Positions 1 through 64,000 of a DNA stretch of 64,000 nucleotides are shown here, one piece after another. The position numbers and the translations under genes were made by a program. Positions within the stretch are counted from its first letter, which is position 1. Each line of letters starts with the position of its first letter. The stretch comes from Clostridiales bacterium (GTDB lineage: Bacteria; Bacillota; Clostridia; Lachnospirales; Lachnospiraceae), in NCBI GenBank assembly GCA_012839295.1, contig DUNO01000066.1, positions 62,001 to 126,000 on the forward strand, in the 5' to 3' direction. The notes under the pieces were generated by a model. The model did no database searches. It saw nothing but the letters and a program-made list of their open reading frames with translations, and had not been told where the DNA came from.

Positions 1-76
1 CGCCTTCAAAAGCCTTCTGTCGCTTCTCATATTCACTAAAACTAACAATAACCTGGACTTTATGTTTCTTGACCAC
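1..76 (-). CDS. Possible partial gene, N-terminal 25 residues
   Basis: A GTG codon on the minus strand is preceded by GGAG at a 7-base spacing and opens a frame that runs off the left edge of the window. The visible residues (VKKHKVQVIVSFSEYEK...) read as plausible coding sequence, and a TATAAT lies upstream on the same strand. No family is recognised, and 25 residues are too few to decide. It could be a chance frame; this call rests only on the start signal and the absence of stops. Confidence 0.35.
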   Translation of the reverse strand, partial: MVKKHKVQVIVSFSEYEKRQKAFEG

Positions 77-130
77 AGAAAGACTCCAATATCTTTTTTA
101 CCATACTATTCCGGAGGCTTTTCTATTATA

Positions 131-192
131 CACCATTCTTAGTGTGAAATGAAGATCACTTCACATCCGGCATTGAATGGCCTGACGGCCAA
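131..192 (+). repeat. Short dispersed repeat family 2, copy A
   Basis: About 55 bases here (core TGAAGATCACTTCACATCCG followed by TGGCCTGACGGCCAA) match the reverse complement of 47943-48003 at roughly 85 percent by eye. The right end contains the self-complementary GGCCGTCAGGCC unit. No gene is seen from 77 to 334 apart from this repeat. Its origin and role are unknown. Confidence 0.6.
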
Positions 193-334
193 ATGATCGT
201 TGGTGTGAAACATGCATTCCAGGTTATCCCGATTTTTATTGCGGATCCGTACATTATCTTATATATCATCCCGGGCAATATGCATGCCTGACATATCACC
301 TTGCCGCATCAAGCCCTGCACATCACCTGGCACA

Positions 335-673
335 TTAGAAAACTACTGTCAGGAGCATTTTAAATTGTTCCTCGCCATAGACAGCGTGGGGTACCTGATT
401 AGGCATGATTAAAGTCTCTCCCTTGCTCAGGATGAAAACCTCATCGCCTACGGTAAACCTTCCTGTTCCGTCAAGTACAGTTACCATTGCATCCCCATCA
501 GAGGAATGGGAACTGATTTCCTCCCCTTTGTCAAAGGAGAACAGGGTCATGCTGACATTCTTATTCTGGACCAGGGTCTTACTAACCACCTGTCCTTTTT
601 GATAGGTCAATTCCTCCTCCAATTTCAATACCTTTGCAATTTCAATGTTCTTTAATTTATATTGCTGCTCCAT
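335..673 (-). CDS. Small cupin-domain protein
   Basis: 112 residues forming a single cupin barrel. The first cupin motif is seen as SSHSSDGDAMVTVLDGTGRF and the second around GETLIMPNQVPHAVYG. Length matches stand-alone Cupin_2 proteins of Firmicutes. The metal-binding pattern is partial: one His in each motif is clear, others are not, so metal content is uncertain. Start ATG follows GGGAGGAGAAACAGAT. Such proteins are usually small-molecule-binding or isomerase-like, and no substrate can be inferred. It is monocistronic here, with a dispersed repeat in its upstream region. Confidence 0.8.
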   Translation of the reverse strand: MEQQYKLKNIEIAKVLKLEEELTYQKGQVVSKTLVQNKNVSMTLFSFDKGEEISSHSSDGDAMVTVLDGTGRFTVGDEVFILSKGETLIMPNQVPHAVYGEEQFKMLLTVVF

Positions 674-731
674 ATCTGTTTCTCCTCCCTTGAAATAAAT
701 CTGCCACCCGCAGGATTGGCCTTTCTAAAGA

Positions 732-830
732 TTATTATACCATGGAAAAACCACCATGGTATGGCACTGCGTGCCAAGATGCGCACTCCCGCTGGTCGGC
801 GCTGGTATAATATCTAATGATATTATACCA
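732..830. repeat. Dispersed hairpin-rich repeat family 1, copy A
   Basis: A 99-bp intergenic unit nearly identical to 52898-52994. It contains three consecutive inverted repeats: ACCATGG/CCATGGT, GGCAC/GTGCC, and GGTATAATATC/GATATTATACC at the right end. The left edge TATTATACC is complementary to the right-end arm, so the whole unit has terminal inverted repeats like a MITE. No reading frame is present. The 674-1007 interval holds no gene besides this and the palindrome that follows. Confidence 0.8.
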
Positions 831-846
831 CGATTATCCAGCCCAC

Positions 847-864
847 ATGTAGCTATAGCTACAT
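847..864 (+). terminator. Perfect 18-bp palindrome with T-run
   Basis: ATGTAGCTATAGCTACAT is a perfect palindrome followed directly by TTTTTAT. It could be a short terminator or an operator. No plus-strand gene ends before it, so a binding site is equally possible. Confidence 0.35.
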
Positions 865-1007
865 TTTTATATTATGAATCCACTGCCCTGTATTAATTTG
901 TCGGAAAATCAACCTATTTTTCTAAAATAATTTCTTCCAAAAAGAGGAAATCAGTCAAGCCCTATAACATATGATAACATTGTAATTGATATTAGGAGGA
1001 ACATACA

Positions 1008-1226
1008 ATGAGTGATTTACAAGCAACCCATTGCGATTCAGGAACAAGTAATGATTGCAGTTGGATTCTCATCCTCATACTTTTACTATGCTGCTGTGGT
1101 AACGGCAATAGTGGCTTTGGTGGAGGTGGCTGTTTCGGAGGAAGCGGCGACGGCGGCTGTGGCAATATTATTTGGATTATCATTCTTCTTTGCTGCTGCT
1201 GCGGTGGCGGAAATGGCTTCTTCTAA
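1008..1226 (+). CDS. Cys/Gly-rich 'chorion class high-cysteine HCB' type small protein
   Basis: 72 residues built from two hydrophobic stretches (WILILILLLCCCG and IIWIIILLCCCCG) separated and followed by Gly/Cys-rich runs. This is the pattern of the small proteins labelled HCB protein 13 in Lachnospiraceae and other Clostridia, whose role is unknown; association with spores or the envelope is often guessed. The ATG is preceded by TTAGGAGG at normal spacing and a terminator follows. The overlapping +1 frame in the ORF track is a shadow. Confidence 0.75.
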   Translation: MSDLQATHCDSGTSNDCSWILILILLLCCCGNGNSGFGGGGCFGGSGDGGCGNIIWIIILLCCCCGGGNGFF

Positions 1227-1286
1227 GAACTATCGAAAAGCTAAATCATCTCTATCCGCAGAATGTTCTCCCTAATGGGCGAACGA

Positions 1287-1320
1287 AAAGGAAGGCTGCC
1301 TCCCTGGCAGCCTTTTCTTT
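1287..1320 (+). terminator. Rho-independent terminator after HCB gene
   Basis: AAGGCTGCC, a five-base loop, then GGCAGCCTT followed by TTCTTT. The stem is a perfect 9 bp. Confidence 0.85.
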
Positions 1321-1356
1321 ATCTTCATATTGTGTGGCTCTATCAGGCATACAAGG

Positions 1357-1398
1357 AAATAAGGAGCCTCCTACACCGGAAAGCTCCTTATTTCTCTA
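1357..1398. terminator. Inverted repeat, second or bidirectional terminator
   Basis: AAATAAGGAGC and GCTCCTTATTT form an 11-bp perfect stem with a 15-base loop, followed by CTCTATTTTTATT on the plus strand. It lies between the HCB gene and the convergent small gene at 1424, so it may serve both strands. Confidence 0.7.
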
Positions 1399-1423
1399 TT
1401 TTTATTAATTTAGTTTTATTATC

Positions 1424-1618
1424 CTATCTGGATCTATTTGATTTATTCACGGCCTGCTTCCTCTTCTTTTGTCTCCTCATCCTTTCATAACATTCCCGGT
1501 CGATCTCATAGACCGTATTCTCTTCAATAATCAAATCTTCTTTTCCTTTGCCATCCTTTATGTCACCATGGCTCCGTGCCAACCCATTTATTTTGTCAAT
1601 TCTATCTCGGTCTCCCAT
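1424..1618 (-). CDS. Small charged hypothetical protein
   Basis: The ORF-track start is a TTG; the ATG four codons inside (MGDRDRIDKINGLAR...) is preceded by TTGAGGT at suitable spacing and is preferred, giving 64 residues. The protein is rich in Asp, Arg and Lys with a basic tail (MRRQKKRKQ) and a central IEENTVYEIDRECYERM segment that looks like real, ordered coding sequence. No family is recognised. Convergent with the HCB gene across two hairpins. Confidence 0.55.
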   Translation of the reverse strand: MGDRDRIDKINGLARSHGDIKDGKGKEDLIIEENTVYEIDRECYERMRRQKKRKQAVNKSNRSR

Positions 1619-1803
1619 CGCATACCTCAAAATATTCTGTCAATCTAATATATGAACAATTTTTATAAATGTCTTCAAAATGATTGAATCTCATAACTAT
1701 TTCCGATATACTTATGATAACTTTTTTGAAAGAATTCTACCGGGGGAGAAAAACTCCCCTTAAAAGAAAAAAATTTTCCCAATGAAGAATTGAGGAGGTA
1801 TCT

Positions 1804-2907
1804 ATGTCAGGATCTACCTATGGAACTATATTTTCGATTACAACCTGGGGGGAATCCCACGGGAACGGCATCGGTACCGTCGTGGACGGCTGCCCTGCAG
1901 GTTTATTATTGGATGAACAATATATCCAGGATTACCTTAACCGTAGGAAGCCTGGACAGACACGCTATTCCACACCGCGTAAGGAGGAGGATAAGGTAAG
2001 CATTCTCTCCGGTGTATTTGAAGGCCGCACCACCGGCACCCCCATATCCTTGGTGGTTTTTAACGAAAACCAGCGTTCCGGGGACTATTCTAAAATTGCT
2101 TCCTATTACCGGCCCGGCCACGCTGATTACACCTTTGACCAGAAATACGGCTTCCGCGACCACCGGGGCGGCGGGCGGTCCTCCGGCCGTGAAACCATTG
2201 GCCGGGTTGCCGCAGGGGCGATTGCCTGCGCGGTTCTTAGGGAGCTTGGTATTAAGGTAAGGGCATATACCAAGGCCATTGGCCCCATCTCGGCTAATAT
2301 GGATACGGCTAAGATAGACAACGCCAGCTTAAGTCCCCTGTCCATGCCGGACCTTGATGCCTCCGCAAGGGCTGAGGAATATCTAAAGCAGCAGATGGAG
2401 GATTATAATTCCGTCGGCGGCATCATTGAGTGCATCGTCACCGGCATGCCTGCCGGAATCGGGGAGCCGGTCTTTGACAAGCTGGATGCCTCCCTGGCAA
2501 AGGCCGTCATGTCCATCGGCGCAATTAAGGGCATAGAGATCGGTGCCGGCTTTCAGGCCGCTTCCCTTATGGGCTCGGAGAATAATGATTCCTTTGAATA
2601 TGACGAAGCCTCTAATTTAGTCAAAAAGACCAATCATGCCGGAGGTATCCTTGGAGGCATGAGCGACGGCTCCGATATCATCCTACGGGCTGCCGTAAAG
2701 CCCACCCCCTCCATCTTCCGTCCCCAGCAGACAGTGAATAAGGACAAGGAAAATGTTGAAATCCAGATCAAGGGCCGCCATGACCCGATTATCGTCCCCC
2801 GGGCCGTTGTGGTCGTAGAGTCTATGGTTGCCATTACCCTGGTGGACCAATTGTTCGTCGGCATGGCCTCCCGGATGGACCGGATCCGTGAATTTTACAG
2901 AAAATAA
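1804..2907 (+). CDS. aroC: Chorismate synthase
   Basis: Converts 5-enolpyruvylshikimate-3-phosphate to chorismate, the last common step of aromatic amino acid synthesis; cytosolic, needs reduced FMN. 367 residues, the usual length. Family signatures are visible: TTWGESHG near the N-terminus, the GHADYTFDQKYG region, GGGRSSGRET around residue 125, and the C-terminal GRHDPIIVPRAVVVVESM. Start ATG follows GAGGAGGT at a 4-base spacing. It stands alone here rather than in an aro operon; trpS lies nearby on the other strand. A hairpin terminator follows. Confidence 0.97.
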   Translation: MSGSTYGTIFSITTWGESHGNGIGTVVDGCPAGLLLDEQYIQDYLNRRKPGQTRYSTPRKEEDKVSILSGVFEGRTTGTPISLVVFNENQRSGDYSKIASYYRPGHADYTFDQKYGFRDHRGGGRSSGRETIGRVAAGAIACAVLRELGIKVRAYTKAIGPISANMDTAKIDNASLSPLSMPDLDASARAEEYLKQQMEDYNSVGGIIECIVTGMPAGIGEPVFDKLDASLAKAVMSIGAIKGIEIGAGFQAASLMGSENNDSFEYDEASNLVKKTNHAGGILGGMSDGSDIILRAAVKPTPSIFRPQQTVNKDKENVEIQIKGRHDPIIVPRAVVVVESMVAITLVDQLFVGMASRMDRIREFYRK

Positions 2908-2963
2908 TAAAATGAATCTGCAGGCATCTCTGTTTATTCCAAGCGGCTCCGCTTGTCATGAAC

Positions 2964-3011
2964 AAAAAACTCCTGCCTTCCAATCTGATCAATTTTGGAG
3001 GCAGGAGTTTT
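2964..3011. terminator. Bidirectional terminator between aroC and hydroxyacid dehydrogenase
   Basis: AAAACTCCTGCCT...AGGCAGGAGTTTT forms a long stem with A-run and T-run on its flanks, suiting both the plus-strand aroC and the convergent minus-strand gene. A small AAGCGG/CCGCTT hairpin sits just before it. Confidence 0.85.
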
Positions 3012-3045
3012 ATGAATCCATGATAAGCAAGCAGCTTATCCCTTT

Positions 3046-4005
3046 CTATTCTCTTACTGCATTTCGTTCCTCCCCTTTTTGGAAAGCAGCTATATTTTGA
3101 TATACCTCCCTGGTACAGCGTTGCCGCGCCTCTATGGTAGCCCAGGCGATATGGGGGGTTATGATGAGCTTTGTGCTGTCCTGGATATCCTTTAGAGGAT
3201 TATCCGGTGACATGGGCTCTGCGGAAAGCACGTCCAGCCCCGCTCCCCCGATCCATTCCTCCTTCAAAGCTCTTGCCAATGCATTTTCATCAATGATTGG
3301 GCCTCTTCCCAGGTTCAACAGGATAGCATCCTTTTTCATCCTCCGAAACTCCTCTTCCCCAAGTAAGCCCCTCGTAGTCTGGTTCAGGGGTGCATGGATG
3401 GACACCACATCCGATTCCTGAAGCAGGGCATCCAGCTCCACCCTCTGGTAAGCAGGATTGTCATTCCTGCCGGAGGTAGAATAATAGATTACTTTACAGC
3501 CGAATGCAGCTGCCACCTCTGCAACACCCCTGCCGATCTCCCCCAGTCCGATAATTCCCCAGGTTTTTCCTGACAGTTCATGGAACCTTACGTTAAAATG
3601 GCTGAAGATATCAGAGCGGATATACTCCCCTGATTTTACAAACTGGTCGTAATAATGCAGCTTCTCATAGAGATAAAACAATAAGGCAAAGGTATGCTGG
3701 ACCACGGACTGGGTCGAATAGCTTTTTACATTGGCTACCCTGATATTACGGCTATTGGTATAGGAAAAGTCAACGATATTCGTGCCGGTTCCCGTAATAC
3801 AGATCAATTGCAGCTTTTTCGCATCCTCCAGGGTTTTTGCCTTCATTGGTATTTTATTGACTACAACCACATCCGCTTCCTGAATCCGCTGGATTGTCTC
3901 TTCCACGGTGGAGCTTGGATATTTTATAACCTCACCCAGCTGGTCAAAGGAGGATAAATCCACATCCCTACCTAAAGTATCTGCTTCTAAAAAAACTATT
4001 TTCAT
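3046..4005 (-). CDS. D-isomer-specific 2-hydroxyacid dehydrogenase
   Basis: NAD(P)-dependent oxidoreductase acting on a 2-oxo/2-hydroxy acid; glycerate dehydrogenase or hydroxypyruvate reductase type is a reasonable guess. The Rossmann motif GLGEIGRGVAEVAAAFG is near residue 150, the catalytic Arg lies in LNLGRGPIIDENAL, and the catalytic His in PHIAWATIEA. The track start adds 12 residues without a ribosome site; the ATG at 4005 follows AAAGGA at 7 bases and gives 319 residues, the family norm. Monocistronic. Confidence 0.9.
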   Translation of the reverse strand: MKIVFLEADTLGRDVDLSSFDQLGEVIKYPSSTVEETIQRIQEADVVVVNKIPMKAKTLEDAKKLQLICITGTGTNIVDFSYTNSRNIRVANVKSYSTQSVVQHTFALLFYLYEKLHYYDQFVKSGEYIRSDIFSHFNVRFHELSGKTWGIIGLGEIGRGVAEVAAAFGCKVIYYSTSGRNDNPAYQRVELDALLQESDVVSIHAPLNQTTRGLLGEEEFRRMKKDAILLNLGRGPIIDENALARALKEEWIGGAGLDVLSAEPMSPDNPLKDIQDSTKLIITPHIAWATIEARQRCTREVYQNIAAFQKGEERNAVRE

Positions 4006-4143
4006 ATGCCCATCCTTTCTGAGCATCAGGAGCTTTTCCACCCAATGCTTTCATTTTCAATGCTTCTATTGCAGCAATCACCGACGGTAAAACACTCTGT
4101 CTCAGACAAACAAAAGAACCGGCAGAAGGCCTGCCGTGAACAT

Positions 4144-4168
4144 GAAAAAGGCTGTTGTTTCAACAGCC
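4144..4168 (-). terminator. trpS terminator
   Basis: GGCTGTTG, a 3-base loop, CAACAGCC; on the minus strand the stem is followed by TTTTTC. It lies 10 bases past the trpS stop. Confidence 0.9.
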
Positions 4169-4177
4169 CTCCCCAGT

Positions 4178-5182
4178 CTATCTTATTCTCTCCGGGAAGC
4201 CCACCTTCTTCTGAGCCTTCCTCAATGTCTTTGTCGCGTAGTAGTTGGCTTTTTCTGCATTAGCCTTAATGATGCCATCAATATAAGCCTTATCCTTTTG
4301 CAGCTCATCAAATCTGGCCTGCAAGGGAGTTAAGAGACCCGCAACTGCCTCGCCTACGGCAAGCTTGAAGTCCCCATAGCCGGAGTTTGCAAACTCTGCT
4401 TCTACCTCTGCCACTGTTTTTCCGGTTGTGAGACCGTAGATTTCAATCAAATTCCTGATCCCCGGCTTATCCTCCGAATACCTGATCTGGTTGTCGGAAT
4501 CCGTCACCGCCCTTTTGAACTTACGGATAATGGTATCCTTATCATCCATCAGGTAAATGCTTGCGTTCGGGTTCTCATCAGACTTTGACATCTTTTTCTC
4601 CGGCTCCTGCAGGCTCATGATCCTTGCTCCCTGCTTCCCGATATAAGGCTCCGGAATTGTAAATACTTCCCCATACAGGGAATTAAAGCGGGTCGCAATG
4701 TCCCTGGCTATCTCCAGGTGCTGCTTCTGGTCTGATCCCACTGGAACAACATCCGACTGGAACAATAAAATATCCGCCGCCATCAATACCGGATAGGTAT
4801 ACAGGCCTGCATTAATATTATCCGCATGCTTTGCCGACTTATCCTTAAACTGGGTCATACGGTTTAACTCACCCATATACGTAAAGCAATTTAAAATCCA
4901 GGCAAGCTCCGCATGTCCCGATACATGGGACTGATAATAAATGCAGTTCTTCTCCGGGTTAAGCCCTGCCGCAATATACAGGGTCAGGAGCGCCCTCGCC
5001 CTCTTACGCAGCTCCGCCGGATCCTGGCGCACTGTAATGGAATGCATGTCTACGACACAGTAAAAGCACTGGTATTCATCCTCAAGCTCCACCCAATTTT
5101 TCAAAGCACCAAGATAATTACCTAGGGTAAGTGTCCCAGTTGCCTGCATTCCGCTAAAAATCGATTTTTTTCCATCTAACAT
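4178..5182 (-). CDS. trpS: Tryptophan--tRNA ligase
   Basis: Class I aminoacyl-tRNA synthetase that charges tRNA-Trp; cytosolic. 334 residues, normal for bacterial TrpRS. The HIGH-type motif appears in GTLTLGNYLGALKNW and the KMSKS loop as KKMSKSDENPNA near residue 200. Start ATG follows AGGAATAGGATG. The upstream region is short, with an obvious sigma-A promoter, and shows no T-box, unlike leuS in this window. Confidence 0.97.
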   Translation of the reverse strand: MLDGKKSIFSGMQATGTLTLGNYLGALKNWVELEDEYQCFYCVVDMHSITVRQDPAELRKRARALLTLYIAAGLNPEKNCIYYQSHVSGHAELAWILNCFTYMGELNRMTQFKDKSAKHADNINAGLYTYPVLMAADILLFQSDVVPVGSDQKQHLEIARDIATRFNSLYGEVFTIPEPYIGKQGARIMSLQEPEKKMSKSDENPNASIYLMDDKDTIIRKFKRAVTDSDNQIRYSEDKPGIRNLIEIYGLTTGKTVAEVEAEFANSGYGDFKLAVGEAVAGLLTPLQARFDELQKDKAYIDGIIKANAEKANYYATKTLRKAQKKVGFPERIR

Positions 5183-5247
5183 AAGTTCACATCCTATTCC
5201 TTAGTCAAGTCCCATCCACTCACGAGTCCTGCCATTATCTATACTTC

Positions 5248-5276
5248 AATATATAAAGAAAGCTACGGGTTGTCAA
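5248..5276 (-). promoter_or_regulatory. Sigma-A promoter of trpS
   Basis: On the minus strand TTGACA and TATATT are separated by exactly 17 bases, about 70 bases upstream of the trpS start. Confidence 0.8.
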
Positions 5277-5290
5277 TGTTTACTTTCTTT

Positions 5291-5944
5291 TTAAACCTCC
5301 CAGGCAAGCCGGGAAGCAGATACCTTCTCCACTAATTCCTGCAGGGAATCGACCACATCATCATAATCCCTGACCTCTCCAAAGCCATAGCGGGCAAATA
5401 CAAAAGGAACCCCGGCCTCCTTTGCGGCCTGCGCATCCCCCGCGGTATCCCCGACATAGATAGGGTTCTTCAGTCCATTCCTCTCCACTACCATTTTAAT
5501 ATTGTCTGCTTTTAACTTACCTGACCTGCCGGGATATTCGTAATCCGTGAAGTACTTCTCCAGATGGGGATTTGCTTTAAAGAAGCATTGGATGTAGCCC
5601 TCCTGGCAGTTACTTACAATAAACAGGCGGTACTCCCTTGAGAGCAGGCTGAGGGCTTCTTCCAATCCTTCATAAAGCCTTGCCCCATGCCCGGCGAGAT
5701 ATTCGTTTTCATATTCGCAGCATTCTGCAATTAATTTCACCGCTTTTTCTTCATTTACACTCTGGAACAGCCTGACTCCAATTACATCAAGGGGCAGGCC
5801 GAATAAGCCCTGCAGCCTTTCTGCCGTCACTTCATCAGTGACCTCCGGATATTTCTCCTGAAGTACCTTATTAAAAGCAACCGCCACCTCCTGGGTAGAA
5901 TCCCATAGGGTGCCGTCCATATCAAAAATTATACTATCAATCAT
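5291..5944 (-). CDS. HAD-family phosphatase (phosphoglycolate phosphatase-like)
   Basis: Haloacid-dehalogenase superfamily hydrolase. The nucleophile motif is DMDGTLWDS at the N-terminus, motif II is FIVSNCQ, and motif III/IV is YVGDTAGDAQAAKEAGVPFV. A helical cap domain lies between residues 15 and 85, as in phosphoglycolate phosphatase or beta-phosphoglucomutase relatives; the substrate is unknown. The track start adds 19 residues; the ATG at 5944 follows GGAGGAAAGAGCAGG and begins just before the first motif, giving 217 residues. Confidence 0.88.
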   Translation of the reverse strand: MIDSIIFDMDGTLWDSTQEVAVAFNKVLQEKYPEVTDEVTAERLQGLFGLPLDVIGVRLFQSVNEEKAVKLIAECCEYENEYLAGHGARLYEGLEEALSLLSREYRLFIVSNCQEGYIQCFFKANPHLEKYFTDYEYPGRSGKLKADNIKMVVERNGLKNPIYVGDTAGDAQAAKEAGVPFVFARYGFGEVRDYDDVVDSLQELVEKVSASRLAWEV

Positions 5945-6087
5945 CCTGCTCTTTCCTCCATCCGTATTATTCCCGTTCAGGCCAGCCTGAACCGGAGACA
6001 ATGCCTTTCAATATCATGCCTCTTTTTAGCTATCTTGTCAACTACTAGAAAACCCAAAAATCATTATTCCAAAAAATGCGGCCCTTA

Positions 6088-6096
6088 TGTTATAAT
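6088..6096 (+). promoter_or_regulatory. Extended -10 promoter upstream of luxS
   Basis: TGTTATAAT is a perfect extended -10 element about 140 bases before luxS. No good -35 is seen, consistent with an extended -10 promoter. Confidence 0.5.
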
Positions 6097-6234
6097 AGAC
6101 AGACGGTATACTGAATTTCTGTTTGGTATCCATGAAAAAAATAACCGTTACTGTTTTGTGCAGCTTGAGCATGGTCTGAACCCGGCCAACCATAAAACCA
6201 TAAAATCCTAAACACGAAAAGAAAGGATGAAATT

Positions 6235-6714
6235 ATGAAGCAGATCGCAAGCTTTACCATTGACCACATGAAATTATTACGTGGAATTTATGTATCAAGA
6301 AAAGATAAGATAGGAAATGAGACCATAACCACCTTTGACCTTAGAATGACCCGCCCTAATTTTGATCCGGTAATGAATACCGGAGAGATGCACACCATGG
6401 AGCATCTTGGGGCAACCTTTTTAAGAAACCACCCTGTATATGCGGACAAAACCATTTACTTTGGCCCCATGGGCTGCCGCACCGGCTTCTATCTGTTGCT
6501 GGGCGGTGATTATACCTCCCGGGATATTGTCCCCTTAATGACGGAAATGTATGAATTTATCCGGGATTTCACCGGAGAAATCCCCGGCGCCACGGCAGAA
6601 AACTGCGGAAACTATTCCGATATGAACCTGGAGCTGGCAAAGCTCTATGCGAAAAAGTTCCTGGATGAGATATTATACAATATTGATGAGGAGCATTTAA
6701 ACTATCCTGGGTAA
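6235..6714 (+). CDS. luxS: S-ribosylhomocysteine lyase
   Basis: Cleaves S-ribosylhomocysteine to homocysteine and DPD, the AI-2 precursor, in the activated methyl cycle; cytosolic metalloenzyme. 159 residues, standard. The metal-binding HTMEHLGATF (HxxEH) is near residue 54, and the conserved FGPMGCRTGFYL and AENCGNYSDMNLE segments supply the catalytic and metal-binding Cys residues. Start follows AGAAAGGATGAAATT. No pfs gene is adjacent, and it appears to be transcribed alone. Confidence 0.97.
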   Translation: MKQIASFTIDHMKLLRGIYVSRKDKIGNETITTFDLRMTRPNFDPVMNTGEMHTMEHLGATFLRNHPVYADKTIYFGPMGCRTGFYLLLGGDYTSRDIVPLMTEMYEFIRDFTGEIPGATAENCGNYSDMNLELAKLYAKKFLDEILYNIDEEHLNYPG

Positions 6715-6741
6715 TAGGTTATAGCAGCGGTTAAACATATT

Positions 6742-6775
6742 AAAAAGGCGGGGTGTCCACAACCTCGCCTTTCCT
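6742..6775 (+). terminator. luxS terminator
   Basis: AAAGGCGGGGT and ACCTCGCCTTT pair with a single G-T, followed by a T-rich CCTTGTTCTTTT. Confidence 0.8.
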
Positions 6776-6825
6776 TGTTCTTTTACCATAATACTTCTAT
6801 GATATTTCTCCCTTGGAACAAAAAA

Positions 6826-8196
6826 TCACTTCATAATCTTCTTCAACAATCCCAATTTCCCGCCATATGGCGCATACCGAACCGGGATGTCGATCAAATT
6901 GCTCTTTTTTAGGACACTTTTACTGTGGGAAAAGGTCCGGATGCTCTCCTTCCCATGATAGGCTCCCATGCCGCTCTCGCCAACTCCGCCGAAAGCCATA
7001 TAAGAGGTTGCCAGATGGACAATCGTATCGTTAATACAGCCTCCCCCATAGGCTATACTATGGACTACTCTATGCTGGATGGCCTTGGAACGGGTAAACA
7101 GATATAGGGCAAGGGGCTTTGGCCTCCGGTTGATCCTATGGATGACTTCCTCTATATTTTCATATTCAATCATAGGCAGAACCGGCCCGAAGATTTCTTC
7201 CTGCATGACCGGATCCTCCCAGGATACCCAGTCCATTAAAGTAAATGCAATCTGATTGGTATCCCCATTGCTCCCGCCGCCATAGATGACTTTCCCAGTT
7301 CCAATCAGGTCATTCAGCCTCTCAAAATGCTTACGGTTAATGATCTTAGGGAATTCGGGGTTTTTCTCCGGATGTCCCGTATACATCTTCTTTACATTTT
7401 TGATGATCTCCCTTGTAAGCTCCTCCTTAACCGCCCTATGGACCAGCAAATAGTCGGGTGCGACACAGGTCTGCCCGGCATTTAAGCATTTTCCCCAGGC
7501 AATCCGCTTGCCTGCCATCCTGATGTCAGCGGTCTTGTCCACAATACAGGGGCTTTTCCCTCCAAGCTCCAATACAACGGGTGTCAGATGCTTTGCGGCC
7601 TTTTCCATCACGATTTTCCCGACCTCAATGCTTCCCGTGAAAAAGATCAGGTCAAACTTGTTGTCCAGCAAGGACTGGTTGACCTCTCTCCCTCCTTCAA
7701 TGACTGCCACATGGGAAGCATCGAATACTTTAGAAACAACCTTCCGGATTACTTTAGAGGTCTCCGGGGAATAATTGGAGGGCTTGATAATCGCACAGTT
7801 TCCGCAGGCAATGGCTCCCACAAGGGGTACCATGGCCAGCTGGAACGGATAATTCCACGGGGACATAATCAGGATTGTGCCATAGGGCTCCTGGTAAATA
7901 CGGCTGCTGGCAGGAAATTGTGTTACCGGTGTCCTGACCTGTCTGGCTGACAATAATCTCTTCATGTTTTTCAGCATGAAATTTATCTCCTCCAGGACCA
8001 TCCCTATTTCCGTCGCATATGTCTCAAAGGCCGATTTATTCAAATCCTTTTTTAAGGCCTCCATGATATCGGCTTCGTTTTCAGCAATTTCTTTTTTCAG
8101 CTTTTGCAAGCATGCCTTCCGAAATGCCATATTCCTTGTTATTTCCGATTCAAACAATCTTCTCTGCTTTTCACAAAGCTCTTTTATTCCGGTCAT
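6826..8196 (-). CDS. Aldehyde dehydrogenase (class 3-like)
   Basis: NAD(P)-dependent oxidation of an aldehyde to an acid. 456 residues, typical of the short class-3/YwdH group. The active-site Glu lies in VVLELGGKSP near residue 210, the catalytic Cys in NAGQTCVAPDY near 244, and EEIFGPVLP is conserved. Its ATG overlaps the stop of the upstream frame (ATGA), and its ribosome site GGAGGAGGAAC lies inside that frame, so it was translationally coupled to the alcohol dehydrogenase that is now broken. Whether it is still well translated without an intact partner is an open question. Confidence 0.93.
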   Translation of the reverse strand: MTGIKELCEKQRRLFESEITRNMAFRKACLQKLKKEIAENEADIMEALKKDLNKSAFETYATEIGMVLEEINFMLKNMKRLLSARQVRTPVTQFPASSRIYQEPYGTILIMSPWNYPFQLAMVPLVGAIACGNCAIIKPSNYSPETSKVIRKVVSKVFDASHVAVIEGGREVNQSLLDNKFDLIFFTGSIEVGKIVMEKAAKHLTPVVLELGGKSPCIVDKTADIRMAGKRIAWGKCLNAGQTCVAPDYLLVHRAVKEELTREIIKNVKKMYTGHPEKNPEFPKIINRKHFERLNDLIGTGKVIYGGGSNGDTNQIAFTLMDWVSWEDPVMQEEIFGPVLPMIEYENIEEVIHRINRRPKPLALYLFTRSKAIQHRVVHSIAYGGGCINDTIVHLATSYMAFGGVGESGMGAYHGKESIRTFSHSKSVLKKSNLIDIPVRYAPYGGKLGLLKKIMK

Positions 8197-8776
8197 TGTT
8201 CCTCCTCCATTATCAAATGATATATTTTCTTCAGCTCCTGTTTTGACATAAGCCTTGGTACTGGGTAGGTGGGATTTGCTTCCCTGTATGCCCTGTCTAC
8301 CATGGCATCCACATCCCTTTTCCTGATTCCGGGAAGGGTCTTTGGTATGTTCATTTCACGGTTCATTGTCCTGATATGCCTGATGAAGCTTTCCGCTTTT
8401 TCCTTCTTACCTGCCGCACCATAGGGTCCATAGGGGATCCGCCGCCAAAGGCAACGATAGCCTCACACTTTTCTCTATGGTAAAGGCACAGCCCTTCCTC
8501 AATATTTTCAATGGTGGGGTTGGGTACTGTTTTATCGTAAATAACCGCATGGATCTTCTTTTCCTTAAAATCACGGAGCATGCTATCCATCAATCCGATG
8601 GATAAGATCTGATGGTCTGTTACAAGTAATACGCGGCTGATATGCTGTTTTTTAAGATATCCTGATAGCTGTAAAATGCTATTTTTCCCTTGGATAAGCT
8701 CCGGCTCCCTCCATTTCAAAAAATATGCTGCTATTTTTAAGCCTTTTTGATATAGTCTGCAATAAACTTTATACAT
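8193..8776 (-). pseudogene. Iron-containing alcohol dehydrogenase with large internal deletion
   Basis: The N-terminal ~110 residues (start preceded by AAGGGGGATAGG) match the NAD-binding half of iron-type ADHs, ending in the conserved AFGGGSPMD. The next codons leave frame. A second frame at 8193-8400 then encodes YGPYGAAGKKEKAESF...RLMSKQELKKIYHLIMEEEQ, a typical ADH C-terminus ending in ATGA overlap with the aldehyde dehydrogenase. The middle ~200 residues, including the metal-ligand His region, are missing. The junction is a near-perfect 9-base tandem (CCTATGGAC CCTATGGTG), suggesting slippage or recombination between short repeats. The ORF track shows only the N-terminal 137-residue piece. 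Confidence 0.88.
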
Positions 8777-8991
8777 ATCCTATCCCCCTTGACCCCTTTT
8801 CAGATAAGGAAAGCATATCACTTATCCTTTTATATGTCACCCTCTGTTGTACATTTTTTTACATTTTAATATTGTAAACTATGAGTCCTTACAGTGTTAT
8901 TATTGCCGGGAAGGCTGGTTTCCTTTATGGAATGTTCATTTTTCCCTGTTGTATGAATATAATGTAATAAGCATAAATAATGGGAGAAGCT

Positions 8992-10236
8992 ATGGCAGAC
9001 CAAGATTTATTCCACACCGCAGAGATTGTCAAGGCGGCCATACCTTTCGTTGATGGCAGAACCCAGGGGATGGCTGACCTGTTTATCAAGGTATGCGATC
9101 TGATGGGCAGCGTTAAGGCTGCAAGAAATCCACAGAATTTGGCTGCCTGTGGCTTTACATTTGAAAATATAGATTTTGAAGGTCTGCTGGCCGCCGTCCG
9201 GCCGGTCTGCAATAAACGGGAACGTGACTTCGTGGACCGTATCCTCAATTTCTTTCATATGAAGAAAATGTTTGAAATGTACAATAATATGATGGAGACC
9301 ATGAAAACTATGCAGGAATTTGGGGGCTTTCCATTTGGTGACATGGGCCAGGATGACGCCTCGAATGTTACCAGCAATTTTTCCGGTGCAAATTTTGAAT
9401 CCATCTTTCAGACCCTTAAAAATTTTACGGCACAGAGTATGGACGGCACGGAGGAAGGAGCCGCCCCCAATTACTCCGATACGGAGGATATGAATAAGGC
9501 TGATACGGGATATACGGATCATGCAGCTGCCGGAAATATGTATACTTCAGATATAGGGAATATGGGCAATCCAGATTGGAACAATACAGAACACTCCGGT
9601 ACGGGAAATATAGACGGCTCTGATATGAGAAATACGGGCGCTTCCCACATGAGTAACACAGATAATTCTTATATGGGGAACACAGACAATTCTTACACGG
9701 GAAGCACCGATAATTCTTACACAGGAAACACTGACAATTCTTACACGGGGAATACAGGCAATTCCTACACAAAGAATACAGACGATTCCTACACGAAGAA
9801 TACAGATGGTTTCCACATGGGGAATATAGGCAATTCTTACGCGGGGAATACAGACAGTTCTTACATGGGGAATACAGGTAATTCTTACACGGAGGGTACA
9901 GACAGTTCCTACATGGGAAATACAGGCTCTTCCTACACGGAGGGTACAGACGATTCCTACACAGGCAATTCCTACGCGAAGAATACAGACAGCTCTTACA
10001 CCGGGAAAATCAATGCTCCACAAATGGATGAGTCCGTCCAGGATATATTACGGGATATAAAATCAGCCGCAGCCAAGGATTCCTCCCCTGTCGGCAAAGG
10101 CTCCTCCCCCATGTTTGATATGTTAAAATCCATGGTTCCAGCCGATAAGATGAGCACCATTGAAAACCTTAGCATGCTTTTTAATTCCATGTCATATGAT
10201 AATAATAGCAAATCTGACGATCAAAAAGGAGAATAA
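8992..10236 (+). CDS. Protein with ~15 tandem 8-residue Asn/Thr/Ser/Tyr repeats
   Basis: Unrecognised protein in three parts. Residues 1-125 are helical and ordered, with a DFVDRILNFFHMKKMFEMYNNMMETMKTM segment. Roughly residues 205-340 are tandem repeats of consensus NTDNSYTG. The C-terminal ~75 residues are again helical and Met-rich (MFDMLKSMVPADKMSTIENLSMLFNSM). No signal peptide or membrane segment is seen, so it is probably cytoplasmic or spore-internal. The ATG at 8992 is preceded by GGGAGA; the track's ATG four codons earlier lacks a site. It is followed 2 bases later by a small partner gene. Repeat codon use keeps antisense frames open; these are shadows. Confidence 0.8.
   Translation: MADQDLFHTAEIVKAAIPFVDGRTQGMADLFIKVCDLMGSVKAARNPQNLAACGFTFENIDFEGLLAAVRPVCNKRERDFVDRILNFFHMKKMFEMYNNMMETMKTMQEFGGFPFGDMGQDDASNVTSNFSGANFESIFQTLKNFTAQSMDGTEEGAAPNYSDTEDMNKADTGYTDHAAAGNMYTSDIGNMGNPDWNNTEHSGTGNIDGSDMRNTGASHMSNTDNSYMGNTDNSYTGSTDNSYTGNTDNSYTGNTGNSYTKNTDDSYTKNTDGFHMGNIGNSYAGNTDSSYMGNTGNSYTEGTDSSYMGNTGSSYTEGTDDSYTGNSYAKNTDSSYTGKINAPQMDESVQDILRDIKSAAAKDSSPVGKGSSPMFDMLKSMVPADKMSTIENLSMLFNSMSYDNNSKSDDQKGE
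9631..10005 (+). repeat. 24-bp coding tandem repeat array
   Basis: About 15 diverged copies of a 24-bp unit (AATACAGACAGTTCTTACAC type), with one truncated 15-bp unit near 9967. Every unit encodes an 8-mer of the NTDNSYTG class, so length changes keep the frame. Drift is mainly in the last two residues of the unit (MG, TG, TK, TE). Confidence 0.9.
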
Positions 10237-10238
10237 TT

Positions 10239-10514
10239 ATGCCTGACACTTCTTGGACGAACAATCCAAAGCTGAATCATATTGACCCGCGCAAAATGAC
10301 AATCTTTTTAGAATTAATGAAGGAAGCGGAAGGAAAACCTATGGAACAGCTGGTTCCCTTACTCATGAATGCAAATAAAAAACTACAGCAGCAGAATATG
10401 GCCTTTTCGAAAGACGAAAGCGACGTCCTAATGGAAATTTTAACAAAGAACCTGTCTCCTAAGGAACGCCAGCAGTTTGAAATGATAAGAAAATTCATGG
10501 CAACCCGAAAATAA
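10239..10514 (+). CDS. Small helical partner of the repeat protein
   Basis: 91 residues, predicted all-helical and hydrophilic, with a conserved-looking end (NLSPKERQQFEMIRKFMATRK). Start ATG follows AAAAGGAG at 7 bases, and only 2 bases separate it from the upstream gene, so the two form an operon. The C-terminal 'SPKERQQFEMIRKFM' resembles the Met-rich helical end of its neighbour, suggesting shared ancestry or an interaction; that is inference. No family recognised. Confidence 0.75.
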   Translation: MPDTSWTNNPKLNHIDPRKMTIFLELMKEAEGKPMEQLVPLLMNANKKLQQQNMAFSKDESDVLMEILTKNLSPKERQQFEMIRKFMATRK

Positions 10515-10527
10515 ACAACAACATAGG

Positions 10528-10613
10528 ATCAGACCTCCCCGTCCTACCCCATTCCCACAGCGGACTAAACCAGTTAGTCCCTGGTGGGCTTCGGTAAGAC
10601 AGGAAGGCCTGAT
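10528..10613 (-). terminator. 86-nt nested hairpin 3' of glgP
   Basis: Outer arms 10528-10548 and 10593-10613 pair over 21 positions: 17 Watson-Crick and 4 that are A-C on the plus strand but G-U on the minus strand. Inside are CCCAC/GTGGG and a perfect GGACTAA/TTAGTCC stem. The structure is therefore complete only in minus-strand RNA, i.e. the 3' untranslated region of glgP. No strong T-run follows, so it may be an RNA-stability or processing structure rather than a plain terminator. Confidence 0.65.
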
Positions 10614-10654
10614 TCATTTATTACTTTTATATTCTCCTCAAAGCTCTTGATGAT

Positions 10655-12994
10655 TTATACATGCCACACTTCCTTCATGTAATCCTTAATGGTCCTGTCG
10701 CTGGAGAACTTTCCTGCATTTGCCGTATTTAAGAAGCATTTTCTGCGGAAGCTGAAAGCATCCGAATACTCTTTGTTCACCTTCAATTTTGCATTACAAT
10801 ATGGTATGAAATCCAGCAGAATATAATAATGGTCCGGTTTATGCCAGCTGGCTCCGTACAGGAGCGAGTTATAAAGCTCTGCAAACATGCCCGTGCCCCC
10901 ATCATCTACGGTACCATCTACCAATGCATCCAAAACCCTCTTCACCCTCGGATCCGTGTCATAGATTCCCTTTGCATCATAGGTATCTTTGATGCGCTCC
11001 AGTTCTTCTACCCTGGCACCGAAAATATAGTTATTCTCTTCCCCTGCCTGTTCAACAATTTCCACATTTGCGCCGTCATAGGTTCCAAGGGTCACCGCAC
11101 CATTTAGCATGAACTTCATATTTCCTGTTCCGGAGGCCTCCGTTCCAGCCGTGGAGATCTGTTCCGATACATCGGCGGCGGGAGCAAGCTTCTCCGCATA
11201 GGACACATTATAATTTTGCACAAATACGACCTGGAGCTTATCCCTTACCTCAGGATCATTGTTGACCAGCCTTCCTATTTCGTTGATAAATTTAATGATG
11301 CCCTTTGCCCGGTAATAGCCCGGTGCAGCCTTTGCCCCAAAGATAAAGGCTGTCGGATTAAATTCAGTAATCCTGCCCTCTTTCATCCCAAAATAAATGT
11401 CCAGGATAGAAAAGGCATTTAACAGCTGGCGTTTATATTCGTGGAGGCGCTTTACCTGGATATCGAAGATGAAATCCGGATTAACCCGAACCCCCTCCTG
11501 CTTCTCGATATATTTTGCAAGCTGTCTTTTTTTAATACGCTTAATATCCCCGAATTCCTTAATTATCTCCTTATCATCCGCGAATTTCTCAAGCTCCTTC
11601 AGCCGTTCCAGGTCCGTAATCCACCCGCTTCCGATTTTATCCGTAATGAAACCGGCCAATTCCATGTTCGCAAGGTTCAGCCATCTGCGCTGGGTGATGC
11701 CGTTGGTCTTATTATTAAAGCGTTCCGGATAGATTTCATACCATTCCTTTAAGGCATCATGCTTTAAAATCTCCGTATGCAGCCTTGCCACGCCGTTCGT
11801 TGAATGGCTCGCATATATGGCCAGTCTCGCCATATGGATCAGGTTATTGTCAATGATATTGTAGATCCGCTGCTGATCCCCGGTTCCTTTCCCAAGGGTC
11901 AGCAGTTCCCTGGTTAAAGCCCTCTGGATCTGGACAACATATTTGTACACCTGGGGAATCACTGCTTTAAATAAGCCCTCGTTCCATTTTTCCAGGGCCT
12001 CTGCCATAACCGTATGGTTCGTATAAGCAAAGGTTTCCTTTGCAATACGGATCGCCCTGGAGGTACTGATCCGCTCCTGCTCTTTTAACAGCCGGATCAG
12101 CTCAGGAATTGCAACCACGGGGTGGGTATCATTTAACTGGATGGCATATTCAGAAGAGAAATGACTAAAATCATTTCCATATTTCCGCTTATACTTTGCC
12201 AGAAGATCCTGCAGCGTCGCGCTGGAGAAAAAGTACTCCTGCTTTAAACGCAGCTTCTTCCCCTCCTCTGTATCATCGTTCGGATACAGGACGCTGGTGA
12301 TTGCCTCCGCCTCATTTTTATTCCTGTTTGCCTTATCGTACTTCTGCTCATTGAATAATTCAAAATTAAAGCTCTCTAAAGGCTCCGCCTGCCACAAACG
12401 CAAGGTATTGACTTTTTTCCCACCATATCCGATGACCGGGATATCATAAGGAACCGCGTATACGGATTGATTCTTGTAATCAATTCTTACCCTTTCCTCT
12501 TCCCTGCGCACAGACCAGGGATCCCCAAAGCGCTGCCAGTCATCCGGGGCTTCCTTCTGGAAGCCGTCCTCAAAGTATTGCTTGAATAGACCATATTTAT
12601 AACGGATCCCATATCCGTTCAGGGTGATTCCCAGAGTCGCTCCTGAATCCAGGAAACAAGCTGCCAGGCGCCCCAAGCCTCCATTTCCCAGGGCTGCATC
12701 CTCAATATCCTCAAACATCCTGATATCCAGGTTATTTTCACTCATCAGCTCCGAAAACTGGTGGAACAGCCCCATATTAACAAGGTTGCTGTAGATTACC
12801 CGGCCGATCAAAAACTCCGCGGAAAGATAGCACACCTTCTTCCCGGGTGCTGTCAGGCTCCAGTCCTTGCCCAGGTTCTTCCTTGCAGCCTTGGAGACTG
12901 CATTGTATAGCTCTATTGTATTTGCTTCTTTTATTGACTTGCCGTAATCAAAGTCCAAAATCATTGCCACATTCGATTTAAAATTATTCGCCAT
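10655..12994 (-). CDS. glgP: Glycogen/maltodextrin phosphorylase
   Basis: PLP-dependent phosphorolysis of alpha-1,4-glucan chains to glucose 1-phosphate; cytosolic. Family landmarks: ALGNGGLGRLAACFLDS near residue 100, QLNDTHPVVAIPEL, VKRLHEYKRQLLN, and the PLP-lysine motif EASGTGNMKFMLNGA near residue 640. The track start has no ribosome site, while the ATG at 12994 follows AGGAGGTAAGC, giving 779 residues. A LacI regulator is divergent across a region with putative operator repeats, so local control is plausible. Confidence 0.96.
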   Translation of the reverse strand: MANNFKSNVAMILDFDYGKSIKEANTIELYNAVSKAARKNLGKDWSLTAPGKKVCYLSAEFLIGRVIYSNLVNMGLFHQFSELMSENNLDIRMFEDIEDAALGNGGLGRLAACFLDSGATLGITLNGYGIRYKYGLFKQYFEDGFQKEAPDDWQRFGDPWSVRREEERVRIDYKNQSVYAVPYDIPVIGYGGKKVNTLRLWQAEPLESFNFELFNEQKYDKANRNKNEAEAITSVLYPNDDTEEGKKLRLKQEYFFSSATLQDLLAKYKRKYGNDFSHFSSEYAIQLNDTHPVVAIPELIRLLKEQERISTSRAIRIAKETFAYTNHTVMAEALEKWNEGLFKAVIPQVYKYVVQIQRALTRELLTLGKGTGDQQRIYNIIDNNLIHMARLAIYASHSTNGVARLHTEILKHDALKEWYEIYPERFNNKTNGITQRRWLNLANMELAGFITDKIGSGWITDLERLKELEKFADDKEIIKEFGDIKRIKKRQLAKYIEKQEGVRVNPDFIFDIQVKRLHEYKRQLLNAFSILDIYFGMKEGRITEFNPTAFIFGAKAAPGYYRAKGIIKFINEIGRLVNNDPEVRDKLQVVFVQNYNVSYAEKLAPAADVSEQISTAGTEASGTGNMKFMLNGAVTLGTYDGANVEIVEQAGEENNYIFGARVEELERIKDTYDAKGIYDTDPRVKRVLDALVDGTVDDGGTGMFAELYNSLLYGASWHKPDHYYILLDFIPYCNAKLKVNKEYSDAFSFRRKCFLNTANAGKFSSDRTIKDYMKEVWHV

Positions 12995-13149
12995 GCTTAC
13001 CTCCTGCATAAAATTTACATATTATTACATGCTGTATATCAACCTGAAGCCGTGTTTTAATAGCATTCCTTACTATAGGTCGCTTCCTATATTACTGTTT
13101 TTAATATAGCCTCTTTATAAAATATAGCTTCCTGCAAGTTTTTATTCCT

Positions 13150-13195
13150 TTGATTGTCCATTGATCGTCCATTGATTTTCGGAAATTTTCGAAAA
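13150..13195. promoter_or_regulatory. Phased repeats and paired TTTTCG palindromes (candidate LacI-family operator)
   Basis: Three 11-bp near-copies run head to tail (TTGATTGTCCA, TTGATCGTCCA, TTGATTTTCGG), then two abutting CG-centred palindromes TTTTCGGAAA and TTTTCGAAAA. CG-centred palindromes are typical of LacI-family operators, and the region lies between glgP and the LacI-type gene. Which gene or regulator uses it is inference. Confidence 0.45.
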
Positions 13196-13298
13196 CTTAC
13201 TCATATATTATCATTTTCACTATGTTTTGTCAACGAAATACGGGCTTCATCAAAAAGCTTATTAAAAACAAGTCCCAGCTTCCGGCAGTTCCCGGGAA

Positions 13299-13350
13299 AC
13301 CTGCAAACCCCAGAACAAAAATCATACCTGCAAACCCCAGAACAAAAATC
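13299..13350. repeat. Tandem duplication, period 27 bp
   Basis: A 25-base unit beginning ACCTGCAAACCCCAGAAC occurs twice with perfect identity, 27 bases apart, just upstream of the LacI promoter. It looks like a recent duplication. The 13010-13453 interval holds no gene. Confidence 0.9.
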
Positions 13351-13353
13351 TGG

Positions 13354-13382
13354 TTGAAAAGGATTATCCAGCATGCTATATT
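13354..13382 (+). promoter_or_regulatory. Sigma-A promoter of the LacI-type gene
   Basis: TTGAAA and TATATT with a 17-base spacer, about 70 bases before the start codon. The 27-bp tandem duplication abuts it. Confidence 0.65.
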
Positions 13383-13453
13383 GGATACGGTAATCATTCC
13401 ATTGATATCAGGAAACACTTTATATAACAGATATTGTCTTAGGAGGAAAATCC

Positions 13454-14449
13454 ATGCCCACGATAAAGGATATAGCGAATAAGTTAGGCATAGCGGTCAG
13501 TACGGTATCCAAGGGCCTGAACGGTGCAAGCGACATAAGTGCGGACACGCGCCAGCTTGTATTGGATACTGCCGTAGAGATGGGGTATTCCCCAAAGAAA
13601 ATGAAATCTACCGGTACGAGGAAGGTCTGCATTTTTATCGAAAACATGGATTATGAAAATATTGACCAATTTGGATATGAGCTCATTGTCGGCTTTAAGC
13701 TCTCCGCTGCCAGAAGGCATTGGGAGGTAACCGTCGTACCGACCAACCTTAATATGCAATTAGCAGAGAATTTTGATACCTATATGCTAAAAAACGGCTA
13801 CAGCGGCGCTTTTCTCCTGGGCTTTAACCTGCATGACGATTGGGTCCGGCAGTTAGGCAAAACTACGGTGCCAACCGTGCTATTAGATAATTATATAGAA
13901 AGAAATACCCACATCGGATATGTGGGTACGGATAACGATGAAGGTATTGATCTGGCTGTTGGGCACCTGCACAGCCTGGGCCATGCCCGTATTGCTTTCC
14001 TCAACGGCTCAAAAAATTCCATGGTCTCCCAGCAGCGGCATCAGGCCTTCCTAAACAGTATGGCAAGGCACGGATTGACTGCAGACGGGAATTTAATCGA
14101 CTATGGCTATTATGTCCCTGACTGTGCCCGGGACCATGTACCCGGCTTCCTGAAACAGGGCGCCACTGCCATCATGTGTGCCAGTGATTTAATCGCGACA
14201 GGTGTTATTGCGGAGCTCCACAAAAGGGGCTTAAGGGTACCGGAGGATATCAGCGTGGTAGGCTTTGATGACCTTCCTATCGCTGCCCGTCTCTCCCCTT
14301 CCCTCACCACCATCCGCCAGGACCGGACGGATCTTGGCAAGAGCGCTTTTCTTCTATTGGACGGGTTGATCCATAACGTAACCATAGGCAAGCTTTTGTT
14401 ACGCGCAAAGTTCATACAGCGGGAAAGCACGGGACCTTGCAGGCATTGA
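13454..14449 (+). CDS. LacI-family transcriptional regulator
   Basis: 331 residues. The N-terminal helix-turn-helix is TIKDIANKLGIAVSTVSKGLNG, followed by a hinge (GYSPKKM) and a periplasmic-binding-protein-like sugar-sensing domain with SVVGFDDLPIAARLSPSLTTIRQD near the C-terminus. Start follows TAGGAGGAAAATCC. It lies between glgP (divergent) and the sugar ABC operon (convergent), so its regulon could include either. The N-terminal helix reads VSKGLNG where VSRALNG is usual. Confidence 0.93.
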   Translation: MPTIKDIANKLGIAVSTVSKGLNGASDISADTRQLVLDTAVEMGYSPKKMKSTGTRKVCIFIENMDYENIDQFGYELIVGFKLSAARRHWEVTVVPTNLNMQLAENFDTYMLKNGYSGAFLLGFNLHDDWVRQLGKTTVPTVLLDNYIERNTHIGYVGTDNDEGIDLAVGHLHSLGHARIAFLNGSKNSMVSQQRHQAFLNSMARHGLTADGNLIDYGYYVPDCARDHVPGFLKQGATAIMCASDLIATGVIAELHKRGLRVPEDISVVGFDDLPIAARLSPSLTTIRQDRTDLGKSAFLLLDGLIHNVTIGKLLLRAKFIQRESTGPCRH

Positions 14450-14464
14450 CGTGAAGCCCAACTA

Positions 14465-15343
14465 TTATATTCTCAGCTGCTCCAGCCACTTTAAGCATAG
14501 GGTTGTCCAGTAATCCATACTCAGCTTCTGCACTTCCTGCTTACTCTTTACAGTCATATCACACAGACTAACCCCATGGGGACCATGTCCGAACATGTGC
14601 AATTCACAGGGTACCTGCAGCCGGTAAAGGCTCCCAGCCAAATCCGTGTAATCACTGGCAGGGATAACAGAATCCTCATAGCTTCCCCACACGAAGGTAG
14701 GCGGCATCCCATGATGCAGCTTGTTCAGCAGGTTTAAGCCCTCCAGCTCTGCCTCCGACGGACGTTCATTTCCCAGTAATATTTCCCGGATTCCCGGCCC
14801 CCGGAAGTCAGGCATCAGCCCCTGCTCCATCAGGGCAAGGATTTCTTCTGGTATTTCCCCGTTTTCCCTTTTGGGATGGAGGGTAACGGCAGGATAACCA
14901 AGGATCAGGCGGTCCGGTTTAATATCCTCATATTGAAGCCCAATATCCTCCGTCAGGAATTTTTCCCTGGCAAACACACCGAGGCTTAGGGCAAGATTAC
15001 CTCCGGCTGAAAATCCAACTACGGAGATTTCATCCGCCAGGAGCCACTCCTCTTTATGCTCCTTTACAATACTGACTGCTTTCGCCAGCTCACATAATGC
15101 CGTCGGAAAGGGGTTTTCAATTGTTACGCTATAATTTACGACAAATGCATGGTAGCCATGCCTGTTAAAAAACAATGCCACCGGCTCTCCTTCATTTTTT
15201 GACACCATGGTATACCCCCCGCCGGGACATATGATGACGGCCGGCCTTTTCAAGCCCTTCCTGTCATACTCTCCATCATCCAATATGTAGGTTGTCATCA
15301 CCGCAGCAGTCCGATCAGACAATGAAAATAGTTTATTCAGCAT
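14465..15343 (-). CDS. Alpha/beta hydrolase, esterase type
   Basis: Serine hydrolase of the BD-FAE/acetyl-esterase-like group. Oxyanion motif CPGGGYTMVS near residue 40, nucleophile elbow SVVGFSAGGNLALSLG near 110, acid in SYEDSVIPASDY, and His in GHGPHGVSLC near the C-terminus. 292 residues, no signal peptide, hence cytoplasmic. It is the last gene of the sugar ABC operon, 12 bases after the second permease, with AAGGAGTAAG as ribosome site. The context suggests it removes acyl groups from imported oligosaccharides; that is inference. Confidence 0.88.
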   Translation of the reverse strand: MLNKLFSLSDRTAAVMTTYILDDGEYDRKGLKRPAVIICPGGGYTMVSKNEGEPVALFFNRHGYHAFVVNYSVTIENPFPTALCELAKAVSIVKEHKEEWLLADEISVVGFSAGGNLALSLGVFAREKFLTEDIGLQYEDIKPDRLILGYPAVTLHPKRENGEIPEEILALMEQGLMPDFRGPGIREILLGNERPSEAELEGLNLLNKLHHGMPPTFVWGSYEDSVIPASDYTDLAGSLYRLQVPCELHMFGHGPHGVSLCDMTVKSKQEVQKLSMDYWTTLCLKWLEQLRI

Positions 15344-15355
15344 GTTCTTACTCCT

Positions 15356-16333
15356 TTAAATCCGTTTTCTTTGAAGGCTTCTCCCAAAAAATCTGCGGAT
15401 AACCTCCCGATTGGTCGTACATCCCATAAACACTGCAATGAATATTCCAAGAATAATATTATTCAGGGATGAGGGCATCCCGTATACGGTCAAGCCCTTT
15501 GATAACGCTGACATTGCAAGGGTTCCTGACAGCAGGCCTAAGGACATATTCGTGTAGCTTGCCAGGTATAGACCAACAAGGACAGCTCCCATAGCTCCAA
15601 AGACAAGATTCGTAGAGCTTAAATTTGCTTCCGGTGCAACCACCGCTTTGGATGCGTTGAGCAGCGCCGCCACTCCCAAAAACATGCCGACAACGAGATA
15701 GGTCAACAAAATATTTTTCTTCTCATTTACGCCATTGTTCACAGCAAGCAGCGCGTTATTCCCCAGGCTCTTTGTGTCAAAGCCAAATTTGGTATATTTC
15801 ATCAGAGCCCAGAATACGACCAGCACAATTGCCATAATAAGATAGCAATAGGGCTGCCTTGCTAATATGGAAAGCTCTTCATACATAAACAGGCGGATAC
15901 CGCTCCCGTCATAGAGCAGCCCGCTGGCTGCCTCATAGAGCATGACGACGCCAAGGGAAACGATCATCGTAGGAACCCGGAAAAGAAGGTATATGCTTCC
16001 TTCAAACAATGAGAGCAGGATGGCAACTACCATGGATAATGCCGCCAGCCCGAGGATCCCGAGCTGGTTATTTACCGCTATATTACCGGCGATAATTCCT
16101 GTTACGACCATCGTTGCACCGGGAGCAAAATCCCACCGTCCCCCGAAGAGCGGAAGCGCTACTGCGATTGCTATAATTACGTTCAGCGATGAGGATTGAA
16201 AAATATCCTGTATGCTCGCCATTGATACATAAATATTATTTCCGCCCTTCAGTTGGACCAGGACCGCAAAGAATAACCATATCACAACCGGAAATAGAAA
16301 TGTCTTGATAATATTAACAATTCCCTTTTTCAT
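15356..16333 (-). CDS. Sugar ABC transporter permease (second)
   Basis: 325 residues with about 9-10 hydrophobic segments, of the RbsC/BPD_transp_2 family. Visible landmarks are the SLGVVMLYEAASGLL segment and FGFDTKSLGNNALLAVNNGVNEKK. It is one of two permeases in this operon and would form the membrane channel with the other. The ribosome site is weak. It is more diverged from the RbsC norm than the first permease. Confidence 0.9.
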   Translation of the reverse strand: MKKGIVNIIKTFLFPVVIWLFFAVLVQLKGGNNIYVSMASIQDIFQSSSLNVIIAIAVALPLFGGRWDFAPGATMVVTGIIAGNIAVNNQLGILGLAALSMVVAILLSLFEGSIYLLFRVPTMIVSLGVVMLYEAASGLLYDGSGIRLFMYEELSILARQPYCYLIMAIVLVVFWALMKYTKFGFDTKSLGNNALLAVNNGVNEKKNILLTYLVVGMFLGVAALLNASKAVVAPEANLSSTNLVFGAMGAVLVGLYLASYTNMSLGLLSGTLAMSALSKGLTVYGMPSSLNNIILGIFIAVFMGCTTNREVIRRFFGRSLQRKRI

Positions 16334-16401
16334 ATTTTTCTATTATGTGCCCTAAGCTTGAAGAGCAGTTCCATCCTTTCTATTTACTGTCTGGCATCCT
16401 T

Positions 16402-17652
16402 TTACTGCCTGGCTTCCTTGATTTCTGCCACGCTCCGTGAAACCAGGCCGGAAAGCTCTGACCATGCCCCGCTTCCGCCGTAGGCCTTCAGGACGCTCTT
16501 GATTTCCTGTGCTGAAACGGAGCATTTCGTAAAGTCATTATTCACCGTAGTCAGCATATAGGTTTCCATATCCTTTAATTCCTCCATATTGCTAAAGGTA
16601 GGATAGTTAATTGTTGCATTATATTCAAAGCCGCTGCCCTCTGCCGTCTTCATATTGTATCCGTTGGCAGCATCAAACATTAAAGTAAATAAGTAAGCTA
16701 CCGATTCAACATAGTTATTGGTTCCACCTATGAGCAGCGTACCATCCTCCAGGTACTTTGCAGAAGAATCGTTATAGCCTAGGGATGCCAGCTTGAGGCT
16801 TCCGGTTCCTGTATTGGATGGGGACCATAGCCTTCCCACTTCATTGATTGCCGGCAGCACCATGTCCATGCCTGAGCTCAACCCAAAGATGCAGTCCATA
16901 TCCGTATATTTCGCAATATATGCCTTGGTATCATCCCCCACTGAGATAAAGCCTGCTTCGGCAGGGAGGCCTCCCGTCTTCTCATCGGGACAAATTTCTA
17001 CTCCCGCCTGCCCAAGAACCTCTGTAAAGCCCTGGCAGATAACGATTGCATCTGAAAATGCGTAGGCCGGGAAGGAAATGGCGCCAACTTTTTTAACTCC
17101 GGCATCCACAACTGCCTGCCCATAGGTTTTTCCAAGCTCATACCCGTGGTCGCTCCCAAACTGATAAATTCCGCCAAGAAAATAATCACTATAGTACAGG
17201 TTGGACTGTTCTGTTGTTCCCCAGTTGCCATAGCTGTTATACTTACCGTCCTTATCAGCTTCGTTTTTTGCTTCTCCAAATAAAATGCCGTAGTAAACTC
17301 CCGCGGAGTCGCATTTTTCCATGGTTTCCCCGATCACAGTATCGTAACCGCTCATTATGGCATTGCAGCCGGTAGAAATCAAGGCATCCACCGCCCTTAG
17401 ATGGGCTTCGTTATCGCCTGAGGCAGCCGTCTGGTATTCAAAGGTAACCGGAAATTCCTTTGCCAGATAATTATCACAGTAGTTTTTAATCTCTTTCCCC
17501 TGGATATCCGTATAGTTGTACAGGATCACGCCGATTTTTACCTTTTTCACATCGGCCGGATCATTGCCTGCTTTGTTAGAAGCTCCGCAGCCTGCCAGCA
17601 GGCCGGCTACCACCATAACCATTAATAGAATTGCTAAAACTCTTTTTTTCAT
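16402..17652 (-). CDS. Sugar-binding lipoprotein of ABC transporter
   Basis: 416 residues with a lipoprotein signal peptide ending LLAGCGASN (lipobox Cys near residue 22) and a periplasmic-binding-protein type I fold (KIGVILYNYTDIQG start; NAIMSGYDTVIGETMEKCDSAG). It is anchored outside the membrane and delivers the ligand to the two permeases. Longer than RbsB (about 300), with extra sequence in the C-terminal lobe. Start follows GAGGAGGAAATGAA. Ligand unknown; an oligosaccharide or sugar is inferred from the family. Confidence 0.92.
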   Translation of the reverse strand: MKKRVLAILLMVMVVAGLLAGCGASNKAGNDPADVKKVKIGVILYNYTDIQGKEIKNYCDNYLAKEFPVTFEYQTAASGDNEAHLRAVDALISTGCNAIMSGYDTVIGETMEKCDSAGVYYGILFGEAKNEADKDGKYNSYGNWGTTEQSNLYYSDYFLGGIYQFGSDHGYELGKTYGQAVVDAGVKKVGAISFPAYAFSDAIVICQGFTEVLGQAGVEICPDEKTGGLPAEAGFISVGDDTKAYIAKYTDMDCIFGLSSGMDMVLPAINEVGRLWSPSNTGTGSLKLASLGYNDSSAKYLEDGTLLIGGTNNYVESVAYLFTLMFDAANGYNMKTAEGSGFEYNATINYPTFSNMEELKDMETYMLTTVNNDFTKCSVSAQEIKSVLKAYGGSGAWSELSGLVSRSVAEIKEARQ

Positions 17653-17671
17653 TTCATTTCCTCCTCTTTTC

Positions 17672-18625
17672 TTATCTTGGAATTGTTTTTAAGGTATTGC
17701 GCTGGGCCGTGATATAAATAACCATCAGAAAGATCAACGCCTTAATCAGCACTACGATGTTGGGATTGAGGCCGATAATGGTCATTCCCTTTACCAGAAA
17801 GACGTAGGTAAAGGTTCCCACAACAGCTGAGCTAATCTTGGTACTGACCCCTCCGGATAAGGACATTCCGCCCAATACCACGACCACAAGAATGTCCATC
17901 TCCATTCCTGTCCCTGTAGTAGATTGGACCATCCCGGTGGAGCAGAGCTTAAATATAGCCGCTATCCCCACACAAAGCCCTGCAATGGCATAGCAGGTCA
18001 TTTTCGTACGGTCCACAGGAACTCCGTTCTGGCCGGCAGATCTGGAATTATCCCCGATCGCCTTAGCCCCCTTTCCGATTTCGGTATAGTTGAAGACCAC
18101 CGTTAAAACCAATATGGCAATTACCGCCACCAGAACCATGAAGCTGTAATTCTTTTTAAACAATGTGACATCCACGCTTGCTATGGATATACTCTCATTT
18201 GGTGTCTGCTGGCATATGTAGGTAACTAAGCCTCTCGCCGCAAACATAATGGACAATGATGTAATCGTCGCCATCAGCCCAAATTTATTGGTAATCACCG
18301 AATTAACCATATAGCAGGCCATGGAAGCCAGCATCGATACGATGACCGCCAGCAGCAGGGAACCGCTCCCATTCATGGTGACCACCGCCGCCAGGGATGC
18401 CAATGCCACCACCGCACCCGAGGAGATATCCATTCCGCCATGGGCGAAGATGAAGCTCATTCCCAGGCATGCAATCAGTAACGGCGTGGCTGTTATAATC
18501 ATGCTGTTCAGGTTATATTTGCTAAACAGGTTACCCCCGGACCAGATTCCGAAGATCAGTATGACCAGGATAAGCCCCATCCACTGGATAATAACGGACC
18601 GATATTTTTTCATTAAATTTCCCAC
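17672..18625 (-). CDS. Sugar ABC transporter permease (first)
   Basis: 317 residues, polytopic, RbsC-like. AHGGMDISSGAVVALAS is the typical N-terminal loop and VVLGGMSLSGGVSTKISSAVVG the conserved cytoplasmic coupling segment. The start is GTG preceded by AGGGGTGAAGCA, 10 bases after the ATPase gene, so the genes are co-transcribed. Confidence 0.93.
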   Translation of the reverse strand: MGNLMKKYRSVIIQWMGLILVILIFGIWSGGNLFSKYNLNSMIITATPLLIACLGMSFIFAHGGMDISSGAVVALASLAAVVTMNGSGSLLLAVIVSMLASMACYMVNSVITNKFGLMATITSLSIMFAARGLVTYICQQTPNESISIASVDVTLFKKNYSFMVLVAVIAILVLTVVFNYTEIGKGAKAIGDNSRSAGQNGVPVDRTKMTCYAIAGLCVGIAAIFKLCSTGMVQSTTGTGMEMDILVVVVLGGMSLSGGVSTKISSAVVGTFTYVFLVKGMTIIGLNPNIVVLIKALIFLMVIYITAQRNTLKTIPR

Positions 18626-18635
18626 TGCTTCACCC

Positions 18636-20135
18636 CTAAATCATAAAGTCAATTACATCAACATCCTTCAAATTTTTGTGCCGCTTTACTTCCCCGGTTA
18701 TCCTTCCATTCTTCAATACCAGGATCCGGTCACACATTCCGATCAGCTCCGGCAGCTCCTCCGATATAATAAGGATTGCATGCCCCTGGTGCTTCAGGTT
18801 ATTAATAAGCTCATACATGGTGGTTTTTACTCCGATGTCAACACCTCTGGTGGGACTGTCTAAAATCATGATTTTACTCTTATTTCCGATGAGCTTGCTA
18901 AAGGATACCTTCTGCTTATTGCCGCCGGAGAGCTCCCTGACCAGCTGCGCCCCGGAGGAACACTTTATTTTCAGGTGGTCGATCTGTACTCTTGCAAATT
19001 TCTTTTCATCCCTTGGCAAAATAAAGAATTTCCCCTTCTTTAGCATGCTCCAGGCTGAAATAGTGAGATTATCCTGAATGCTTTCATTTAAGATCAAGGT
19101 TTCAACATCACGGTCCTTTGATATGTAGCCGACCTTTAATTTTAAGGCATGGGCAATCCCCTGCAATTTTTCCCCAAAAACCTTTACGGTGCCTTCCCTG
19201 GCAGGAATATGCCCCGCCAGGACCTTTCCTATTTCATGCATTCCGGAGCCTGATAAGCCTCCGATCCCGAGGATTTCTCCGTTATGAAGTGAAAAGGATA
19301 TATTCTTTAGCACCTCTGTTGAAACATGGTCTACACTTACCGCCACCTGGTCAGTAAGCCTGTTCCCGTAATCCGTCCGGTATAGATTGCCAGCCAGCGT
19401 CCTGCCAACCATGGCCCTCTTTATGGTACCCTCTGAAAATTCCTCCTTAGGGATTGTGGTAACCAGCTCCCCATCCTTTAACACCGTCAGGGAATCACAT
19501 ACTTCCATCAGCTCAGGAAGGTCATGTGATATGAACAGCACTGCCTTTCCTTCCGCCTTCAACTGACGCATAATTTCGTATATCTTCATTCTTCCGTCAT
19601 GGGACAATGCCGTGGTTGTCTCATCCACGATCATCAGCTCGGGCTTGTAATATAGTGCCTTTGCAATTTCAATGAGCTTCCTGGTTTCAAAATCCAGCTC
19701 CCCAACGGGCCTGGCTGCATCAAGCTGGGGCAACCCAACCTTCCTTAATGCCATCTCTGCTTCCTGGTACATTTCTTTAACGCTGATGAAGGCACCACGC
19801 CGGAACCTCCCCTCATCGCCCAAAAAGATATTTTCTGCCACGGAAAGCATATCTATGGTATCCTTCTCCTGCACAATCATGGAGATATGATGCCCTCGTG
19901 CATCCAGCGGGGATTTGGGGGCATAGGGCTTACCCTTTAACAGCATCTCTCCCGCGGAGGGAGAATGTATGCCATAAATAATGGATGAAACCGTAGATTT
20001 ACCCGATCCGTTTTCTCCAATCAGCCCCTGGATTTCTCCTGTCCTTATTTGCAGGGAAACCTCATTTAAGGCAATGACCTCCCCAAATCTTTTCGTTAAC
20101 CCCTTTGCCTCTAAAATAACATTCGCCGTATCCAA
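18636..20135 (-). CDS. Sugar ABC transporter ATP-binding protein (RbsA/MglA type)
   Basis: 499 residues with two nucleotide-binding domains. The first has an intact Walker A (GLIGENGSGKST) and Walker B (LMIVDETTTALS) but a degenerate signature. The second has a degenerate Walker A (GLSGSGMHE) and an intact signature LSGGNKQKVSFSKL. This alternation is normal for the carbohydrate CUT2 family. The start is TTG with GGAGGAAGGATA in front. First gene of the five-gene operon; powers import through the two permeases. Confidence 0.94.
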   Translation of the reverse strand: MDTANVILEAKGLTKRFGEVIALNEVSLQIRTGEIQGLIGENGSGKSTVSSIIYGIHSPSAGEMLLKGKPYAPKSPLDARGHHISMIVQEKDTIDMLSVAENIFLGDEGRFRRGAFISVKEMYQEAEMALRKVGLPQLDAARPVGELDFETRKLIEIAKALYYKPELMIVDETTTALSHDGRMKIYEIMRQLKAEGKAVLFISHDLPELMEVCDSLTVLKDGELVTTIPKEEFSEGTIKRAMVGRTLAGNLYRTDYGNRLTDQVAVSVDHVSTEVLKNISFSLHNGEILGIGGLSGSGMHEIGKVLAGHIPAREGTVKVFGEKLQGIAHALKLKVGYISKDRDVETLILNESIQDNLTISAWSMLKKGKFFILPRDEKKFARVQIDHLKIKCSSGAQLVRELSGGNKQKVSFSKLIGNKSKIMILDSPTRGVDIGVKTTMYELINNLKHQGHAILIISEELPELIGMCDRILVLKNGRITGEVKRHKNLKDVDVIDFMI

Positions 20136-20199
20136 TATCCTTCCTCCTATCTTATAGTCAGTATATCAAAGCAATATATTACCTTATATTCTTTATTTG

Positions 20200-20229
20200 T
20201 TGACTTTAATGGTCATATTTTGCTATCAT
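20200..20229 (+). promoter_or_regulatory. Likely promoter of the AraC-type gene
   Basis: TTGACT and TATCAT with an 18-base spacer, about 100 bases upstream of the regulator start. Confidence 0.5.
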
Positions 20230-20235
20230 CTTATT

Positions 20236-20260
20236 AACTTCTAAATTATCAACTTCTAAA
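20236..20260 (+). promoter_or_regulatory. Direct repeat in the divergent ABC/AraC promoter region
   Basis: AACTTCTAAA occurs twice with 15-base periodicity. AraC-family proteins bind direct repeats, so this is a candidate site for the neighbouring regulator; a longer match was not found. Confidence 0.3.
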
Positions 20261-20325
20261 AGAAAGCGCTGCATCTGGTACGGAAGCAGAGAAAATCCGC
20301 ATTACGCAAAGAAAGGTGGTTTGTT

Positions 20326-22221
20326 ATGAATAACGGCTTTGATATACAGTATTTTGATTCCATACACCCATATAAGCTATATATCAGCAAGGTTACCCAT
20401 TTTAATCTCCATTGGCATAACTATATTGAGATTTTTTACGTAAAAAAAGGAGCGATCCGCATCACCACCGGTGATTTTAGCTTCAATCTGGATGAAGGAC
20501 ATATTTGCTTTATTGATTCCGGCATCATACACAGTGTAAATCAGACTAATATACCGAATGAGATTCTTGTATTGCAGATTTCCACCGAAAGTACAAGCCC
20601 CTTCCATTCCCTCCAAAAGTATAAATTCAATCCGGAAACCTATTTATCCGATTTATCAAATGCGACGCTTCCGCTGTCCGAACTGCAAAAGCTCCTTAGC
20701 GACAGCTATGGGGAAAGCATCCTGAAGGCGCCCGGCTATGAGAGCATTATATCCAGCTTTATCAATGCGATTATCGGAATCATGATCCGCCGCTATTACC
20801 TGGTATTTAAAACGGATGATGATTACATCGCCGAATCCAATCTGCAGCGGCTCTCACACATTATTGATTATCTGGACAACCATTATATGGAGAAGATCTC
20901 ATTACAACAGCTGGCCGATAATCTGCATATGAATTATTACTATTTATCACATTTTTTCAAGGATACCGCCGGGGTCTCCTTCCAGGACTACTTAAATAAC
21001 CTGCGGGTGGATAAGTCCCTCCCCCTCCTCGCAGATCCGGTGCTCAATATAACAAGGATTTCCTATGACTGCGGTTTTCCAAACATTAAGGCATATACCA
21101 AGGCCTTTAAGGAAAAGTTCGGCGTGCTTCCTTCCGAATACCGTAAAGCTATAATTACAAGCGGAGAGCACTCTCCCCATTCCGATCCTGGCAGCACACT
21201 AATTGATACCTACACTGCATCAGCAGGATCCTTGTTCTCATCCAGGAAATCAATCAGGGAATTTTTTTCTGTTTCTGAAGCAGTGAATTTGCATCCTACA
21301 ACAAAGCACACTCTTTTGCAGAATATAGATATCATTTCCTCAACCTCAGATGAAATGCTTTGCGGGTCCTCCAGGGAGCTGTCTGTGGAGCCCGAGGCCT
21401 TATTCTGCTTGGATACCTCTGCCCTGCTCCTGATTAAGAACGCATTGAAGGTGGATGCCCTGTCCATCATAGGGGATAAGGAAAGCAGCCTTTACCCTGA
21501 TAATTTGCTAAAGCAGAAGGCTTCTGAGATAGACTGCCGGATTACGGATACCATCTTCCAGCCCTTAATTTCACAGGAACCGGATGATGGGATAGAGGCA
21601 TTTTCCCTTTTGTCAGGAAACTGCATCATAAGCTCTTACCTTGGGGATCCACAGTCCAATGGCATCCCTCCGCTATATATATTAAAGAATAAAAACATTG
21701 TGGAGCCTTTCCTTTATAGTTCTTCCCTTATGACCTCTTTTTCTGTACCGGTCCCTGCTTTGTTCGCTTCTTCCTTTATACAGCAGCTATCCGGCAGAGT
21801 GCTATATCATTGTGATTCCTGCATCATCGTCCAGCAGGATCAAAGGTATCATATACTATGCTTCCACCCAAAAAGCTACGATACTTATAAAGCCTTAAAT
21901 AAGGACGTTGATTTCCGATTGGAGAATTACATTTTCTTCGCAAAATCCTTTCCTTCCATAAAATTCACTTTCTCCTTTAAGGATGTAAAGCATAAGCTAC
22001 GGCAGACCACCCTCCAGGTATCAAATGACCATGGCTGCATACTGAATAACTGGATCAGGATGGGAACCCCGGCATATCTGGCTCCCGAGCTTACAAAGTA
22101 TCTCCAATCCATTACGCAGCCAAGCCTTAACGTTAAGGTACCGCCCTTCCGGGAGGCTCCTATCATCACGGTTCAGCTGCCACCCTTAGGCTTTTCCTAT
22201 ATTCTTCTGGAGCCGGCATGA
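20326..22221 (+). CDS. AraC-family regulator with C-terminal GH39-like remnant
   Basis: 631 residues. An N-terminal cupin-like sensor (HWHNYIEIFYVKKG, residues ~20-100) is followed by two helix-turn-helices, ~190-285 (ISLQQLADNLHMNYYYLSHFFKD and ITRISYDCGFPNIKAYTKAFKEKFG), then ~340 residues. The last ~65 residues, NDHGCILNNWIRMGTPAYLAPE onward, resemble the C-terminal beta domain of GH39 beta-xylosidases. The segment before it is too short for a full TIM barrel, and no clear catalytic Glu motif is seen, so a sensory remnant is likely. Divergent from the sugar ABC operon, its probable target. Confidence 0.9.
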   Translation: MNNGFDIQYFDSIHPYKLYISKVTHFNLHWHNYIEIFYVKKGAIRITTGDFSFNLDEGHICFIDSGIIHSVNQTNIPNEILVLQISTESTSPFHSLQKYKFNPETYLSDLSNATLPLSELQKLLSDSYGESILKAPGYESIISSFINAIIGIMIRRYYLVFKTDDDYIAESNLQRLSHIIDYLDNHYMEKISLQQLADNLHMNYYYLSHFFKDTAGVSFQDYLNNLRVDKSLPLLADPVLNITRISYDCGFPNIKAYTKAFKEKFGVLPSEYRKAIITSGEHSPHSDPGSTLIDTYTASAGSLFSSRKSIREFFSVSEAVNLHPTTKHTLLQNIDIISSTSDEMLCGSSRELSVEPEALFCLDTSALLLIKNALKVDALSIIGDKESSLYPDNLLKQKASEIDCRITDTIFQPLISQEPDDGIEAFSLLSGNCIISSYLGDPQSNGIPPLYILKNKNIVEPFLYSSSLMTSFSVPVPALFASSFIQQLSGRVLYHCDSCIIVQQDQRYHILCFHPKSYDTYKALNKDVDFRLENYIFFAKSFPSIKFTFSFKDVKHKLRQTTLQVSNDHGCILNNWIRMGTPAYLAPELTKYLQSITQPSLNVKVPPFREAPIITVQLPPLGFSYILLEPA

Positions 22222-22274
22222 TATCCATACGGCTCATGGAAGACACCCCTGTCCGGGTCTGCAGGGACAGGCAA

Positions 22275-22322
22275 CAAAAAAGGACATATTGCGTTACAAT
22301 GCCTGTATCCGCAATATGTCCC
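22275..22322 (-). terminator. Terminator of the PgsA-like gene
   Basis: GGACATATTGC and GCAATATGTCC form a perfect 11-bp stem; on the minus strand it is followed by TTTTTTG. Confidence 0.85.
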
Positions 22323-22373
22323 ACCTACCCTATTAAACTTGTTACGATAAAGCTTTTTCTATACTTATATAAA

Positions 22374-22979
22374 TCATCTGCTTCCTTCTTTTCGGCCACC
22401 CTTTTTTATTTTAAGGCCACGGTACATCATAATATACTCTTTCATATACATCAGCATTGACAAAAGGAAAAAGCCTCCGCAGACCACCATCAAGGTATTC
22501 GTTATGCGGTAATCCAAGGTGGGCAATGCGACCAATATCAGCATAATGGCATAGAATACGGTGGTTGAAACCTTACCGAACCATTTTGACCCGTTCAGCT
22601 TCCTTCCCTTCTTTAGCATAATCAGCCCAGCAACTACCAAAAATACCTGCAATAGCAGGAACATGACCAGCAACAGGTACATCCATTTGATCTTTACAAT
22701 CAATACAAAGATAAGGGAGGCCTGAGTGAGCTTATCCGCAATCGGATCTATGAGTTTACCTAAATCCGTTATCATATTGTACCTGCGTGCAATGAATCCA
22801 TCTAAAAAATCCGTCATTCCAGAAATAAGTACAATAACGGCAGCCCTGAGATATTCACTTGGGGTAGTCGCTTTGATATAAAGGACGACAAATGCCGGGA
22901 TCAACAGAAAACGGATATAGCATAAGATATTCGGTATCGTCCACAAATCCTTTTTAGAAAACTTCGTAATAACTTTCAT
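22374..22979 (-). CDS. CDP-alcohol phosphatidyltransferase (PgsA-like)
   Basis: 201 residues, integral membrane. The diagnostic DG(x2)AR(x8)G(x3)D(x3)D motif is complete as DGFIARRYNMITDLGKLIDPIAD. N-terminal WTIPNILCYIRFLLIPAF is the usual first amphipathic/membrane segment of phosphatidylglycerophosphate synthase. It would transfer glycerol-3-phosphate or a related alcohol to CDP-diacylglycerol at the cytoplasmic face. The basic tail (KIKKGGRKEGSR) is unusual. Start follows GGGAGGATGGCGA. A cardiolipin-type acceptor cannot be excluded. Confidence 0.88.
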   Translation of the reverse strand: MKVITKFSKKDLWTIPNILCYIRFLLIPAFVVLYIKATTPSEYLRAAVIVLISGMTDFLDGFIARRYNMITDLGKLIDPIADKLTQASLIFVLIVKIKWMYLLLVMFLLLQVFLVVAGLIMLKKGRKLNGSKWFGKVSTTVFYAIMLILVALPTLDYRITNTLMVVCGGFFLLSMLMYMKEYIMMYRGLKIKKGGRKEGSR

Positions 22980-23179
22980 TCGCCATCCTCCCTTATTTCC
23001 GCCTTAATTCAGTTACATTGGGTCATATTAGTTTATTTTACCATAATTGGATTAAATTTAATAGAGAAATTTCCTCATTAATTTCTGTATGAATTTCTGT
23101 ATCCTCTTTATTTTCTTTATTAACTTCCAAAAGCGTCCGCTTCAAAATTGATTCAGCAAACAATGAAGCTGATGAGGCC

Positions 23180-23248
23180 AATAAAAAACCACCCGGACTA
23201 CAGCACATTTCCTATTTCCTTAGGCTGCATCCCGGATGATTTTTTATT
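23180..23248 (-). terminator. leuS terminator
   Basis: Arms 23180-23196 and 23232-23248 pair over 17 positions, the two imperfect ones being G-U only in minus-strand RNA. On the minus strand the 3' arm is CCGGGTGGTTTTTTATT, a good U-tract. It lies about 85 bases beyond leuS. Confidence 0.75.
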
Positions 23249-23286
23249 CATGGCTGTTGAAGCGACTGACGGCTTCTTTATCTGTT

Positions 23287-23334
23287 CTTAATCTGTTACT
23301 TAATCTGTTACTTAATCTATTACTTAATCCATTA
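23287..23334 (-). repeat. 12-bp tandem repeat carrying stacked in-frame stops after leuS
   Basis: On the minus strand the leuS stop TAA is the start of about four head-to-tail copies of TAAYRGATTAAG, so the leuS frame contains a stop in every repeat. It looks like a small expansion of the stop region. The rest of 22980-23331 holds only the terminator above. Confidence 0.85.
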
Positions 23335-25740
23335 CTTCACTACAATGTTCACAATCTTTCCTGGAACGTAAATTTCCTTTACAACCGTTCCAACCAGCTT
23401 ATCACCAAGGGCATCCTTCGCAGCAGCAATGATAGTATCCTTTGCGGCATCAGCAGCGACTAGTACCGTTGTCTTTGTCTTGCCATTTATCTGGACTGCA
23501 ATTTCAATCTCACTGTCCTTCATCTTCTCCTCGTCATACACGGGCCAGGTATTTTTGAATACGGAGGTCTCATGGCCTAACTGTGACCACAGCTCTTCGC
23601 TGACATGTGGAATGAAGGGTGCCAAAAGAATTGTTGCCGTCTCAAGGGTCTCCTTATCGATTCCGCCAGCCCTCTTCGCCAGCTCCAGCATCTTATTATT
23701 ATATTCCATGAAACCGCTGACTACTGTATTTAAGCTGAAGGTCTCCAAACGGGTAGTGATATCGTAAATCATGCGGTGGCGTAATTTTACCATCTCCGGT
23801 GTCGGAGCAACTAAGCGGTCCTTATTATCCATAACCAGGTTATAGAAACGGTTGATGAAACGGTAAACCCCGTCAATTCCCCTGTCATCCCACTCAGAAT
23901 CCAGCTCCGGCGGTCCGACAAAGAGCTCATACATTCTTAAGGAATCACGCCCATAATCCTTTACCAGGTCATCCGGGGACACCACATTGCCCTTGGACTT
24001 ACTCATCTTTGCACCGTTCTTTCCTATCATTCCCTGATTGAACAGCTTGGCAAAGGGCTCATCAAAATCCACTACGCCGATATCATTTAAGAACTTGGTA
24101 TAGAACCTGGAGTAAAGCAGGTGCAATACCGCATGCTCTACACCGCCAATATACATATCGACGGGAAGCAGCTCATTAGCCTTCTCCTTAGATACCAGCT
24201 CCTTGTCATTTTTATTGTCCACATAGCGCAGGAAGTACCAGGAGGAGCCGGCCCATTGGGGCATGGTATTGGTCTCCCTCTTTGCAGGCGCCCCACAGGT
24301 GGGGCAGGTGGTATTTACCCATTCATGGATATCTGCTAACGGTGATTCACCGGTACCTGTGGGCTGGTATTTCTCTACCTCAGGCAATAACAGGGGCAGC
24401 TGGTCCTCGGGAACGGGAACCGCTCCACAATGCTCACAGTGCACAATCGGAATCGGCTCTCCCCAGTAACGCTGCCTGGAAAATACCCAGTCACGCAGCT
24501 TATAATTCACTGTCTTCTTACCAATCCCCATTTCATCCAATTTATCCGGAACTTCCCTCTTTGCCGTCTCAGATTTCATGCCATTCCAGTCCCCTGAATT
24601 AATCATGATGCCTGGTTCGGTATAAGCCTCGGTTAAATTCGGGTTTTCCTTGCCGTCGGGGGAGATAACCTGGATGATCGGGATACCAAATCTCGTAGCA
24701 AATTCAAAGTCCCTGTCATCATGGGCAGGAACACACATAATGGCACCGGTACCATAATCCGCCAATACATAATCGGACAGCCAGATCGGAATCTTCTTCC
24801 CATTCATAGGGTTAATGGCATAGCTTCCGGTGAATACACCGGTCTTATCCTTATCCTGCATACGGTCAACGGAGGACCTCATGGAGGATCTATAGATATA
24901 CTCTTCCACTGCTGCCCTGGTTTCCTCTGTTGCCAGCTCCTTTGCCATGGCATGCTCGGGAGCCAATACCATGAAGGTCGCACCGTACAAGGTGTCCGGT
25001 CTCGTAGTGTAAACCCGGATCGCGCCGCCGTTGCCTGCTACCGTAAAATCAACCTCCGCACCATAGCTTTTGCCAATCCAGTCAGACTGCATTTTCTTAA
25101 CCTTCTCAGGCCAATCCAGCTTATTTAAGTCCTCCAGCAGCCGGTCCGCATATTCCGTGATTTTTAACATCCACTGCTTTAAATTCTTCTTGGTCACGGA
25201 AGAACCGCAGCGCTCGCATTCACCGTTTACAACCTCTTCATTTGCCAAGCCTGTCTTACAGGAAGGACACCAGTTAATCGGCATCTCCTTTTCATAGGCC
25301 AGGCCGGCCTTGAACATTTTTACAAAGATCCACTGGGTCCATTTATAAAACTCAGGGTCGGTGGTATTAACCTCCATGTCCCAATCATAAATTGCTGCAA
25401 TTTCATTGATCTGCTTCTTGATATTAGCCACATTCTCGGCAGTTGATTTGCTTGGATGGACCTCCATCTTGATGGCGTAGTTTTCAGCCGGAAGGCCGAA
25501 GGCGTCCCAGCCCATGGGATGGATGATATAATAGCCCTTTAACAGCTTATAACGGCTCCAGACATCACTGATTACATATCCCCTCCAGTGCCCGACGTGA
25601 AGGCCGCTGCCCGACGGATATGGGAACATATCCAGACAATAATACTTCGGCTTTGTGCCATCATTCACATTTACCGGGTTCGCTTCCCAAATTTTACTCC
25701 ATTTTTTCTCGACTTCCTTATGGTTATAAGGTGCTGCCAT
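23332..25740 (-). CDS. leuS: Leucine--tRNA ligase
   Basis: Class I synthetase charging tRNA-Leu; 802 residues, the usual bacterial length. HIGH motif in YPSGSGLHVGHWRGY, KMSKS motif in GAKMSKSKGNVVSPDD near residue 580, and CP1 editing domain with TRPDTLYGATFMVLAPEH and the CVPAHDDRDFEFA region. Zn-type Cys pairs are visible (CPSCKTGLANEEVVNGECERCG). Start follows TAGGAGGAGTAATT. Expression is governed by the T-box leader upstream. Confidence 0.98.
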   Translation of the reverse strand: MAAPYNHKEVEKKWSKIWEANPVNVNDGTKPKYYCLDMFPYPSGSGLHVGHWRGYVISDVWSRYKLLKGYYIIHPMGWDAFGLPAENYAIKMEVHPSKSTAENVANIKKQINEIAAIYDWDMEVNTTDPEFYKWTQWIFVKMFKAGLAYEKEMPINWCPSCKTGLANEEVVNGECERCGSSVTKKNLKQWMLKITEYADRLLEDLNKLDWPEKVKKMQSDWIGKSYGAEVDFTVAGNGGAIRVYTTRPDTLYGATFMVLAPEHAMAKELATEETRAAVEEYIYRSSMRSSVDRMQDKDKTGVFTGSYAINPMNGKKIPIWLSDYVLADYGTGAIMCVPAHDDRDFEFATRFGIPIIQVISPDGKENPNLTEAYTEPGIMINSGDWNGMKSETAKREVPDKLDEMGIGKKTVNYKLRDWVFSRQRYWGEPIPIVHCEHCGAVPVPEDQLPLLLPEVEKYQPTGTGESPLADIHEWVNTTCPTCGAPAKRETNTMPQWAGSSWYFLRYVDNKNDKELVSKEKANELLPVDMYIGGVEHAVLHLLYSRFYTKFLNDIGVVDFDEPFAKLFNQGMIGKNGAKMSKSKGNVVSPDDLVKDYGRDSLRMYELFVGPPELDSEWDDRGIDGVYRFINRFYNLVMDNKDRLVAPTPEMVKLRHRMIYDITTRLETFSLNTVVSGFMEYNNKMLELAKRAGGIDKETLETATILLAPFIPHVSEELWSQLGHETSVFKNTWPVYDEEKMKDSEIEIAVQINGKTKTTVLVAADAAKDTIIAAAKDALGDKLVGTVVKEIYVPGKIVNIVVK

Positions 25741-25769
25741 AATTACTCCTCCTAATAATTTTATCCTTC

Positions 25770-26096
25770 AAAAAAACCTTCCGCCTCCGGCAAGCGCAGG
25801 CAGCAGGCTGCTTCACTTGTCATGTTTAAGAGACGAAAGGTGACTTCCGTGGTACCACTCTATTTCGTATGTGAATAATCTTAGCTTGATATATTTTATA
25901 TATCCTCGGTGATTATTCCAATATACGCACTTATTTTCGATAACGGGAAAACCGCTCCTGCCTACTTTTGTTCAGCAAGAGAGCTCAAAGGCGAGTTGGG
26001 AGTCTGTAGCTGCTGCCTTGCACCTGCCGGCAACTCTCTGAAAGCACAGGGTCTCTTAATACTCCTTATCTACGCATTGTCTTATGAAGCTTATAT
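25770..26096 (-). ncRNA. T-box leader of leuS
   Basis: The minus strand carries the T-box core AGAGTGGTACCACGGAAG. Directly after it ACCTTTCGTCTCT pairs over 13 positions with GGAGGCGGAAGGT followed by seven T, giving the terminator; the T-box region would form the competing antiterminator. Upstream, AGAGAGTTGCCGG and a GGTGCAAGGC segment resemble the conserved Stem I bulge and loop. A CTC leucine triplet sits in CCAACTCGCCTTTGAG, a plausible specifier site, though I have not folded it. Known function of the class: uncharged tRNA permits read-through into the synthetase gene. Confidence 0.92.
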
Positions 26097-26102
26097 TCTT
26101 TA

Positions 26103-26131
26103 ACTATAATCACCGCTACTTATTTTGTCAA
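26103..26131 (-). promoter_or_regulatory. Promoter of the leuS T-box transcript
   Basis: On the minus strand TTGACA and TATAGT are separated by 17 bases, placing the transcript start near 26096. Confidence 0.85.
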
Positions 26132-26247
26132 GGTATGATTTGTTTTTACCGGAAGATAAGTTTCTCGATAAATTTCCCGGCATTAGCATATTTGGTAATC
26201 CGCTATTCAGTCCTAAAAAATGACGGGCTTCCATCCGCCTCCTGCTG

Positions 26248-26565
26248 TTACCGAATTAACCAACTATAATCCTGCCTACAATCAAGGATATAATCAACCT
26301 CCACGGTATCGTCCTTAATTTGATAAAGAACCAGATACCATTTTTCAATAAACATCTTATGATATTTGTTTGGGGGGATATACATTTCCTCAAAAAAGGG
26401 AAAGCGCTGCGGCATACTGGACAGGGAACGCAACGCATCAATTATTTGTTTCTTTTTCTTTTCCGCAGTTTCCTTGTTGACCTGAGCCATAAAGCGGATA
26501 TGCATTCCCAACATCTGCTTTGCCCGGTCTGACACAATTATCTTATATCTCTTATTCTCAGTCAT
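26248..26565 (-). CDS. RelE/ParE-superfamily toxin
   Basis: 105 residues of the plasmid-stabilisation/RelE-ParE fold: YKIIVSDRAKQMLGMHIRFM start, a long helix (ETAEKKKKQIIDALRSL), then RFPFFEE and the beta-rich YHKMFIEKWYLVLYQIKDDTVEVDYILDCRQDY end. Such toxins are mRNA interferases or gyrase poisons; the sequence alone does not say which. Encoded 3 bases after its antitoxin. Intact. Confidence 0.88.
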   Translation of the reverse strand: MTENKRYKIIVSDRAKQMLGMHIRFMAQVNKETAEKKKKQIIDALRSLSSMPQRFPFFEEMYIPPNKYHKMFIEKWYLVLYQIKDDTVEVDYILDCRQDYSWLIR

Positions 26566-26568
26566 GGA

Positions 26569-26835
26569 CTATACCTCTGCAATGATTTCATCCAGATAAA
26601 CATCCAGTTCTTCAATATCGCATCCGGCTCTTCCTGCTATCTTATCTTCTTCAACAGCTAACAGTTCTTCACGAAGCTTCAGCATCTTTTCTCTTCTGGT
26701 AAATGTATCAATATCCATGACGACCAAATCACCTTCACCGTTCTTCGTAAGGAAAACTGGCTCTGCGGTCTTCCTGCATATATCAGCGATTTCGTTATAG
26801 TTCTGTCGAATTGCTGCAGATGGACGAATATTCAT
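26569..26835 (-). CDS. Phd/YefM-family antitoxin
   Basis: 88 residues. The N-terminal DNA-binding part is Phd-like (NIRPSAAIRQNYNEIADICRKTAEPVFLTKNGEGDLVVMDIDTF); the acidic C-terminus (EEDKIAGRAGCDIEELDVYLDEIIAEV) should bind the toxin. Start follows AAGGGGAGGTGCTACT. The gene order antitoxin then toxin and the palindrome at the promoter fit autoregulation. Confidence 0.9.
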   Translation of the reverse strand: MNIRPSAAIRQNYNEIADICRKTAEPVFLTKNGEGDLVVMDIDTFTRREKMLKLREELLAVEEDKIAGRAGCDIEELDVYLDEIIAEV

Positions 26836-26858
26836 AGTAGCACCTCCCCTTAATATAG

Positions 26859-26906
26859 ATAGTAATATTCTAACTATATTATACCCATTTTATACTATAA
26901 AGTCAA
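26859..26906 (-). promoter_or_regulatory. Promoter and operator of the toxin-antitoxin pair
   Basis: On the minus strand TTGACT and TATAAT lie 17 bases apart (26901-26906 and 26878-26883). Directly downstream ATAGT and ACTAT flank a 9-base centre (26859-26877), a candidate site for antitoxin binding. Confidence 0.75.
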
Positions 26907-26948
26907 TTCAGAAAAAGAAATAGTTACCTCGTATACGGCAAAGCAGTT

Positions 26949-27253
26949 ATGGCTTCCGGGAAGTATGTAGGGCTAGAAGCCCTGACGCTTCCCTTTAAAA
27001 AACATTTCTCCGTCTACAGTAACCAGCTTGGTCTTATCCATAATAAGATATTTGAATCTGTTGCTAAGTACCATTTACATGGAGCAGGTGCCGAAGCTGC
27101 ATGCCTGAAAGGCACCTTGGAGGAAGCAGGACAGGATAATTTGATCATGCCTTTGATTGAAAGTGCTCCCCATATCATGGAGATGCTGCAGAGCTTTCCG
27201 CGATTAAAATAGCCCAGAACCGTGGATACCTGGAGGCAATTGAACGGATATAA
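26949..27253 (+). pseudogene. Fragment of a MalT/LuxR-type regulator
   Basis: The first frame ends ...AGQDNLIMPLIESAPHIMEMLQSFPRLK then stops; in another frame the next bases give AQNRGYLEAIERI before a stop. 'xxLxMPFxENxxxxxPLL' followed by a 'YLExI' helix is the pattern near the C-terminal end of large MalT-like LuxR proteins, just before the helix-turn-helix, which is absent here. No good start or ribosome site is seen. The assignment is by recalled motif only and is tentative; that it is a decayed fragment is more certain. Confidence 0.45.
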
Positions 27254-27553
27254 ACTCCCATTGTATTAGAACGCAGCATTCATGGCTGCAGGTACTGGAG
27301 AAATGGGTCTTGCGCTGAGCGTAAAGCCGACCCGGAGCGTAACATAACATTGACCTTCTTGCCGATTATGAGTATAATATGCTTAAGAAAATTCTTTTCA
27401 AAGGCATAAAACACTATCCTATTCTTCCGAGCTTTACAAAGGGCTTGAAGATGAGTAAACGAAACTATGGCATTTAAGTGCACACGCACTGTTTCAAATG
27501 TTCCAAGAAAAATTGCAGACAGGTCAAATCACTTACCCGGAGGAAGGATAACC

Positions 27554-27760
27554 ATGAATATAGAGGGAAAATTCCTTGTCTATTGCCTCGAAATGTATCG
27601 GGCAGCCAAGAATATGACAGGCAAACAGGTAATAGAGTTATTCATGCAGTATGACGTGGTTGATTATATCCTGTCCTGCTATGAAGCCTTGCACACAACA
27701 GGTGTGAACTATATCGTTGAGGATATCGATTTGTTTATGGAAGCACGTCGGGAAAGTTGA
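27554..27760 (+). CDS. DUF3791-family small protein
   Basis: The ATG at 27554 follows GGAGGAAGGATAACC and gives 68 residues; the track start adds 29 residues with no signal. The sequence (FLVYCLEMYRAAKNMTGKQVIELFMQYDVVDYILSCYEALHTTGVNYIVEDIDLFM) matches the recalled DUF3791 pattern ending in 'LHTxGxxYIVxDI'. DUF3791 genes usually accompany a DUF3990 gene; none is visible here, and the 27254-27553 stretch holds no recognisable gene. Probably an orphan in a decayed island. Confidence 0.75.
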   Translation: MNIEGKFLVYCLEMYRAAKNMTGKQVIELFMQYDVVDYILSCYEALHTTGVNYIVEDIDLFMEARRES

Positions 27761-27796
27761 TACACAACATTAGCGCATTATAGCTATTATTGAAAA

Positions 27797-27837
27797 ACAA
27801 GGGCACACCCCCCATTTAATGGTTTTTGTACCCTTGT
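27797..27837 (-). terminator. Terminator of the surface-protein gene
   Basis: ACAAGGGTACA and TGTGCCCTTGT pair (one G-U) on the minus strand and are followed by TTTTTC, 20 bases past the stop codon. Confidence 0.85.
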
Positions 27838-27856
27838 CAATATTACTTCAAGATAT

Positions 27857-30724
27857 TTACTTTACAGTAACATGTAGGTTTTTAAGTATTGAAGGATCAA
27901 TTGGTTTGCCAGAAGGATCCTTGGCCAGCGCATCAGCATCCTGTGCTGTAGACAAGCTGTCAAAGGACAATGTGACTATGGAGGAAGTACTAACTTTTGA
28001 AAAATCAATACTTTCTAGACAACCTGCTTCAAATACCCGATTGTTATAACCATTGTAGACAGCCTCTCCCCTTAGTCGGTAAGAAATTCCGTCAATGGTT
28101 AAAACATACTGGCATCCCTGTCTTAAATAATAATCTTCGTAGATATCTCCGCTTATCTCCAGTGACAGGATCTTCTGAGCTAAATCCAACCCAACGCCAC
28201 TTACTATAAACCCGCTATAAGGAGTAGCTGATACAGTCTCACTAAAGCTGACATATTGCTTATCCACAACATCATATAAATCCTTACCACCATTTGGAGA
28301 TAAAGTAATAGTGTAGCTGGAAGCCTTTCCTGTGGCACCAGCAGCATAGACAGATTGCTCGCTGTAATCAGTTGAATATCTGACAGGAACGTAATCCCAT
28401 TCACCAAGCGGCTGTCCGTCAGCATCTATCCGAATAGAATAGTCAAAGTCTGCAAATCGTGGTGAAAGGTGCAATGTCAGGTATTTACCATCCTCTGATA
28501 CGAACAGCTTATCAATCTTGGGGGCCGCATCTTGGATGAGCTTATTAAAATAAGAGAAATCCCCGGGTTGTTGACGGGATAACGTAAAGCTTTCCATACG
28601 ATTCGGTATGTTGGCAATATCAGTAATTCCACCTAACTCGGGCACATATGTAATTTGAAGAGCATCCAAATCGGATCCGGTTGGATAGACCAGGGTAAGG
28701 TCAATCCAGTCAGAATAGGGAACATAATAGTCTTTGTCGTTCTTGTGGAGGTTTACCGCCGTAATACTGGATCCGGTAACGCCGCTTACCGTAAAGGCAT
28801 TGCCACTCACAGTTTTTGCCGTGTCAAGAACTTCAGAGGTAATGATCCGGACGGTACGGGTACTATTTTCACCTTCCACAACAGGTTCAGACCAAAATGC
28901 ATCATAAACAGACGGCGCAACATTATCACCAAAACTTGATCCGGTCTCCTTTGAAAATGCAATCCTTGTAGGCACGGCAGAAGTCTCTACGGAAGATTTA
29001 ACAACAAAATAGATCTTCATACCTTCCTGCCCATTATAATACATTGATTCTGTAACCACCTTTTCCTCAGAACCTGTAAGTGTGACAACGCCCGACCTAG
29101 AGGCCCAAATTATATCGTGATGTCTGGAGCCATCCGGATCTATAGTGTCAATGCCGAGATGTCCATGTATTACTGATTCGGAAGATGCATCACTGGAAGT
29201 GTTATCAGAAGTTATCACATAATAAACCTTCACAGGAGAAGACGGAGATGCAATTCCATCCTTTAACTTGATTCTCAGCATAACATTGCGTTGGGAACCA
29301 GGGTTATTATCAACGTCTTTTGCTAATTCAACGATTGGATAGTCGGCTGCAAAGCGAGCATCTGTACGATAGGTTGTCTGCCCATCATCAGTGCCTGAGC
29401 CATTATCATTACCTGAGCCATTATCATTACCTGAGCCATTATCATTACCTGAGCCATTATCACCCGGGTCACCGTTACCTGAACCTCCGTTACTTGAACC
29501 CCCGCTGCCTGAGCCTGTGTTTGCATTGCCACCGGAACCTGAGCCTGTATTGGAAGTATTTCCTTTGCCGGTCGTTGCACCAGTAACTGTATCAACCCTG
29601 CCTTCACCTGAGATCACCGTATCCTGCGCTGCACTGTTGACAGACTTAATGGAAGCTTTACCCGCAACATCAATGGATAATCCTTTGGCTGATTCTTTAG
29701 CCGTTACGCTAGAGATGGAGCCGGTATCTGCTACCTTAATAGAGGAACCAGCGGCAGATGTGGCAATATCCTTAACAGTACCGCTAACCTCCAGCCTAGC
29801 ATTAGAAGCAGTAGATTTTAATTCAACCGTATCAACCACACTATCTTTTGATACAGAAAAGCTGGTATTCTCGCCTAATAAAGTGACATTGGTGATTGTT
29901 GCGTTGTTCGTCGACACATGGATATCATTCCCGACAACATTGACAGAACCGATGGGACCGTATAAGATGACATCATCACAGCCGTCATTAATGTATATAA
30001 GCCGTACATTTGCGTCATTAGACACCTTGATACTGACCACATTATTGACCTGGATGATCTCCATAGTTGAAATATCGGAAGTTCCCAGGATTTTAACGGA
30101 ATTTTCGCCTCCGCCGCGAACGATTAATTTTCCGGTTACTGTGACATTTTCTAAAATGGCTTCTTTGTCTGCAACACCGTCACCGATCACAAGATTACCA
30201 TTTACTGTGACGTTCTTTAGGGTTAGATCAGGCTTATTAAGCATGACATTTCCTTTATAGACCTTGTCACTTACACTTTTTGTGATTACAGTAGGTATCA
30301 CTTTAGAGATGTAGGCATTGAAGCTTTTCGGTGTTAATGTGGCATAGGGCTCATATGTTCCAAGAACCTCAAGCCGTCTGGTCTTTAATATTCTGGATAA
30401 GATCGTTGCCACAAAGTTATAATCTGCTTTTGCCGAAGCCTTTGCTAACTCATGCTTTTTATTTGGGATGAGATAGCCTGCATTGTAAGCTATCGACATT
30501 GTAGAATAATACGGATTACTCTTCTTATAATTTACAATGTTTTTCATCTCACTGGATTCCTTGGTTGCCCCAATGAGTGTGTTTACCGCCTTGCAAACCT
30601 CGCCGCGTGTTACTGTAACAGGCTTTTTTGAAGAACCTGTTGCTGCCTGTACCGGTGACAGCATACCCAACACCATGCTGACTGCAAGTACAAAGCCAAA
30701 TAGCCTTTTTACTGCTCTGTTCAT
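27857..30724 (-). CDS. Large secreted surface protein: SLH-like domain, beta-helix, repeat linker
   Basis: 955 residues. Residues 1-28 are a Sec signal peptide (LFGFVLAVSMVLGMLSPVQAA). Residues ~35-115 look like degenerate S-layer-homology sequence (VTRGEVCKAVNTLIG; YYSTMSIAYNAGYLIPN), suggesting attachment to secondary wall polymers. Residues ~160-400 are a parallel beta-helix-like string of short strands (TLKNVTVNGNLVIGDG, ILENVTVTGKLIVRGGG). A Gly/Ser/Asn/Asp linker with NGSGND repeats follows, then a ~500-residue C-terminal region of beta domains. No LPXTG. It is divergent from the LytTR regulator across a region with LytTR-type boxes. Function unknown. Confidence 0.88.
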   Translation of the reverse strand: MNRAVKRLFGFVLAVSMVLGMLSPVQAATGSSKKPVTVTRGEVCKAVNTLIGATKESSEMKNIVNYKKSNPYYSTMSIAYNAGYLIPNKKHELAKASAKADYNFVATILSRILKTRRLEVLGTYEPYATLTPKSFNAYISKVIPTVITKSVSDKVYKGNVMLNKPDLTLKNVTVNGNLVIGDGVADKEAILENVTVTGKLIVRGGGENSVKILGTSDISTMEIIQVNNVVSIKVSNDANVRLIYINDGCDDVILYGPIGSVNVVGNDIHVSTNNATITNVTLLGENTSFSVSKDSVVDTVELKSTASNARLEVSGTVKDIATSAAGSSIKVADTGSISSVTAKESAKGLSIDVAGKASIKSVNSAAQDTVISGEGRVDTVTGATTGKGNTSNTGSGSGGNANTGSGSGGSSNGGSGNGDPGDNGSGNDNGSGNDNGSGNDNGSGTDDGQTTYRTDARFAADYPIVELAKDVDNNPGSQRNVMLRIKLKDGIASPSSPVKVYYVITSDNTSSDASSESVIHGHLGIDTIDPDGSRHHDIIWASRSGVVTLTGSEEKVVTESMYYNGQEGMKIYFVVKSSVETSAVPTRIAFSKETGSSFGDNVAPSVYDAFWSEPVVEGENSTRTVRIITSEVLDTAKTVSGNAFTVSGVTGSSITAVNLHKNDKDYYVPYSDWIDLTLVYPTGSDLDALQITYVPELGGITDIANIPNRMESFTLSRQQPGDFSYFNKLIQDAAPKIDKLFVSEDGKYLTLHLSPRFADFDYSIRIDADGQPLGEWDYVPVRYSTDYSEQSVYAAGATGKASSYTITLSPNGGKDLYDVVDKQYVSFSETVSATPYSGFIVSGVGLDLAQKILSLEISGDIYEDYYLRQGCQYVLTIDGISYRLRGEAVYNGYNNRVFEAGCLESIDFSKVSTSSIVTLSFDSLSTAQDADALAKDPSGKPIDPSILKNLHVTVK
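29394..29465 (-). repeat. 18-bp coding tandem repeat in the linker
   Basis: Four head-to-tail copies of CCTGAGCCATTATCATTA (plus strand), the last partial, encoding the NGSGND hexamer on the minus strand. The antisense frame stays open and gives the spurious 289-residue track ORF. Confidence 0.9.
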
Positions 30725-30937
30725 ACATATCCTCCTCGTTATGATTTATAATGTGTATAAATTAAAGCCAGAGAGGCTTTAATTTCCATGGCGGCTTTAT
30801 TTTTCTTGCCTACCGTTCTCAATTATTCCCACTACAATTATTAATGGGGAATAGAGGAACCAGTGCCTATTGCTTTCGTCCCCTTTATGTAAGTTTTTAG
30901 AATAATTATAGCAAAAAAGTATCCGTCCCATCGTTTT

Positions 30938-30971
30938 AGTTATGACATTAAAATGATGAGTTATGACATTA
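30938..30971 (+). promoter_or_regulatory. LytTR-type direct repeat between surface protein and regulator
   Basis: AGTTATGACATTA occurs twice at exactly 21-base spacing. AgrA/LytTR regulators bind direct repeats of about 9 bases with ~21-base period, so this is a good candidate site. It lies 70 bases before the response regulator start and could act on it and on the divergent surface-protein gene. The remainder of 30725-31040 shows no gene. Confidence 0.65.
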
Positions 30972-31040
30972 CCCAGTCAAATTATATCTTGCCATCCGTT
31001 TGTTGTTATGTTAACTTAGATTATGGGAGCGTGAGAGGAC

Positions 31041-31751
31041 ATGAGAATTGGAATTTGCGATGACAACGAACACTATTTAAAGAAACTAACCCTTATGGTA
31101 GATGATATGACCGCAGACTATGAAGATAGATCGATAGAACCAGTGAGTCCGGATAAATTATTGGATGAAATTAAGAACAGATCTTTTTCTTATGATGTCT
31201 TTATTACTGATATTGATTTAGGTAATTATACCGGAATTGAGCTTGTAAAGGAAATTAACGACATAAGCTCCTCCTGCATTATTATCTTTATAAGCAACCA
31301 CATCAATTTTGCAACCCAAGTCTATGACGTACGCCATATTTATTTCGTCTTAAAATCCGAGGCGGAAGTACGCCTTGCTAAGGCATTGGAGAAAGCCTTC
31401 TCAATATACCAGGAACAAAGAAATTCATTCCTTGCGATAAGCTATCAAAATAAAAATCACCGAATAGCTCTGGCAGATATTACTTACATAGAAGCATTTG
31501 GACGGTATTTATACATTCATACCAAAGAGGAAACATACACATGCATTAAAACCCTGAGAGACATTTCTATGGAGCTCAGCAGAGTTTTTGTAAAATGTCA
31601 TAAAAGCTTTATCATAAATATGGATTATGTACGCTCTAATGACCGCGGTAATTGTTTATTATCATCCGGGGAAATTATCCCTATCAGCACCACTTATAAC
31701 AAAGCTTTCCAAGATTCTTTTCGTCAATATATTTTCGGCCGGTTGACATAA
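31041..31751 (+). CDS. LytTR-family response regulator (AgrA-like)
   Basis: 236 residues. Receiver domain 1-120 with acidic pocket (ICDDNEHY) and phospho-acceptor Asp in VFITDIDLGNYTGIELV near residue 57; the conserved Lys is present in YFVLKSEAE. LytTR DNA-binding domain ~135-232 (DITYIEAFGRYLYIHTKEETYTC; FVKCHKSFIINMDYVRS). Start follows GAGAGGAC. The gene faces two AgrC-like kinase genes on the other strand. Likely recognises the 21-bp-period repeat upstream of itself. Confidence 0.94.
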   Translation: MRIGICDDNEHYLKKLTLMVDDMTADYEDRSIEPVSPDKLLDEIKNRSFSYDVFITDIDLGNYTGIELVKEINDISSSCIIIFISNHINFATQVYDVRHIYFVLKSEAEVRLAKALEKAFSIYQEQRNSFLAISYQNKNHRIALADITYIEAFGRYLYIHTKEETYTCIKTLRDISMELSRVFVKCHKSFIINMDYVRSNDRGNCLLSSGEIIPISTTYNKAFQDSFRQYIFGRLT

Positions 31752-31767
31752 TGTCGGCCAACATTAT
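31746..31767. terminator. Imperfect palindrome between convergent regulator and peptide genes
   Basis: CATAATGTCGGCCAACATTATG is a near-perfect palindrome spanning both stop codons. It may end transcription on both strands, though no T-run is present. Confidence 0.35.
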
Positions 31768-31910
31768 GCCAGTTTAAATGCGTTTATGTATACGGAGATG
31801 AGCGTTAAGCAACAGACGCTTGGTGTCATAATCCAATAGATTACATCCATTCCTTTCATTACAAAAGTGCTAAGCCGTTTATTAGCAAGAATTTTAACAT
31901 CAAATTCCAT
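31764..31910 (-). CDS. 48-residue hydrophobic peptide gene coupled to kinase
   Basis: Not in the ORF track because it is short. An ATG at 31910 lies inside the last codons of the upstream kinase and is preceded by GAGGTGAAAGAGT, a good ribosome site. The frame gives a basic N-terminus (MEFDVKILANKRLS), then a hydrophobic stretch VIYWIMTPSVCCLTLISVYI with a Cys pair, and a short tail. Size, position after an AgrC-like kinase and the Cys residues recall AgrD-type signal precursors, but no AgrB processing protease is nearby and no known family is recognised. A small membrane regulator of the kinase is an alternative. Confidence 0.6.
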   Translation of the reverse strand: MEFDVKILANKRLSTFVMKGMDVIYWIMTPSVCCLTLISVYINAFKLA

Positions 31911-33300
31911 ACTCTTTCACCTCATCTGAATCTATTTTCAGCATAACCAGGGATGAAAATGTATCTCCAAGGTCATTAAACTCCTTTTGCCCTTCATAGC
32001 GCTCTACCACTTCCTCAATTATCTTCAGACCATATCCATGAAGCTTTTTATTCTCCTTCCAGGTCATAAAACGCTTTTTTTCTGTTAATGCTTCTGCTCT
32101 ATCTTGTAATTTGCTATTAATTATTCTGACACTAAAAAAGTTTCCAATTGTTGCTGCCTTGATATCTATCCAATTTTCGGCATCCGTATTTCTGAGGCAC
32201 CCTTCAATTGCATTATCCAATAAATTTGAAAAAACACTCATTAAATCAATGTCACTGATAGAAACATGCTCCGGTAACTGTATATCGATATGACAGGAGA
32301 TATTCTTATTGATACAAATTTTTGCTTTTGAAATTAAAACAGCATTTATAATCTTATTACAGCAATAATACTCTCTTTTAATGCTGCTATACTCGTCCAT
32401 AACCGCCTTTGTATAGTCCTTTGCTTCTTGGCTCATCCCCATAACAATCAGCTGCTGGATTGACTTAATATGATTTTCAATTTCTTGATAGAGTTTGATT
32501 AATTCCTGCTCTTGCTGCTGATAAGAGAGGGAATTATTATACTGTAGTTCCTTTTGTTGTAAGAGCATATTATTTTCAATTCTTAATACCCTTTTTTCTG
32601 TTTGGTTAATTGCTGTGAATAATATCACCAAGGCAGCCATTACAAAGACAAGGATATTCTTGTAATTTGATATTCCTTTCATAGGATTATCATCTATAAA
32701 ATAATCCTTTTTACTAAACGCTACAAGTACTGCATAACAAAAATAAAACAAGTACCAGGTCTTTTTCGAAATTTTTGCAATCCATTTATATTTATGTAGT
32801 CTTTTTCCGATCGCAAGAAAAATGCATCCCCATAATATCCCGATTAATATTATTAATATGTACAACGGCATTGTCTTTCCATTGACCGGATATACTGTTA
32901 CACCATTAACCTTATCCCAAAAGGTAAAGTAATTAGTATAAAATAACTCTGGCAGAATGACCGTAAGAACTAATATCAACGGCCACCAATATTTTTTATA
33001 CCATAGACCTTCCGTATACCTCACTATGAATAATAAGAATAACAGTATTTCAATTACAATATTTATTTTCAATAATATATAAACCAAACCATTATTGGGT
33101 ATGATTCTTTCTCCGACCAGGATAAATGACAATGCATCTGTAAGGGGTATATATTGTGCATAAAAAAGCCCCCATAGATAAGCCTTCCTTTTCGCAATTT
33201 TCAGTGTAAAGCTATTACATATGATATAATATATCATGATAATCGGTACCATCATCTGTATGTAAACATTAATAAATTCGATCAGCAAAAGACTACTCAT
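31900..33300 (-). CDS. AgrC-like GHKL sensor kinase lacking the phospho-acceptor His
   Basis: The ATG at 33300 follows GGGAGATATT and gives 466 residues; the track start is 6 residues longer. About seven membrane segments fill residues 1-230, then a coiled linker and a GHKL domain. The N box (FSNLLDNAIEGC) and G box (KLHGYGLKIIEEVV) are intact, so ATP binding is likely. The H box reads LYQEIENH where the family has xxHDxxNH, so the phosphorylated His is replaced by Gln and the Asp by Glu. It probably cannot autophosphorylate in the usual way. Encoded 26 bases after its paralogue. Confidence 0.88.
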   Translation of the reverse strand: MSSLLLIEFINVYIQMMVPIIMIYYIICNSFTLKIAKRKAYLWGLFYAQYIPLTDALSFILVGERIIPNNGLVYILLKINIVIEILLFLLFIVRYTEGLWYKKYWWPLILVLTVILPELFYTNYFTFWDKVNGVTVYPVNGKTMPLYILIILIGILWGCIFLAIGKRLHKYKWIAKISKKTWYLFYFCYAVLVAFSKKDYFIDDNPMKGISNYKNILVFVMAALVILFTAINQTEKRVLRIENNMLLQQKELQYNNSLSYQQQEQELIKLYQEIENHIKSIQQLIVMGMSQEAKDYTKAVMDEYSSIKREYYCCNKIINAVLISKAKICINKNISCHIDIQLPEHVSISDIDLMSVFSNLLDNAIEGCLRNTDAENWIDIKAATIGNFFSVRIINSKLQDRAEALTEKKRFMTWKENKKLHGYGLKIIEEVVERYEGQKEFNDLGDTFSSLVMLKIDSDEVKEYGI

Positions 33301-33326
33301 AATATCTCCCATACTCATATGCTAAA

Positions 33327-34061
33327 TTATTGTTTAATCGGAAAACTTACGGTAATAAGCGTTTCTTCCTCATTCTCTTTCTGTTCCTTCTGTCCTTTAT
33401 ACTGCATCAGTATTTTTTCAACCGAAAGCAACTGATATTGTTGTGAAGCAAGTTCTTTCCACACAGAAAGAGAGTTCTTTTTTTCGATCAATATCTCCTT
33501 AGATTTACTGCTTGCTATATTTATGGCAAAGTAATTATCCGACGCGAAAGATTGAATTTTAATAAATTTTTCAGTACCCACGCTTGTTTGACATTCTTTT
33601 ATTACCATATCCAGTAAATCCGAAAATATAGTCATTAAGTCTATTTCATGAATAGATAGATTTTGGGGTATCTGTACATCCGCATGAAATATAATATCAT
33701 TTATTCCGCAAATATTCTTCTTTTGCAATAGCACCGAATTTATAATCCCAATGCTACAAAAATAATCTCTCTTGCTATTCAGATAAGAATCAATTATATT
33801 CGATATATAATCCTCAGCTATCTGTTTATCTCCATTCTCAATCAGTATCTGAATTGTACTGATATGATTTCCTATATCATGATACAACTTATGAATATCC
33901 TTTTCTTGCTGTTGCAAAGTAAGATAATACTCATATTGCAGTTCATTCTGCCTATTTAATATAATATTTTCCGCCCGCAGAATCCGTTTTTCTGATCGAT
34001 TAATAATAACAAAATAGACAGCTCCTATCATTATTATTGAGGCAGCGATTATATACCCCAT
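33327..34061 (-). CDS. Truncated AgrC-like protein with His box but no ATP site
   Basis: 244 residues with one membrane segment (IIAASIIMIGAVYFVII) followed by a coiled linker and GHKL-like domain clearly paralogous to the downstream kinase. The H box is intact (LYHDIGNH, His61). The N box reads FSDLLDMVIKEC, the essential Asn replaced by Met, and the G box reads QQYQL, so ATP binding should be lost. The multi-helix sensor domain is absent. The ATG follows GGGGAGGACACCAT and the frame is closed upstream, so this is the real start unless there was an old frameshift. Defects are the mirror image of its neighbour. Confidence 0.86.
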   Translation of the reverse strand: MGYIIAASIIMIGAVYFVIINRSEKRILRAENIILNRQNELQYEYYLTLQQQEKDIHKLYHDIGNHISTIQILIENGDKQIAEDYISNIIDSYLNSKRDYFCSIGIINSVLLQKKNICGINDIIFHADVQIPQNLSIHEIDLMTIFSDLLDMVIKECQTSVGTEKFIKIQSFASDNYFAINIASSKSKEILIEKKNSLSVWKELASQQYQLLSVEKILMQYKGQKEQKENEEETLITVSFPIKQ

Positions 34062-34228
34062 ATGGTGTCCTCCCCGTATTTATTTCTTTATGGAATCGAA
34101 TCCCTAAGACAAAGGAGACGATATCAATGAGCGAATTTTTATAATTCTTGAAAAAACATGCTTCCGAACAAAGTATTTCCCTTCTCCTCAACGACTAATA
34201 CTGTCTCCAATATACATAATGTCAGCTC

Positions 34229-34283
34229 ACAGCCTGGCCAGTGGGAACCCCTGTATCATGAAAGCTCCCACCGGCCAGGCTGT
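34229..34283 (-). terminator. Long hairpin between mazF remnant and kinase genes
   Basis: 20-base arms (ACAGCCTGGCC... and ...GGCCAGGCTGT) pair at 18 positions; the two others are A-C on plus and G-U on minus, so the stem is complete in minus-strand RNA. It lies after the mazEF remnant and before the kinase genes. No T-run follows. Confidence 0.55.
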
Positions 34284-34341
34284 AACATTTCTCAATATCC
34301 AGATTCAGATAATTCATTAATTTCAGGGCAGAATAATAACA

Positions 34342-34489
34342 TTACCCTCTTTCAAGCTCAGAAAAAACAATCTCTAAAACTCATCCAGCAAATCGTCCGG
34401 TATTTTTTCAACAAAAGCATATTCCCTGCTTTCCAGGTCTACCACCTTTGTGTGAAATCCAGTTTGATAATATCTCCCTGCTTTACCAT
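34342..34489 (-). pseudogene. mazF-type toxin gene with internal deletion and frameshift
   Basis: The ATG overlaps the mazE stop (ATGGTAA), as in intact mazEF. The frame begins MVKQGDIIKLDF, a typical MazF N-terminus, then jumps to another frame with VVDLESREYAFVEKIPDDLLDE, a typical MazF C-terminus; about 70 central residues are lost. A further single-base deletion (GAGTTTTAG for GAGGTTTTAG) creates a stop, beyond which EIVFSELERG can still be read. The toxin is certainly non-functional. Confidence 0.82.
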
Positions 34490-34731
34490 ATTTCCTTACC
34501 TACAGGCTTTCCCCAATCTATTTCTCCAAAACCATAAGCCCCGCCGAAATCCTTGAAACGCTCCTGAATTGTCTTGTGCATCCTCTTATCCTGGGGTTTT
34601 CTAATAATGATACTGTCATTCTCAGCTATCACTTCGACGATGTCGCCATCCCTTAAATTTACGCTGTCTAAAAGAAATTTAGGGTGTCTCACCCCCTGCG
34701 AATTGCCCCATTTTACGATAGTGGTCTGCAT
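34483..34731 (-). CDS. MazE/AbrB-family antitoxin (orphan)
   Basis: The ATG at 34731 follows GGAGAGCAAACG and gives 82 residues; the track adds 33 hydrophobic residues from upstream without a start signal. SpoVT/AbrB-type fold: TIVKWGNSQGVRHPKFLLDSVNLRDGDIVEVIAENDSIIIRKP, then an acidic toxin-binding tail. The toxin gene next to it is broken, so this antitoxin is an orphan that may still regulate its own promoter. Confidence 0.88.
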   Translation of the reverse strand: MQTTIVKWGNSQGVRHPKFLLDSVNLRDGDIVEVIAENDSIIIRKPQDKRMHKTIQERFKDFGGAYGFGEIDWGKPVGKEIW

Positions 34732-34898
34732 CGTTTGCTCTCCTTTCCTGTAGTATATACTATAATACAAAAGAATTACAACAATAATTATTAACGAATA
34801 ATTCCTTGACGAATTAGAAAGAAGGCACAAAAAATAAATCTTAGAAATATAATTCTCCTATACAGAAATTCATGATACACTGTACTATCAATCCCCGC

Positions 34899-35543
34899 TC
34901 AATACCCAGCTACCTTCCAATCCTGTGCCAACTCCCTGATAAAATTATAATTCAATTCGGAAATGGTTGTCCCCGTAATAAATTCCTCAACATACACATC
35001 CAAATCCGTAAAATCGAACAGGTCATCTGCCTGGTAAACCTTTTTAACATTTAAAAATGCATTTTGGAACATTTTTTTGCTCTCATTGATTTTAGATTCA
35101 GATAATAAAATATACCCCAGCGCCTCATAAGGATAAACAAATTCATTACATAGCATAATCGATTTTTCCAAGCATATCTTCTGATTCTCTATATCTTCCT
35201 TAACTCGATAATATAAAGACTGGAGATAATAAATAATTGCCTGTTTATTCTTATTACCTGTTTTAGCCTTACTTAACCGTTCAAACAACTCATCATCGAT
35301 AAAACGGTTATGCCATTTAATTCCGCTTTCTAATATTAATGCATCCAAATTATTTCTTGATAATTTATATATTTCATCTACACATTTTAACGCGCCAATA
35401 TAATCTTTAAGCGGATATTGTAGCTCTGCCAGGCTAAGCTTAAACCAAAGCTGGATATCTTCCGGCCTATGTTCCAATTGTTCCTTTATGATCTTTTCAG
35501 CTTCACATATGTCAAAATTCTTTATTGCACGCATTAAATCCAT
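34899..35543 (-). CDS. TPR-like helical repeat protein
   Basis: The ATG at 35543 follows GGGAGAAAATT and gives 214 residues; the 44 extra residues in the track have no start signal. The protein is all helical with tetratricopeptide-like pairs: EAEKIIKEQLEHRPEDIQLWFKLSLAEL, DYIGALKCVDEIYKLSRNNLDALI, YPYEALGYILLSESKINESKKMFQNAF. Cytoplasmic; no enzymatic motif. A LytTR-type box lies in its upstream region, so it may belong to the regulon of the nearby response regulator. Such proteins can also act as peptide-binding regulators or immunity proteins. Confidence 0.75.
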   Translation of the reverse strand: MDLMRAIKNFDICEAEKIIKEQLEHRPEDIQLWFKLSLAELQYPLKDYIGALKCVDEIYKLSRNNLDALILESGIKWHNRFIDDELFERLSKAKTGNKNKQAIIYYLQSLYYRVKEDIENQKICLEKSIMLCNEFVYPYEALGYILLSESKINESKKMFQNAFLNVKKVYQADDLFDFTDLDVYVEEFITGTTISELNYNFIRELAQDWKVAGY

Positions 35544-35710
35544 AATTTTCTCCCTTCTGCTAGTGATATTACTGCATTTTCCCTTCTCCCAATCAAGATT
35601 TCCCATAAATATCTTTATACCAAACAGGGTATGCTTCGCGGAGTAACACTGTATAATTTTAGCCTCTAGTCCCAATTAGGTTATAACATTCTTTTCCATA
35701 AAAAAACTTC

Positions 35711-35745
35711 CGATGTCATAACTTGCAGCTTTAATGTATTATTCG
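35711..35745 (-). promoter_or_regulatory. LytTR-type box upstream of the TPR gene
   Basis: On the minus strand AAGTTATGACATC repeats the sequence found before the response regulator, and a weaker half-site AATAATACATTA lies exactly 21 bases upstream of it. The spacing equals that of 30938-30971. Confidence 0.5.
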
Positions 35746-35783
35746 GTAAAATTTAAGAGGGCAATAAGTAAATCCCCCATAAA

Positions 35784-35844
35784 AATATCAGACTGTGGAC
35801 CTAGTCTCTGATTCCTTCCAGAGCTCTGCCCGACAGCCTGATAT
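35784..35844 (-). terminator. Nested hairpin with U-tract
   Basis: AATATCAGGCTGT and ACAGTCTGATATT pair over 13 positions on the minus strand (one G-U), with an inner CTCTG/CAGAG stem, followed by TTTTATG. It reads as a minus-strand terminator although no minus-strand gene ends here, leaving room for a short RNA read from about 35990. Confidence 0.45.
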
Positions 35845-35851
35845 TGCCCAA

Positions 35852-35881
35852 CCCTATTCCAATTTATCCTATTCCAATTTA
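35852..35881. repeat. 15-bp tandem repeat
   Basis: CCTATTCCAATTTAT occurs twice perfectly, followed by a degenerate third unit. Together with the hairpin and LytTR-type box, this fills the 35544-35992 interval; no gene is seen there. Confidence 0.85.
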
Positions 35882-35992
35882 TTCCACTTCAATTCACAAA
35901 TATACCGCCGGCCACCATAAAGATTAATTCATGCCACCGCCCGTTTCCGAATATAAATACAGTAATCCATTATATGCTGCAAGGGAGCCAAA

Positions 35993-36610
35993 ATGAATCT
36001 TATCACCAATTTCATCAGCGATTACGGCCTACTGGCCATGTTCCTGATCATCATGCTGGAATACGCCTGCTTTCCTGTTTCCAGCGAGATCGTACTTCCA
36101 TTTTCCGGAGCCTTCGCTTCGGCAAACCAGATCAATTACTTCGTGTTACTGCCCTTAAGCATCATAGCAGGACTGATCGGTACCGGCTTTTGCTTCTGTG
36201 TCGGCTGGTATGGCGGAGGTGCAATCCTCCAGGCAATCATCAAAAAGTACCCGAAGGCTAAAAAAGGCCTCGATGCTGCAAATGAAAAATTTAACCGGCA
36301 TGGAGCCGCTGCTGTCTGCATCGGGCGGGTGATTCCCTTAATCCGCACCTACATCGCCCTGATTGCGGGAGCTTCCAAGTTAAATCCCGTCACCTATTTC
36401 GCCGCTTCCGCCCTGGGAATCTCCGTCTGGAACACCATGCTCATAGGGCTTGGTTATGCCCTCCATGAAAATTACAGAACCGTTGGGATTTATTATGAAC
36501 GCTACAAGCATAATTTAATTCCCGTTGCCCTAATCTGCCTGGCGGCCCTGCTATTTAATTTCATATATAAAAGGAGTAAAAGCAGAAGCAAAAAGGCTAC
36601 GCGTGTATGA
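35993..36610 (+). CDS. DedA-family membrane protein
   Basis: 205 residues with about five hydrophobic segments. The family pattern is present: FPVSSEIVLPFSGAFAS near the N-terminus and the FNRHGAAAVCIGRVIPLIRTYIALIAGASKLN segment with conserved Arg and Pro residues. DedA/VTT proteins are membrane transporters or lipid scramblases (undecaprenyl-phosphate recycling in some). Start follows GGGAGCCAAA. It converges with and overlaps the MATE gene by 14 bases. Confidence 0.92.
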   Translation: MNLITNFISDYGLLAMFLIIMLEYACFPVSSEIVLPFSGAFASANQINYFVLLPLSIIAGLIGTGFCFCVGWYGGGAILQAIIKKYPKAKKGLDAANEKFNRHGAAAVCIGRVIPLIRTYIALIAGASKLNPVTYFAASALGISVWNTMLIGLGYALHENYRTVGIYYERYKHNLIPVALICLAALLFNFIYKRSKSRSKKATRV

Positions 36611-37949
36611 TCGTCTTCGTTTTCCATTTTCCCGAGTATACCCTTATGACACCTACAATACAGGTGGCGCACCAGTTCAGCGCCGTAGCCCACCAGATTC
36701 CATAAAAACCGATGAGTCTGGTCAGTACAACAGCAAACAAAATCCTGCAGACGACTTCTGTAAATCCCATGATTAACGGCACATTGATATCTCCCGCACC
36801 GCTGAGGAAATTCCTTGTAACCAGTATCATCCCGAGGGCAATATAAAAGAAGCAGGTGATGCGGATCGCATTCCCTCCAATGGTCAGAACCTCCATCTCC
36901 TCCTTATTAATAAAAAGCGTCATGACATGCTCACCGCCAAAATACATTACCGGAAGCATGACTATACTAAATAGGATAATAATGATACTGGCGGCTTCAA
37001 AGCCCTTCTTGACACGGTCAAGCTTGCCGGCCCCCACATTTTGTCCCGTATAAGCTGCCAGGGCCGCACCCACCGACATACCCGGCTGGAGCACCAGCTG
37101 CTCGATTCTGCTATAGACGGTGTTCGCAGCAATTACTACGTCATTATAGCTGTTGATAACGCCCTGCAGCGCCATCATGGAAGAGGAAACCAGGGCATTC
37201 TGCAAGGCTACCGGAATGCCTAACCGAATGCATTTGCGCAGGATTTCCCTATCCATCCGGAATTCCTTCCAGGGCATGCGCAGGATTTTTACCTTTATCA
37301 TTGCATAGACCGTACAGCAGGCCGCAGCAATAATCTGTGACAGCACCGTTGCAAAGGCCACCCCCGGAACATCCCAGTGGAACTGCAATACAAACAATAG
37401 ATCCAATACTATATTCAATACACAAGCCAAGGCCAAAAATATCAATGGCGTAATGGAATCGCCAAAAGCCCGCAGTACCGCTGCCATGCCATTATAACAG
37501 GTGACACCCAGTATCCCGGCAAAGGTTATCTTCATATAGAAATCAGACTGGTCAATAATCGTATCCGGGGTATTTAAAAGCTCCAGAAGCCAACGGCTTG
37601 AAAAGAACCCCACTACACCAAGCACTATGGATACTCCCAGCACCAGGTAGGTAGCCGTCGCAAAGGCTTTGCGCACATTTGCATAATCCTTTGCCCCGAA
37701 ATACTGGCCGATTACGATGGAAACGCCGGTGGACAGGCCAAAGGAAAGGCCGATGATCAGAAACACAAGGGAACCGGTAGCACCAACGGCAGCCAGAGCC
37801 TCACTTCCTACAAACTTCCCCACAACGACGGAATCAACAAGATTATAAAATTGTTGAAATACATTACCAATCAACATTGGCACCGAAAACCTTAGGATCA
37901 GTTTTGCAGGGGAACCCTTTGTCATGTCCTTAGTAATAGATCTTTCCAT
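36597..37949 (-). CDS. MATE-family efflux transporter
   Basis: 450 residues from the ATG at 37949, which follows GAGGTGTTTT; the track start is 51 residues too long. Twelve hydrophobic segments in two MatE halves (PMLIGNVFQQFYNLVDSVVVGKFVGSEALAAVGATGSL at the N-terminus). Na+ or H+ driven export of drugs or metabolites; substrate unknown. Monocistronic and convergent with the DedA gene. Confidence 0.92.
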   Translation of the reverse strand: MERSITKDMTKGSPAKLILRFSVPMLIGNVFQQFYNLVDSVVVGKFVGSEALAAVGATGSLVFLIIGLSFGLSTGVSIVIGQYFGAKDYANVRKAFATATYLVLGVSIVLGVVGFFSSRWLLELLNTPDTIIDQSDFYMKITFAGILGVTCYNGMAAVLRAFGDSITPLIFLALACVLNIVLDLLFVLQFHWDVPGVAFATVLSQIIAAACCTVYAMIKVKILRMPWKEFRMDREILRKCIRLGIPVALQNALVSSSMMALQGVINSYNDVVIAANTVYSRIEQLVLQPGMSVGAALAAYTGQNVGAGKLDRVKKGFEAASIIIILFSIVMLPVMYFGGEHVMTLFINKEEMEVLTIGGNAIRITCFFYIALGMILVTRNFLSGAGDINVPLIMGFTEVVCRILFAVVLTRLIGFYGIWWATALNWCATCIVGVIRVYSGKWKTKTIIHA

Positions 37950-38237
37950 AAAACACCTCATATCTTTCTTGTTCAAATGCGCTAAAGCATATTCTAACAC
38001 AAAAAAATGGCGGGAACAAAGGACTTTATTTTTTTCGTTGAAAATATACAAACCATTCCTTAAATACCCGCTAGATTTGTACCTGGATACCAGCTTAGGC
38101 ACTGTATTTTGCTATTTTCATCAGTTCTGTCCCTTTCCCAACTCATATTTCATGGCCTGTTACATATAATGAAAAAGAGATTTAGCAAGCTAGTATACGT
38201 CATTGATTCTTATTGCTGCCTACGGCAGCATGACGTA

Positions 38238-38354
38238 AAGGTTGAAGTAATAAAATATATAAACGAAGGGGGGACCGGGTCCATGCCGGCACCATCATAG
38301 CAATCTGTACAATGCAGGGGCAATGCCCGTAGTGATTGGGCATGGACATTAACA
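38238..38354 (+). promoter_or_regulatory. Leader element family 3, copy 1 (before P-type ATPase)
   Basis: About 117 bp shared with 58186-58303, 60031-60152 and part of 60528-60710, here in plus orientation ending at the ATPase start. Core: GGACCGGGTCCATGCCGGCAC ... AATGCCCGTAGTGATTGGGCATGGACAT. GTCCATGCC (38279-38287) pairs with GGCATGGAC (38339-38347); an alternative ATGCCC/GGGCAT hairpin uses the same 3' arm. One frame reads GPGPCRHHH...VVIGHGH then stops, but without a start codon. The 5' edge AAGGTTGAAGTAATAAAAT is also shared with the cobalamin-operon copies. Confidence 0.8.
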
Positions 38355-41065
38355 TGAACTGGCATAATTTAACCGCTGAGGAAACCTTGAAGGAGCTTTC
38401 TGTCAATCCCGGGCAAGGATTATCTGACGCAGAAGTAAAGAAAAGACAGCAAGCTTATGGCAAGAACATCCTGACTGCAAAGAAACGAACAAACCTGTTG
38501 CTGCGTTTTTTCGCCCAATTTGCAGATTTTATGATATTGATTCTAATCTTTGCTGCCTTCCTTTCCTTTTTAGTATCCTATTTGGAAGGGGAACCTGATT
38601 TTGTTGACCCAATTATTATTCTGCTCATCATCTGCATGAATGCCACCATCGGGGTCATGCAGGAGGCAAGGGCTGAACGTGCCCTGGAAGCGCTCAAGAA
38701 AATGTCCGCCCCCACCGCCCATGCGCTCCGTAACGGTAAAATTTCCGTTGTGGATTCCTCTGAGCTGGTTCCCGGAGATATTATCCTGCTGGAAACAGGA
38801 AGCTTTGTGCCTGCAGATGCACGGCTAATTGAAGCCCATAACCTAAAGGTTGAGGAAGCTTCCCTTACTGGAGAATCCCATTCCGTTGAAAAAACGGCAG
38901 GCATCAGGCTGAATGCGGATACCAGCCTCGGGGACAGGGTCAACCTGGTGCTTGCCACCAGCGTGGTAACCTATGGCAGGGGTCTTGCCATTGTCACTGA
39001 GACAGGTATGAATACCCAGGTGGGCCATATCGCAACCATGATTATGGAGGATGAGACCCCCATGACTCCCCTGCAGAAGCGGCTGGCCAAGACAGGAAAG
39101 GTTCTTGGGATATCGGCAGTTATTATCTGCATTTTCATATTTGCTATGGGGTTATTGAAGCAGCTTCCGATCTTTGACATGTTTATGACCTCCGTCAGCC
39201 TTGCCGTGGCTGCAATACCCGAGGGTCTGCCTGCCATTGTAACCATAATGCTCTCCCTGGGCGTCCAGCGTATGGCAAAGAAGAATGCTGTTATCCGTAA
39301 GCTTCCTGCAGTCGAAACCTTAGGAAGCGCTACAGTCATCTGTTCCGATAAGACCGGAACCTTAACCCAGAATAAAATGACCGTGACCGATATCTGCTCC
39401 CTGAAGGGTAAGGAAAAAATGAACAGCGAATTTGGCTCCTTCCTTCTCTCCCATGGGGCACTATGTAACGATGCCATCCTCCAGGTCGATAAAAAGACCT
39501 CCACCATCAGCGGTGAACCGACGGAAAGTGCGCTGGTCCAGGCCGCATTAAATATTGGCTTAAACAAACTGGAGCTGGAAAAAAGCCACCAGCGGATCAA
39601 TGAAATCCCCTTTGATTCCGGGCGTAAGCTTATGACAACCGTACATAAAACAGCGGATCGGACCTACCGCAGCATAACAAAGGGTGCCTTTGATTTTATG
39701 GTTAACCGCTGTACCCAGTATTATAGCAATGGGCAGCAGCATCCATTGACCCGGGGGGACATAAACCGCCTTACCATGTTAAATAATGCCATGACGGAAA
39801 ACGCTTTACGGGTTATTGCCGTAGCTTATAAAAACCTGCCAAATTCCTCCGTCAAGGTGACCCCTGCTGAGCTGGAAAATGACCTTACCTTTATTGGCTT
39901 AATCGGCATGATAGACCCGCCCCGTGAAGAAGTCAAGGAAGCCGTGGCTACCTGCCGCCAGGCCGGAATCCGCCCTATCATGATTACCGGCGACCATGTC
40001 CTGACCGCCACCGCTATTGCGAAGGAGCTTGGAATCCTCCGGGAGAACGAGCATGCGGTTACCGGGGATATGCTCTCTAAAATGAGTAATGAGGAATTGT
40101 GCGGGAACATCAATAATTACAGTGTATTTGCCCGCGTGTCCCCGGAGCATAAGGTCCGCATCGTGAAAGCCCTCCAAAGCCGGGGTGAAGTCGTTGCCAT
40201 GACGGGTGACGGTGTAAATGATGCCCCTGCCTTAAATGCCGCCGACATCGGCTGCTCCATGGGCATCACCGGAACAGATGTTGCCAAGAACGCTTCTGAT
40301 ATGATCCTGACGGATGACAACTTCGCTACCATTGTCTCCGCCGTGAAGGAAGGCCGGGGTATTTATGACAATATTAAAAAAGCCGTTCATTTCCTGCTTT
40401 CCAGTAATATTGGTGAGATATTGACTATTTTTGTGGCAATCCTGCTGGGTCTGCCCACCCCTTTGGTCGCTGTCCAATTATTATGGGTGAACCTTGTAAC
40501 CGACTCCCTGCCCGCTATCGCCCTGGGCGTAGAGCCGGCAGAGAAGGATATCATGAGAAAGCCTCCTATTTCACCGAAAAAGGGGATGTTCGCAGATGGC
40601 CTGGCGCTCCGTATCATTATAGAGGGCTGCATGATCGGCTCCCTGGCTCTGCTGGCCTTTGTCATCGGCTACCACCATTATGACATCCCCGCCTTTTATG
40701 AATCCCTTTCCGGGCAGGATAGCGGCGTCCAGCTCCCTGGCACCTACCTTCCCTGGGTTGGAAGGACCATGTGCTTTGCAGTATTAAGCCTTTCACAGCT
40801 GTTCCATTCCTTTAATATGAGGAGCGAACACTCCCTGTCCGAGATTGGTGTGTTCGGTAATAAAAACCTGGTACTGTCCTTTATTGTATGTACATTTTTA
40901 CAGGTATTCGTAATCACCTTTGCGCCGCTGGCTTCTGTGTTCCAGATCGTTCCCCTGACCGCCAGGCAATGGTCCATTACCCTTTTGCTCTCCTTTATGC
41001 CAATTGTACTGGTTGAGCTCCAGAAAAAACTAAATTTAAGGCCCAATAAAGGTAAAGCCCGATGA
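38354..41065 (+). CDS. P-type calcium-transporting ATPase (P2A type)
   Basis: About 903 residues. Landmarks: actuator SLTGESHSV, TM4 Ca-site VAAIPEGLPAIVTIML, phosphorylation motif CSDKTGTLTQNKM, hinge MTGDGVNDAPALNAADIG, and TM5-6 region NIGEILTIFVA and LLWVNLVTDSLPAIALG. The PEGL and NxxTD residues point to SERCA/PMCA-like Ca2+ export across the cytoplasmic membrane. The start is uncertain (ATG 38342 or 38354); no clear Shine-Dalgarno is seen because the shared leader element runs into the start. The 3' gene 41228 may be co-transcribed. Confidence 0.95.
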   Translation: MNWHNLTAEETLKELSVNPGQGLSDAEVKKRQQAYGKNILTAKKRTNLLLRFFAQFADFMILILIFAAFLSFLVSYLEGEPDFVDPIIILLIICMNATIGVMQEARAERALEALKKMSAPTAHALRNGKISVVDSSELVPGDIILLETGSFVPADARLIEAHNLKVEEASLTGESHSVEKTAGIRLNADTSLGDRVNLVLATSVVTYGRGLAIVTETGMNTQVGHIATMIMEDETPMTPLQKRLAKTGKVLGISAVIICIFIFAMGLLKQLPIFDMFMTSVSLAVAAIPEGLPAIVTIMLSLGVQRMAKKNAVIRKLPAVETLGSATVICSDKTGTLTQNKMTVTDICSLKGKEKMNSEFGSFLLSHGALCNDAILQVDKKTSTISGEPTESALVQAALNIGLNKLELEKSHQRINEIPFDSGRKLMTTVHKTADRTYRSITKGAFDFMVNRCTQYYSNGQQHPLTRGDINRLTMLNNAMTENALRVIAVAYKNLPNSSVKVTPAELENDLTFIGLIGMIDPPREEVKEAVATCRQAGIRPIMITGDHVLTATAIAKELGILRENEHAVTGDMLSKMSNEELCGNINNYSVFARVSPEHKVRIVKALQSRGEVVAMTGDGVNDAPALNAADIGCSMGITGTDVAKNASDMILTDDNFATIVSAVKEGRGIYDNIKKAVHFLLSSNIGEILTIFVAILLGLPTPLVAVQLLWVNLVTDSLPAIALGVEPAEKDIMRKPPISPKKGMFADGLALRIIIEGCMIGSLALLAFVIGYHHYDIPAFYESLSGQDSGVQLPGTYLPWVGRTMCFAVLSLSQLFHSFNMRSEHSLSEIGVFGNKNLVLSFIVCTFLQVFVITFAPLASVFQIVPLTARQWSITLLLSFMPIVLVELQKKLNLRPNKGKAR

Positions 41066-41227
41066 AAGATCATACCCCTGCGAAAGGATGGGGCATCCAT
41101 AAGAAATACTTGCCGACGTAAAAATAGATAGATAGCCATGCTTGAAGTTTTCTTCATTTAGTTATATAGTTGTTATATAGCTATAGGAAAATTGTGAAGA
41201 AAGAAAAGAGATTTGCGAGGTGCTGCC

Positions 41228-41434
41228 ATGGATTCTAAACCAACCATGCAATATACAAGAGAAAGATTATTTGATGATCCGGAATTTGACCGTTTTTCCC
41301 TATATGATAACATGCCCTACCAATGGGATACCGACTCAAATATTGATAAAATCTTCCGCAAGGAGACCGGTAACCTTATTAAAGGGTACCGGTGTAAAAT
41401 GGATGAGCCGGTAGAGCTGAAATTTTCGGAATAA
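41228..41434 (+). CDS. Small hypothetical protein
   Basis: The ATG at 41228 is preceded by GAGGTGCTGCC and gives 68 residues; the track start is a TTG five codons earlier. Sequence (RERLFDDPEFDRFSLYDNMPYQWDTDSNIDKIFRKETGNLIKGYRCKM) is acidic and aromatic-rich with no membrane segment and no recognised family. It follows the ATPase by 160 bases and has its own terminator downstream. Confidence 0.65.
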   Translation: MDSKPTMQYTRERLFDDPEFDRFSLYDNMPYQWDTDSNIDKIFRKETGNLIKGYRCKMDEPVELKFSE

Positions 41435-41532
41435 TCGCGGCTGGGTAAGAGCTGGCTTTACATATGCTTATTTAACAAAAAAACAGTTGTTACCGGCCTG
41501 AATTTAATAGTAATTTACTTTGGTAATATGGG

Positions 41533-41560
41533 GCTGCACCTCGAATGGTGCAGCTTTTTT
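41533..41560 (+). terminator. Terminator of the small hypothetical gene
   Basis: GCTGCACC, six-base loop, GGTGCAGC, TTTTTT: a perfect 8-bp stem with U-tract. Confidence 0.95.
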
Positions 41561-41703
41561 GTATATATTGCACAATTTTATCATAGAAATCCTGAAATAA
41601 TATATTTTACTTTTTGTAAAATTGATGTATAATTTACCGTAAGTGAATTTTCTTTATTTATGAATCTGAACTATTTATCAAAGGCGATGACGAGGTGAAA
41701 AAG

Positions 41704-42330
41704 TTGAAAGTAATCAGCTTAACAAATAATTCAACGAACTGCTATCTTCTTCCTGCAAATGACGGTTGGCTTCTGGTCGATACCGGTTTACCGGATACAT
41801 TTTCACATTTATTACAGCTGCTATTCAAAAACAGCATTTCAATTTATGAGATTAATTATCTACTAATCACCCATTTCCATCCGGATCATGCCGGTCTTGT
41901 ACAAAATCTCAGGGACTTGGGAACAAATTTAATTGTTCATGAAGACCAGATACCATATATACAAAAATTGAACAGCTTTTATAAGAAGAATCCAAGGGCG
42001 AATTTCAGGGATATTGTTCCACACCATATTATCACGGTTTCAGATTCCGGCAGCAGGGATTACCTGCAGTCCATCGGGATTGCCGGCGATATCATTATGA
42101 CCCCGGGGCACAGCGATGACAGTGTCAGCCTGGTAATTGATGATAACTGTGCATTTATTGGAGATTTACCGGCCTATCATTTGATAGAGGCTTATAACGA
42201 TGCTGTAATTAGTGACAGCTGGAATGTGCTCCAGACCCATAATATCAACCTCGTCTATCCCGGGCACGGGGAGCCCTATGTGCTGGATCCCTCCAGACAG
42301 CTGGTGGAGAGCCAGAATTTTCTTGTATAG
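41704..42330 (+). CDS. Metallo-beta-lactamase-fold hydrolase
   Basis: MBL superfamily. The metal motif THFHPDHAG lies near residue 55, followed by TPGHSDDSVSLV near 135, DNCAFIGDLP, and the C-terminal VYPGHGEPYV. Function could be glyoxalase II-like or another thioester or phosphoester hydrolase. The track begins at GTG 41695, but a TTG at 41704 has GAGGTGAAAAAG correctly placed and gives 208 residues; both are possible. Hairpin terminator follows. Confidence 0.9.
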   Translation: MKVISLTNNSTNCYLLPANDGWLLVDTGLPDTFSHLLQLLFKNSISIYEINYLLITHFHPDHAGLVQNLRDLGTNLIVHEDQIPYIQKLNSFYKKNPRANFRDIVPHHIITVSDSGSRDYLQSIGIAGDIIMTPGHSDDSVSLVIDDNCAFIGDLPAYHLIEAYNDAVISDSWNVLQTHNINLVYPGHGEPYVLDPSRQLVESQNFLV

Positions 42331-42361
42331 TATAATGTAATCTTCTCGTTAGGAAATATTA

Positions 42362-42424
42362 AAAGGGCCCCGGCTGATATACATAACGCTTCTGCTTTAT
42401 GCATATCGGCCGGAGGCCTTTCAA
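42362..42424 (+). terminator. Terminator of the MBL-fold gene
   Basis: A long imperfect stem, AAAGGGCCCCGGCTGATATAC against GCATATCGGCCGGAGGCCTTT, followed by CAATTT. Confidence 0.7.
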
Positions 42425-42594
42425 TTTCTCACTTTATTTATCTCTTTGTTCCTAATTTGTAGTATTCTTATTTCTACCTTTGTAATATCCTTATTTCTAT
42501 CGATATACTTTTTCTATTTGTAGTATCCATATCCTTTTCTATTTACTTCTTTTTTCTATCCGCATCTATAGCTTGCTTTGAAAGAGATGATTCC

Positions 42595-43923
<1,329 letters not shown>

Positions 43924-43951
43924 TTATGAGTTATTATGTGTGGCTTTTACA

Positions 43952-43991
43952 CTAGTGTACTGTCCCATTTACGAATGAGACAGTACACTAG
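43952..43991 (-). promoter_or_regulatory. Near-perfect 40-bp hairpin in the enolase leader
   Basis: 18-base arms (CTAGTGTACTGTCCCATT / AATGAGACAGTACACTAG) with a 4-base loop; the only imperfect pair is C-A on plus and G-U on minus, so it is fully paired in minus-strand RNA, the enolase sense strand. It sits 47 bases before the start codon. It could be a 5' stabiliser, attenuator or protein site. The rest of 43906-44350 shows only the promoter below. Confidence 0.7.
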
Positions 43992-44233
43992 GTGTGCATG
44001 CTACACGTTGTACACAAAATCAATTTCTATTATTAACTTTTATATGGAAAGTATACGTAAAAATGAATTAACTTTCCTTATTAAAAGTTTATAGCATTGG
44101 GAAAGGGCTTTACTATGATTCAAATCACATAACCGCATCGGCCACACAACTATATCATAATACAAACGCCTGCCTACTTCAATATTTTACTAATAGAATA
44201 TATGATATAATTTCTCTTTTTCCATAGATTGGA

Positions 44234-44262
44234 TTGCTATGCAATTTAAAACTTGATATACT
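44234..44262 (+). promoter_or_regulatory. Promoter of the carboxypeptidase gene
   Basis: TTGCTA and TATACT at 17-base spacing, about 90 bases before the start. Confidence 0.65.
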
Positions 44263-44350
44263 AATCTAATAAAATGAAAGACCGGTAATTACGAAACAGC
44301 ATAGTTGAGCGCAATTACCTAAAAATAACAGAAGTAGAGAGGAAGCAACC

Positions 44351-45856
44351 ATGAGCAAAACATTTGAAAAACTACAGCCCCATCTGGAAAAATCCATGGC
44401 TTTACAAACTGCACGGAATCTTTTTGATTGGGATGACCAGACCGCAGCTCCCTTTGAAGCCGCAGATTATACCTCTAAAGTAATCGGTATTCTTTCTGAT
44501 GAATATATGAAAAGCTTAATCAATGACGAGGTACGTAAGCTTCTAAAAAAGCTGCAGGATAAAAAGGAACAGGAGGAGCTTGACGCGAAGGAAAAGGCTA
44601 TCGTCAAAGAGCTTGCTAAAATCTATGACCAATTGGAGAGCGTGCCTCCCGAAGAATACCGCGCCTTTAGCGAGCTGACCTCCGTCGCCAGCCGGAAATG
44701 GGCAAAAGCAAAAAAGGACAACCGTTTTGAAGATTTTGCACCATATTTGAAGAAAATAATAGACTATAAGAAAAAATTTGCCGGTTACCGTGTAAAGGGG
44801 GACAAAAGGCCCTATGATATCCTTCTTAGTGATTTCGATGAATGCTTTTTGATGAAGGAGCTGGATGAATTCTTTGACCGGGTGAAGCAGGAAATCATCC
44901 CCTTATTGAAGGAAGTGGCTAAAAAGGCAGATACCATTGATAAAAGCTATAATTATCTCAGCTATGATATTGAAAAACAGCGGGAATTCTGCAAATATCT
45001 TGCCGGTTATGTGGGTTTTGACTTTAACCGTGGCGTTATAGCGGAAAGCGAGCATCCCTTTACCACGAATCTCCATAACCATGATGTCCGGATTACGGAC
45101 CGCTACATGGAAAACAACCTGGAAAGCGCCATGTTCTCCATGATCCACGAAAGCGGCCACGCTTTATATGAGATGAATATTGATGATGCCCTGACCCAGA
45201 CCCTCGTTGGTGCAGGAGCTTCCATGGGTATGCACGAATCACAATCCCGATTTTATGAAAATGTATTGGGCAGAAGTACAGAGTTCTGGGAGCCAATCTA
45301 TGAAAAGCTGGTGGCCACTTATCCTGAGAATCTCTCCGATATCTCCCTGGAGCATTTTATAAAGGGAATTAATAAGGCGGCGCCAAGCCTGATCCGTACC
45401 GAAGCAGATGAGCTTTCCTATTGCATCCATATTATAATCCGCTATGAAATTGAGAAGATGATCTTCGCCGATGAAGTGACCGTAGAGGATCTGCCCAAGG
45501 TATGGAACCAGAAGTACCAGGAATATATGGGTATCACCCCTACTACCGATACGGAAGGCATCCTCCAGGATGTCCATTGGTCTTTCGGCGAATTTGGCTA
45601 TTTCCCCTCCTATGCGGTCGGTACTGCCGTAGCCTCCCAGCTCTATGCCTGCATGAAGGAGAAGATGCCTCTGGAGGAGTACTTGAAAACAGGTAATTTA
45701 ACTCCAATCCGGGAATTTCTGCGTGACAGCATCCACAAGCACGGTGCCATAAAAAATACGAATGAACTATTAAAGGATGTCTGCGGTGAAGATTTCCGTG
45801 CTGAATATTACGTAAATTATTTAAAGGAAAAATATACGAAGCTATATAATTTGTAA
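44351..45856 (+). CDS. M32-family metallocarboxypeptidase
   Basis: 501 residues, the M32 (thermostable carboxypeptidase 1/Taq) family length. The zinc motif HESGHALYEM (HExxH) lies near residue 265, followed by GMHESQSRFYENVLGRS with the third ligand Glu, and the family segment RTEADELSYCIHIIIRYEIEK. Removes C-terminal residues from peptides; cytosolic. Start follows GAGAGGAAGCAACC. Monocistronic. Confidence 0.95.
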   Translation: MSKTFEKLQPHLEKSMALQTARNLFDWDDQTAAPFEAADYTSKVIGILSDEYMKSLINDEVRKLLKKLQDKKEQEELDAKEKAIVKELAKIYDQLESVPPEEYRAFSELTSVASRKWAKAKKDNRFEDFAPYLKKIIDYKKKFAGYRVKGDKRPYDILLSDFDECFLMKELDEFFDRVKQEIIPLLKEVAKKADTIDKSYNYLSYDIEKQREFCKYLAGYVGFDFNRGVIAESEHPFTTNLHNHDVRITDRYMENNLESAMFSMIHESGHALYEMNIDDALTQTLVGAGASMGMHESQSRFYENVLGRSTEFWEPIYEKLVATYPENLSDISLEHFIKGINKAAPSLIRTEADELSYCIHIIIRYEIEKMIFADEVTVEDLPKVWNQKYQEYMGITPTTDTEGILQDVHWSFGEFGYFPSYAVGTAVASQLYACMKEKMPLEEYLKTGNLTPIREFLRDSIHKHGAIKNTNELLKDVCGEDFRAEYYVNYLKEKYTKLYNL

Positions 45857-45944
45857 TTATTTTTTCTGATCGGTATTATTGGTATAGTTTTTACTTAAAT
45901 TCATTGAAACAGCTTCAAATTCATTGAAATTCGTCCCATAGAAT

Positions 45945-45990
45945 ACTTCGCAGCCTAAGTATAACAGATGCTTGGGCCGCGAAGTTTCTT
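45945..45990 (+). terminator. Terminator of the carboxypeptidase gene
   Basis: ACTTCGCAGCCTAAG pairs with CTTGGGCCGCGAAGT (three mismatches), followed by TTCTTT. Confidence 0.7.
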
Positions 45991-46010
45991 TGCATATTTA
46001 TAAATTTTTG

Positions 46011-46039
46011 TTGCATATTTTTATAAAACAAGGTAATAT
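46011..46039 (+). promoter_or_regulatory. Promoter of argH
   Basis: TTGCAT and TAATAT with a 17-base spacer, 60 bases before argH. Confidence 0.6.
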
Positions 46040-46098
46040 AGGTTAATAATGCAAGCTATAAATCAGAAAGCCGCAGCCACGGCAGAACGGAGGAAACT

Positions 46099-47472
46099 AT
46101 GAAACTTTGGGGCGGACGCTTTACCAAGGAAACCAATCAGCTGGTTCATAATTTTAATGCATCTATTTCCTTTGACCAGAAATTTTTCAAGCAGGATATC
46201 GAAGGAAGTATCGCTCATGTGACAATGTTAGCAAAGCAGGGGATCATAAGTGGGGAGGAAAAAGACCGGATTACCGCCGGCCTGTCCGGGATCCTGGAGG
46301 ATATTATAAATGGCACTTTAGAAATCGATGGGGAGCATGAGGATATCCACAGCTTTGTAGAAGCCCATCTGATCGAACGTATCGGAGCTGCCGGCAAGAA
46401 GCTCCATACGGGGCGCAGCCGTAATGACCAGGTTGCCCTGGATATGAAATTATATACAAGGGATGAGATCGGGGAAATCGACGGGTTACTTAAAAGCCTG
46501 CTGCAGGAGCTCCATGAAATCATGAAGTCCAATACGGACACCTTTATGCCAGGCTTCACCCATCTGCAGAAGGCACAGCCCGTGACCCTGGCCCATCATG
46601 TCGGGGCGTATTTTGAAATGTTTAAGAGGGATCGTTCAAGGCTTAGTGACATATCCAAACGCCTAAACCTCTCCCCTCTCGGCTCAGGTGCCCTCGCCGG
46701 TACGACCTATCCCTTAGACCGCAGCCTTACTGCAGAGCTTCTGGGCTTTGACGGCCCTACCTTAAACAGCATGGACAGCGTCTCTGACCGGGATTACCTG
46801 ATTGAATTATTAAGTGCACTGTCCACAATCATGATGCATTTAAGCCGCTTTAGTGAGGAGATCATTATCTGGAACAGCAACGAATACCGTTTCGTCGAGC
46901 TGGACGATGCCTATTCCACCGGCTCCAGCATTATGCCCCAGAAAAAGAACCCTGATATTGCAGAGCTGGTCAGGGGAAAGACAGGACGCGTTTACGGTGC
47001 CCTCATGTCCCTGCTCACGGTGATGAAGGGATTGCCGCTGGCCTATAATAAAGACATGCAGGAGGACAAGGAGCTTACCTTTGATGCCATCGATACCGTA
47101 AAGGGCTGCCTCGCACTGTTTACCGGCATGGTAGCTACCATGAAATTCCAAAAGGACAATATGGCCGGCAGCGCAAAGAACGGCTTTACCAACGCCACGG
47201 ATGCGGCGGATTACCTTGTGAACAAGGGGGTCCCCTTCCGGGATGCCCATGGCATCGTAGGGCAGCTTGTGCTCTATTGCATCAGTAGGGATATCACCCT
47301 GGACGATATGAGCCTGGAGGAATTCAAGGGCATCAGCCCTGTATTTGACCAGGATATCTATGAAGCGATCAGTATGACGACCTGTGTTAATAAGAGGAAT
47401 ACCATCGGTGCCCCGGGTATCGACGCTATGGCAGAGATATTGAAGCTGAATGAGAAATATCTGGCCATTTAA
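46099..47472 (+). CDS. argH: Argininosuccinate lyase
   Basis: Final step of arginine synthesis, splitting argininosuccinate into arginine and fumarate. 457 residues. Fumarase/aspartase superfamily signature [20 protein letters not shown] near residue 280; N-terminal [25 protein letters not shown] and [17 protein letters not shown] are typical. Start follows ACGGAGGAAACT. No argG is adjacent. Large antisense frames in the track are shadows. Confidence 0.98.
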
Positions 47473-47539
47473 GTAGATTTCATTGTCCATTTACCTACCC
47501 AGCTATAAATAGTTAAAAAATTGAATATCCAACCGCAAT

Positions 47540-47588
47540 AAAAGTCCAGTTAACAGATAGTTCCCCTATTTGTCAGCCGGACTTTTTC
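47540..47588 (+). terminator. argH terminator
   Basis: AAAAGTCCAG...CCGGACTTTT with an inner ACAGATAG/TATTTGT pairing and a following T-run. Confidence 0.8.
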
Positions 47589-47598
47589 CGTATAAGGA

Positions 47599-47627
47599 TT
47601 GACATTTACCTAACAACGCCTTATACT
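47599..47627 (+). promoter_or_regulatory. Promoter of the sensory hydrogenase operon
   Basis: TTGACA and TATACT with a 17-base spacer; the start point would fall at about 47634, inside the Rex site. Confidence 0.9.
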
Positions 47628-47632
47628 TATCT

Positions 47633-47650
47633 TTGTTAAGACATTAACAA
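47633..47650 (+). promoter_or_regulatory. Rex operator
   Basis: TTGTTAAGACATTAACAA matches the Rex consensus TTGTTAANNNNTTAACAA exactly and overlaps the expected transcription start. Rex represses fermentation and hydrogen genes until NADH/NAD+ rises, so this operon should be redox controlled. The match is seen; the binding is inferred. Confidence 0.9.
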
Positions 47651-47690
47651 TCTTAGGTTATTTCATCGCCAGAGAAGGAGATTTTGTTTT

Positions 47691-47981
47691 ATGAACATTT
47701 ACATCTGTGTCGGCAGTTCCTGCCACCTCAAAGGATCTTATGATATTATTCAGCTTATGAAAGAAGCCATTTCCACGAATGAACTTGAAGATAAGGTAAA
47801 GCTCTCGGCAGCCTTCTGTCTCGGACGCTGCACTGATGGAGTATCCGTAAAAATAGATGACGGCGTTATTTGTGGCGTATCGAGGGAGAATTTCAACCAA
47901 TTCTTCCAGGAGCATGTATTAAAACAAATCGCCAAAACGAACAATTGGCCGTCAGGCCACGAAGTGTCGGATGTGAAATGA
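47691..47981 (+). CDS. Thioredoxin-like [2Fe-2S] protein (NuoE/HoxE-like)
   Basis: 96 residues of the thioredoxin-like ferredoxin family: CVGSSCHLKGS near the N-terminus and AAFCLGRCTDGVSVKIDDGVICGVS supply the four Cys ligands (C-x4-C and C-x3-C). Probably an electron carrier or redox partner for the hydrogenase encoded next. Start follows AGAAGGAGATTTTGTTTT. Its last residues (PSGHEVSDVK) are encoded by dispersed repeat family 2, so the C-terminus may be an acquired extension. Confidence 0.9.
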   Translation: MNIYICVGSSCHLKGSYDIIQLMKEAISTNELEDKVKLSAAFCLGRCTDGVSVKIDDGVICGVSRENFNQFFQEHVLKQIAKTNNWPSGHEVSDVK

Positions 47982-48003
47982 TCTTCATTCCACAATGAAT
48001 TCT
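47943..48003 (-). repeat. Short dispersed repeat family 2, copy B
   Basis: Reverse complement of this stretch matches 131-192. It covers the last codons of the [2Fe-2S] gene and the gap before the hydrogenase. The GGCCGTCAGGCC unit is at the left edge. Confidence 0.6.
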
Positions 48004-48036
48004 TAATCCCCATATTTGAAAGGTTTTGATATTACT

Positions 48037-49737
48037 ATGAATTATTACATACAGCTAAAAAAATCCAACTGTAAAAACTGTTATAAATGTATCAGGAACT
48101 GTCCCGTAAAATCCATACGCTTTGCTGACCATCAGGCCCATATCGTAAAGGAGCAGTGCATCCTCTGCGGCCAGTGCTTTATCGCCTGTCCCCAGAATGC
48201 AAAGCAAATCCGTAACGATGTCCGGACCGTCAAGGATATGATTGCCTCCGGAAGGCCTGTGGTTGCCAGCCTTGCCCCTTCCTTTGTCGCCAATTACGAG
48301 GGCTCCGATATTGCTTCCATGCGGGAGGCTTTACTGGGTCTTGGCTTTTCCGACGTGGAAGAAACCGCAATCGGCGCCACTGTCGTAAAGCAGGAATATG
48401 ATGCCATGATCCGCTCCGGAGACTCCAGTGTCATCATCTCCTCCTGCTGTCATACGGTTAACACCCTGATCCAGAAATATTATCCGGAAGCACTGCCCTA
48501 TCTTGCAAATGTCCTCTCCCCCATGCAGGCCCATTGCCTTGGCATCAAGGAGAGATTTCCGGGAGCTTACACTGTCTTCCTCGGCCCCTGCATCTCCAAA
48601 AAGGATGAGGCAGAACAGTACCCGGGAATCGTTGACTGTGTGCTGACCTTTGAGGAGCTGTCTGAATGGCTGGAGGAAAGCGCGCCCGGTGGGCTCACAG
48701 GGCTGTTTCATCCACAGGACACTAAAAAGGATGACAATCCACAGGGGCGGGCAAGGCTGTTTCCCATACCCGGCGGAATTATCCGTTCCATGCTCCCCCA
48801 GCTGGAGGGCTATCATTATTTTGCCGTCGACGGCATTGAAAATTGTATGAATGCCCTTACCAATATTGTCAGCGGAAATCTCACCAACTGCTTTATTGAA
48901 ATGTCCGCCTGCTCCGGCAGCTGTGTCGGCGGCCCCGCCATGGAGAAGGAGCACCGTATGCCGATTACGGATTATCTCCGCATCAACCAGTATGCGAAGG
49001 AAAAGGATTTTGAAGTCCAAGCTCCGTCAAAAAACCAGCTGGAAAAGCATTTTGCATTCCTGGGAGCCCATAGCCAGATGCCAGGCAGCAGGGCAATCGA
49101 TGAAATCCTCCATAAGATGGGCAAGGCCTCCCCTGACCAGGAGCTCAATTGCGGCTCCTGCGGATACAATACCTGCCGCGATAAGGCAATTGCTGTCTAC
49201 CAGGGCAAGGCCGACCTCACCATGTGCCTACCCTTCCTGAAGGAAAAGGCGGAGAACTTCTCCGATAATATCATCTTCAACATGCCAAATGGTGTTATCG
49301 TACTCAATGAGGATCTTGAGGTCCAGCAAATTAACCGCGCAGCAAAGCAGATCCTTAACATTTCCCATAAAGGCGATATCCTCGGACAGCCGGTAATACG
49401 GATCCTGAATCCGGCCTCCTACCTCCAGGTTATGACTGCGGGGAGAAACATACATGACAAGCTGACCTATCTGGACGATTACCAGAAATATGTGGAGGAA
49501 ACGATAATCTATGACCGTACCTACCATATCATCATCAGCATCATGAAGGATGTGACCTTAGAGGAGACCTCACGGATCAAAAAAGAGAACCTGAACCGGC
49601 AAACAGTTGAAATTGCAGATAAAGTAATTGAAAAGCAGATGCGTGTCGTACAGGAAATCGCTTCCCTTCTGGGCGAAACAACCGCTGAAACAAAGATTGC
49701 CCTGACCAACCTAAAGGAGAGCTTGAAAAATGAATAG
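48037..49737 (+). CDS. Sensory-type [FeFe] hydrogenase with PAS domain
   Basis: From ATG 48037, 566 residues. Two [4Fe-4S] ferredoxin motifs (C12-C22, CKNCYKCIRNCP; C41-C51, CILCGQCFIACP), an H-cluster domain with SSCCHTVNT, FLGPCISKKDEAE and IEMSACSGSCVGGPAM, then a further Cys cluster NCGSCGYNTC, a PAS-like domain (NIIFNMPNGVIVLNEDLEVQQINRAAKQIL) and a C-terminal helix. This architecture is that of group C putative sensory hydrogenases, thought to sense H2 or redox state rather than catalyse turnover. The L1 motif ends in His rather than the usual Pro. The ribosome site is weak (AAAGGT, long spacing). Overlaps the phosphatase gene by 8 bases. Confidence 0.92.
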   Translation: MNYYIQLKKSNCKNCYKCIRNCPVKSIRFADHQAHIVKEQCILCGQCFIACPQNAKQIRNDVRTVKDMIASGRPVVASLAPSFVANYEGSDIASMREALLGLGFSDVEETAIGATVVKQEYDAMIRSGDSSVIISSCCHTVNTLIQKYYPEALPYLANVLSPMQAHCLGIKERFPGAYTVFLGPCISKKDEAEQYPGIVDCVLTFEELSEWLEESAPGGLTGLFHPQDTKKDDNPQGRARLFPIPGGIIRSMLPQLEGYHYFAVDGIENCMNALTNIVSGNLTNCFIEMSACSGSCVGGPAMEKEHRMPITDYLRINQYAKEKDFEVQAPSKNQLEKHFAFLGAHSQMPGSRAIDEILHKMGKASPDQELNCGSCGYNTCRDKAIAVYQGKADLTMCLPFLKEKAENFSDNIIFNMPNGVIVLNEDLEVQQINRAAKQILNISHKGDILGQPVIRILNPASYLQVMTAGRNIHDKLTYLDDYQKYVEETIIYDRTYHIIISIMKDVTLEETSRIKKENLNRQTVEIADKVIEKQMRVVQEIASLLGETTAETKIALTNLKESLKNE

Positions 49738-50902
49738 TCTATGTACCGATGTTGGCTATCTGAGCATTAATAAGTATGGCGAACAGCTCTGCGGTGACCA
49801 TGTGGAAATCGTGGAAGGTGATGATCATTCCTTAGTTCTTGTGCTGGCAGACGGCCTGGGCAGCGGCGTGAAGGCAAATATCCTGTCCACCCTTACCTCC
49901 AAGATCATCTCCACCATGATGGCAAACCACATGTCAATTGAAGATTGTGTCACCACCGTTGCCTCCACCCTTCCCGTATGTGAAAAACGGGGAATTGCCT
50001 ATTCCACCTTTACCATCATACATGTCATCAACAACAAAACCGCCAAGGTCATCCAATATGACAACCCACAGGTGATCCTTCTGCGGAACGGCATCAACTG
50101 TGAGTATGACACGGCCAGCGTGAAAATTGGGGACAAAAATATCCTGCAATCACAGATTGACCTTTCCCCCGGAGATGTCCTCGTCGCCATGAGCGATGGT
50201 GCTGTCTATGCGGGGGTCGGCAGGAATTTTAACTTCGGATGGCAAAGAAAGAATATCATCGAATTCCTGGAGGTCGCCTGTGAAAGTACCTTTTCCTCCA
50301 AAATGATCTCTACGGTTTTATTGGAGCAGTGTAACCAGCTATATGGCGGCGCTCCCGGTGATGATACTACCATTGCCGCCGTAAAAATAAGAAAACGGGA
50401 GCCGGTAAACCTGCTCATCGGCCCGCCGTCAAAGCCCGAGGATCTGGAGCCGATGCTTCGCCGGTTCTTCTCAAAGGACGGAAAGCATATCGTATGCGGA
50501 GGTACCACCTCCTCCCTCGCCGCAGAATTTCTTGGCAAGGAAATCAGCACGGGACTGGATTACCAGGATCCTGAGATCCCTCCCATCTCAGAAATTGAAG
50601 GGGTTGACCTTGTTACGGAGGGAGTCATCACAATTAACCGGGTCCTATATTATGCAAGGAATTATCTTGAGGACAATACCTATTACCTCCAGTGGAGCTA
50701 CCGCAAGGATGCCGCCTCCCGGATCGCCAGGATCCTATTTGAAGAAGCGACGGATATTGATTTTTATGTAGGCCGGGCAATGAATCCTGCCCACCAGAAC
50801 CCTAACCTCCCCATCAGCTTCAATATCAAGATGAGGCTGATTGACGAATTGTCGGAGTGTCTGCGCAGGATGGGGAAGAATATTGAAGTGAATTATTATT
50901 AA
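49730..50902 (+). CDS. SpoIIE-like PP2C serine phosphatase
   Basis: 390 residues. The PP2C/SpoIIE domain spans ~1-220 with metal-binding Asp residues in LADGLGSG, AMSDGAVYAG and GAPGDDTTIAAVKI. A ~170-residue C-terminal extension (from NLLIGPPSKPEDLEPMLRRFF) is not recognised. Start follows AAAGGAGAGC within the hydrogenase gene, so the two are translationally coupled. This pairing is known for group C sensory hydrogenases, where the phosphatase is presumed to pass on the signal; targets are unknown. Confidence 0.92.
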   Translation: MNSLCTDVGYLSINKYGEQLCGDHVEIVEGDDHSLVLVLADGLGSGVKANILSTLTSKIISTMMANHMSIEDCVTTVASTLPVCEKRGIAYSTFTIIHVINNKTAKVIQYDNPQVILLRNGINCEYDTASVKIGDKNILQSQIDLSPGDVLVAMSDGAVYAGVGRNFNFGWQRKNIIEFLEVACESTFSSKMISTVLLEQCNQLYGGAPGDDTTIAAVKIRKREPVNLLIGPPSKPEDLEPMLRRFFSKDGKHIVCGGTTSSLAAEFLGKEISTGLDYQDPEIPPISEIEGVDLVTEGVITINRVLYYARNYLEDNTYYLQWSYRKDAASRIARILFEEATDIDFYVGRAMNPAHQNPNLPISFNIKMRLIDELSECLRRMGKNIEVNYY

Positions 50903-50964
50903 GGAGCCTGCTTCCCAATAAGCAAAGCAAATTCCCCAAAGATATCCGACATTGATTTGAAGCA

Positions 50965-51063
50965 AAGAGGATGTTGCAAAAGAATTTTTCACCTGAATAT
51001 ATAACAGTTCCTCCTCTGATCCCTGTTATATCCGGTGTGTTCTTTCTTTTGCAGCATCCTCTT
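50965..51063. terminator. 99-nt nested bidirectional hairpin
   Basis: 20-base outer arms AAGAGGATGTTGCAAAAGAA / TTCTTTTGCAGCATCCTCTT (one G-T on plus) and an inner ATATAACAG/CTGTTATAT stem. It separates the convergent phosphatase and epimerase genes. Confidence 0.8.
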
Positions 51064-51087
51064 CTTTATTTTCCCATAGGAACTCAT

Positions 51088-51975
51088 TTATGCCATGCCA
51101 TATTTTCTAAGCATATTCTGTTTATAATCCAGCAGATAGGCAGCTTCCTTATCCCGGTATTCCGGCGACATGTCCTGCTCCAGATCCCTCCATACGCAGA
51201 TATCCCTGCCAACCTCATTTCCCTTTGCCACAAATGGCTCTGAGACGATACGCCCTTTGAAATTAATGTCTGCCAGGGCTTTAAATATCTCATCAAAATT
51301 GATATGTCCCCGTCCGGGGCATCTCCTGTTATTGTCCCCCATATGGACGCTGACCAGCTTATTCCCCGCAAGATGGATTGCTTCGGTAAAGCTGTTCTCT
51401 TCAATATTCATATGGTATGTATCCAGCAGGACACCGATATTCGGGGAACCCACGGCGTCCACATAAGCCACTGCCTCTTCTGCTGTATTGATCAGGCAGC
51501 CTTCAAACCTGTTCACTGCCTCAACACAATAGGTTACGCCATAATCCTCTGCCGTTTTTATGATTTCCCCCATGGACTTCAGGGAGTTTTCCAAAAGAGG
51601 CGCTTTTCCCAGCACCGGGTCAACATCGCGGCAGCCCCAGCCCGCATAGCTAACCCCGGAAAGAACCTGGCCTCCCATATAGCCGATACGTCCGACCACC
51701 CTTTTTAAGTATTCCACACCGCCAAGGCGGACAGCTTCATCCCCGCTGGAAACATCATATTTGGGATCAAGTCCCAGGCTATAGGTTAATTCAATCCCTA
51801 ATTCCTCTGCCACCTGCCTCATCTCGTCCATATGGTCATAAGACATGTCCAATAATGACTGCGCCTGAAACTCCAGGATATCAAAGCCAATGTCCTTAGC
51901 TTTTTTCATATACTTGATATGGTCCACATTCCAGGTATTCTCCCAAAAGTTAATAAAAATCCCCAACTTATTCAT
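51088..51975 (-). CDS. Ketose 3-epimerase (psicose/tagatose epimerase family)
   Basis: From ATG 51975 (AAGGAGTAAGGTT upstream) 295 residues; the track adds 28 without signal. AP-endonuclease-2-like TIM barrel. Metal ligands of the D-psicose/D-tagatose 3-epimerase family are in place: Glu in YCVEAVNRFEG, Asp in LLDTYHMNIEE, His in VSVHMGDNNRRCPGRGHI and Glu in IVSEPFV. Interconverts ketohexoses at C3. Not within an obvious sugar operon. Confidence 0.9.
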   Translation of the reverse strand: MNKLGIFINFWENTWNVDHIKYMKKAKDIGFDILEFQAQSLLDMSYDHMDEMRQVAEELGIELTYSLGLDPKYDVSSGDEAVRLGGVEYLKRVVGRIGYMGGQVLSGVSYAGWGCRDVDPVLGKAPLLENSLKSMGEIIKTAEDYGVTYCVEAVNRFEGCLINTAEEAVAYVDAVGSPNIGVLLDTYHMNIEENSFTEAIHLAGNKLVSVHMGDNNRRCPGRGHINFDEIFKALADINFKGRIVSEPFVAKGNEVGRDICVWRDLEQDMSPEYRDKEAAYLLDYKQNMLRKYGMA

Positions 51976-52166
51976 AACCTTACTCCTTCCGAGTCTGCTT
52001 TCGAGCAGCTTCTTATTAATTAAAGTTAATCTGTAATTTACTCTATCATTATATTTCATTTAGGGAACTTTGGCAATCGCTTCGTGCATATTTTATAAAA
52101 CATTTTATAAAAGAATTGATATAATTATGGGGATTTTTAAAAACTGTGCTGGAATACCAATAAAAA

Positions 52167-52212
52167 AGAACCTTTATCAGTCCTCCTTCGGCTGTAAAAG
52201 TTCTTTTTTAAT
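52167..52212. terminator. Bidirectional terminator between epimerase and lepB
   Basis: AAAAAAGAACCTTT and AAAAGTTCTTTTTT flank a loop, with A- and T-runs at both ends. On the minus strand it ends lepB. Confidence 0.85.
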
Positions 52213-52233
52213 CTATCCCTATATCAATAAACT

Positions 52234-52752
52234 CTAATATAACCACTTAAAATCCGGATATTTCAAAATTGCTTTTCCCCGGATCTTATCCTTCTTAACG
52301 AATTTTTCTGTCCAGTATCTTGCATCCCAGGATATGTTCCGGTTATCACCCATCATGAAATAGCTGCCTTCCGGAACCTCATAAGGTCCAAAGCTTCCCT
52401 CCATGGGTTCCTTAAGATAATCCTCTTCAAGGGGATCCCCGTCAATATAAACAACCCCGTCAATGACTTCTACTGTTTCACCCGGGAGCCCGATTACCCT
52501 TTTAATATAATCTTCCTCCGGAGTATCCGGTGCCTGGAATACTATAATATCCCCCCGATGAGGGTTGGAAAACAGGTAGGCCAGCCGATACGTAATCACT
52601 TTATCATCTACCATAATTGTATTTTCCATCGACGCCGTCGGCGGACTGACCTTATAGATTACCAGCTTATTAATCAACAAAGCTAATACAATTGCAATGA
52701 CAATAACCAATACCCAATCAAGTATTTCCTTCAGTGCCTTATTTTTCGTCAT
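52234..52752 (-). CDS. lepB: Signal peptidase I
   Basis: 172 residues, the Gram-positive SipS-type length. One N-terminal membrane anchor (LDWVLVIVIAIVLALLINKLVI), catalytic Ser in PPTASMENTI, catalytic Lys in DYIKRVIGLPGETVEV, and the C-terminal box YFMMGDNRNISWDAR. Cleaves Sec signal peptides at the outer face of the membrane. Start follows AAGGAGGTCTAC. Confidence 0.96.
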   Translation of the reverse strand: MTKNKALKEILDWVLVIVIAIVLALLINKLVIYKVSPPTASMENTIMVDDKVITYRLAYLFSNPHRGDIIVFQAPDTPEEDYIKRVIGLPGETVEVIDGVVYIDGDPLEEDYLKEPMEGSFGPYEVPEGSYFMMGDNRNISWDARYWTEKFVKKDKIRGKAILKYPDFKWLY

Positions 52753-52897
52753 GTAGACCTCCTTATGCCGCTAAGCATACCGTATAATCTACAATTATAC
52801 CCTGAGTGCGTTTTTTTGTAAACAAAAACAAGCCCTTCTGAAAAAAATATTGGTTGAAAAAAATATTATGGCATCCCAGAGCCTTTCTCAAAAAAAA

Positions 52898-52994
52898 TAT
52901 TATACCATGGAAGAACCACCATGGTATGGCACTTCGTGCCAGGATGCGCACTCCCCTTGGTCGGCGCCGGTATAATGTCGATCGATATTATACC
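52898..52994. repeat. Dispersed hairpin-rich repeat family 1, copy B
   Basis: 97-bp near-copy of 732-830 with the same three hairpins. On the minus strand it directly follows (and supplies the stop codon of) the LysM-GH18 gene and ends with a run of eight T, so here it may serve as that gene's terminator. Confidence 0.8.
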
Positions 52995-54271
52995 TTAGCC
53001 ACGATATAGCTTGATCCTACCACCATCCATAGGCCTGGGAAGAAATTCATGATCTGCCATACTCCGCCGCCACGCAGCCCCAGCTCCGGCATCAGCCGCA
53101 ATTTTGCATCCATGCTCCTGACATCATCAAACCATACCACATGTTCGACCCCATTTGCATCCGTATAATTAAAAAACGGGGATGCCGCCGTTTCATCAAA
53201 ATTAACGGCAACTCCATAATTGGAAGCCCTCCAGATTGCCTCCTGGTTCGAAATGGATTCCGCCTTTGTCACGCCCTGGACGAAGGGTAATGGCCAGTCA
53301 TAGGCGTAATTTGGTATTCCCATCAGGATCTTATTCGGGTCAATTACGGATACACCATACTGCAGCACCCTTCTCATGTTGTTTAACGGCGAGGTTGCCA
53401 TTGGGGGCCCAAAGGTGTAACCCCACTCATATGTCATCAGAAGCACCCTGTCTGCAATGGCACCGATACGCGGATAATCATGGGCCTCATAAAGCAATCC
53501 CGTCATCGTACCTGAGGTCTTGGGCGCAAGAGCTACAAGGGTCATAAGGCCTTCCTGGTCCAGCCGGGCATTCACCGCCCTTATAAAATCTATAAATGCC
53601 TCTGTGTCCTCCGGTAAAATGAACTCGAAATCTATGTCCAGTCCCCTATACCCCTTCTCATTCATCGTTGCCACAATTGCCTCAATCAGTGCGGCCTGCC
53701 CCTCCGGGTTAACAAACATATCATGGGCAATCCCTGTATCAAAGGTGCCTTCCTCATTCATAGGGGCCAGCATCATGATCGGTGCAACCCCGAACTCCTG
53801 TGCCAATGCAATTAATTCCGAATCATCAACGGGAACCAACTCACCCTGGGGAGTAAACCCGTAGGTGAAGATCGAAAGATAGGTCAAAAACGGCAGGGTT
53901 TTTCTTAATACCACCCTGTCAATGAAAGGATATGCATAGCCGTTTAGTTCAATCGTATCAATCTTTTCATCCCCTTCGTAGGTAATTACCAGAACCTCCC
54001 CAGGGATCAGTGACACCCCTGTGGCTCTCTGGGGATTGTTTTGCCTGATTTGGTTTACGCTGACATCATACTGCCTGGCGATTGACTGCAGGGTATCGCC
54101 AGCCACGATGGTATGGGTGATATCCGGCCTGCGTATGCCAATGCTCTGGCCTACGACAAGCCTCTCCGGATTTGGCAGCTCATTTTCCAGCATAAGCTGC
54201 TCCTGGGTTATATTATATTGCTGTGCAATTGATGTAAGTGTATCTCCTTCCGTCACAACATGGATCGTCAT
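52988..54271 (-). CDS. LysM-GH18 spore-germination-type hydrolase (YaaH/SleL-like)
   Basis: 427 residues. Two N-terminal LysM peptidoglycan-binding repeats (IHVVTEGDTLTSIAQQYNI, HTIVAGDTLQSIARQYDV) followed by a glycoside hydrolase 18 barrel with catalytic GLDIDFEF (DxxDxDxE-like) near residue 215 and the VLLMTYEWGYTFGPP strand. Family members degrade cortex peptidoglycan during spore germination. No signal peptide, as expected for a spore-coat or mother-cell protein. The last codons and stop lie in dispersed repeat family 1. Confidence 0.93.
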   Translation of the reverse strand: MTIHVVTEGDTLTSIAQQYNITQEQLMLENELPNPERLVVGQSIGIRRPDITHTIVAGDTLQSIARQYDVSVNQIRQNNPQRATGVSLIPGEVLVITYEGDEKIDTIELNGYAYPFIDRVVLRKTLPFLTYLSIFTYGFTPQGELVPVDDSELIALAQEFGVAPIMMLAPMNEEGTFDTGIAHDMFVNPEGQAALIEAIVATMNEKGYRGLDIDFEFILPEDTEAFIDFIRAVNARLDQEGLMTLVALAPKTSGTMTGLLYEAHDYPRIGAIADRVLLMTYEWGYTFGPPMATSPLNNMRRVLQYGVSVIDPNKILMGIPNYAYDWPLPFVQGVTKAESISNQEAIWRASNYGVAVNFDETAASPFFNYTDANGVEHVVWFDDVRSMDAKLRLMPELGLRGGGVWQIMNFFPGLWMVVGSSYIVAKV

Positions 54272-54420
54272 CGCCTCTATTGCCTCCGGCCAAATAACAT
54301 TTAGTATTAATATATGCTTTATAAAATAAGTTTGTGAAATGCTTGCATCAAAAGTTGTCTTAGCATATAATAAGCTTCGAGGTAACTGAAGAATTATTGA
54401 ACAGGATACTGGAGGTAAAG

Positions 54421-54933
54421 ATGAATAACTTCAAAGAAATAGCACCAGACACAATTAAAAAAAATGTCTTCCAGGCCATTGGAAAAGAGTGGATGTTAAT
54501 TACTGCCCGTGATGGTGACAAGGTGAATACAATGACTGCTTCCTGGGGAGGTTTAGGCGTAATGTACGGTAAGAATGTGGCCTTTATCGTTGTCCGCCCC
54601 CAGCGTTATACCAGGGAATTTATCGATAGGTCGGAGACCTTTTCCCTGAGCTTCCTGGATAAAAGCTACCGCAAGATCCTAAACTATCTGGGCACCGTGT
54701 CCGGCCGCACCGAGGATAAAATAGAAAAATCCGGCTTAACTCTGTTACAGGAGGATGCTACTCCTTATTTTGGGGAGTCCCGGCAGGTATTCCTCTGCAA
54801 TAAGCTCCTCAGGCAACCGCTGATGGAAGGCTCCCTGCTAATGAATAACCTGGATTCCAACTTTTACCCGAACAAGGATTACCATATCCTATACATTGCC
54901 GAAATAACAAAAGCCCTGAAGGCTACCAGATAA
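54421..54933 (+). CDS. Flavin reductase-like FMN-binding protein
   Basis: From ATG 54421 (GGAGGTAAAG upstream) 170 residues; the track start adds 8. Split-barrel flavin reductase family: EWMLITARDGDKVNTMTASWGGLGVMYGKNVAFIVVRPQRYT and ETFSLSFLD near residue 75. Likely a flavin-dependent NAD(P)H reductase; partner unknown. Confidence 0.88.
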   Translation: MNNFKEIAPDTIKKNVFQAIGKEWMLITARDGDKVNTMTASWGGLGVMYGKNVAFIVVRPQRYTREFIDRSETFSLSFLDKSYRKILNYLGTVSGRTEDKIEKSGLTLLQEDATPYFGESRQVFLCNKLLRQPLMEGSLLMNNLDSNFYPNKDYHILYIAEITKALKATR

Positions 54934-54960
54934 AAACCCAAAATAATGCATCACCTTTGA

Positions 54961-55015
54961 TGATCCCTCCAAAGCAGACAGTTTAAATACAAAAGCTGCT
55001 ACTTTGGAGGGATCA
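54961..55015. terminator. Bidirectional terminator between flavin reductase and cobO
   Basis: TGATCCCTCCAAAG and CTTTGGAGGGATCA form a perfect 14-bp stem between convergent genes. T-runs are poor. Confidence 0.75.
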
Positions 55016-55052
55016 TATCATTTGCTCCTGCTTTGTTTAGATTTTTTCTTAA

Positions 55053-55577
55053 TCACATCTCAATTCCGTCCCTTGCAGGAATCCCTTTATCATAGGGATG
55101 CTTTATTTTTACTATCTCAGATACATAGTCAGCAAGCTCAAGGAGCTCCTCTGCAGGATCCCTCCCCGTTAACACCACCTCCAAATGCTCCGGCTTTGTT
55201 GCCAGGAACTCTAACAGTACTTTCCTGTCAACCAATTCATAATTGTATGCAGCAATAATTTCATCCAAAATCAGCAACCGGTATTCCTCTTTCCTTGCCG
55301 CCTCCAGGATTCTCGCAAGATAATCTCCATAGGTCTCCCCTGCCCTCTGCTTCGTCTCCTCCGTCATCCTAAAGTAAAAGCCAAAGGTTTCACCGCATAG
55401 CTCCACATGGATATGCTCCGTCTTTTTTAATATATTCAATTCACTGGACTTGTTATCCTTTAAAAACTGTGAAAATAATACCTTTCCTCCATTGCCGGCG
55501 CACCGTATGCCAAGCCCCACCGCAGCGGTTGTCTTCCCTTTTCCGGTTCCCGTATAGATATGAATCAAGCCTTTCAT
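55053..55577 (-). CDS. cobO: Cob(I)alamin/corrinoid adenosyltransferase (CobA/CobO type)
   Basis: Adds the 5'-deoxyadenosyl group to Co(I) corrinoids. From ATG 55577 (AGGAGTGGCT upstream) 174 residues. P-loop GTGKGKTTAAVGLGIRCAG, LLILDEIIAAYNYELVD near the middle and the C-terminal DYVSEIVKIKHPYDKGIPARDGIEM are typical of BtuR/CobO. Last gene of the cobalamin operon. Confidence 0.96.
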   Translation of the reverse strand: MKGLIHIYTGTGKGKTTAAVGLGIRCAGNGGKVLFSQFLKDNKSSELNILKKTEHIHVELCGETFGFYFRMTEETKQRAGETYGDYLARILEAARKEEYRLLILDEIIAAYNYELVDRKVLLEFLATKPEHLEVVLTGRDPAEELLELADYVSEIVKIKHPYDKGIPARDGIEM

Positions 55578-55652
55578 AGCCACTCCTGTCCGTGTATCCA
55601 ATACACCATTAAGATTTTTTTAATTATCCAAAGCTTACACCAGGCTTCATGC

Positions 55653-57164
55653 TTACACGCCGCCAGCATTCAGTATGCCGTATATCTCCTCCATATGGAG
55701 ATGCTGCCTTAAGGTATCTGCCAAAATATTATACTGCATTTCCTTATGCCCGGCATAATCCCTTATGCTCTCCTGGCCCATATCGATATTCTTTTCCTTC
55801 GCAAGGCAGGAAACCAGCTTCGCCGCCACCTGCTCCTTGTCAAAGATGCCATGGATATAGGTTCCGTAAACATTGCCGCAATATGCACCATCCGCTTTGC
55901 GTTCACCGTCTATGATATTGGAAACGCCAGATAGCGCAGGAAGCTCCTCACGGAAGGTTGAAACTCCCATATGGATTTCATATCCCTCAACGCCTTCCCC
56001 TGACAGCTCCGCCAAGACCCCATCCAGCTTCTGAAAACTTCCAACCACCCTGGTCCTGACCTTACTCCCCTGAAATACCGTATCCATGGGCAGTAGCTTC
56101 ATTCCCTTTATGGTTCCGCCAGCCTCCACCCCATCCGGGTCGCTTATATTATCCCCGAGCATCTGGAAGCCCCCGCAGATGCCAAAGATCACCTTATTCT
56201 CAGCCGCCTTCTTTAGAACCGCTGCCTCCAGCCCGCTTTGCCTCAGCCAAAGCATATCCTCCATCGTATTCTTTGTACCAGGAAGGATAATCATATCAGG
56301 ATTCTTTAATTCCGATACCGAGCCAACATACCGGAGGGACACTCCCTTGATATTCTCAAGTATGTTAAAGTCCGTGAAATTCGAGATTTTCGGGAGCCGG
56401 ATGACTGCAATGTCAATCAGCCCCACTTCCTTTTTCACATGGAAGCGCTCCGTAAGGCTGTCTTCCTCCTCCACATCCAGGTACATATAAGGAGTTACGC
56501 CCAGCACCGGTACCCCTGCCTTCTGCTCCAGCATCTCCACACCGGGATCCAGGATGCTCTTATCCCCCCGGAACTTATTTATAATCAGGCCTTTCACAAG
56601 GCCTTTTTCATCCTTCTCTAACAGCTGCATGGTGCCCAAGAGCTGTGCAAACACTCCCCCGCGGTCAATGTCCCCTACAATCAGTACCGGAGCGTTAACC
56701 AGCTTAGCCATGCCCATGTTCACAATATCCTCCGTCTTTAAGTTAATCTCGGCCGGGCTTCCGGCTCCCTCAATAACAATGATATCATATTCCTCTCCTA
56801 ATTTATGGTATGCCTTCAGGATATCCGGAACCAGCTGCTTCTTATATTTAAAATATTCCCTGGCATTCATGTTCTCCCGGACCTCACCGTTCACAATGAC
56901 CTGGGATCCCGTATCCGAGGTCGGCTTCAGTAAAATAGGATTCATCAGGACGGAGGGCTCTATTCCTGCCGCCTCCGCCTGCATCACCTGGGCTCTCCCC
57001 ATCTCCAGGCCTTCCTTCGTAATATAGGAATTTAAGGCCATATTCTGGGATTTAAAGGGCGCCACCTTATAACCATCCTGGGCAAAGATACGGCATAGGC
57101 CTGCCGTAATCAGACTTTTCCCCACATTTGACATGGTTCCCTGTATCATAATCGCTTTTGCCAT
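55653..57164 (-). CDS. cobQ: Cobyric acid synthase
   Basis: Amidates adenosylcobyrinic a,c-diamide at four positions. 503 residues. N-terminal dethiobiotin-synthetase-like ATP domain ([27 protein letters not shown]) and C-terminal glutaminase domain with the nucleophile in [13 protein letters not shown] and the His in GTYIHGIFD. The ATG lies within the 3' end of cobD, a 19-base overlap, with GGGGAGGCGG as ribosome site. Confidence 0.97.
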
Positions 57165-58309
57165 AAGCTAACCGCCTCCCCTAATATTTTAACCAATTGT
57201 ACATTTTCCTCATGCTTTTTCACCGCGATACGGTAATAGCCTTCCTCCAACCCCCGGTAATTACTGCAATCACGGATCAGAATGCCCCGCTCCAGGCAAA
57301 AGGAGGCTAATCCCGGCGTCCCGCGGAAAAAAATATAATTTGCCTTAGGGCAGTATATCTGAAAGCCCAGCTTCATAAGCTCCCCTGACAGATAAGCCCT
57401 CTCCTGTTTTACTAGCTCCAGGGAAGCCGTTACATATCCTGTCTCCTTTAAAGCCGCTACCCCTGCCAGCTGTGCCGGGATGGAGACATTCCAGGGCTGT
57501 GCCGCCTCCTTCATCCGGAGCAGGAATTCCCTGTTGGAACAGATTCCGTAGCCAAGCCGGAGCCCGGGCATCGCATATAATTTCGTAAATGCCTTCAGAA
57601 GCATTAAGTGCTTTGCCTCTCCTATCTGCTCCAGCACTGAATAGCTCCTGCCTTCTTCCACAAAATCCAGAAAGCACTCATCCACCAGCAGCCAGATGGA
57701 AAGCTCTTCACATTTTTGGATGATCCGCTCCATCAGTTTTTTCTCCGTAAGGCTGCCCGTGGGATTATTGGGGTTACACAGGAAAATAATATCGATGTCC
57801 TCCCTAATGGCATCCAGGAAATCCTCCCGCAGTAAAAAATCATCTTCTTCCCTCAATAGAAAATACTCCAGACCACAATCCACCACACGCAGAGCCTTTT
57901 CATATTCATAAAAGGATGGTACCGGAAGCAGAGCCTTCTTTGGCTTTAACGCCAGAACCAAGGAATAGATGATATCCGCTGCCCCATTTCCACAGATGAC
58001 CTGCTCCATGGGAACCTTTGCCGACCGGGCTATCTCCTTCCGAAGCTCCCTGCATTCCACATCCGGATAGCTGGCTGAAAGCCTTACCCCCTTACAGGCG
58101 GCCTCCGCAACGCCCTCCGGTATGCCCAGCAAATTAATATTGGCAGAAAAATCTATAAGAGCTTCCCTTTGATAAATGTCTCCTCCATGCTTATGTCCAT
58201 GCCCATAACTATGGGCATTCCCTTCACTACACAAATCACCAGAAAAGTGCCGGCATGGACCCGGTCCCTCCATTCGCTTATTTATTTTATTTCTTTCAAC
58301 CTTATGCAT
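57146..58309 (-). CDS. cobD: L-threonine-O-3-phosphate decarboxylase with His-rich N-terminal extension
   Basis: PLP enzyme producing (R)-1-amino-2-propanol phosphate for the nucleotide loop. 387 residues. Aminotransferase class I fold; HGGDIYQRE and [13 protein letters not shown] at the proper N-terminus, [12 protein letters not shown], and PLP Lys in [18 protein letters not shown]. About 43 extra residues precede HGGD ([22 protein letters not shown]...GHGHK) and are encoded wholly by leader element family 3. The true start is unclear: the first ATG has only a weak site. Confidence 0.94.
58186..58303 (-). promoter_or_regulatory. Leader element family 3, copy 2 (fused into cobD)
   Basis: Minus-strand copy. 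GTCCATGCC/GGCATGGAC arms at 58252-58260 and 58195-58203; competing hairpin ATGCCCATA/TATGGGCAT is a perfect 9 bp. Here the element is in frame with cobD and contributes its Cys/His-rich N-terminus. Confidence 0.8.
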
Positions 58310-58357
58310 CCCTTATCTTTTTCCCCTTCCCTGTCTTCCTTCTTACTATAATATAAG

Positions 58358-58447
58358 TTATGAGAAGTTGCCTTTTAACTTCTCATAAAAGGCGCCGCAC
58401 TTGCGCCGTTCATCCCGATTATAGGAAGCCGTATCTTGCTTCCTATA
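58358..58447 (-). other. Two hairpins between cbiB and cobD
   Basis: TTATGAGAAGTT/AACTTCTCATAA (12 bp) and TATAGGAAGC/GCTTCCTATA (10 bp, including the cbiB stop). Neither has a U-tract on the minus strand, so they may be RNA-processing or stability structures within the operon. Confidence 0.65.
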
Positions 58448-59414
58448 ATATAAAAAACAGAACCAGAAGCTTAATGCCGCCACAGAAAAGCAGGCCAAGC
58501 ATTGCGGTATAGTAGAGCAGTTCATTCGCCCTTTTGATGTCCGCCACCGTAGCGGGCCTTATATTATCACCGATGGTTTTCTTCTGGTATAGCTTCCCAA
58601 AATAATAGGCATCCCCGGCAAGCTGAATCTCCAGCGCCCCTGCTGTGACCGCCTCCGTATGGGCGGAATTCGGGCTTGCGTGGTTGAACCGGTCCCTGAG
58701 GTAGACCCTCCAGGCCTTTTTCGCAGGGAGTCCCCTGACCGCCGCTGCCCCTATCATCAGGTAGGCCGACAGCCTTGCGGGAAGGTAATTTAACACATCA
58801 TCCAGCTTAGCGGCAGCCCTGCCAAAATAAAGATACTTATCATTTTTATAACCCACCATGGAATCCATGGTATTCACCGCTTTATAGAAAAATCCAAGCA
58901 CCGGCCCACCAATTGCCATATAGAAAATAGGGGCAATGCTGCCGTCTGAAGTATTCTCCGCCACCGTTTCCACCGCCGCTTTAATGATCCCTTCCTGCGT
59001 AAGTGACTCAGTATCCCTTCCTACAATCATGGATACCGCCCTTCTTCCACCTTCCAGGTCGCCTGCCTTCAATGCATCATAAACCTTCATGCTCTCCACC
59101 TTTAGGGATTTTGTGGCTAACAGCTGATAGCACATGATTGCTTCCAGGAGGATTCCCGCATATACATTCCAACGAAATACAAGCACTAAAAGGGCTGCCG
59201 GTATTCCCGCCGACAGGATAACCACAGCCAGGACGAGAATAACACCTGCCACCAGTTCCCCCTTCTTCGTTCCCGGAAATGCCTTCCGCAGCAGCTTTTC
59301 CATAACTGTAATCAGCATTCCTATCCCACGGACAGGATGCCAAAGTGAGTGAGGATCCCCAAAGACTAAATCCAGAAGGAAGCCGATGGCTAAGGCAATT
59401 AACGAATACTGCAT
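58443..59414 (-). CDS. cbiB: Adenosylcobinamide-phosphate synthase
   Basis: Membrane enzyme joining aminopropanol phosphate to cobyric acid. From ATG 59414 about 323 residues; the track adds 30 that overlap cobC in another frame. Motifs: LLDLVFGDPHSLWHPVRGIGMLI, AVETVAENTSDGSIAPIFYMAIGGP, and RDRFNHASPNSAHTEAVTAGALEIQLAG. Several membrane segments. GGAGGGGAGG precedes the start, and the gene overlaps the end of cobC by 16 bases. Confidence 0.95.
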   Translation of the reverse strand: MQYSLIALAIGFLLDLVFGDPHSLWHPVRGIGMLITVMEKLLRKAFPGTKKGELVAGVILVLAVVILSAGIPAALLVLVFRWNVYAGILLEAIMCYQLLATKSLKVESMKVYDALKAGDLEGGRRAVSMIVGRDTESLTQEGIIKAAVETVAENTSDGSIAPIFYMAIGGPVLGFFYKAVNTMDSMVGYKNDKYLYFGRAAAKLDDVLNYLPARLSAYLMIGAAAVRGLPAKKAWRVYLRDRFNHASPNSAHTEAVTAGALEIQLAGDAYYFGKLYQKKTIGDNIRPATVADIKRANELLYYTAMLGLLFCGGIKLLVLFFIL

Positions 59415-60040
59415 ATATTGACCAGCCTCCCCTCCGGCGCTTTCTCTTCCTTCTTCCCCGCATCTATTTCCTTTACCGCTTCTTCCACTTCTATTTCCTT
59501 CCATTCAGCCACGTATCCATTGCCATTTTCTGTGTGCCAGGCATAATAATCCTGCCTCGGATCTGCATATTGCTCCAGGATACTCATGATTGTTCCCCCG
59601 TGGACTACGAATGCCACGGTCCCATAGCCTGCTTTCAGGCTGATTCCTATCACCCTTTGAAATTCCCGGATACATCGCTCTTTAAAATCCCAGACCGCCT
59701 CTCCGCCCGGGAATGGCAGTGTACCTCCGCTGTCCACCCACTTCTGGTATTTCTCGTTATCAGCCAATTCCAGATAGTTCTTATTCTCAAATTCCCCGAA
59801 ATCACATTCCCTAAAATCCTCACAAACTACCGGGGTAAGCTCCGGATAGACCAGCCTTGCCGTCTCCCTGCACCTGACCAGGGGACTGACAAAGACCGCC
59901 TCCGCCTGGGGAAATTCCATCTGTTCCAGATCCGGGATTTCCTCCTGGCATAGCCCTTCATCCGTGACACCTATATACCGTTTCAGCAAGTTTCCGCTGG
60001 TCGGAAAATGCCGGAGTAAAATAACCCTAAGCATGCTCAT
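59399..60040 (-). CDS. cobC: Histidine phosphatase, alpha-ribazole phosphatase type
   Basis: Phosphoglycerate-mutase-like phosphatase that removes the phosphate from alpha-ribazole phosphate or cobalamin phosphate; the role is inferred from context. The phospho-His motif reads LLRHFPTSGN, with Phe where RHG is usual. FRECDFGEFENKNYLEL and VVHGGTIMSIL supply the remaining catalytic residues. A C-terminal tail (EEAVKEIDAGKKEEKAPEG) is unusual. Start is uncertain (60046, 60040 or 60034); no Shine-Dalgarno, because leader element copy 3 runs into it. A 32-codon frame in that element ends inside the gene start and could couple translation. Confidence 0.88.
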   Translation of the reverse strand: MSMLRVILLRHFPTSGNLLKRYIGVTDEGLCQEEIPDLEQMEFPQAEAVFVSPLVRCRETARLVYPELTPVVCEDFRECDFGEFENKNYLELADNEKYQKWVDSGGTLPFPGGEAVWDFKERCIREFQRVIGISLKAGYGTVAFVVHGGTIMSILEQYADPRQDYYAWHTENGNGYVAEWKEIEVEEAVKEIDAGKKEEKAPEGRLVNICSIR

Positions 60041-60152
60041 GTCCATGCCCAATCACTACGGGCATTGCCCCTGTACTGCAAAAATCGCCATGAAAGTGCC
60101 AGCATGGACCCGGTCCCCCCTTCATTGATTAATTTTATTTTTCTCAACCTTA
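60031..60152 (-). promoter_or_regulatory. Leader element family 3, copy 3 (before cobC)
   Basis: Minus-strand copy with arms 60101-60109 (GTCCATGCT) and 60041-60049 (GGCATGGAC), one G-U. The ATGCCC/GGGCAT hairpin is present. A 32-codon frame starts at an ATG overlapping the upstream TGA stop and reads KGGPGPCWHFHGDFCSTGAM...GHGHEHA, ending in TAG within the cobC start. Confidence 0.8.
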
Positions 60153-60526
60153 ATCACCGTCCCAATCCCGCAAATAACACGATGGACTTCCTGGGCAGCA
60201 GCCGCAAGCCGGCAGCAGATTCTACCCGTTGTCTCCCTGTACTCCCGGACGGAAGGCTCCATGGGAACAATACCACAGCCCAGTTCATCCACGATAATCA
60301 CAGCCTTCGGATTAACCTCAAGGATTTCTTCTACCAATGCATTCACATCCTGCCCCTCCCGGAGCATACGTTCAATCCAAAGATGAAAATGATTTATAAT
60401 TGGCTTTCCTAAAAGCTCCTGCCTGCTGCAGGTGAGGCCGTCTGCCGCATCCTCCCTATTCATACCCGTAATATCCAGCGCATAATCAAGCTTTCCCTGA
60501 AATGCACCTCCACTGATTAACCACAT
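60122..60526 (-). CDS. CobU-like paralogue with degenerate P-loop
   Basis: About 134 residues from ATG 60526 (the track starts 17 codons earlier at a GTG). Resembles adenosylcobinamide kinase/guanylyltransferase: WLISGGAFQGKLDYALDITG replaces the usual GGxxSGKS loop, and the C-terminus AVIIVDELGCGIVPMEPSVREYRETTGRICCRLAAAAQEVHRVICGI is clearly CobU-like. It is shorter than CobU (182 here) and the P-loop Ser/Thr is Leu, so kinase activity is doubtful. An intact cobU lies two genes upstream. The ribosome site is not visible; element copy 4 precedes it. Confidence 0.85.
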   Translation of the reverse strand: MWLISGGAFQGKLDYALDITGMNREDAADGLTCSRQELLGKPIINHFHLWIERMLREGQDVNALVEEILEVNPKAVIIVDELGCGIVPMEPSVREYRETTGRICCRLAAAAQEVHRVICGIGTVIKVEKNKINQ

Positions 60527-60527
60527 A

Positions 60528-60710
60528 ATTCTATCCATGCCCTTTACACAGCATAAAATTCTATGAACGCAAAACACAGAATTCTATGAATACATGACAC
60601 AGAACTCTATGAACACAGAGTTCCATGAACACAGAATATAGAATTCTATGAAAGTTCCGGCATGAATCCGATCCCCCTTTCGCTTATTGATTCCATCTAT
60701 TTTAACCTTC
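60528..60710 (-). promoter_or_regulatory. Leader element family 3, copy 4 (diverged, before CobU-like gene)
   Basis: Minus-strand copy: the 5' part (AATAAGCGAAAGGGGGATCGG, ATGCCGG, ACTTTCAT) and the 3' GGGCATGG before the start are kept, but the middle is replaced by several near-copies of AGAATTCTATGAACACA (plus strand). Arms ATTCATGCC (60659-60667) and GGCATGGAT (60533-60541) still pair over 9 bases; the terminal G-C of the other copies is A-U here, a compensatory change. Confidence 0.7.
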
Positions 60711-61461
60711 CTCCAATGATCGCGCAAATGACGATGGTAAGCTCACATAACTGGAGAAAATATCCTGCCAAATCCCCGGTAATTCCTCCAAATTCCTTTA
60801 CTGCCATGCGGTAATAATACAAAAACAGGAGCGATACTGCAGCCAGACAAATAGTACCGGTCTTCCAATTAACCAAAAGCATTCCGCCAAACCCCAGCAA
60901 GAGAAAGACCATCATAACAGCTCCCGTACGCCTCTTATTAGCCCCATTGGAAAAAGTAGCCGCCAAACCACTGTTCTTTGCAAGTGGAAAGGTTACCACC
61001 GCCAGCCCGCTAAGTGCCCTGGAAATAACAAAACCGATTGCCGCTGCCGGAAGGATCTCCGGCGTCATCTCATACCAAAAGCCATAGCTTAAAAGCAGAT
61101 AGCCAATACAGGCAATTACCGCAAAAGCACCGGTATTGGGATCCTTTAATATCTCCAGCTTCCTCTCCCTTGACTGGTAGGAGCAGCGCGCATCCACCGT
61201 ATCCATAAAGCCGTCCATATGGATCCCTCCTGTAAGAAGGAGGGGGATTAAAATGATAATTACCGTATCAAAGACCCTGCTCATGCCCAGGATATCCGAT
61301 ATCCTGCCCCAGAAATATAGCGCTCCCCCCACAACTGCCCCAACCAAAGGAAAAAAGCACATGGCATATCTCATATTCTCCTTTGACCATTCTACTCCTG
61401 GCATGGGTATCTTGGAATACATGGCAAATGCAATGATTAAGCTGCTAAACATCCGCTTCAT
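60697..61461 (-). CDS. cobS: Adenosylcobinamide-GDP ribazoletransferase (cobalamin synthase)
   Basis: Integral membrane enzyme joining alpha-ribazole to adenosylcobinamide-GDP. 254 residues with about six membrane segments; conserved GGIHMDGFMDTVDARCSYQSRERKLEILKDPNTGAFAVI near residue 80 is the signature. The ribosome site AAGGAGAGG lies 15 bases before the first ATG, so an ATG three codons inside is also possible. Confidence 0.95.
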   Translation of the reverse strand: MKRMFSSLIIAFAMYSKIPMPGVEWSKENMRYAMCFFPLVGAVVGGALYFWGRISDILGMSRVFDTVIIILIPLLLTGGIHMDGFMDTVDARCSYQSRERKLEILKDPNTGAFAVIACIGYLLLSYGFWYEMTPEILPAAAIGFVISRALSGLAVVTFPLAKNSGLAATFSNGANKRRTGAVMMVFLLLGFGGMLLVNWKTGTICLAAVSLLFLYYYRMAVKEFGGITGDLAGYFLQLCELTIVICAIIGGRLK

Positions 61462-61504
61462 ATATAGTGGGAACCTCTCCTTCTTCTTAATTCTTATCAG
61501 TTTT

Positions 61505-62053
61505 TTATTTACTTTTTATCTCTACCTGTTTCTCCGATACCATTACTGGAATACCATGCACCACCTCAATGACCTGATCCGACTGTCGGCTGATCCTGCG
61601 GTTGATGTTCCCAAGCACTTTTAAATATTCTCCCGTTGTAGGATCGTAATTTCCGCCATCCTCAAAAACATTATTTGTAACTATAAATAAATTTTTCGCT
61701 TGTCCCATCAATTTTTCTATTCCTTCCAGGATCGCCTCCTCCGTATGTTCTTTTGCACCGGAAGCGGAAAACATCTCGTTTGCCACCAGATTTGACATAC
61801 ATTCCAGCAGCACGGAGGTATTCTCCGGCAAAGTGACCTGCTCCAGTCCCACATAACGCTCCATCGTCAGAAAGCCCTTATTTTGGCGCATGCTTTGGTG
61901 CCTTTGGATCTTTCGCAGGGTCTCCTCTCCAAAGGGCTGCATGGTCGCGATATAGAGTAAATTACTCCCATCCTCCTTGCCCTGCTGCACGATCCGGTTT
62001 TCCGCATATTCTGATTTCCCGCTTCCGCTTCCGCCAATAATTAATGCTACCAT
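61505..62053 (-). CDS. cobU: Adenosylcobinamide kinase/guanylyltransferase
   Basis: Phosphorylates and then guanylates adenosylcobinamide. 182 residues. P-loop LIIGGSGSGKSEYAENRI, LLYIATMQPFGEETLRKIQRHQSMR, FIVTNNVFEDG and the C-terminal QVIEVVHGIPV match CobU. Start follows GGAGAGCT. Intact, unlike the paralogue at 60122. Confidence 0.93.
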   Translation of the reverse strand: MVALIIGGSGSGKSEYAENRIVQQGKEDGSNLLYIATMQPFGEETLRKIQRHQSMRQNKGFLTMERYVGLEQVTLPENTSVLLECMSNLVANEMFSASGAKEHTEEAILEGIEKLMGQAKNLFIVTNNVFEDGGNYDPTTGEYLKVLGNINRRISRQSDQVIEVVHGIPVMVSEKQVEIKSK

Positions 62054-62085
62054 AGCTCTCCATTCCTGATTATTCTACAAGTTCT

Positions 62086-63135
62086 TTATAACGGCTGGTA
62101 GGCCTCTATCTCTATCTGCTCAAAGGTGCTCATCTGGCTGTACACCGCCAGCCCCATATCTAGCAATGGGAATAATGCGATTGCCCCCGTTCCTTCCCCA
62201 AGACACATGTCACAGGTAAGGTAGGGCTCCAGTCCAAGGGCATCCAGCAAAAGCTTGCCTGCATTTTCCTTGGATTGATGGGAGGGCATCATATAAGCCT
62301 TCACCTTTGGTTCAATCCGAAGGGCTAACAAGGCTGCCACTCCTGAGATGAAACCATCGATCACTACCGGCAGCTTTGCGGCCGCACCACCAAGGAACAG
62401 CCCCACGATGCCGGCAATATCAAAGCCTCCCACCTTGGAAAGCACATCAATGGGATCATTTTTGTCCGGCTTATGCTTCTCAATAGAACGCCTGATCACA
62501 TCTATCTTTCTTTTTAACCCATCCTCTGATAAACCGGCTCCCTTTCCTGTCACTGCCTCCACCGGCAGATCCAGAAGTACAGCCGCCACGGCACTGCTGG
62601 TGGTGGTATTACCTATCCCCATCTCCCCCGTTGCCAGGATATGATAGCCCTTTTCCTTTAATTCAAAGGCTGTATTAATTCCCGCTTCAATTGCACGGAC
62701 TGCCTGTTCCCTTGTCATGGCAGGCTCCTGCAGCATGTTTTTCGTACCGTAAGCAATCTTTTTATCCTTTGGCAGCCTTGTATCCCTGCCGATCCCAATA
62801 TCAACCGGAAACACCTCTGCCCCGGCCTGTGCCGCCATAATACAGGCGCAGGACTTCCTATCCAGGAAATTTTCCGAGACGATAGCCGTAATCTCACTGG
62901 TGGATTGTGTGACCCCCTCTGAGACAACGCCATTGTCTGCGCACATAATAACAAGCGCCTTCCTGTCCAGCCTGACCTGTGAAGAGCCCCCAATCCCTGC
63001 AAGCTGTATTATCCCAGCTTCCAGCTTTCCTAAGCTATGTAAAGGTTTAGCTATGCTGTCCCAACGCTTGGCACATTGCTGCATCGCTTTTTCATCCGGC
63101 GGCTGGACCAGCTTTAACGCCTCATCATATTTCAT
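62086..63135 (-). CDS. cobT: Nicotinate-nucleotide--dimethylbenzimidazole phosphoribosyltransferase
   Basis: Makes alpha-ribazole phosphate from the lower-ligand base and nicotinate mononucleotide. 349 residues. Motifs: MCADNGVVSEGVTQSTSEIT, ATGEMGIGNTTTSSAV, KVGGFDIAGIVGLFLGGAA, and FPLLDMGLAVYSQMSTFEQ near the end. First clear enzyme gene of the operon; start follows TGGAGGTATCGACAG. The cobalamin riboswitch lies about 400 bases upstream. Confidence 0.97.
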   Translation of the reverse strand: MKYDEALKLVQPPDEKAMQQCAKRWDSIAKPLHSLGKLEAGIIQLAGIGGSSQVRLDRKALVIMCADNGVVSEGVTQSTSEITAIVSENFLDRKSCACIMAAQAGAEVFPVDIGIGRDTRLPKDKKIAYGTKNMLQEPAMTREQAVRAIEAGINTAFELKEKGYHILATGEMGIGNTTTSSAVAAVLLDLPVEAVTGKGAGLSEDGLKRKIDVIRRSIEKHKPDKNDPIDVLSKVGGFDIAGIVGLFLGGAAAKLPVVIDGFISGVAALLALRIEPKVKAYMMPSHQSKENAGKLLLDALGLEPYLTCDMCLGEGTGAIALFPLLDMGLAVYSQMSTFEQIEIEAYQPL

Positions 63136-63169
63136 CTGTCGATACCTCCATTAACCCCTTAATTAAACT

Positions 63170-63330
63170 GCTTTTAAAATGCTATTCTTTAAATATTACT
63201 CTTTATAAGTCTCTCTTATAAGCACTCTTTAATGCCGCCCTTCAAAAGACACCCTTTAAACCACCTCTTAAATGCCGCTCTTTAAACCGCTCTTTAAACC
63301 GCCCTTTAAATGCTACTCTTTAAATATTGC
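63170..63330. repeat. Degenerate short tandem repeats
   Basis: About ten loose copies of a unit like CCGCTCTTTAAA in the gap between the riboswitch terminator and cobT. No gene is seen here. Confidence 0.7.
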
Positions 63331-63371
63331 CTTTTACTGGCTGCCTTATTAGAATTGCCTGCTCCACACTA

Positions 63372-63420
63372 CAAAAAGGCCTTAAACAGGAAACCCGCCA
63401 GGTATCCCCTCCAAAGCCTT
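63372..63420 (-). terminator. Candidate terminator downstream of the cobalamin riboswitch
   Basis: On the minus strand AAGGCTTT and AAGGCCTT pair (one G-U), with further GC-rich pairing inside, followed by TTTTTG. It overlaps the end of the small ORF below and could be the expression platform or simply the ORF's terminator. Confidence 0.5.
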
Positions 63421-63465
63421 GTGCCAGACTGCATAGCCCTCAATTATTTCGTACGTACATTTCAT
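63382..63465 (-). CDS. Possible 27-residue leader ORF after the riboswitch
   Basis: ATG preceded by AGAAGGAGATTACA, the strongest ribosome site in this region, opening a 27-residue frame (KCTYEIIEGYAVWHKALEGI...). It lies between the riboswitch and cobT and ends inside a terminator-like hairpin. It could be a leader peptide, the remnant N-terminus of a lost gene, or a small protein; nothing similar is recognised. Confidence 0.45.
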   Translation of the reverse strand: MKCTYEIIEGYAVWHKALEGIPGGFPV

Positions 63466-63519
63466 TGTAATCTCCTTCTGCTCCCCTTCCCTCCGAGGTC
63501 AAGCGGTCAGTTCAAATAT

Positions 63520-63735
63520 GGCAGGTTTCCTGACTTATGGTTCACTTACTCGCTGCTGCCTTCTCAGACGAATGTCTCTTTTCCAATCGAACTATGTTTC
63601 CGGCAGTTGACTGGCTCTTCCTCATTCCTCCAATGGCAATTCCTGCAGCTTTCAAACCAATTACAGTAGCGGGGGCTGTTGCGGATTTAAACCGCATTCC
63701 CTTTTAACTTTTTAAAGCACCATAAATTAATCGTA
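63520..63735 (-). ncRNA. Cobalamin riboswitch
   Basis: On the minus strand: AAAAGGGAATGCGGTTTAAATCCGCAACAGCCCCCGCTACTGT, then GAAGAGCCAGTCAACTGCC, then AAGTCAGGAAACCTGCC (the B12 box region) in the correct order and spacing of the AdoCbl class. It should repress the downstream cob genes when cobalamin is plentiful. A matching promoter lies immediately upstream. Confidence 0.93.
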
Positions 63736-63742
63736 CCTCCAC

Positions 63743-63771
63743 ATTATATCTGTTTTTTTTCAATTGTACAA
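63743..63771 (-). promoter_or_regulatory. Promoter of the cobalamin operon leader
   Basis: On the minus strand TTGTAC and TATAAT with a 17-base spacer, just before the riboswitch. Confidence 0.7.
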
Positions 63772-63822
63772 GCACTGAAAACAGAAAGATATTGACAGCA
63801 CTGAAAACAGAAAGGTATCGTC
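63771..63822. repeat. 26-bp tandem repeat
   Basis: Two head-to-tail copies of a unit starting AGCACTGAAAACAGAAAG, differing at three positions in the right half, immediately upstream of the -35 of the riboswitch promoter. Confidence 0.85.
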
Positions 63823-63864
63823 AGGCGCTAAGACAGAGATGGTTTATAAGGTACAAAAAAGGTA

Positions 63865-63899
63865 CAAAAAAATCACGCCACTAATTATAGTAACGTGAT
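63865..63899 (-). terminator. Terminator of the gene at the right edge
   Basis: ATCACG/CGTGAT with inner ACTA/TAGT; on the minus strand followed by seven T. The stop codon of the partial gene lies within the stem. Confidence 0.85.
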
Positions 63900-64000
63900 A
63901 AATACAAAAGTAAATTTTTATCTGCCATGTTTGTCCAAGGGCAAATGGCCTTTCCACCCATAGCTGCTTCTTCATACGAAATTAAGCCTGGGAATAATGG
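63881..64000 (-). CDS. Partial gene, C-terminal 39 residues
   Basis: The minus-strand frame is open from the window edge to a TAG inside the terminator hairpin. The residues (PGLISYEEAAMGGKAICPW...NLLLYLSRYYN) look like coding sequence, and the terminator placement supports a gene end. No family is recognised from this fragment. Confidence 0.45.
   Translation of the reverse strand, partial: PLFPGLISYEEAAMGGKAICPWTNMADKNLLLYLSRYYN

Follow-up and report, generated by a model that had tools for sequence, protein, structure and literature searches.

Two neighbouring GHKL kinase genes, here called kin1 and kin2, have lost complementary parts of their active sites and, as judged from the residues kept and lost, look like a split histidine kinase, and the convergent gene of a LytTR-type response regulator is preceded by a direct repeat that is predicted to be its operator. 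At the 3' end of kin1 lies an overlapping open reading frame (ORF) of 48 codons, for which a real new small gene, coupled to kin1 and encoding a membrane partner of the split kinase, is the best explanation that we can offer, although a tentative one. The complementary degeneracy of the kinases, taken together with the operator, is a more interesting result than the peptide. All coordinates refer to the window, i.e., the whole stretch of 64,000 nucleotides that was analysed.

Two Kinases With Complementary Active Sites

The kinase genes are arranged as follows:

33327..34061, minus strand: kin2, a GHKL paralogue of 244 aa with one helix (PF14501, E 2.6e-6)
31900..33318, minus strand: kin1, a membrane GHKL sensor kinase of 472 aa (PF14501, E 2.3e-17)

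The kin2 gene lies 8 nt ahead of kin1 and has a ribosome site of its own (GGGGAGG), and for kin1 the third Met at 33300, standing by eye behind GGGAGA, is the more likely start. In an alignment, the H-box of kin1 reads KLYQEIENH where relatives have KLYHDIGNH (HDIGN to QEIEN; H38Q/D39E/G41E in domain numbering), so that the phospho-accepting His is gone; the ATP site is kept, with the N-box LLDNAIE and the G-box HGYGL intact. The reverse is found in kin2, in which the H-box KLYHDIGNH is retained, the N-box is altered from SNLLDNAIE to SDLLDMVIK and the G-box is lost (HGYGL to QQYQL), corresponding to N125D/N129M/A130V/H184Q/G185Q/G187Q in domain numbering. A structure model of kin2 is of low confidence and leaves the glycine-box loop disordered.

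For a comparison over the whole domains, columns that are invariant in six relatives were used, 39 in the His domain and 46 in the ATP domain. Kin2 is altered in 9 of the former and 26 of the latter (p 0.002), kin1 in 13 and 8, respectively (p 0.13 when taken alone), and the crossed table of kin1/kin2 against His/ATP domain yields p 0.011, a pattern of substitutions that would not be expected from uniform decay. The phospho-accepting His and the ATP-binding residues are found on separate proteins encoded by adjacent genes, which is the arrangement expected of a split kinase. No other split pair of this kind was found in the order at the cut-off used.

The Regulator and Its Predicted Operator

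Convergent with the kinase operon stands the regulator gene, with orthologues in the genomes G002, G027, and G031:

31041..31751, plus strand: LytTR-type response regulator (PF04397, E 3.4e-18; PF00072, E 5e-11)
30938..30968, plus strand: LytTR-type operator AGTTATGACA-N11-AGTTATGACA, a perfect direct repeat 72 nt 5' of the regulator start

The operator is located in the gap between the regulator and the divergent gene of a 955-aa secreted protein, and no second copy occurs in the window or elsewhere in the genome. Regulators of this type are expected to combine a LytTR domain with paired direct repeats of 9–11 bp about two turns apart, and here the domain goes with a repeat that has a period of 21 bp. 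The consensus AGTTATKACA-N11-AGTTATKACA occurs in four of 34 genus genomes, and these are exactly the four holding the regulator, a co-occurrence expected in 1 of 46,376 cases by chance if the genomes were independent, which related genomes are not. In G002 and at two further loci of relatives, L041 and L043, the same motif is found 5' of the kinase gene; in G027 it precedes a 260-aa gene that itself lies upstream of the kinase, and in G031 it precedes the homologue of that gene. Very probably, as far as motif and gene content can tell, the repeat is the dedicated operator of this regulator, which would make up a tiny self-regulating regulon.

The divergent 955-aa protein (27857-30724, minus strand) has a signal-peptide-like start and a Ser/Gly/Asn/Asp repeat linker, and no Pfam domain above cut-off was found in it. 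Ahead of the kinase operon stands a repeat-like ORF of 258 aa (34899-35675), and upstream of this ORF a single half-site AGTTATGACA lies at 35713-35722 (minus strand); in G027 and G031 a full operator and the 260-aa gene occupy a comparable place. In G031, the motif was also found (L104:1501-1531, contig G031:C17) 222 nt 5' of a secreted GH10 xylanase gene, so that in relatives the output may include extracellular enzymes.

A 48-Codon Reading Frame at the End of kin1

The space between kin1 and the regulator holds three features:

31918..31923, minus strand: ribosome-binding site GAGGTG, within the last kin1 codons and 7 nt upstream of the peptide ATG
31764..31910, minus strand: ORF of 48 aa, candidate small membrane protein (ATG at 31910, TAA at 31766-31764)
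31744..31771, no strand assigned: 12-bp hairpin with loop GGCC, holding the stop codons of the peptide ORF and of the regulator

An earlier note on this DNA had described the frame, its ribosome site, its overlap with the kinase gene, the basic N-terminus and a hydrophobic segment with Cys-Cys, and in the sequence all of these are as described; the complementary degeneracy of the kinases it had left unmentioned. The first 11 nt of the ORF overlap the end of the kinase gene; the frame reads across the kinase stop and encodes the 48 residues MEFDVKILANKRLSTFVMKGMDVIYWIMTPSVCCLTLISVYINAFKLA. Four basic residues (K6, K11, R12, and K19) occur among the first 19, residues 24–42 are hydrophobic with a mean Kyte-Doolittle value of 1.73 over 19 residues, and Cys33-Cys34 lies inside this segment, the helix comprising about residues 22–45. 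AlphaFold returns one helix, 2–47, with a pLDDT of 89, which for a single sequence of a short hydrophobic peptide is weak evidence. The product is predicted to be a small single-pass membrane protein with the N-terminus in, with which the N-terminal positive charges agree. Beyond its reading frame, everything said here of the peptide is what we infer. The frame extends right to the hairpin, as expected for the last gene of the kinase operon; the hairpin is possibly a two-way terminator without a T-run, and its folding is not exceptional (z -0.97 vs. shuffles). A search for classic terminators found none, and a search of the region for structured RNA (Rfam) yielded just one chance microRNA match and no antitoxin RNA.

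When the ATG was fixed and the rest was dinucleotide-shuffled, 2.8% of the sequences stayed open, 8% of which were equally hydrophobic. A codon score trained on the codon usage of the window's genes ranks the ORF higher than 89% of non-gene ORFs of comparable size and, among real gene segments, at the 17.5th percentile, the synonymous part of the score alone giving no discrimination. In 420 kb of this genome (362 genes), only five ATG ORFs of 30–75 aa were counted that begin behind a strong ribosome site where a gene ends, with no other gene allowed on top of the ORF. One of them is the peptide ORF, and the others are ribosomal protein L30 and a helix-turn-helix protein (by eye), a phage-type-regulator-like ORF and one that looks non-coding (26100-26234). 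Ribosome site, length and codon score give moderate support for a real peptide gene, and we judge, without having computed it, that the ORF probably is one, by roughly two chances to one.

The Peptide in Other Genomes

Homologues of the peptide were found neither in GTDB contigs, in 60 near genomes and in 392 genomes of the order nor in viral contigs, plasmids, and phages; a lone order-level match (E 4e-4) crosses a stop codon, and in a search of 392 genomes such a match is to be expected by chance. Pfam and NCBIfam profiles gave no family match. With no homologue found, selection on the peptide cannot be shown. The possibility that it is a duplicated kinase fragment was dismissed, as it has no similarity to the kinase. 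In the loci of other GHKL kinases of this genome that were inspected, a small peptide 3' of the kinase was not seen.

Relatives of kin1 exist in Herbinix and Anaerocolumna. In five of them, the kinase forms a convergent pair with the regulator (L041, L042 in G002, L043, L044 in G027, and L045 in G031), with gaps between the two genes of about 80, 48, 106, -17, and -4 nt in this order, and a peptide-like ORF is absent between the genes in all five; the system thus does not have the peptide as a conserved component, nor is the peptide generally needed for such systems. In a sixth relative (G032), an orphan kinase adjoins glyA and the genome has no regulator orthologue. The earlier note had stated that a frame broken in close relatives that keep the kinase would speak against its proposal. 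The five relatives do keep the pair without the frame, but they are different species with kinases only 37–47% identical, and breakage in close relatives is not thereby demonstrated; to the extent that gene content can tell, the outcome goes against a conserved role of the peptide. The frame is probably real but lineage-restricted, and it may have arisen recently.

Alternative Explanations

The explanation that ranks close behind the best one, and which we consider to have about one chance in three, holds that kin1 and the regulator are separated by a non-coding spacer or by 3' UTR sequence, in which 48 codons are open by luck, and that GAGGTG is merely kinase coding sequence (Asp-Glu-Val-Lys). 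The spacer is short or absent in relatives and has no ORF there, the peptide is without homologues, about 3% of shuffles are open and the window, with about 50 gene ends, offers several chances, 11% of non-gene ORFs match the codon score and a synonymous codon signal is absent, all of which a chance ORF would account for. It would account less readily for a good ribosome site at ideal spacing, for the hydrophobic segment and for a frame that occupies the spacer as far as the hairpin, and the other coupled small ORFs in the 420 kb mostly look real. Improbable, in our view, is a decay of the whole operon, with kin1 and kin2 as dying duplicates and the peptide as debris: active-site residues are lost in each kinase, kin2 lies on a long tree branch (1.94 vs. 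0.77 for kin1) and the pair is seen in this genome alone, but both kinase frames are intact and have ribosome sites, each kinase retains the half that is missing from the other, and the regulator and its operator are conserved and show no damage. That duplication and decay can mimic subfunctionalisation is a caveat on the split-kinase reading.

The earlier note had likened the peptide to autoinducer precursors or a new type of signal. A product that is exported, processed and sensed by kin1, AgrD-like or new, would suit a small, basic-hydrophobic and Cys-containing peptide beside a GHKL sensor and a LytTR regulator with an autoregulatory operator, a logic that agr systems share. However, the AgrD model TIGR04223 is silent on the peptide at E<=10 and matches the two AgrDs that this genome encodes (E 5e-9 and 2.5e-7), and the proposal of a signal finds no support in this result. 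The two AgrB genes (PF04647) are on contigs C72 and C6, the one on C72 together with its own AgrD and AgrC, and none is on C77, the contig of the peptide, as the earlier note had rightly said in finding no AgrB nearby. Unlike AgrD precursors, the peptide has no acidic C-terminal tail; its Cys-Cys lies within the hydrophobic segment, and relatives whose sensor is of this type lack it. We therefore hold a signal to be very improbable, and since each of the two kinases lacks the half that the other has kept, a candidate helper of a two-piece kinase is a better reading of the peptide than a signal between cells. A membrane-active, type I-like toxin unconnected with the kinases, to which size and the single hydrophobic helix might point, is scarcely credible given the translational coupling of the ORF to the kinase gene, and neither an Rfam antitoxin RNA in the region nor a match to a toxin family was found.

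Proposed Mechanism and Comparison With Known Systems

That the peptide serves the two kinases as a small membrane subunit, the other suggestion of the earlier note, is the best surviving reading and is possible, although the location of the ORF alone says nothing on binding between peptide and kinase. Starting from what can be read in the DNA itself, namely the ORF, its ribosome site, the complementary active-site loss and the conserved operator motif, the following chain may be proposed. The peptide ORF would be translated by coupling to kin1, which would place the product near kin1 in the membrane, where, as a single-pass protein with the N-terminus in, it would associate with the split GHKL kinase. 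A signal would act on kin1, the sensor and ATP-binding subunit without phospho-acceptor His, and in a heterodimer kin1 would phosphorylate the His of kin2, which has one membrane helix and a dead ATP site. From phosphorylated kin2 the phosphate would go to the LytTR regulator; the regulator would bind the repeat 5' of its own gene and thus regulate itself, and perhaps it also controls the divergent secreted protein. The effect of the peptide may be to stabilise the membrane complex of kin1 and kin2, or to tune it, as MgrB or SafA do with PhoQ. That all parts hold at once, i.e., a three-part membrane sensor composed of an AgrC-like kinase split by point loss and a newborn coupled 48-aa peptide that holds or gates the pair, we consider unlikely, at perhaps one chance in four.

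PhoQ is inhibited by MgrB, a single-pass protein of 47 aa, and SafA is another small single-pass regulator of this kinase (PMC8404706). The peptide resembles these proteins in its size, in a predicted single membrane helix with a basic N-terminus and a Trp in the helix, in two cysteines and in its link to a sensor kinase. It differs in that it has no family match, that its cysteines are part of the helix and do not lie outside the membrane, and that its gene is coupled to the kinase gene instead of being a separate member of a regulon; binding to the kinase is a proposal here. Split kinases are known mainly from chemotaxis proteins, with switch-like behaviour predicted, and for CheA3/CheA4 of Rhodobacter sphaeroides phosphorylation in trans is established (PMC3591291). 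As in that pair, phospho-accepting His and ATP-binding site are on two proteins, but CheA3/CheA4 is a chemotaxis kinase, whereas kin1/kin2 is AgrC-like, stands in the membrane and is paired with a LytTR regulator; in kin1 and kin2 the GHKL domain layout is still complete, the split being one of point loss. The Herbinix and Anaerocolumna loci L041–L045 share the homologous, convergent kinase and regulator and, in at least L041–L044, the operator motif, but they contain one intact kinase, with no short paralogue seen adjoining and no peptide ORF. If the proposed reading is true, a GHKL kinase of the membrane that complementary point loss has split, with relatives that are still whole, would show how such splits arise, and a peptide gene born at the 3' end of a kinase gene would be a test case for the emergence of small regulatory subunits. 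The operator would provide a simple reporter for the whole system.

Other Neighbours in the Window

A MazE-type antitoxin (PF04014) is encoded at 34483-34830 on the minus strand, with no obvious toxin gene directly adjoining. The 44-aa ORF at 26100-26234 (minus strand) stands behind AGGAGG just after a RelE-like ORF (26248-26565); its codon score is poor and resembles that of non-coding sequence, and it is possibly spurious.
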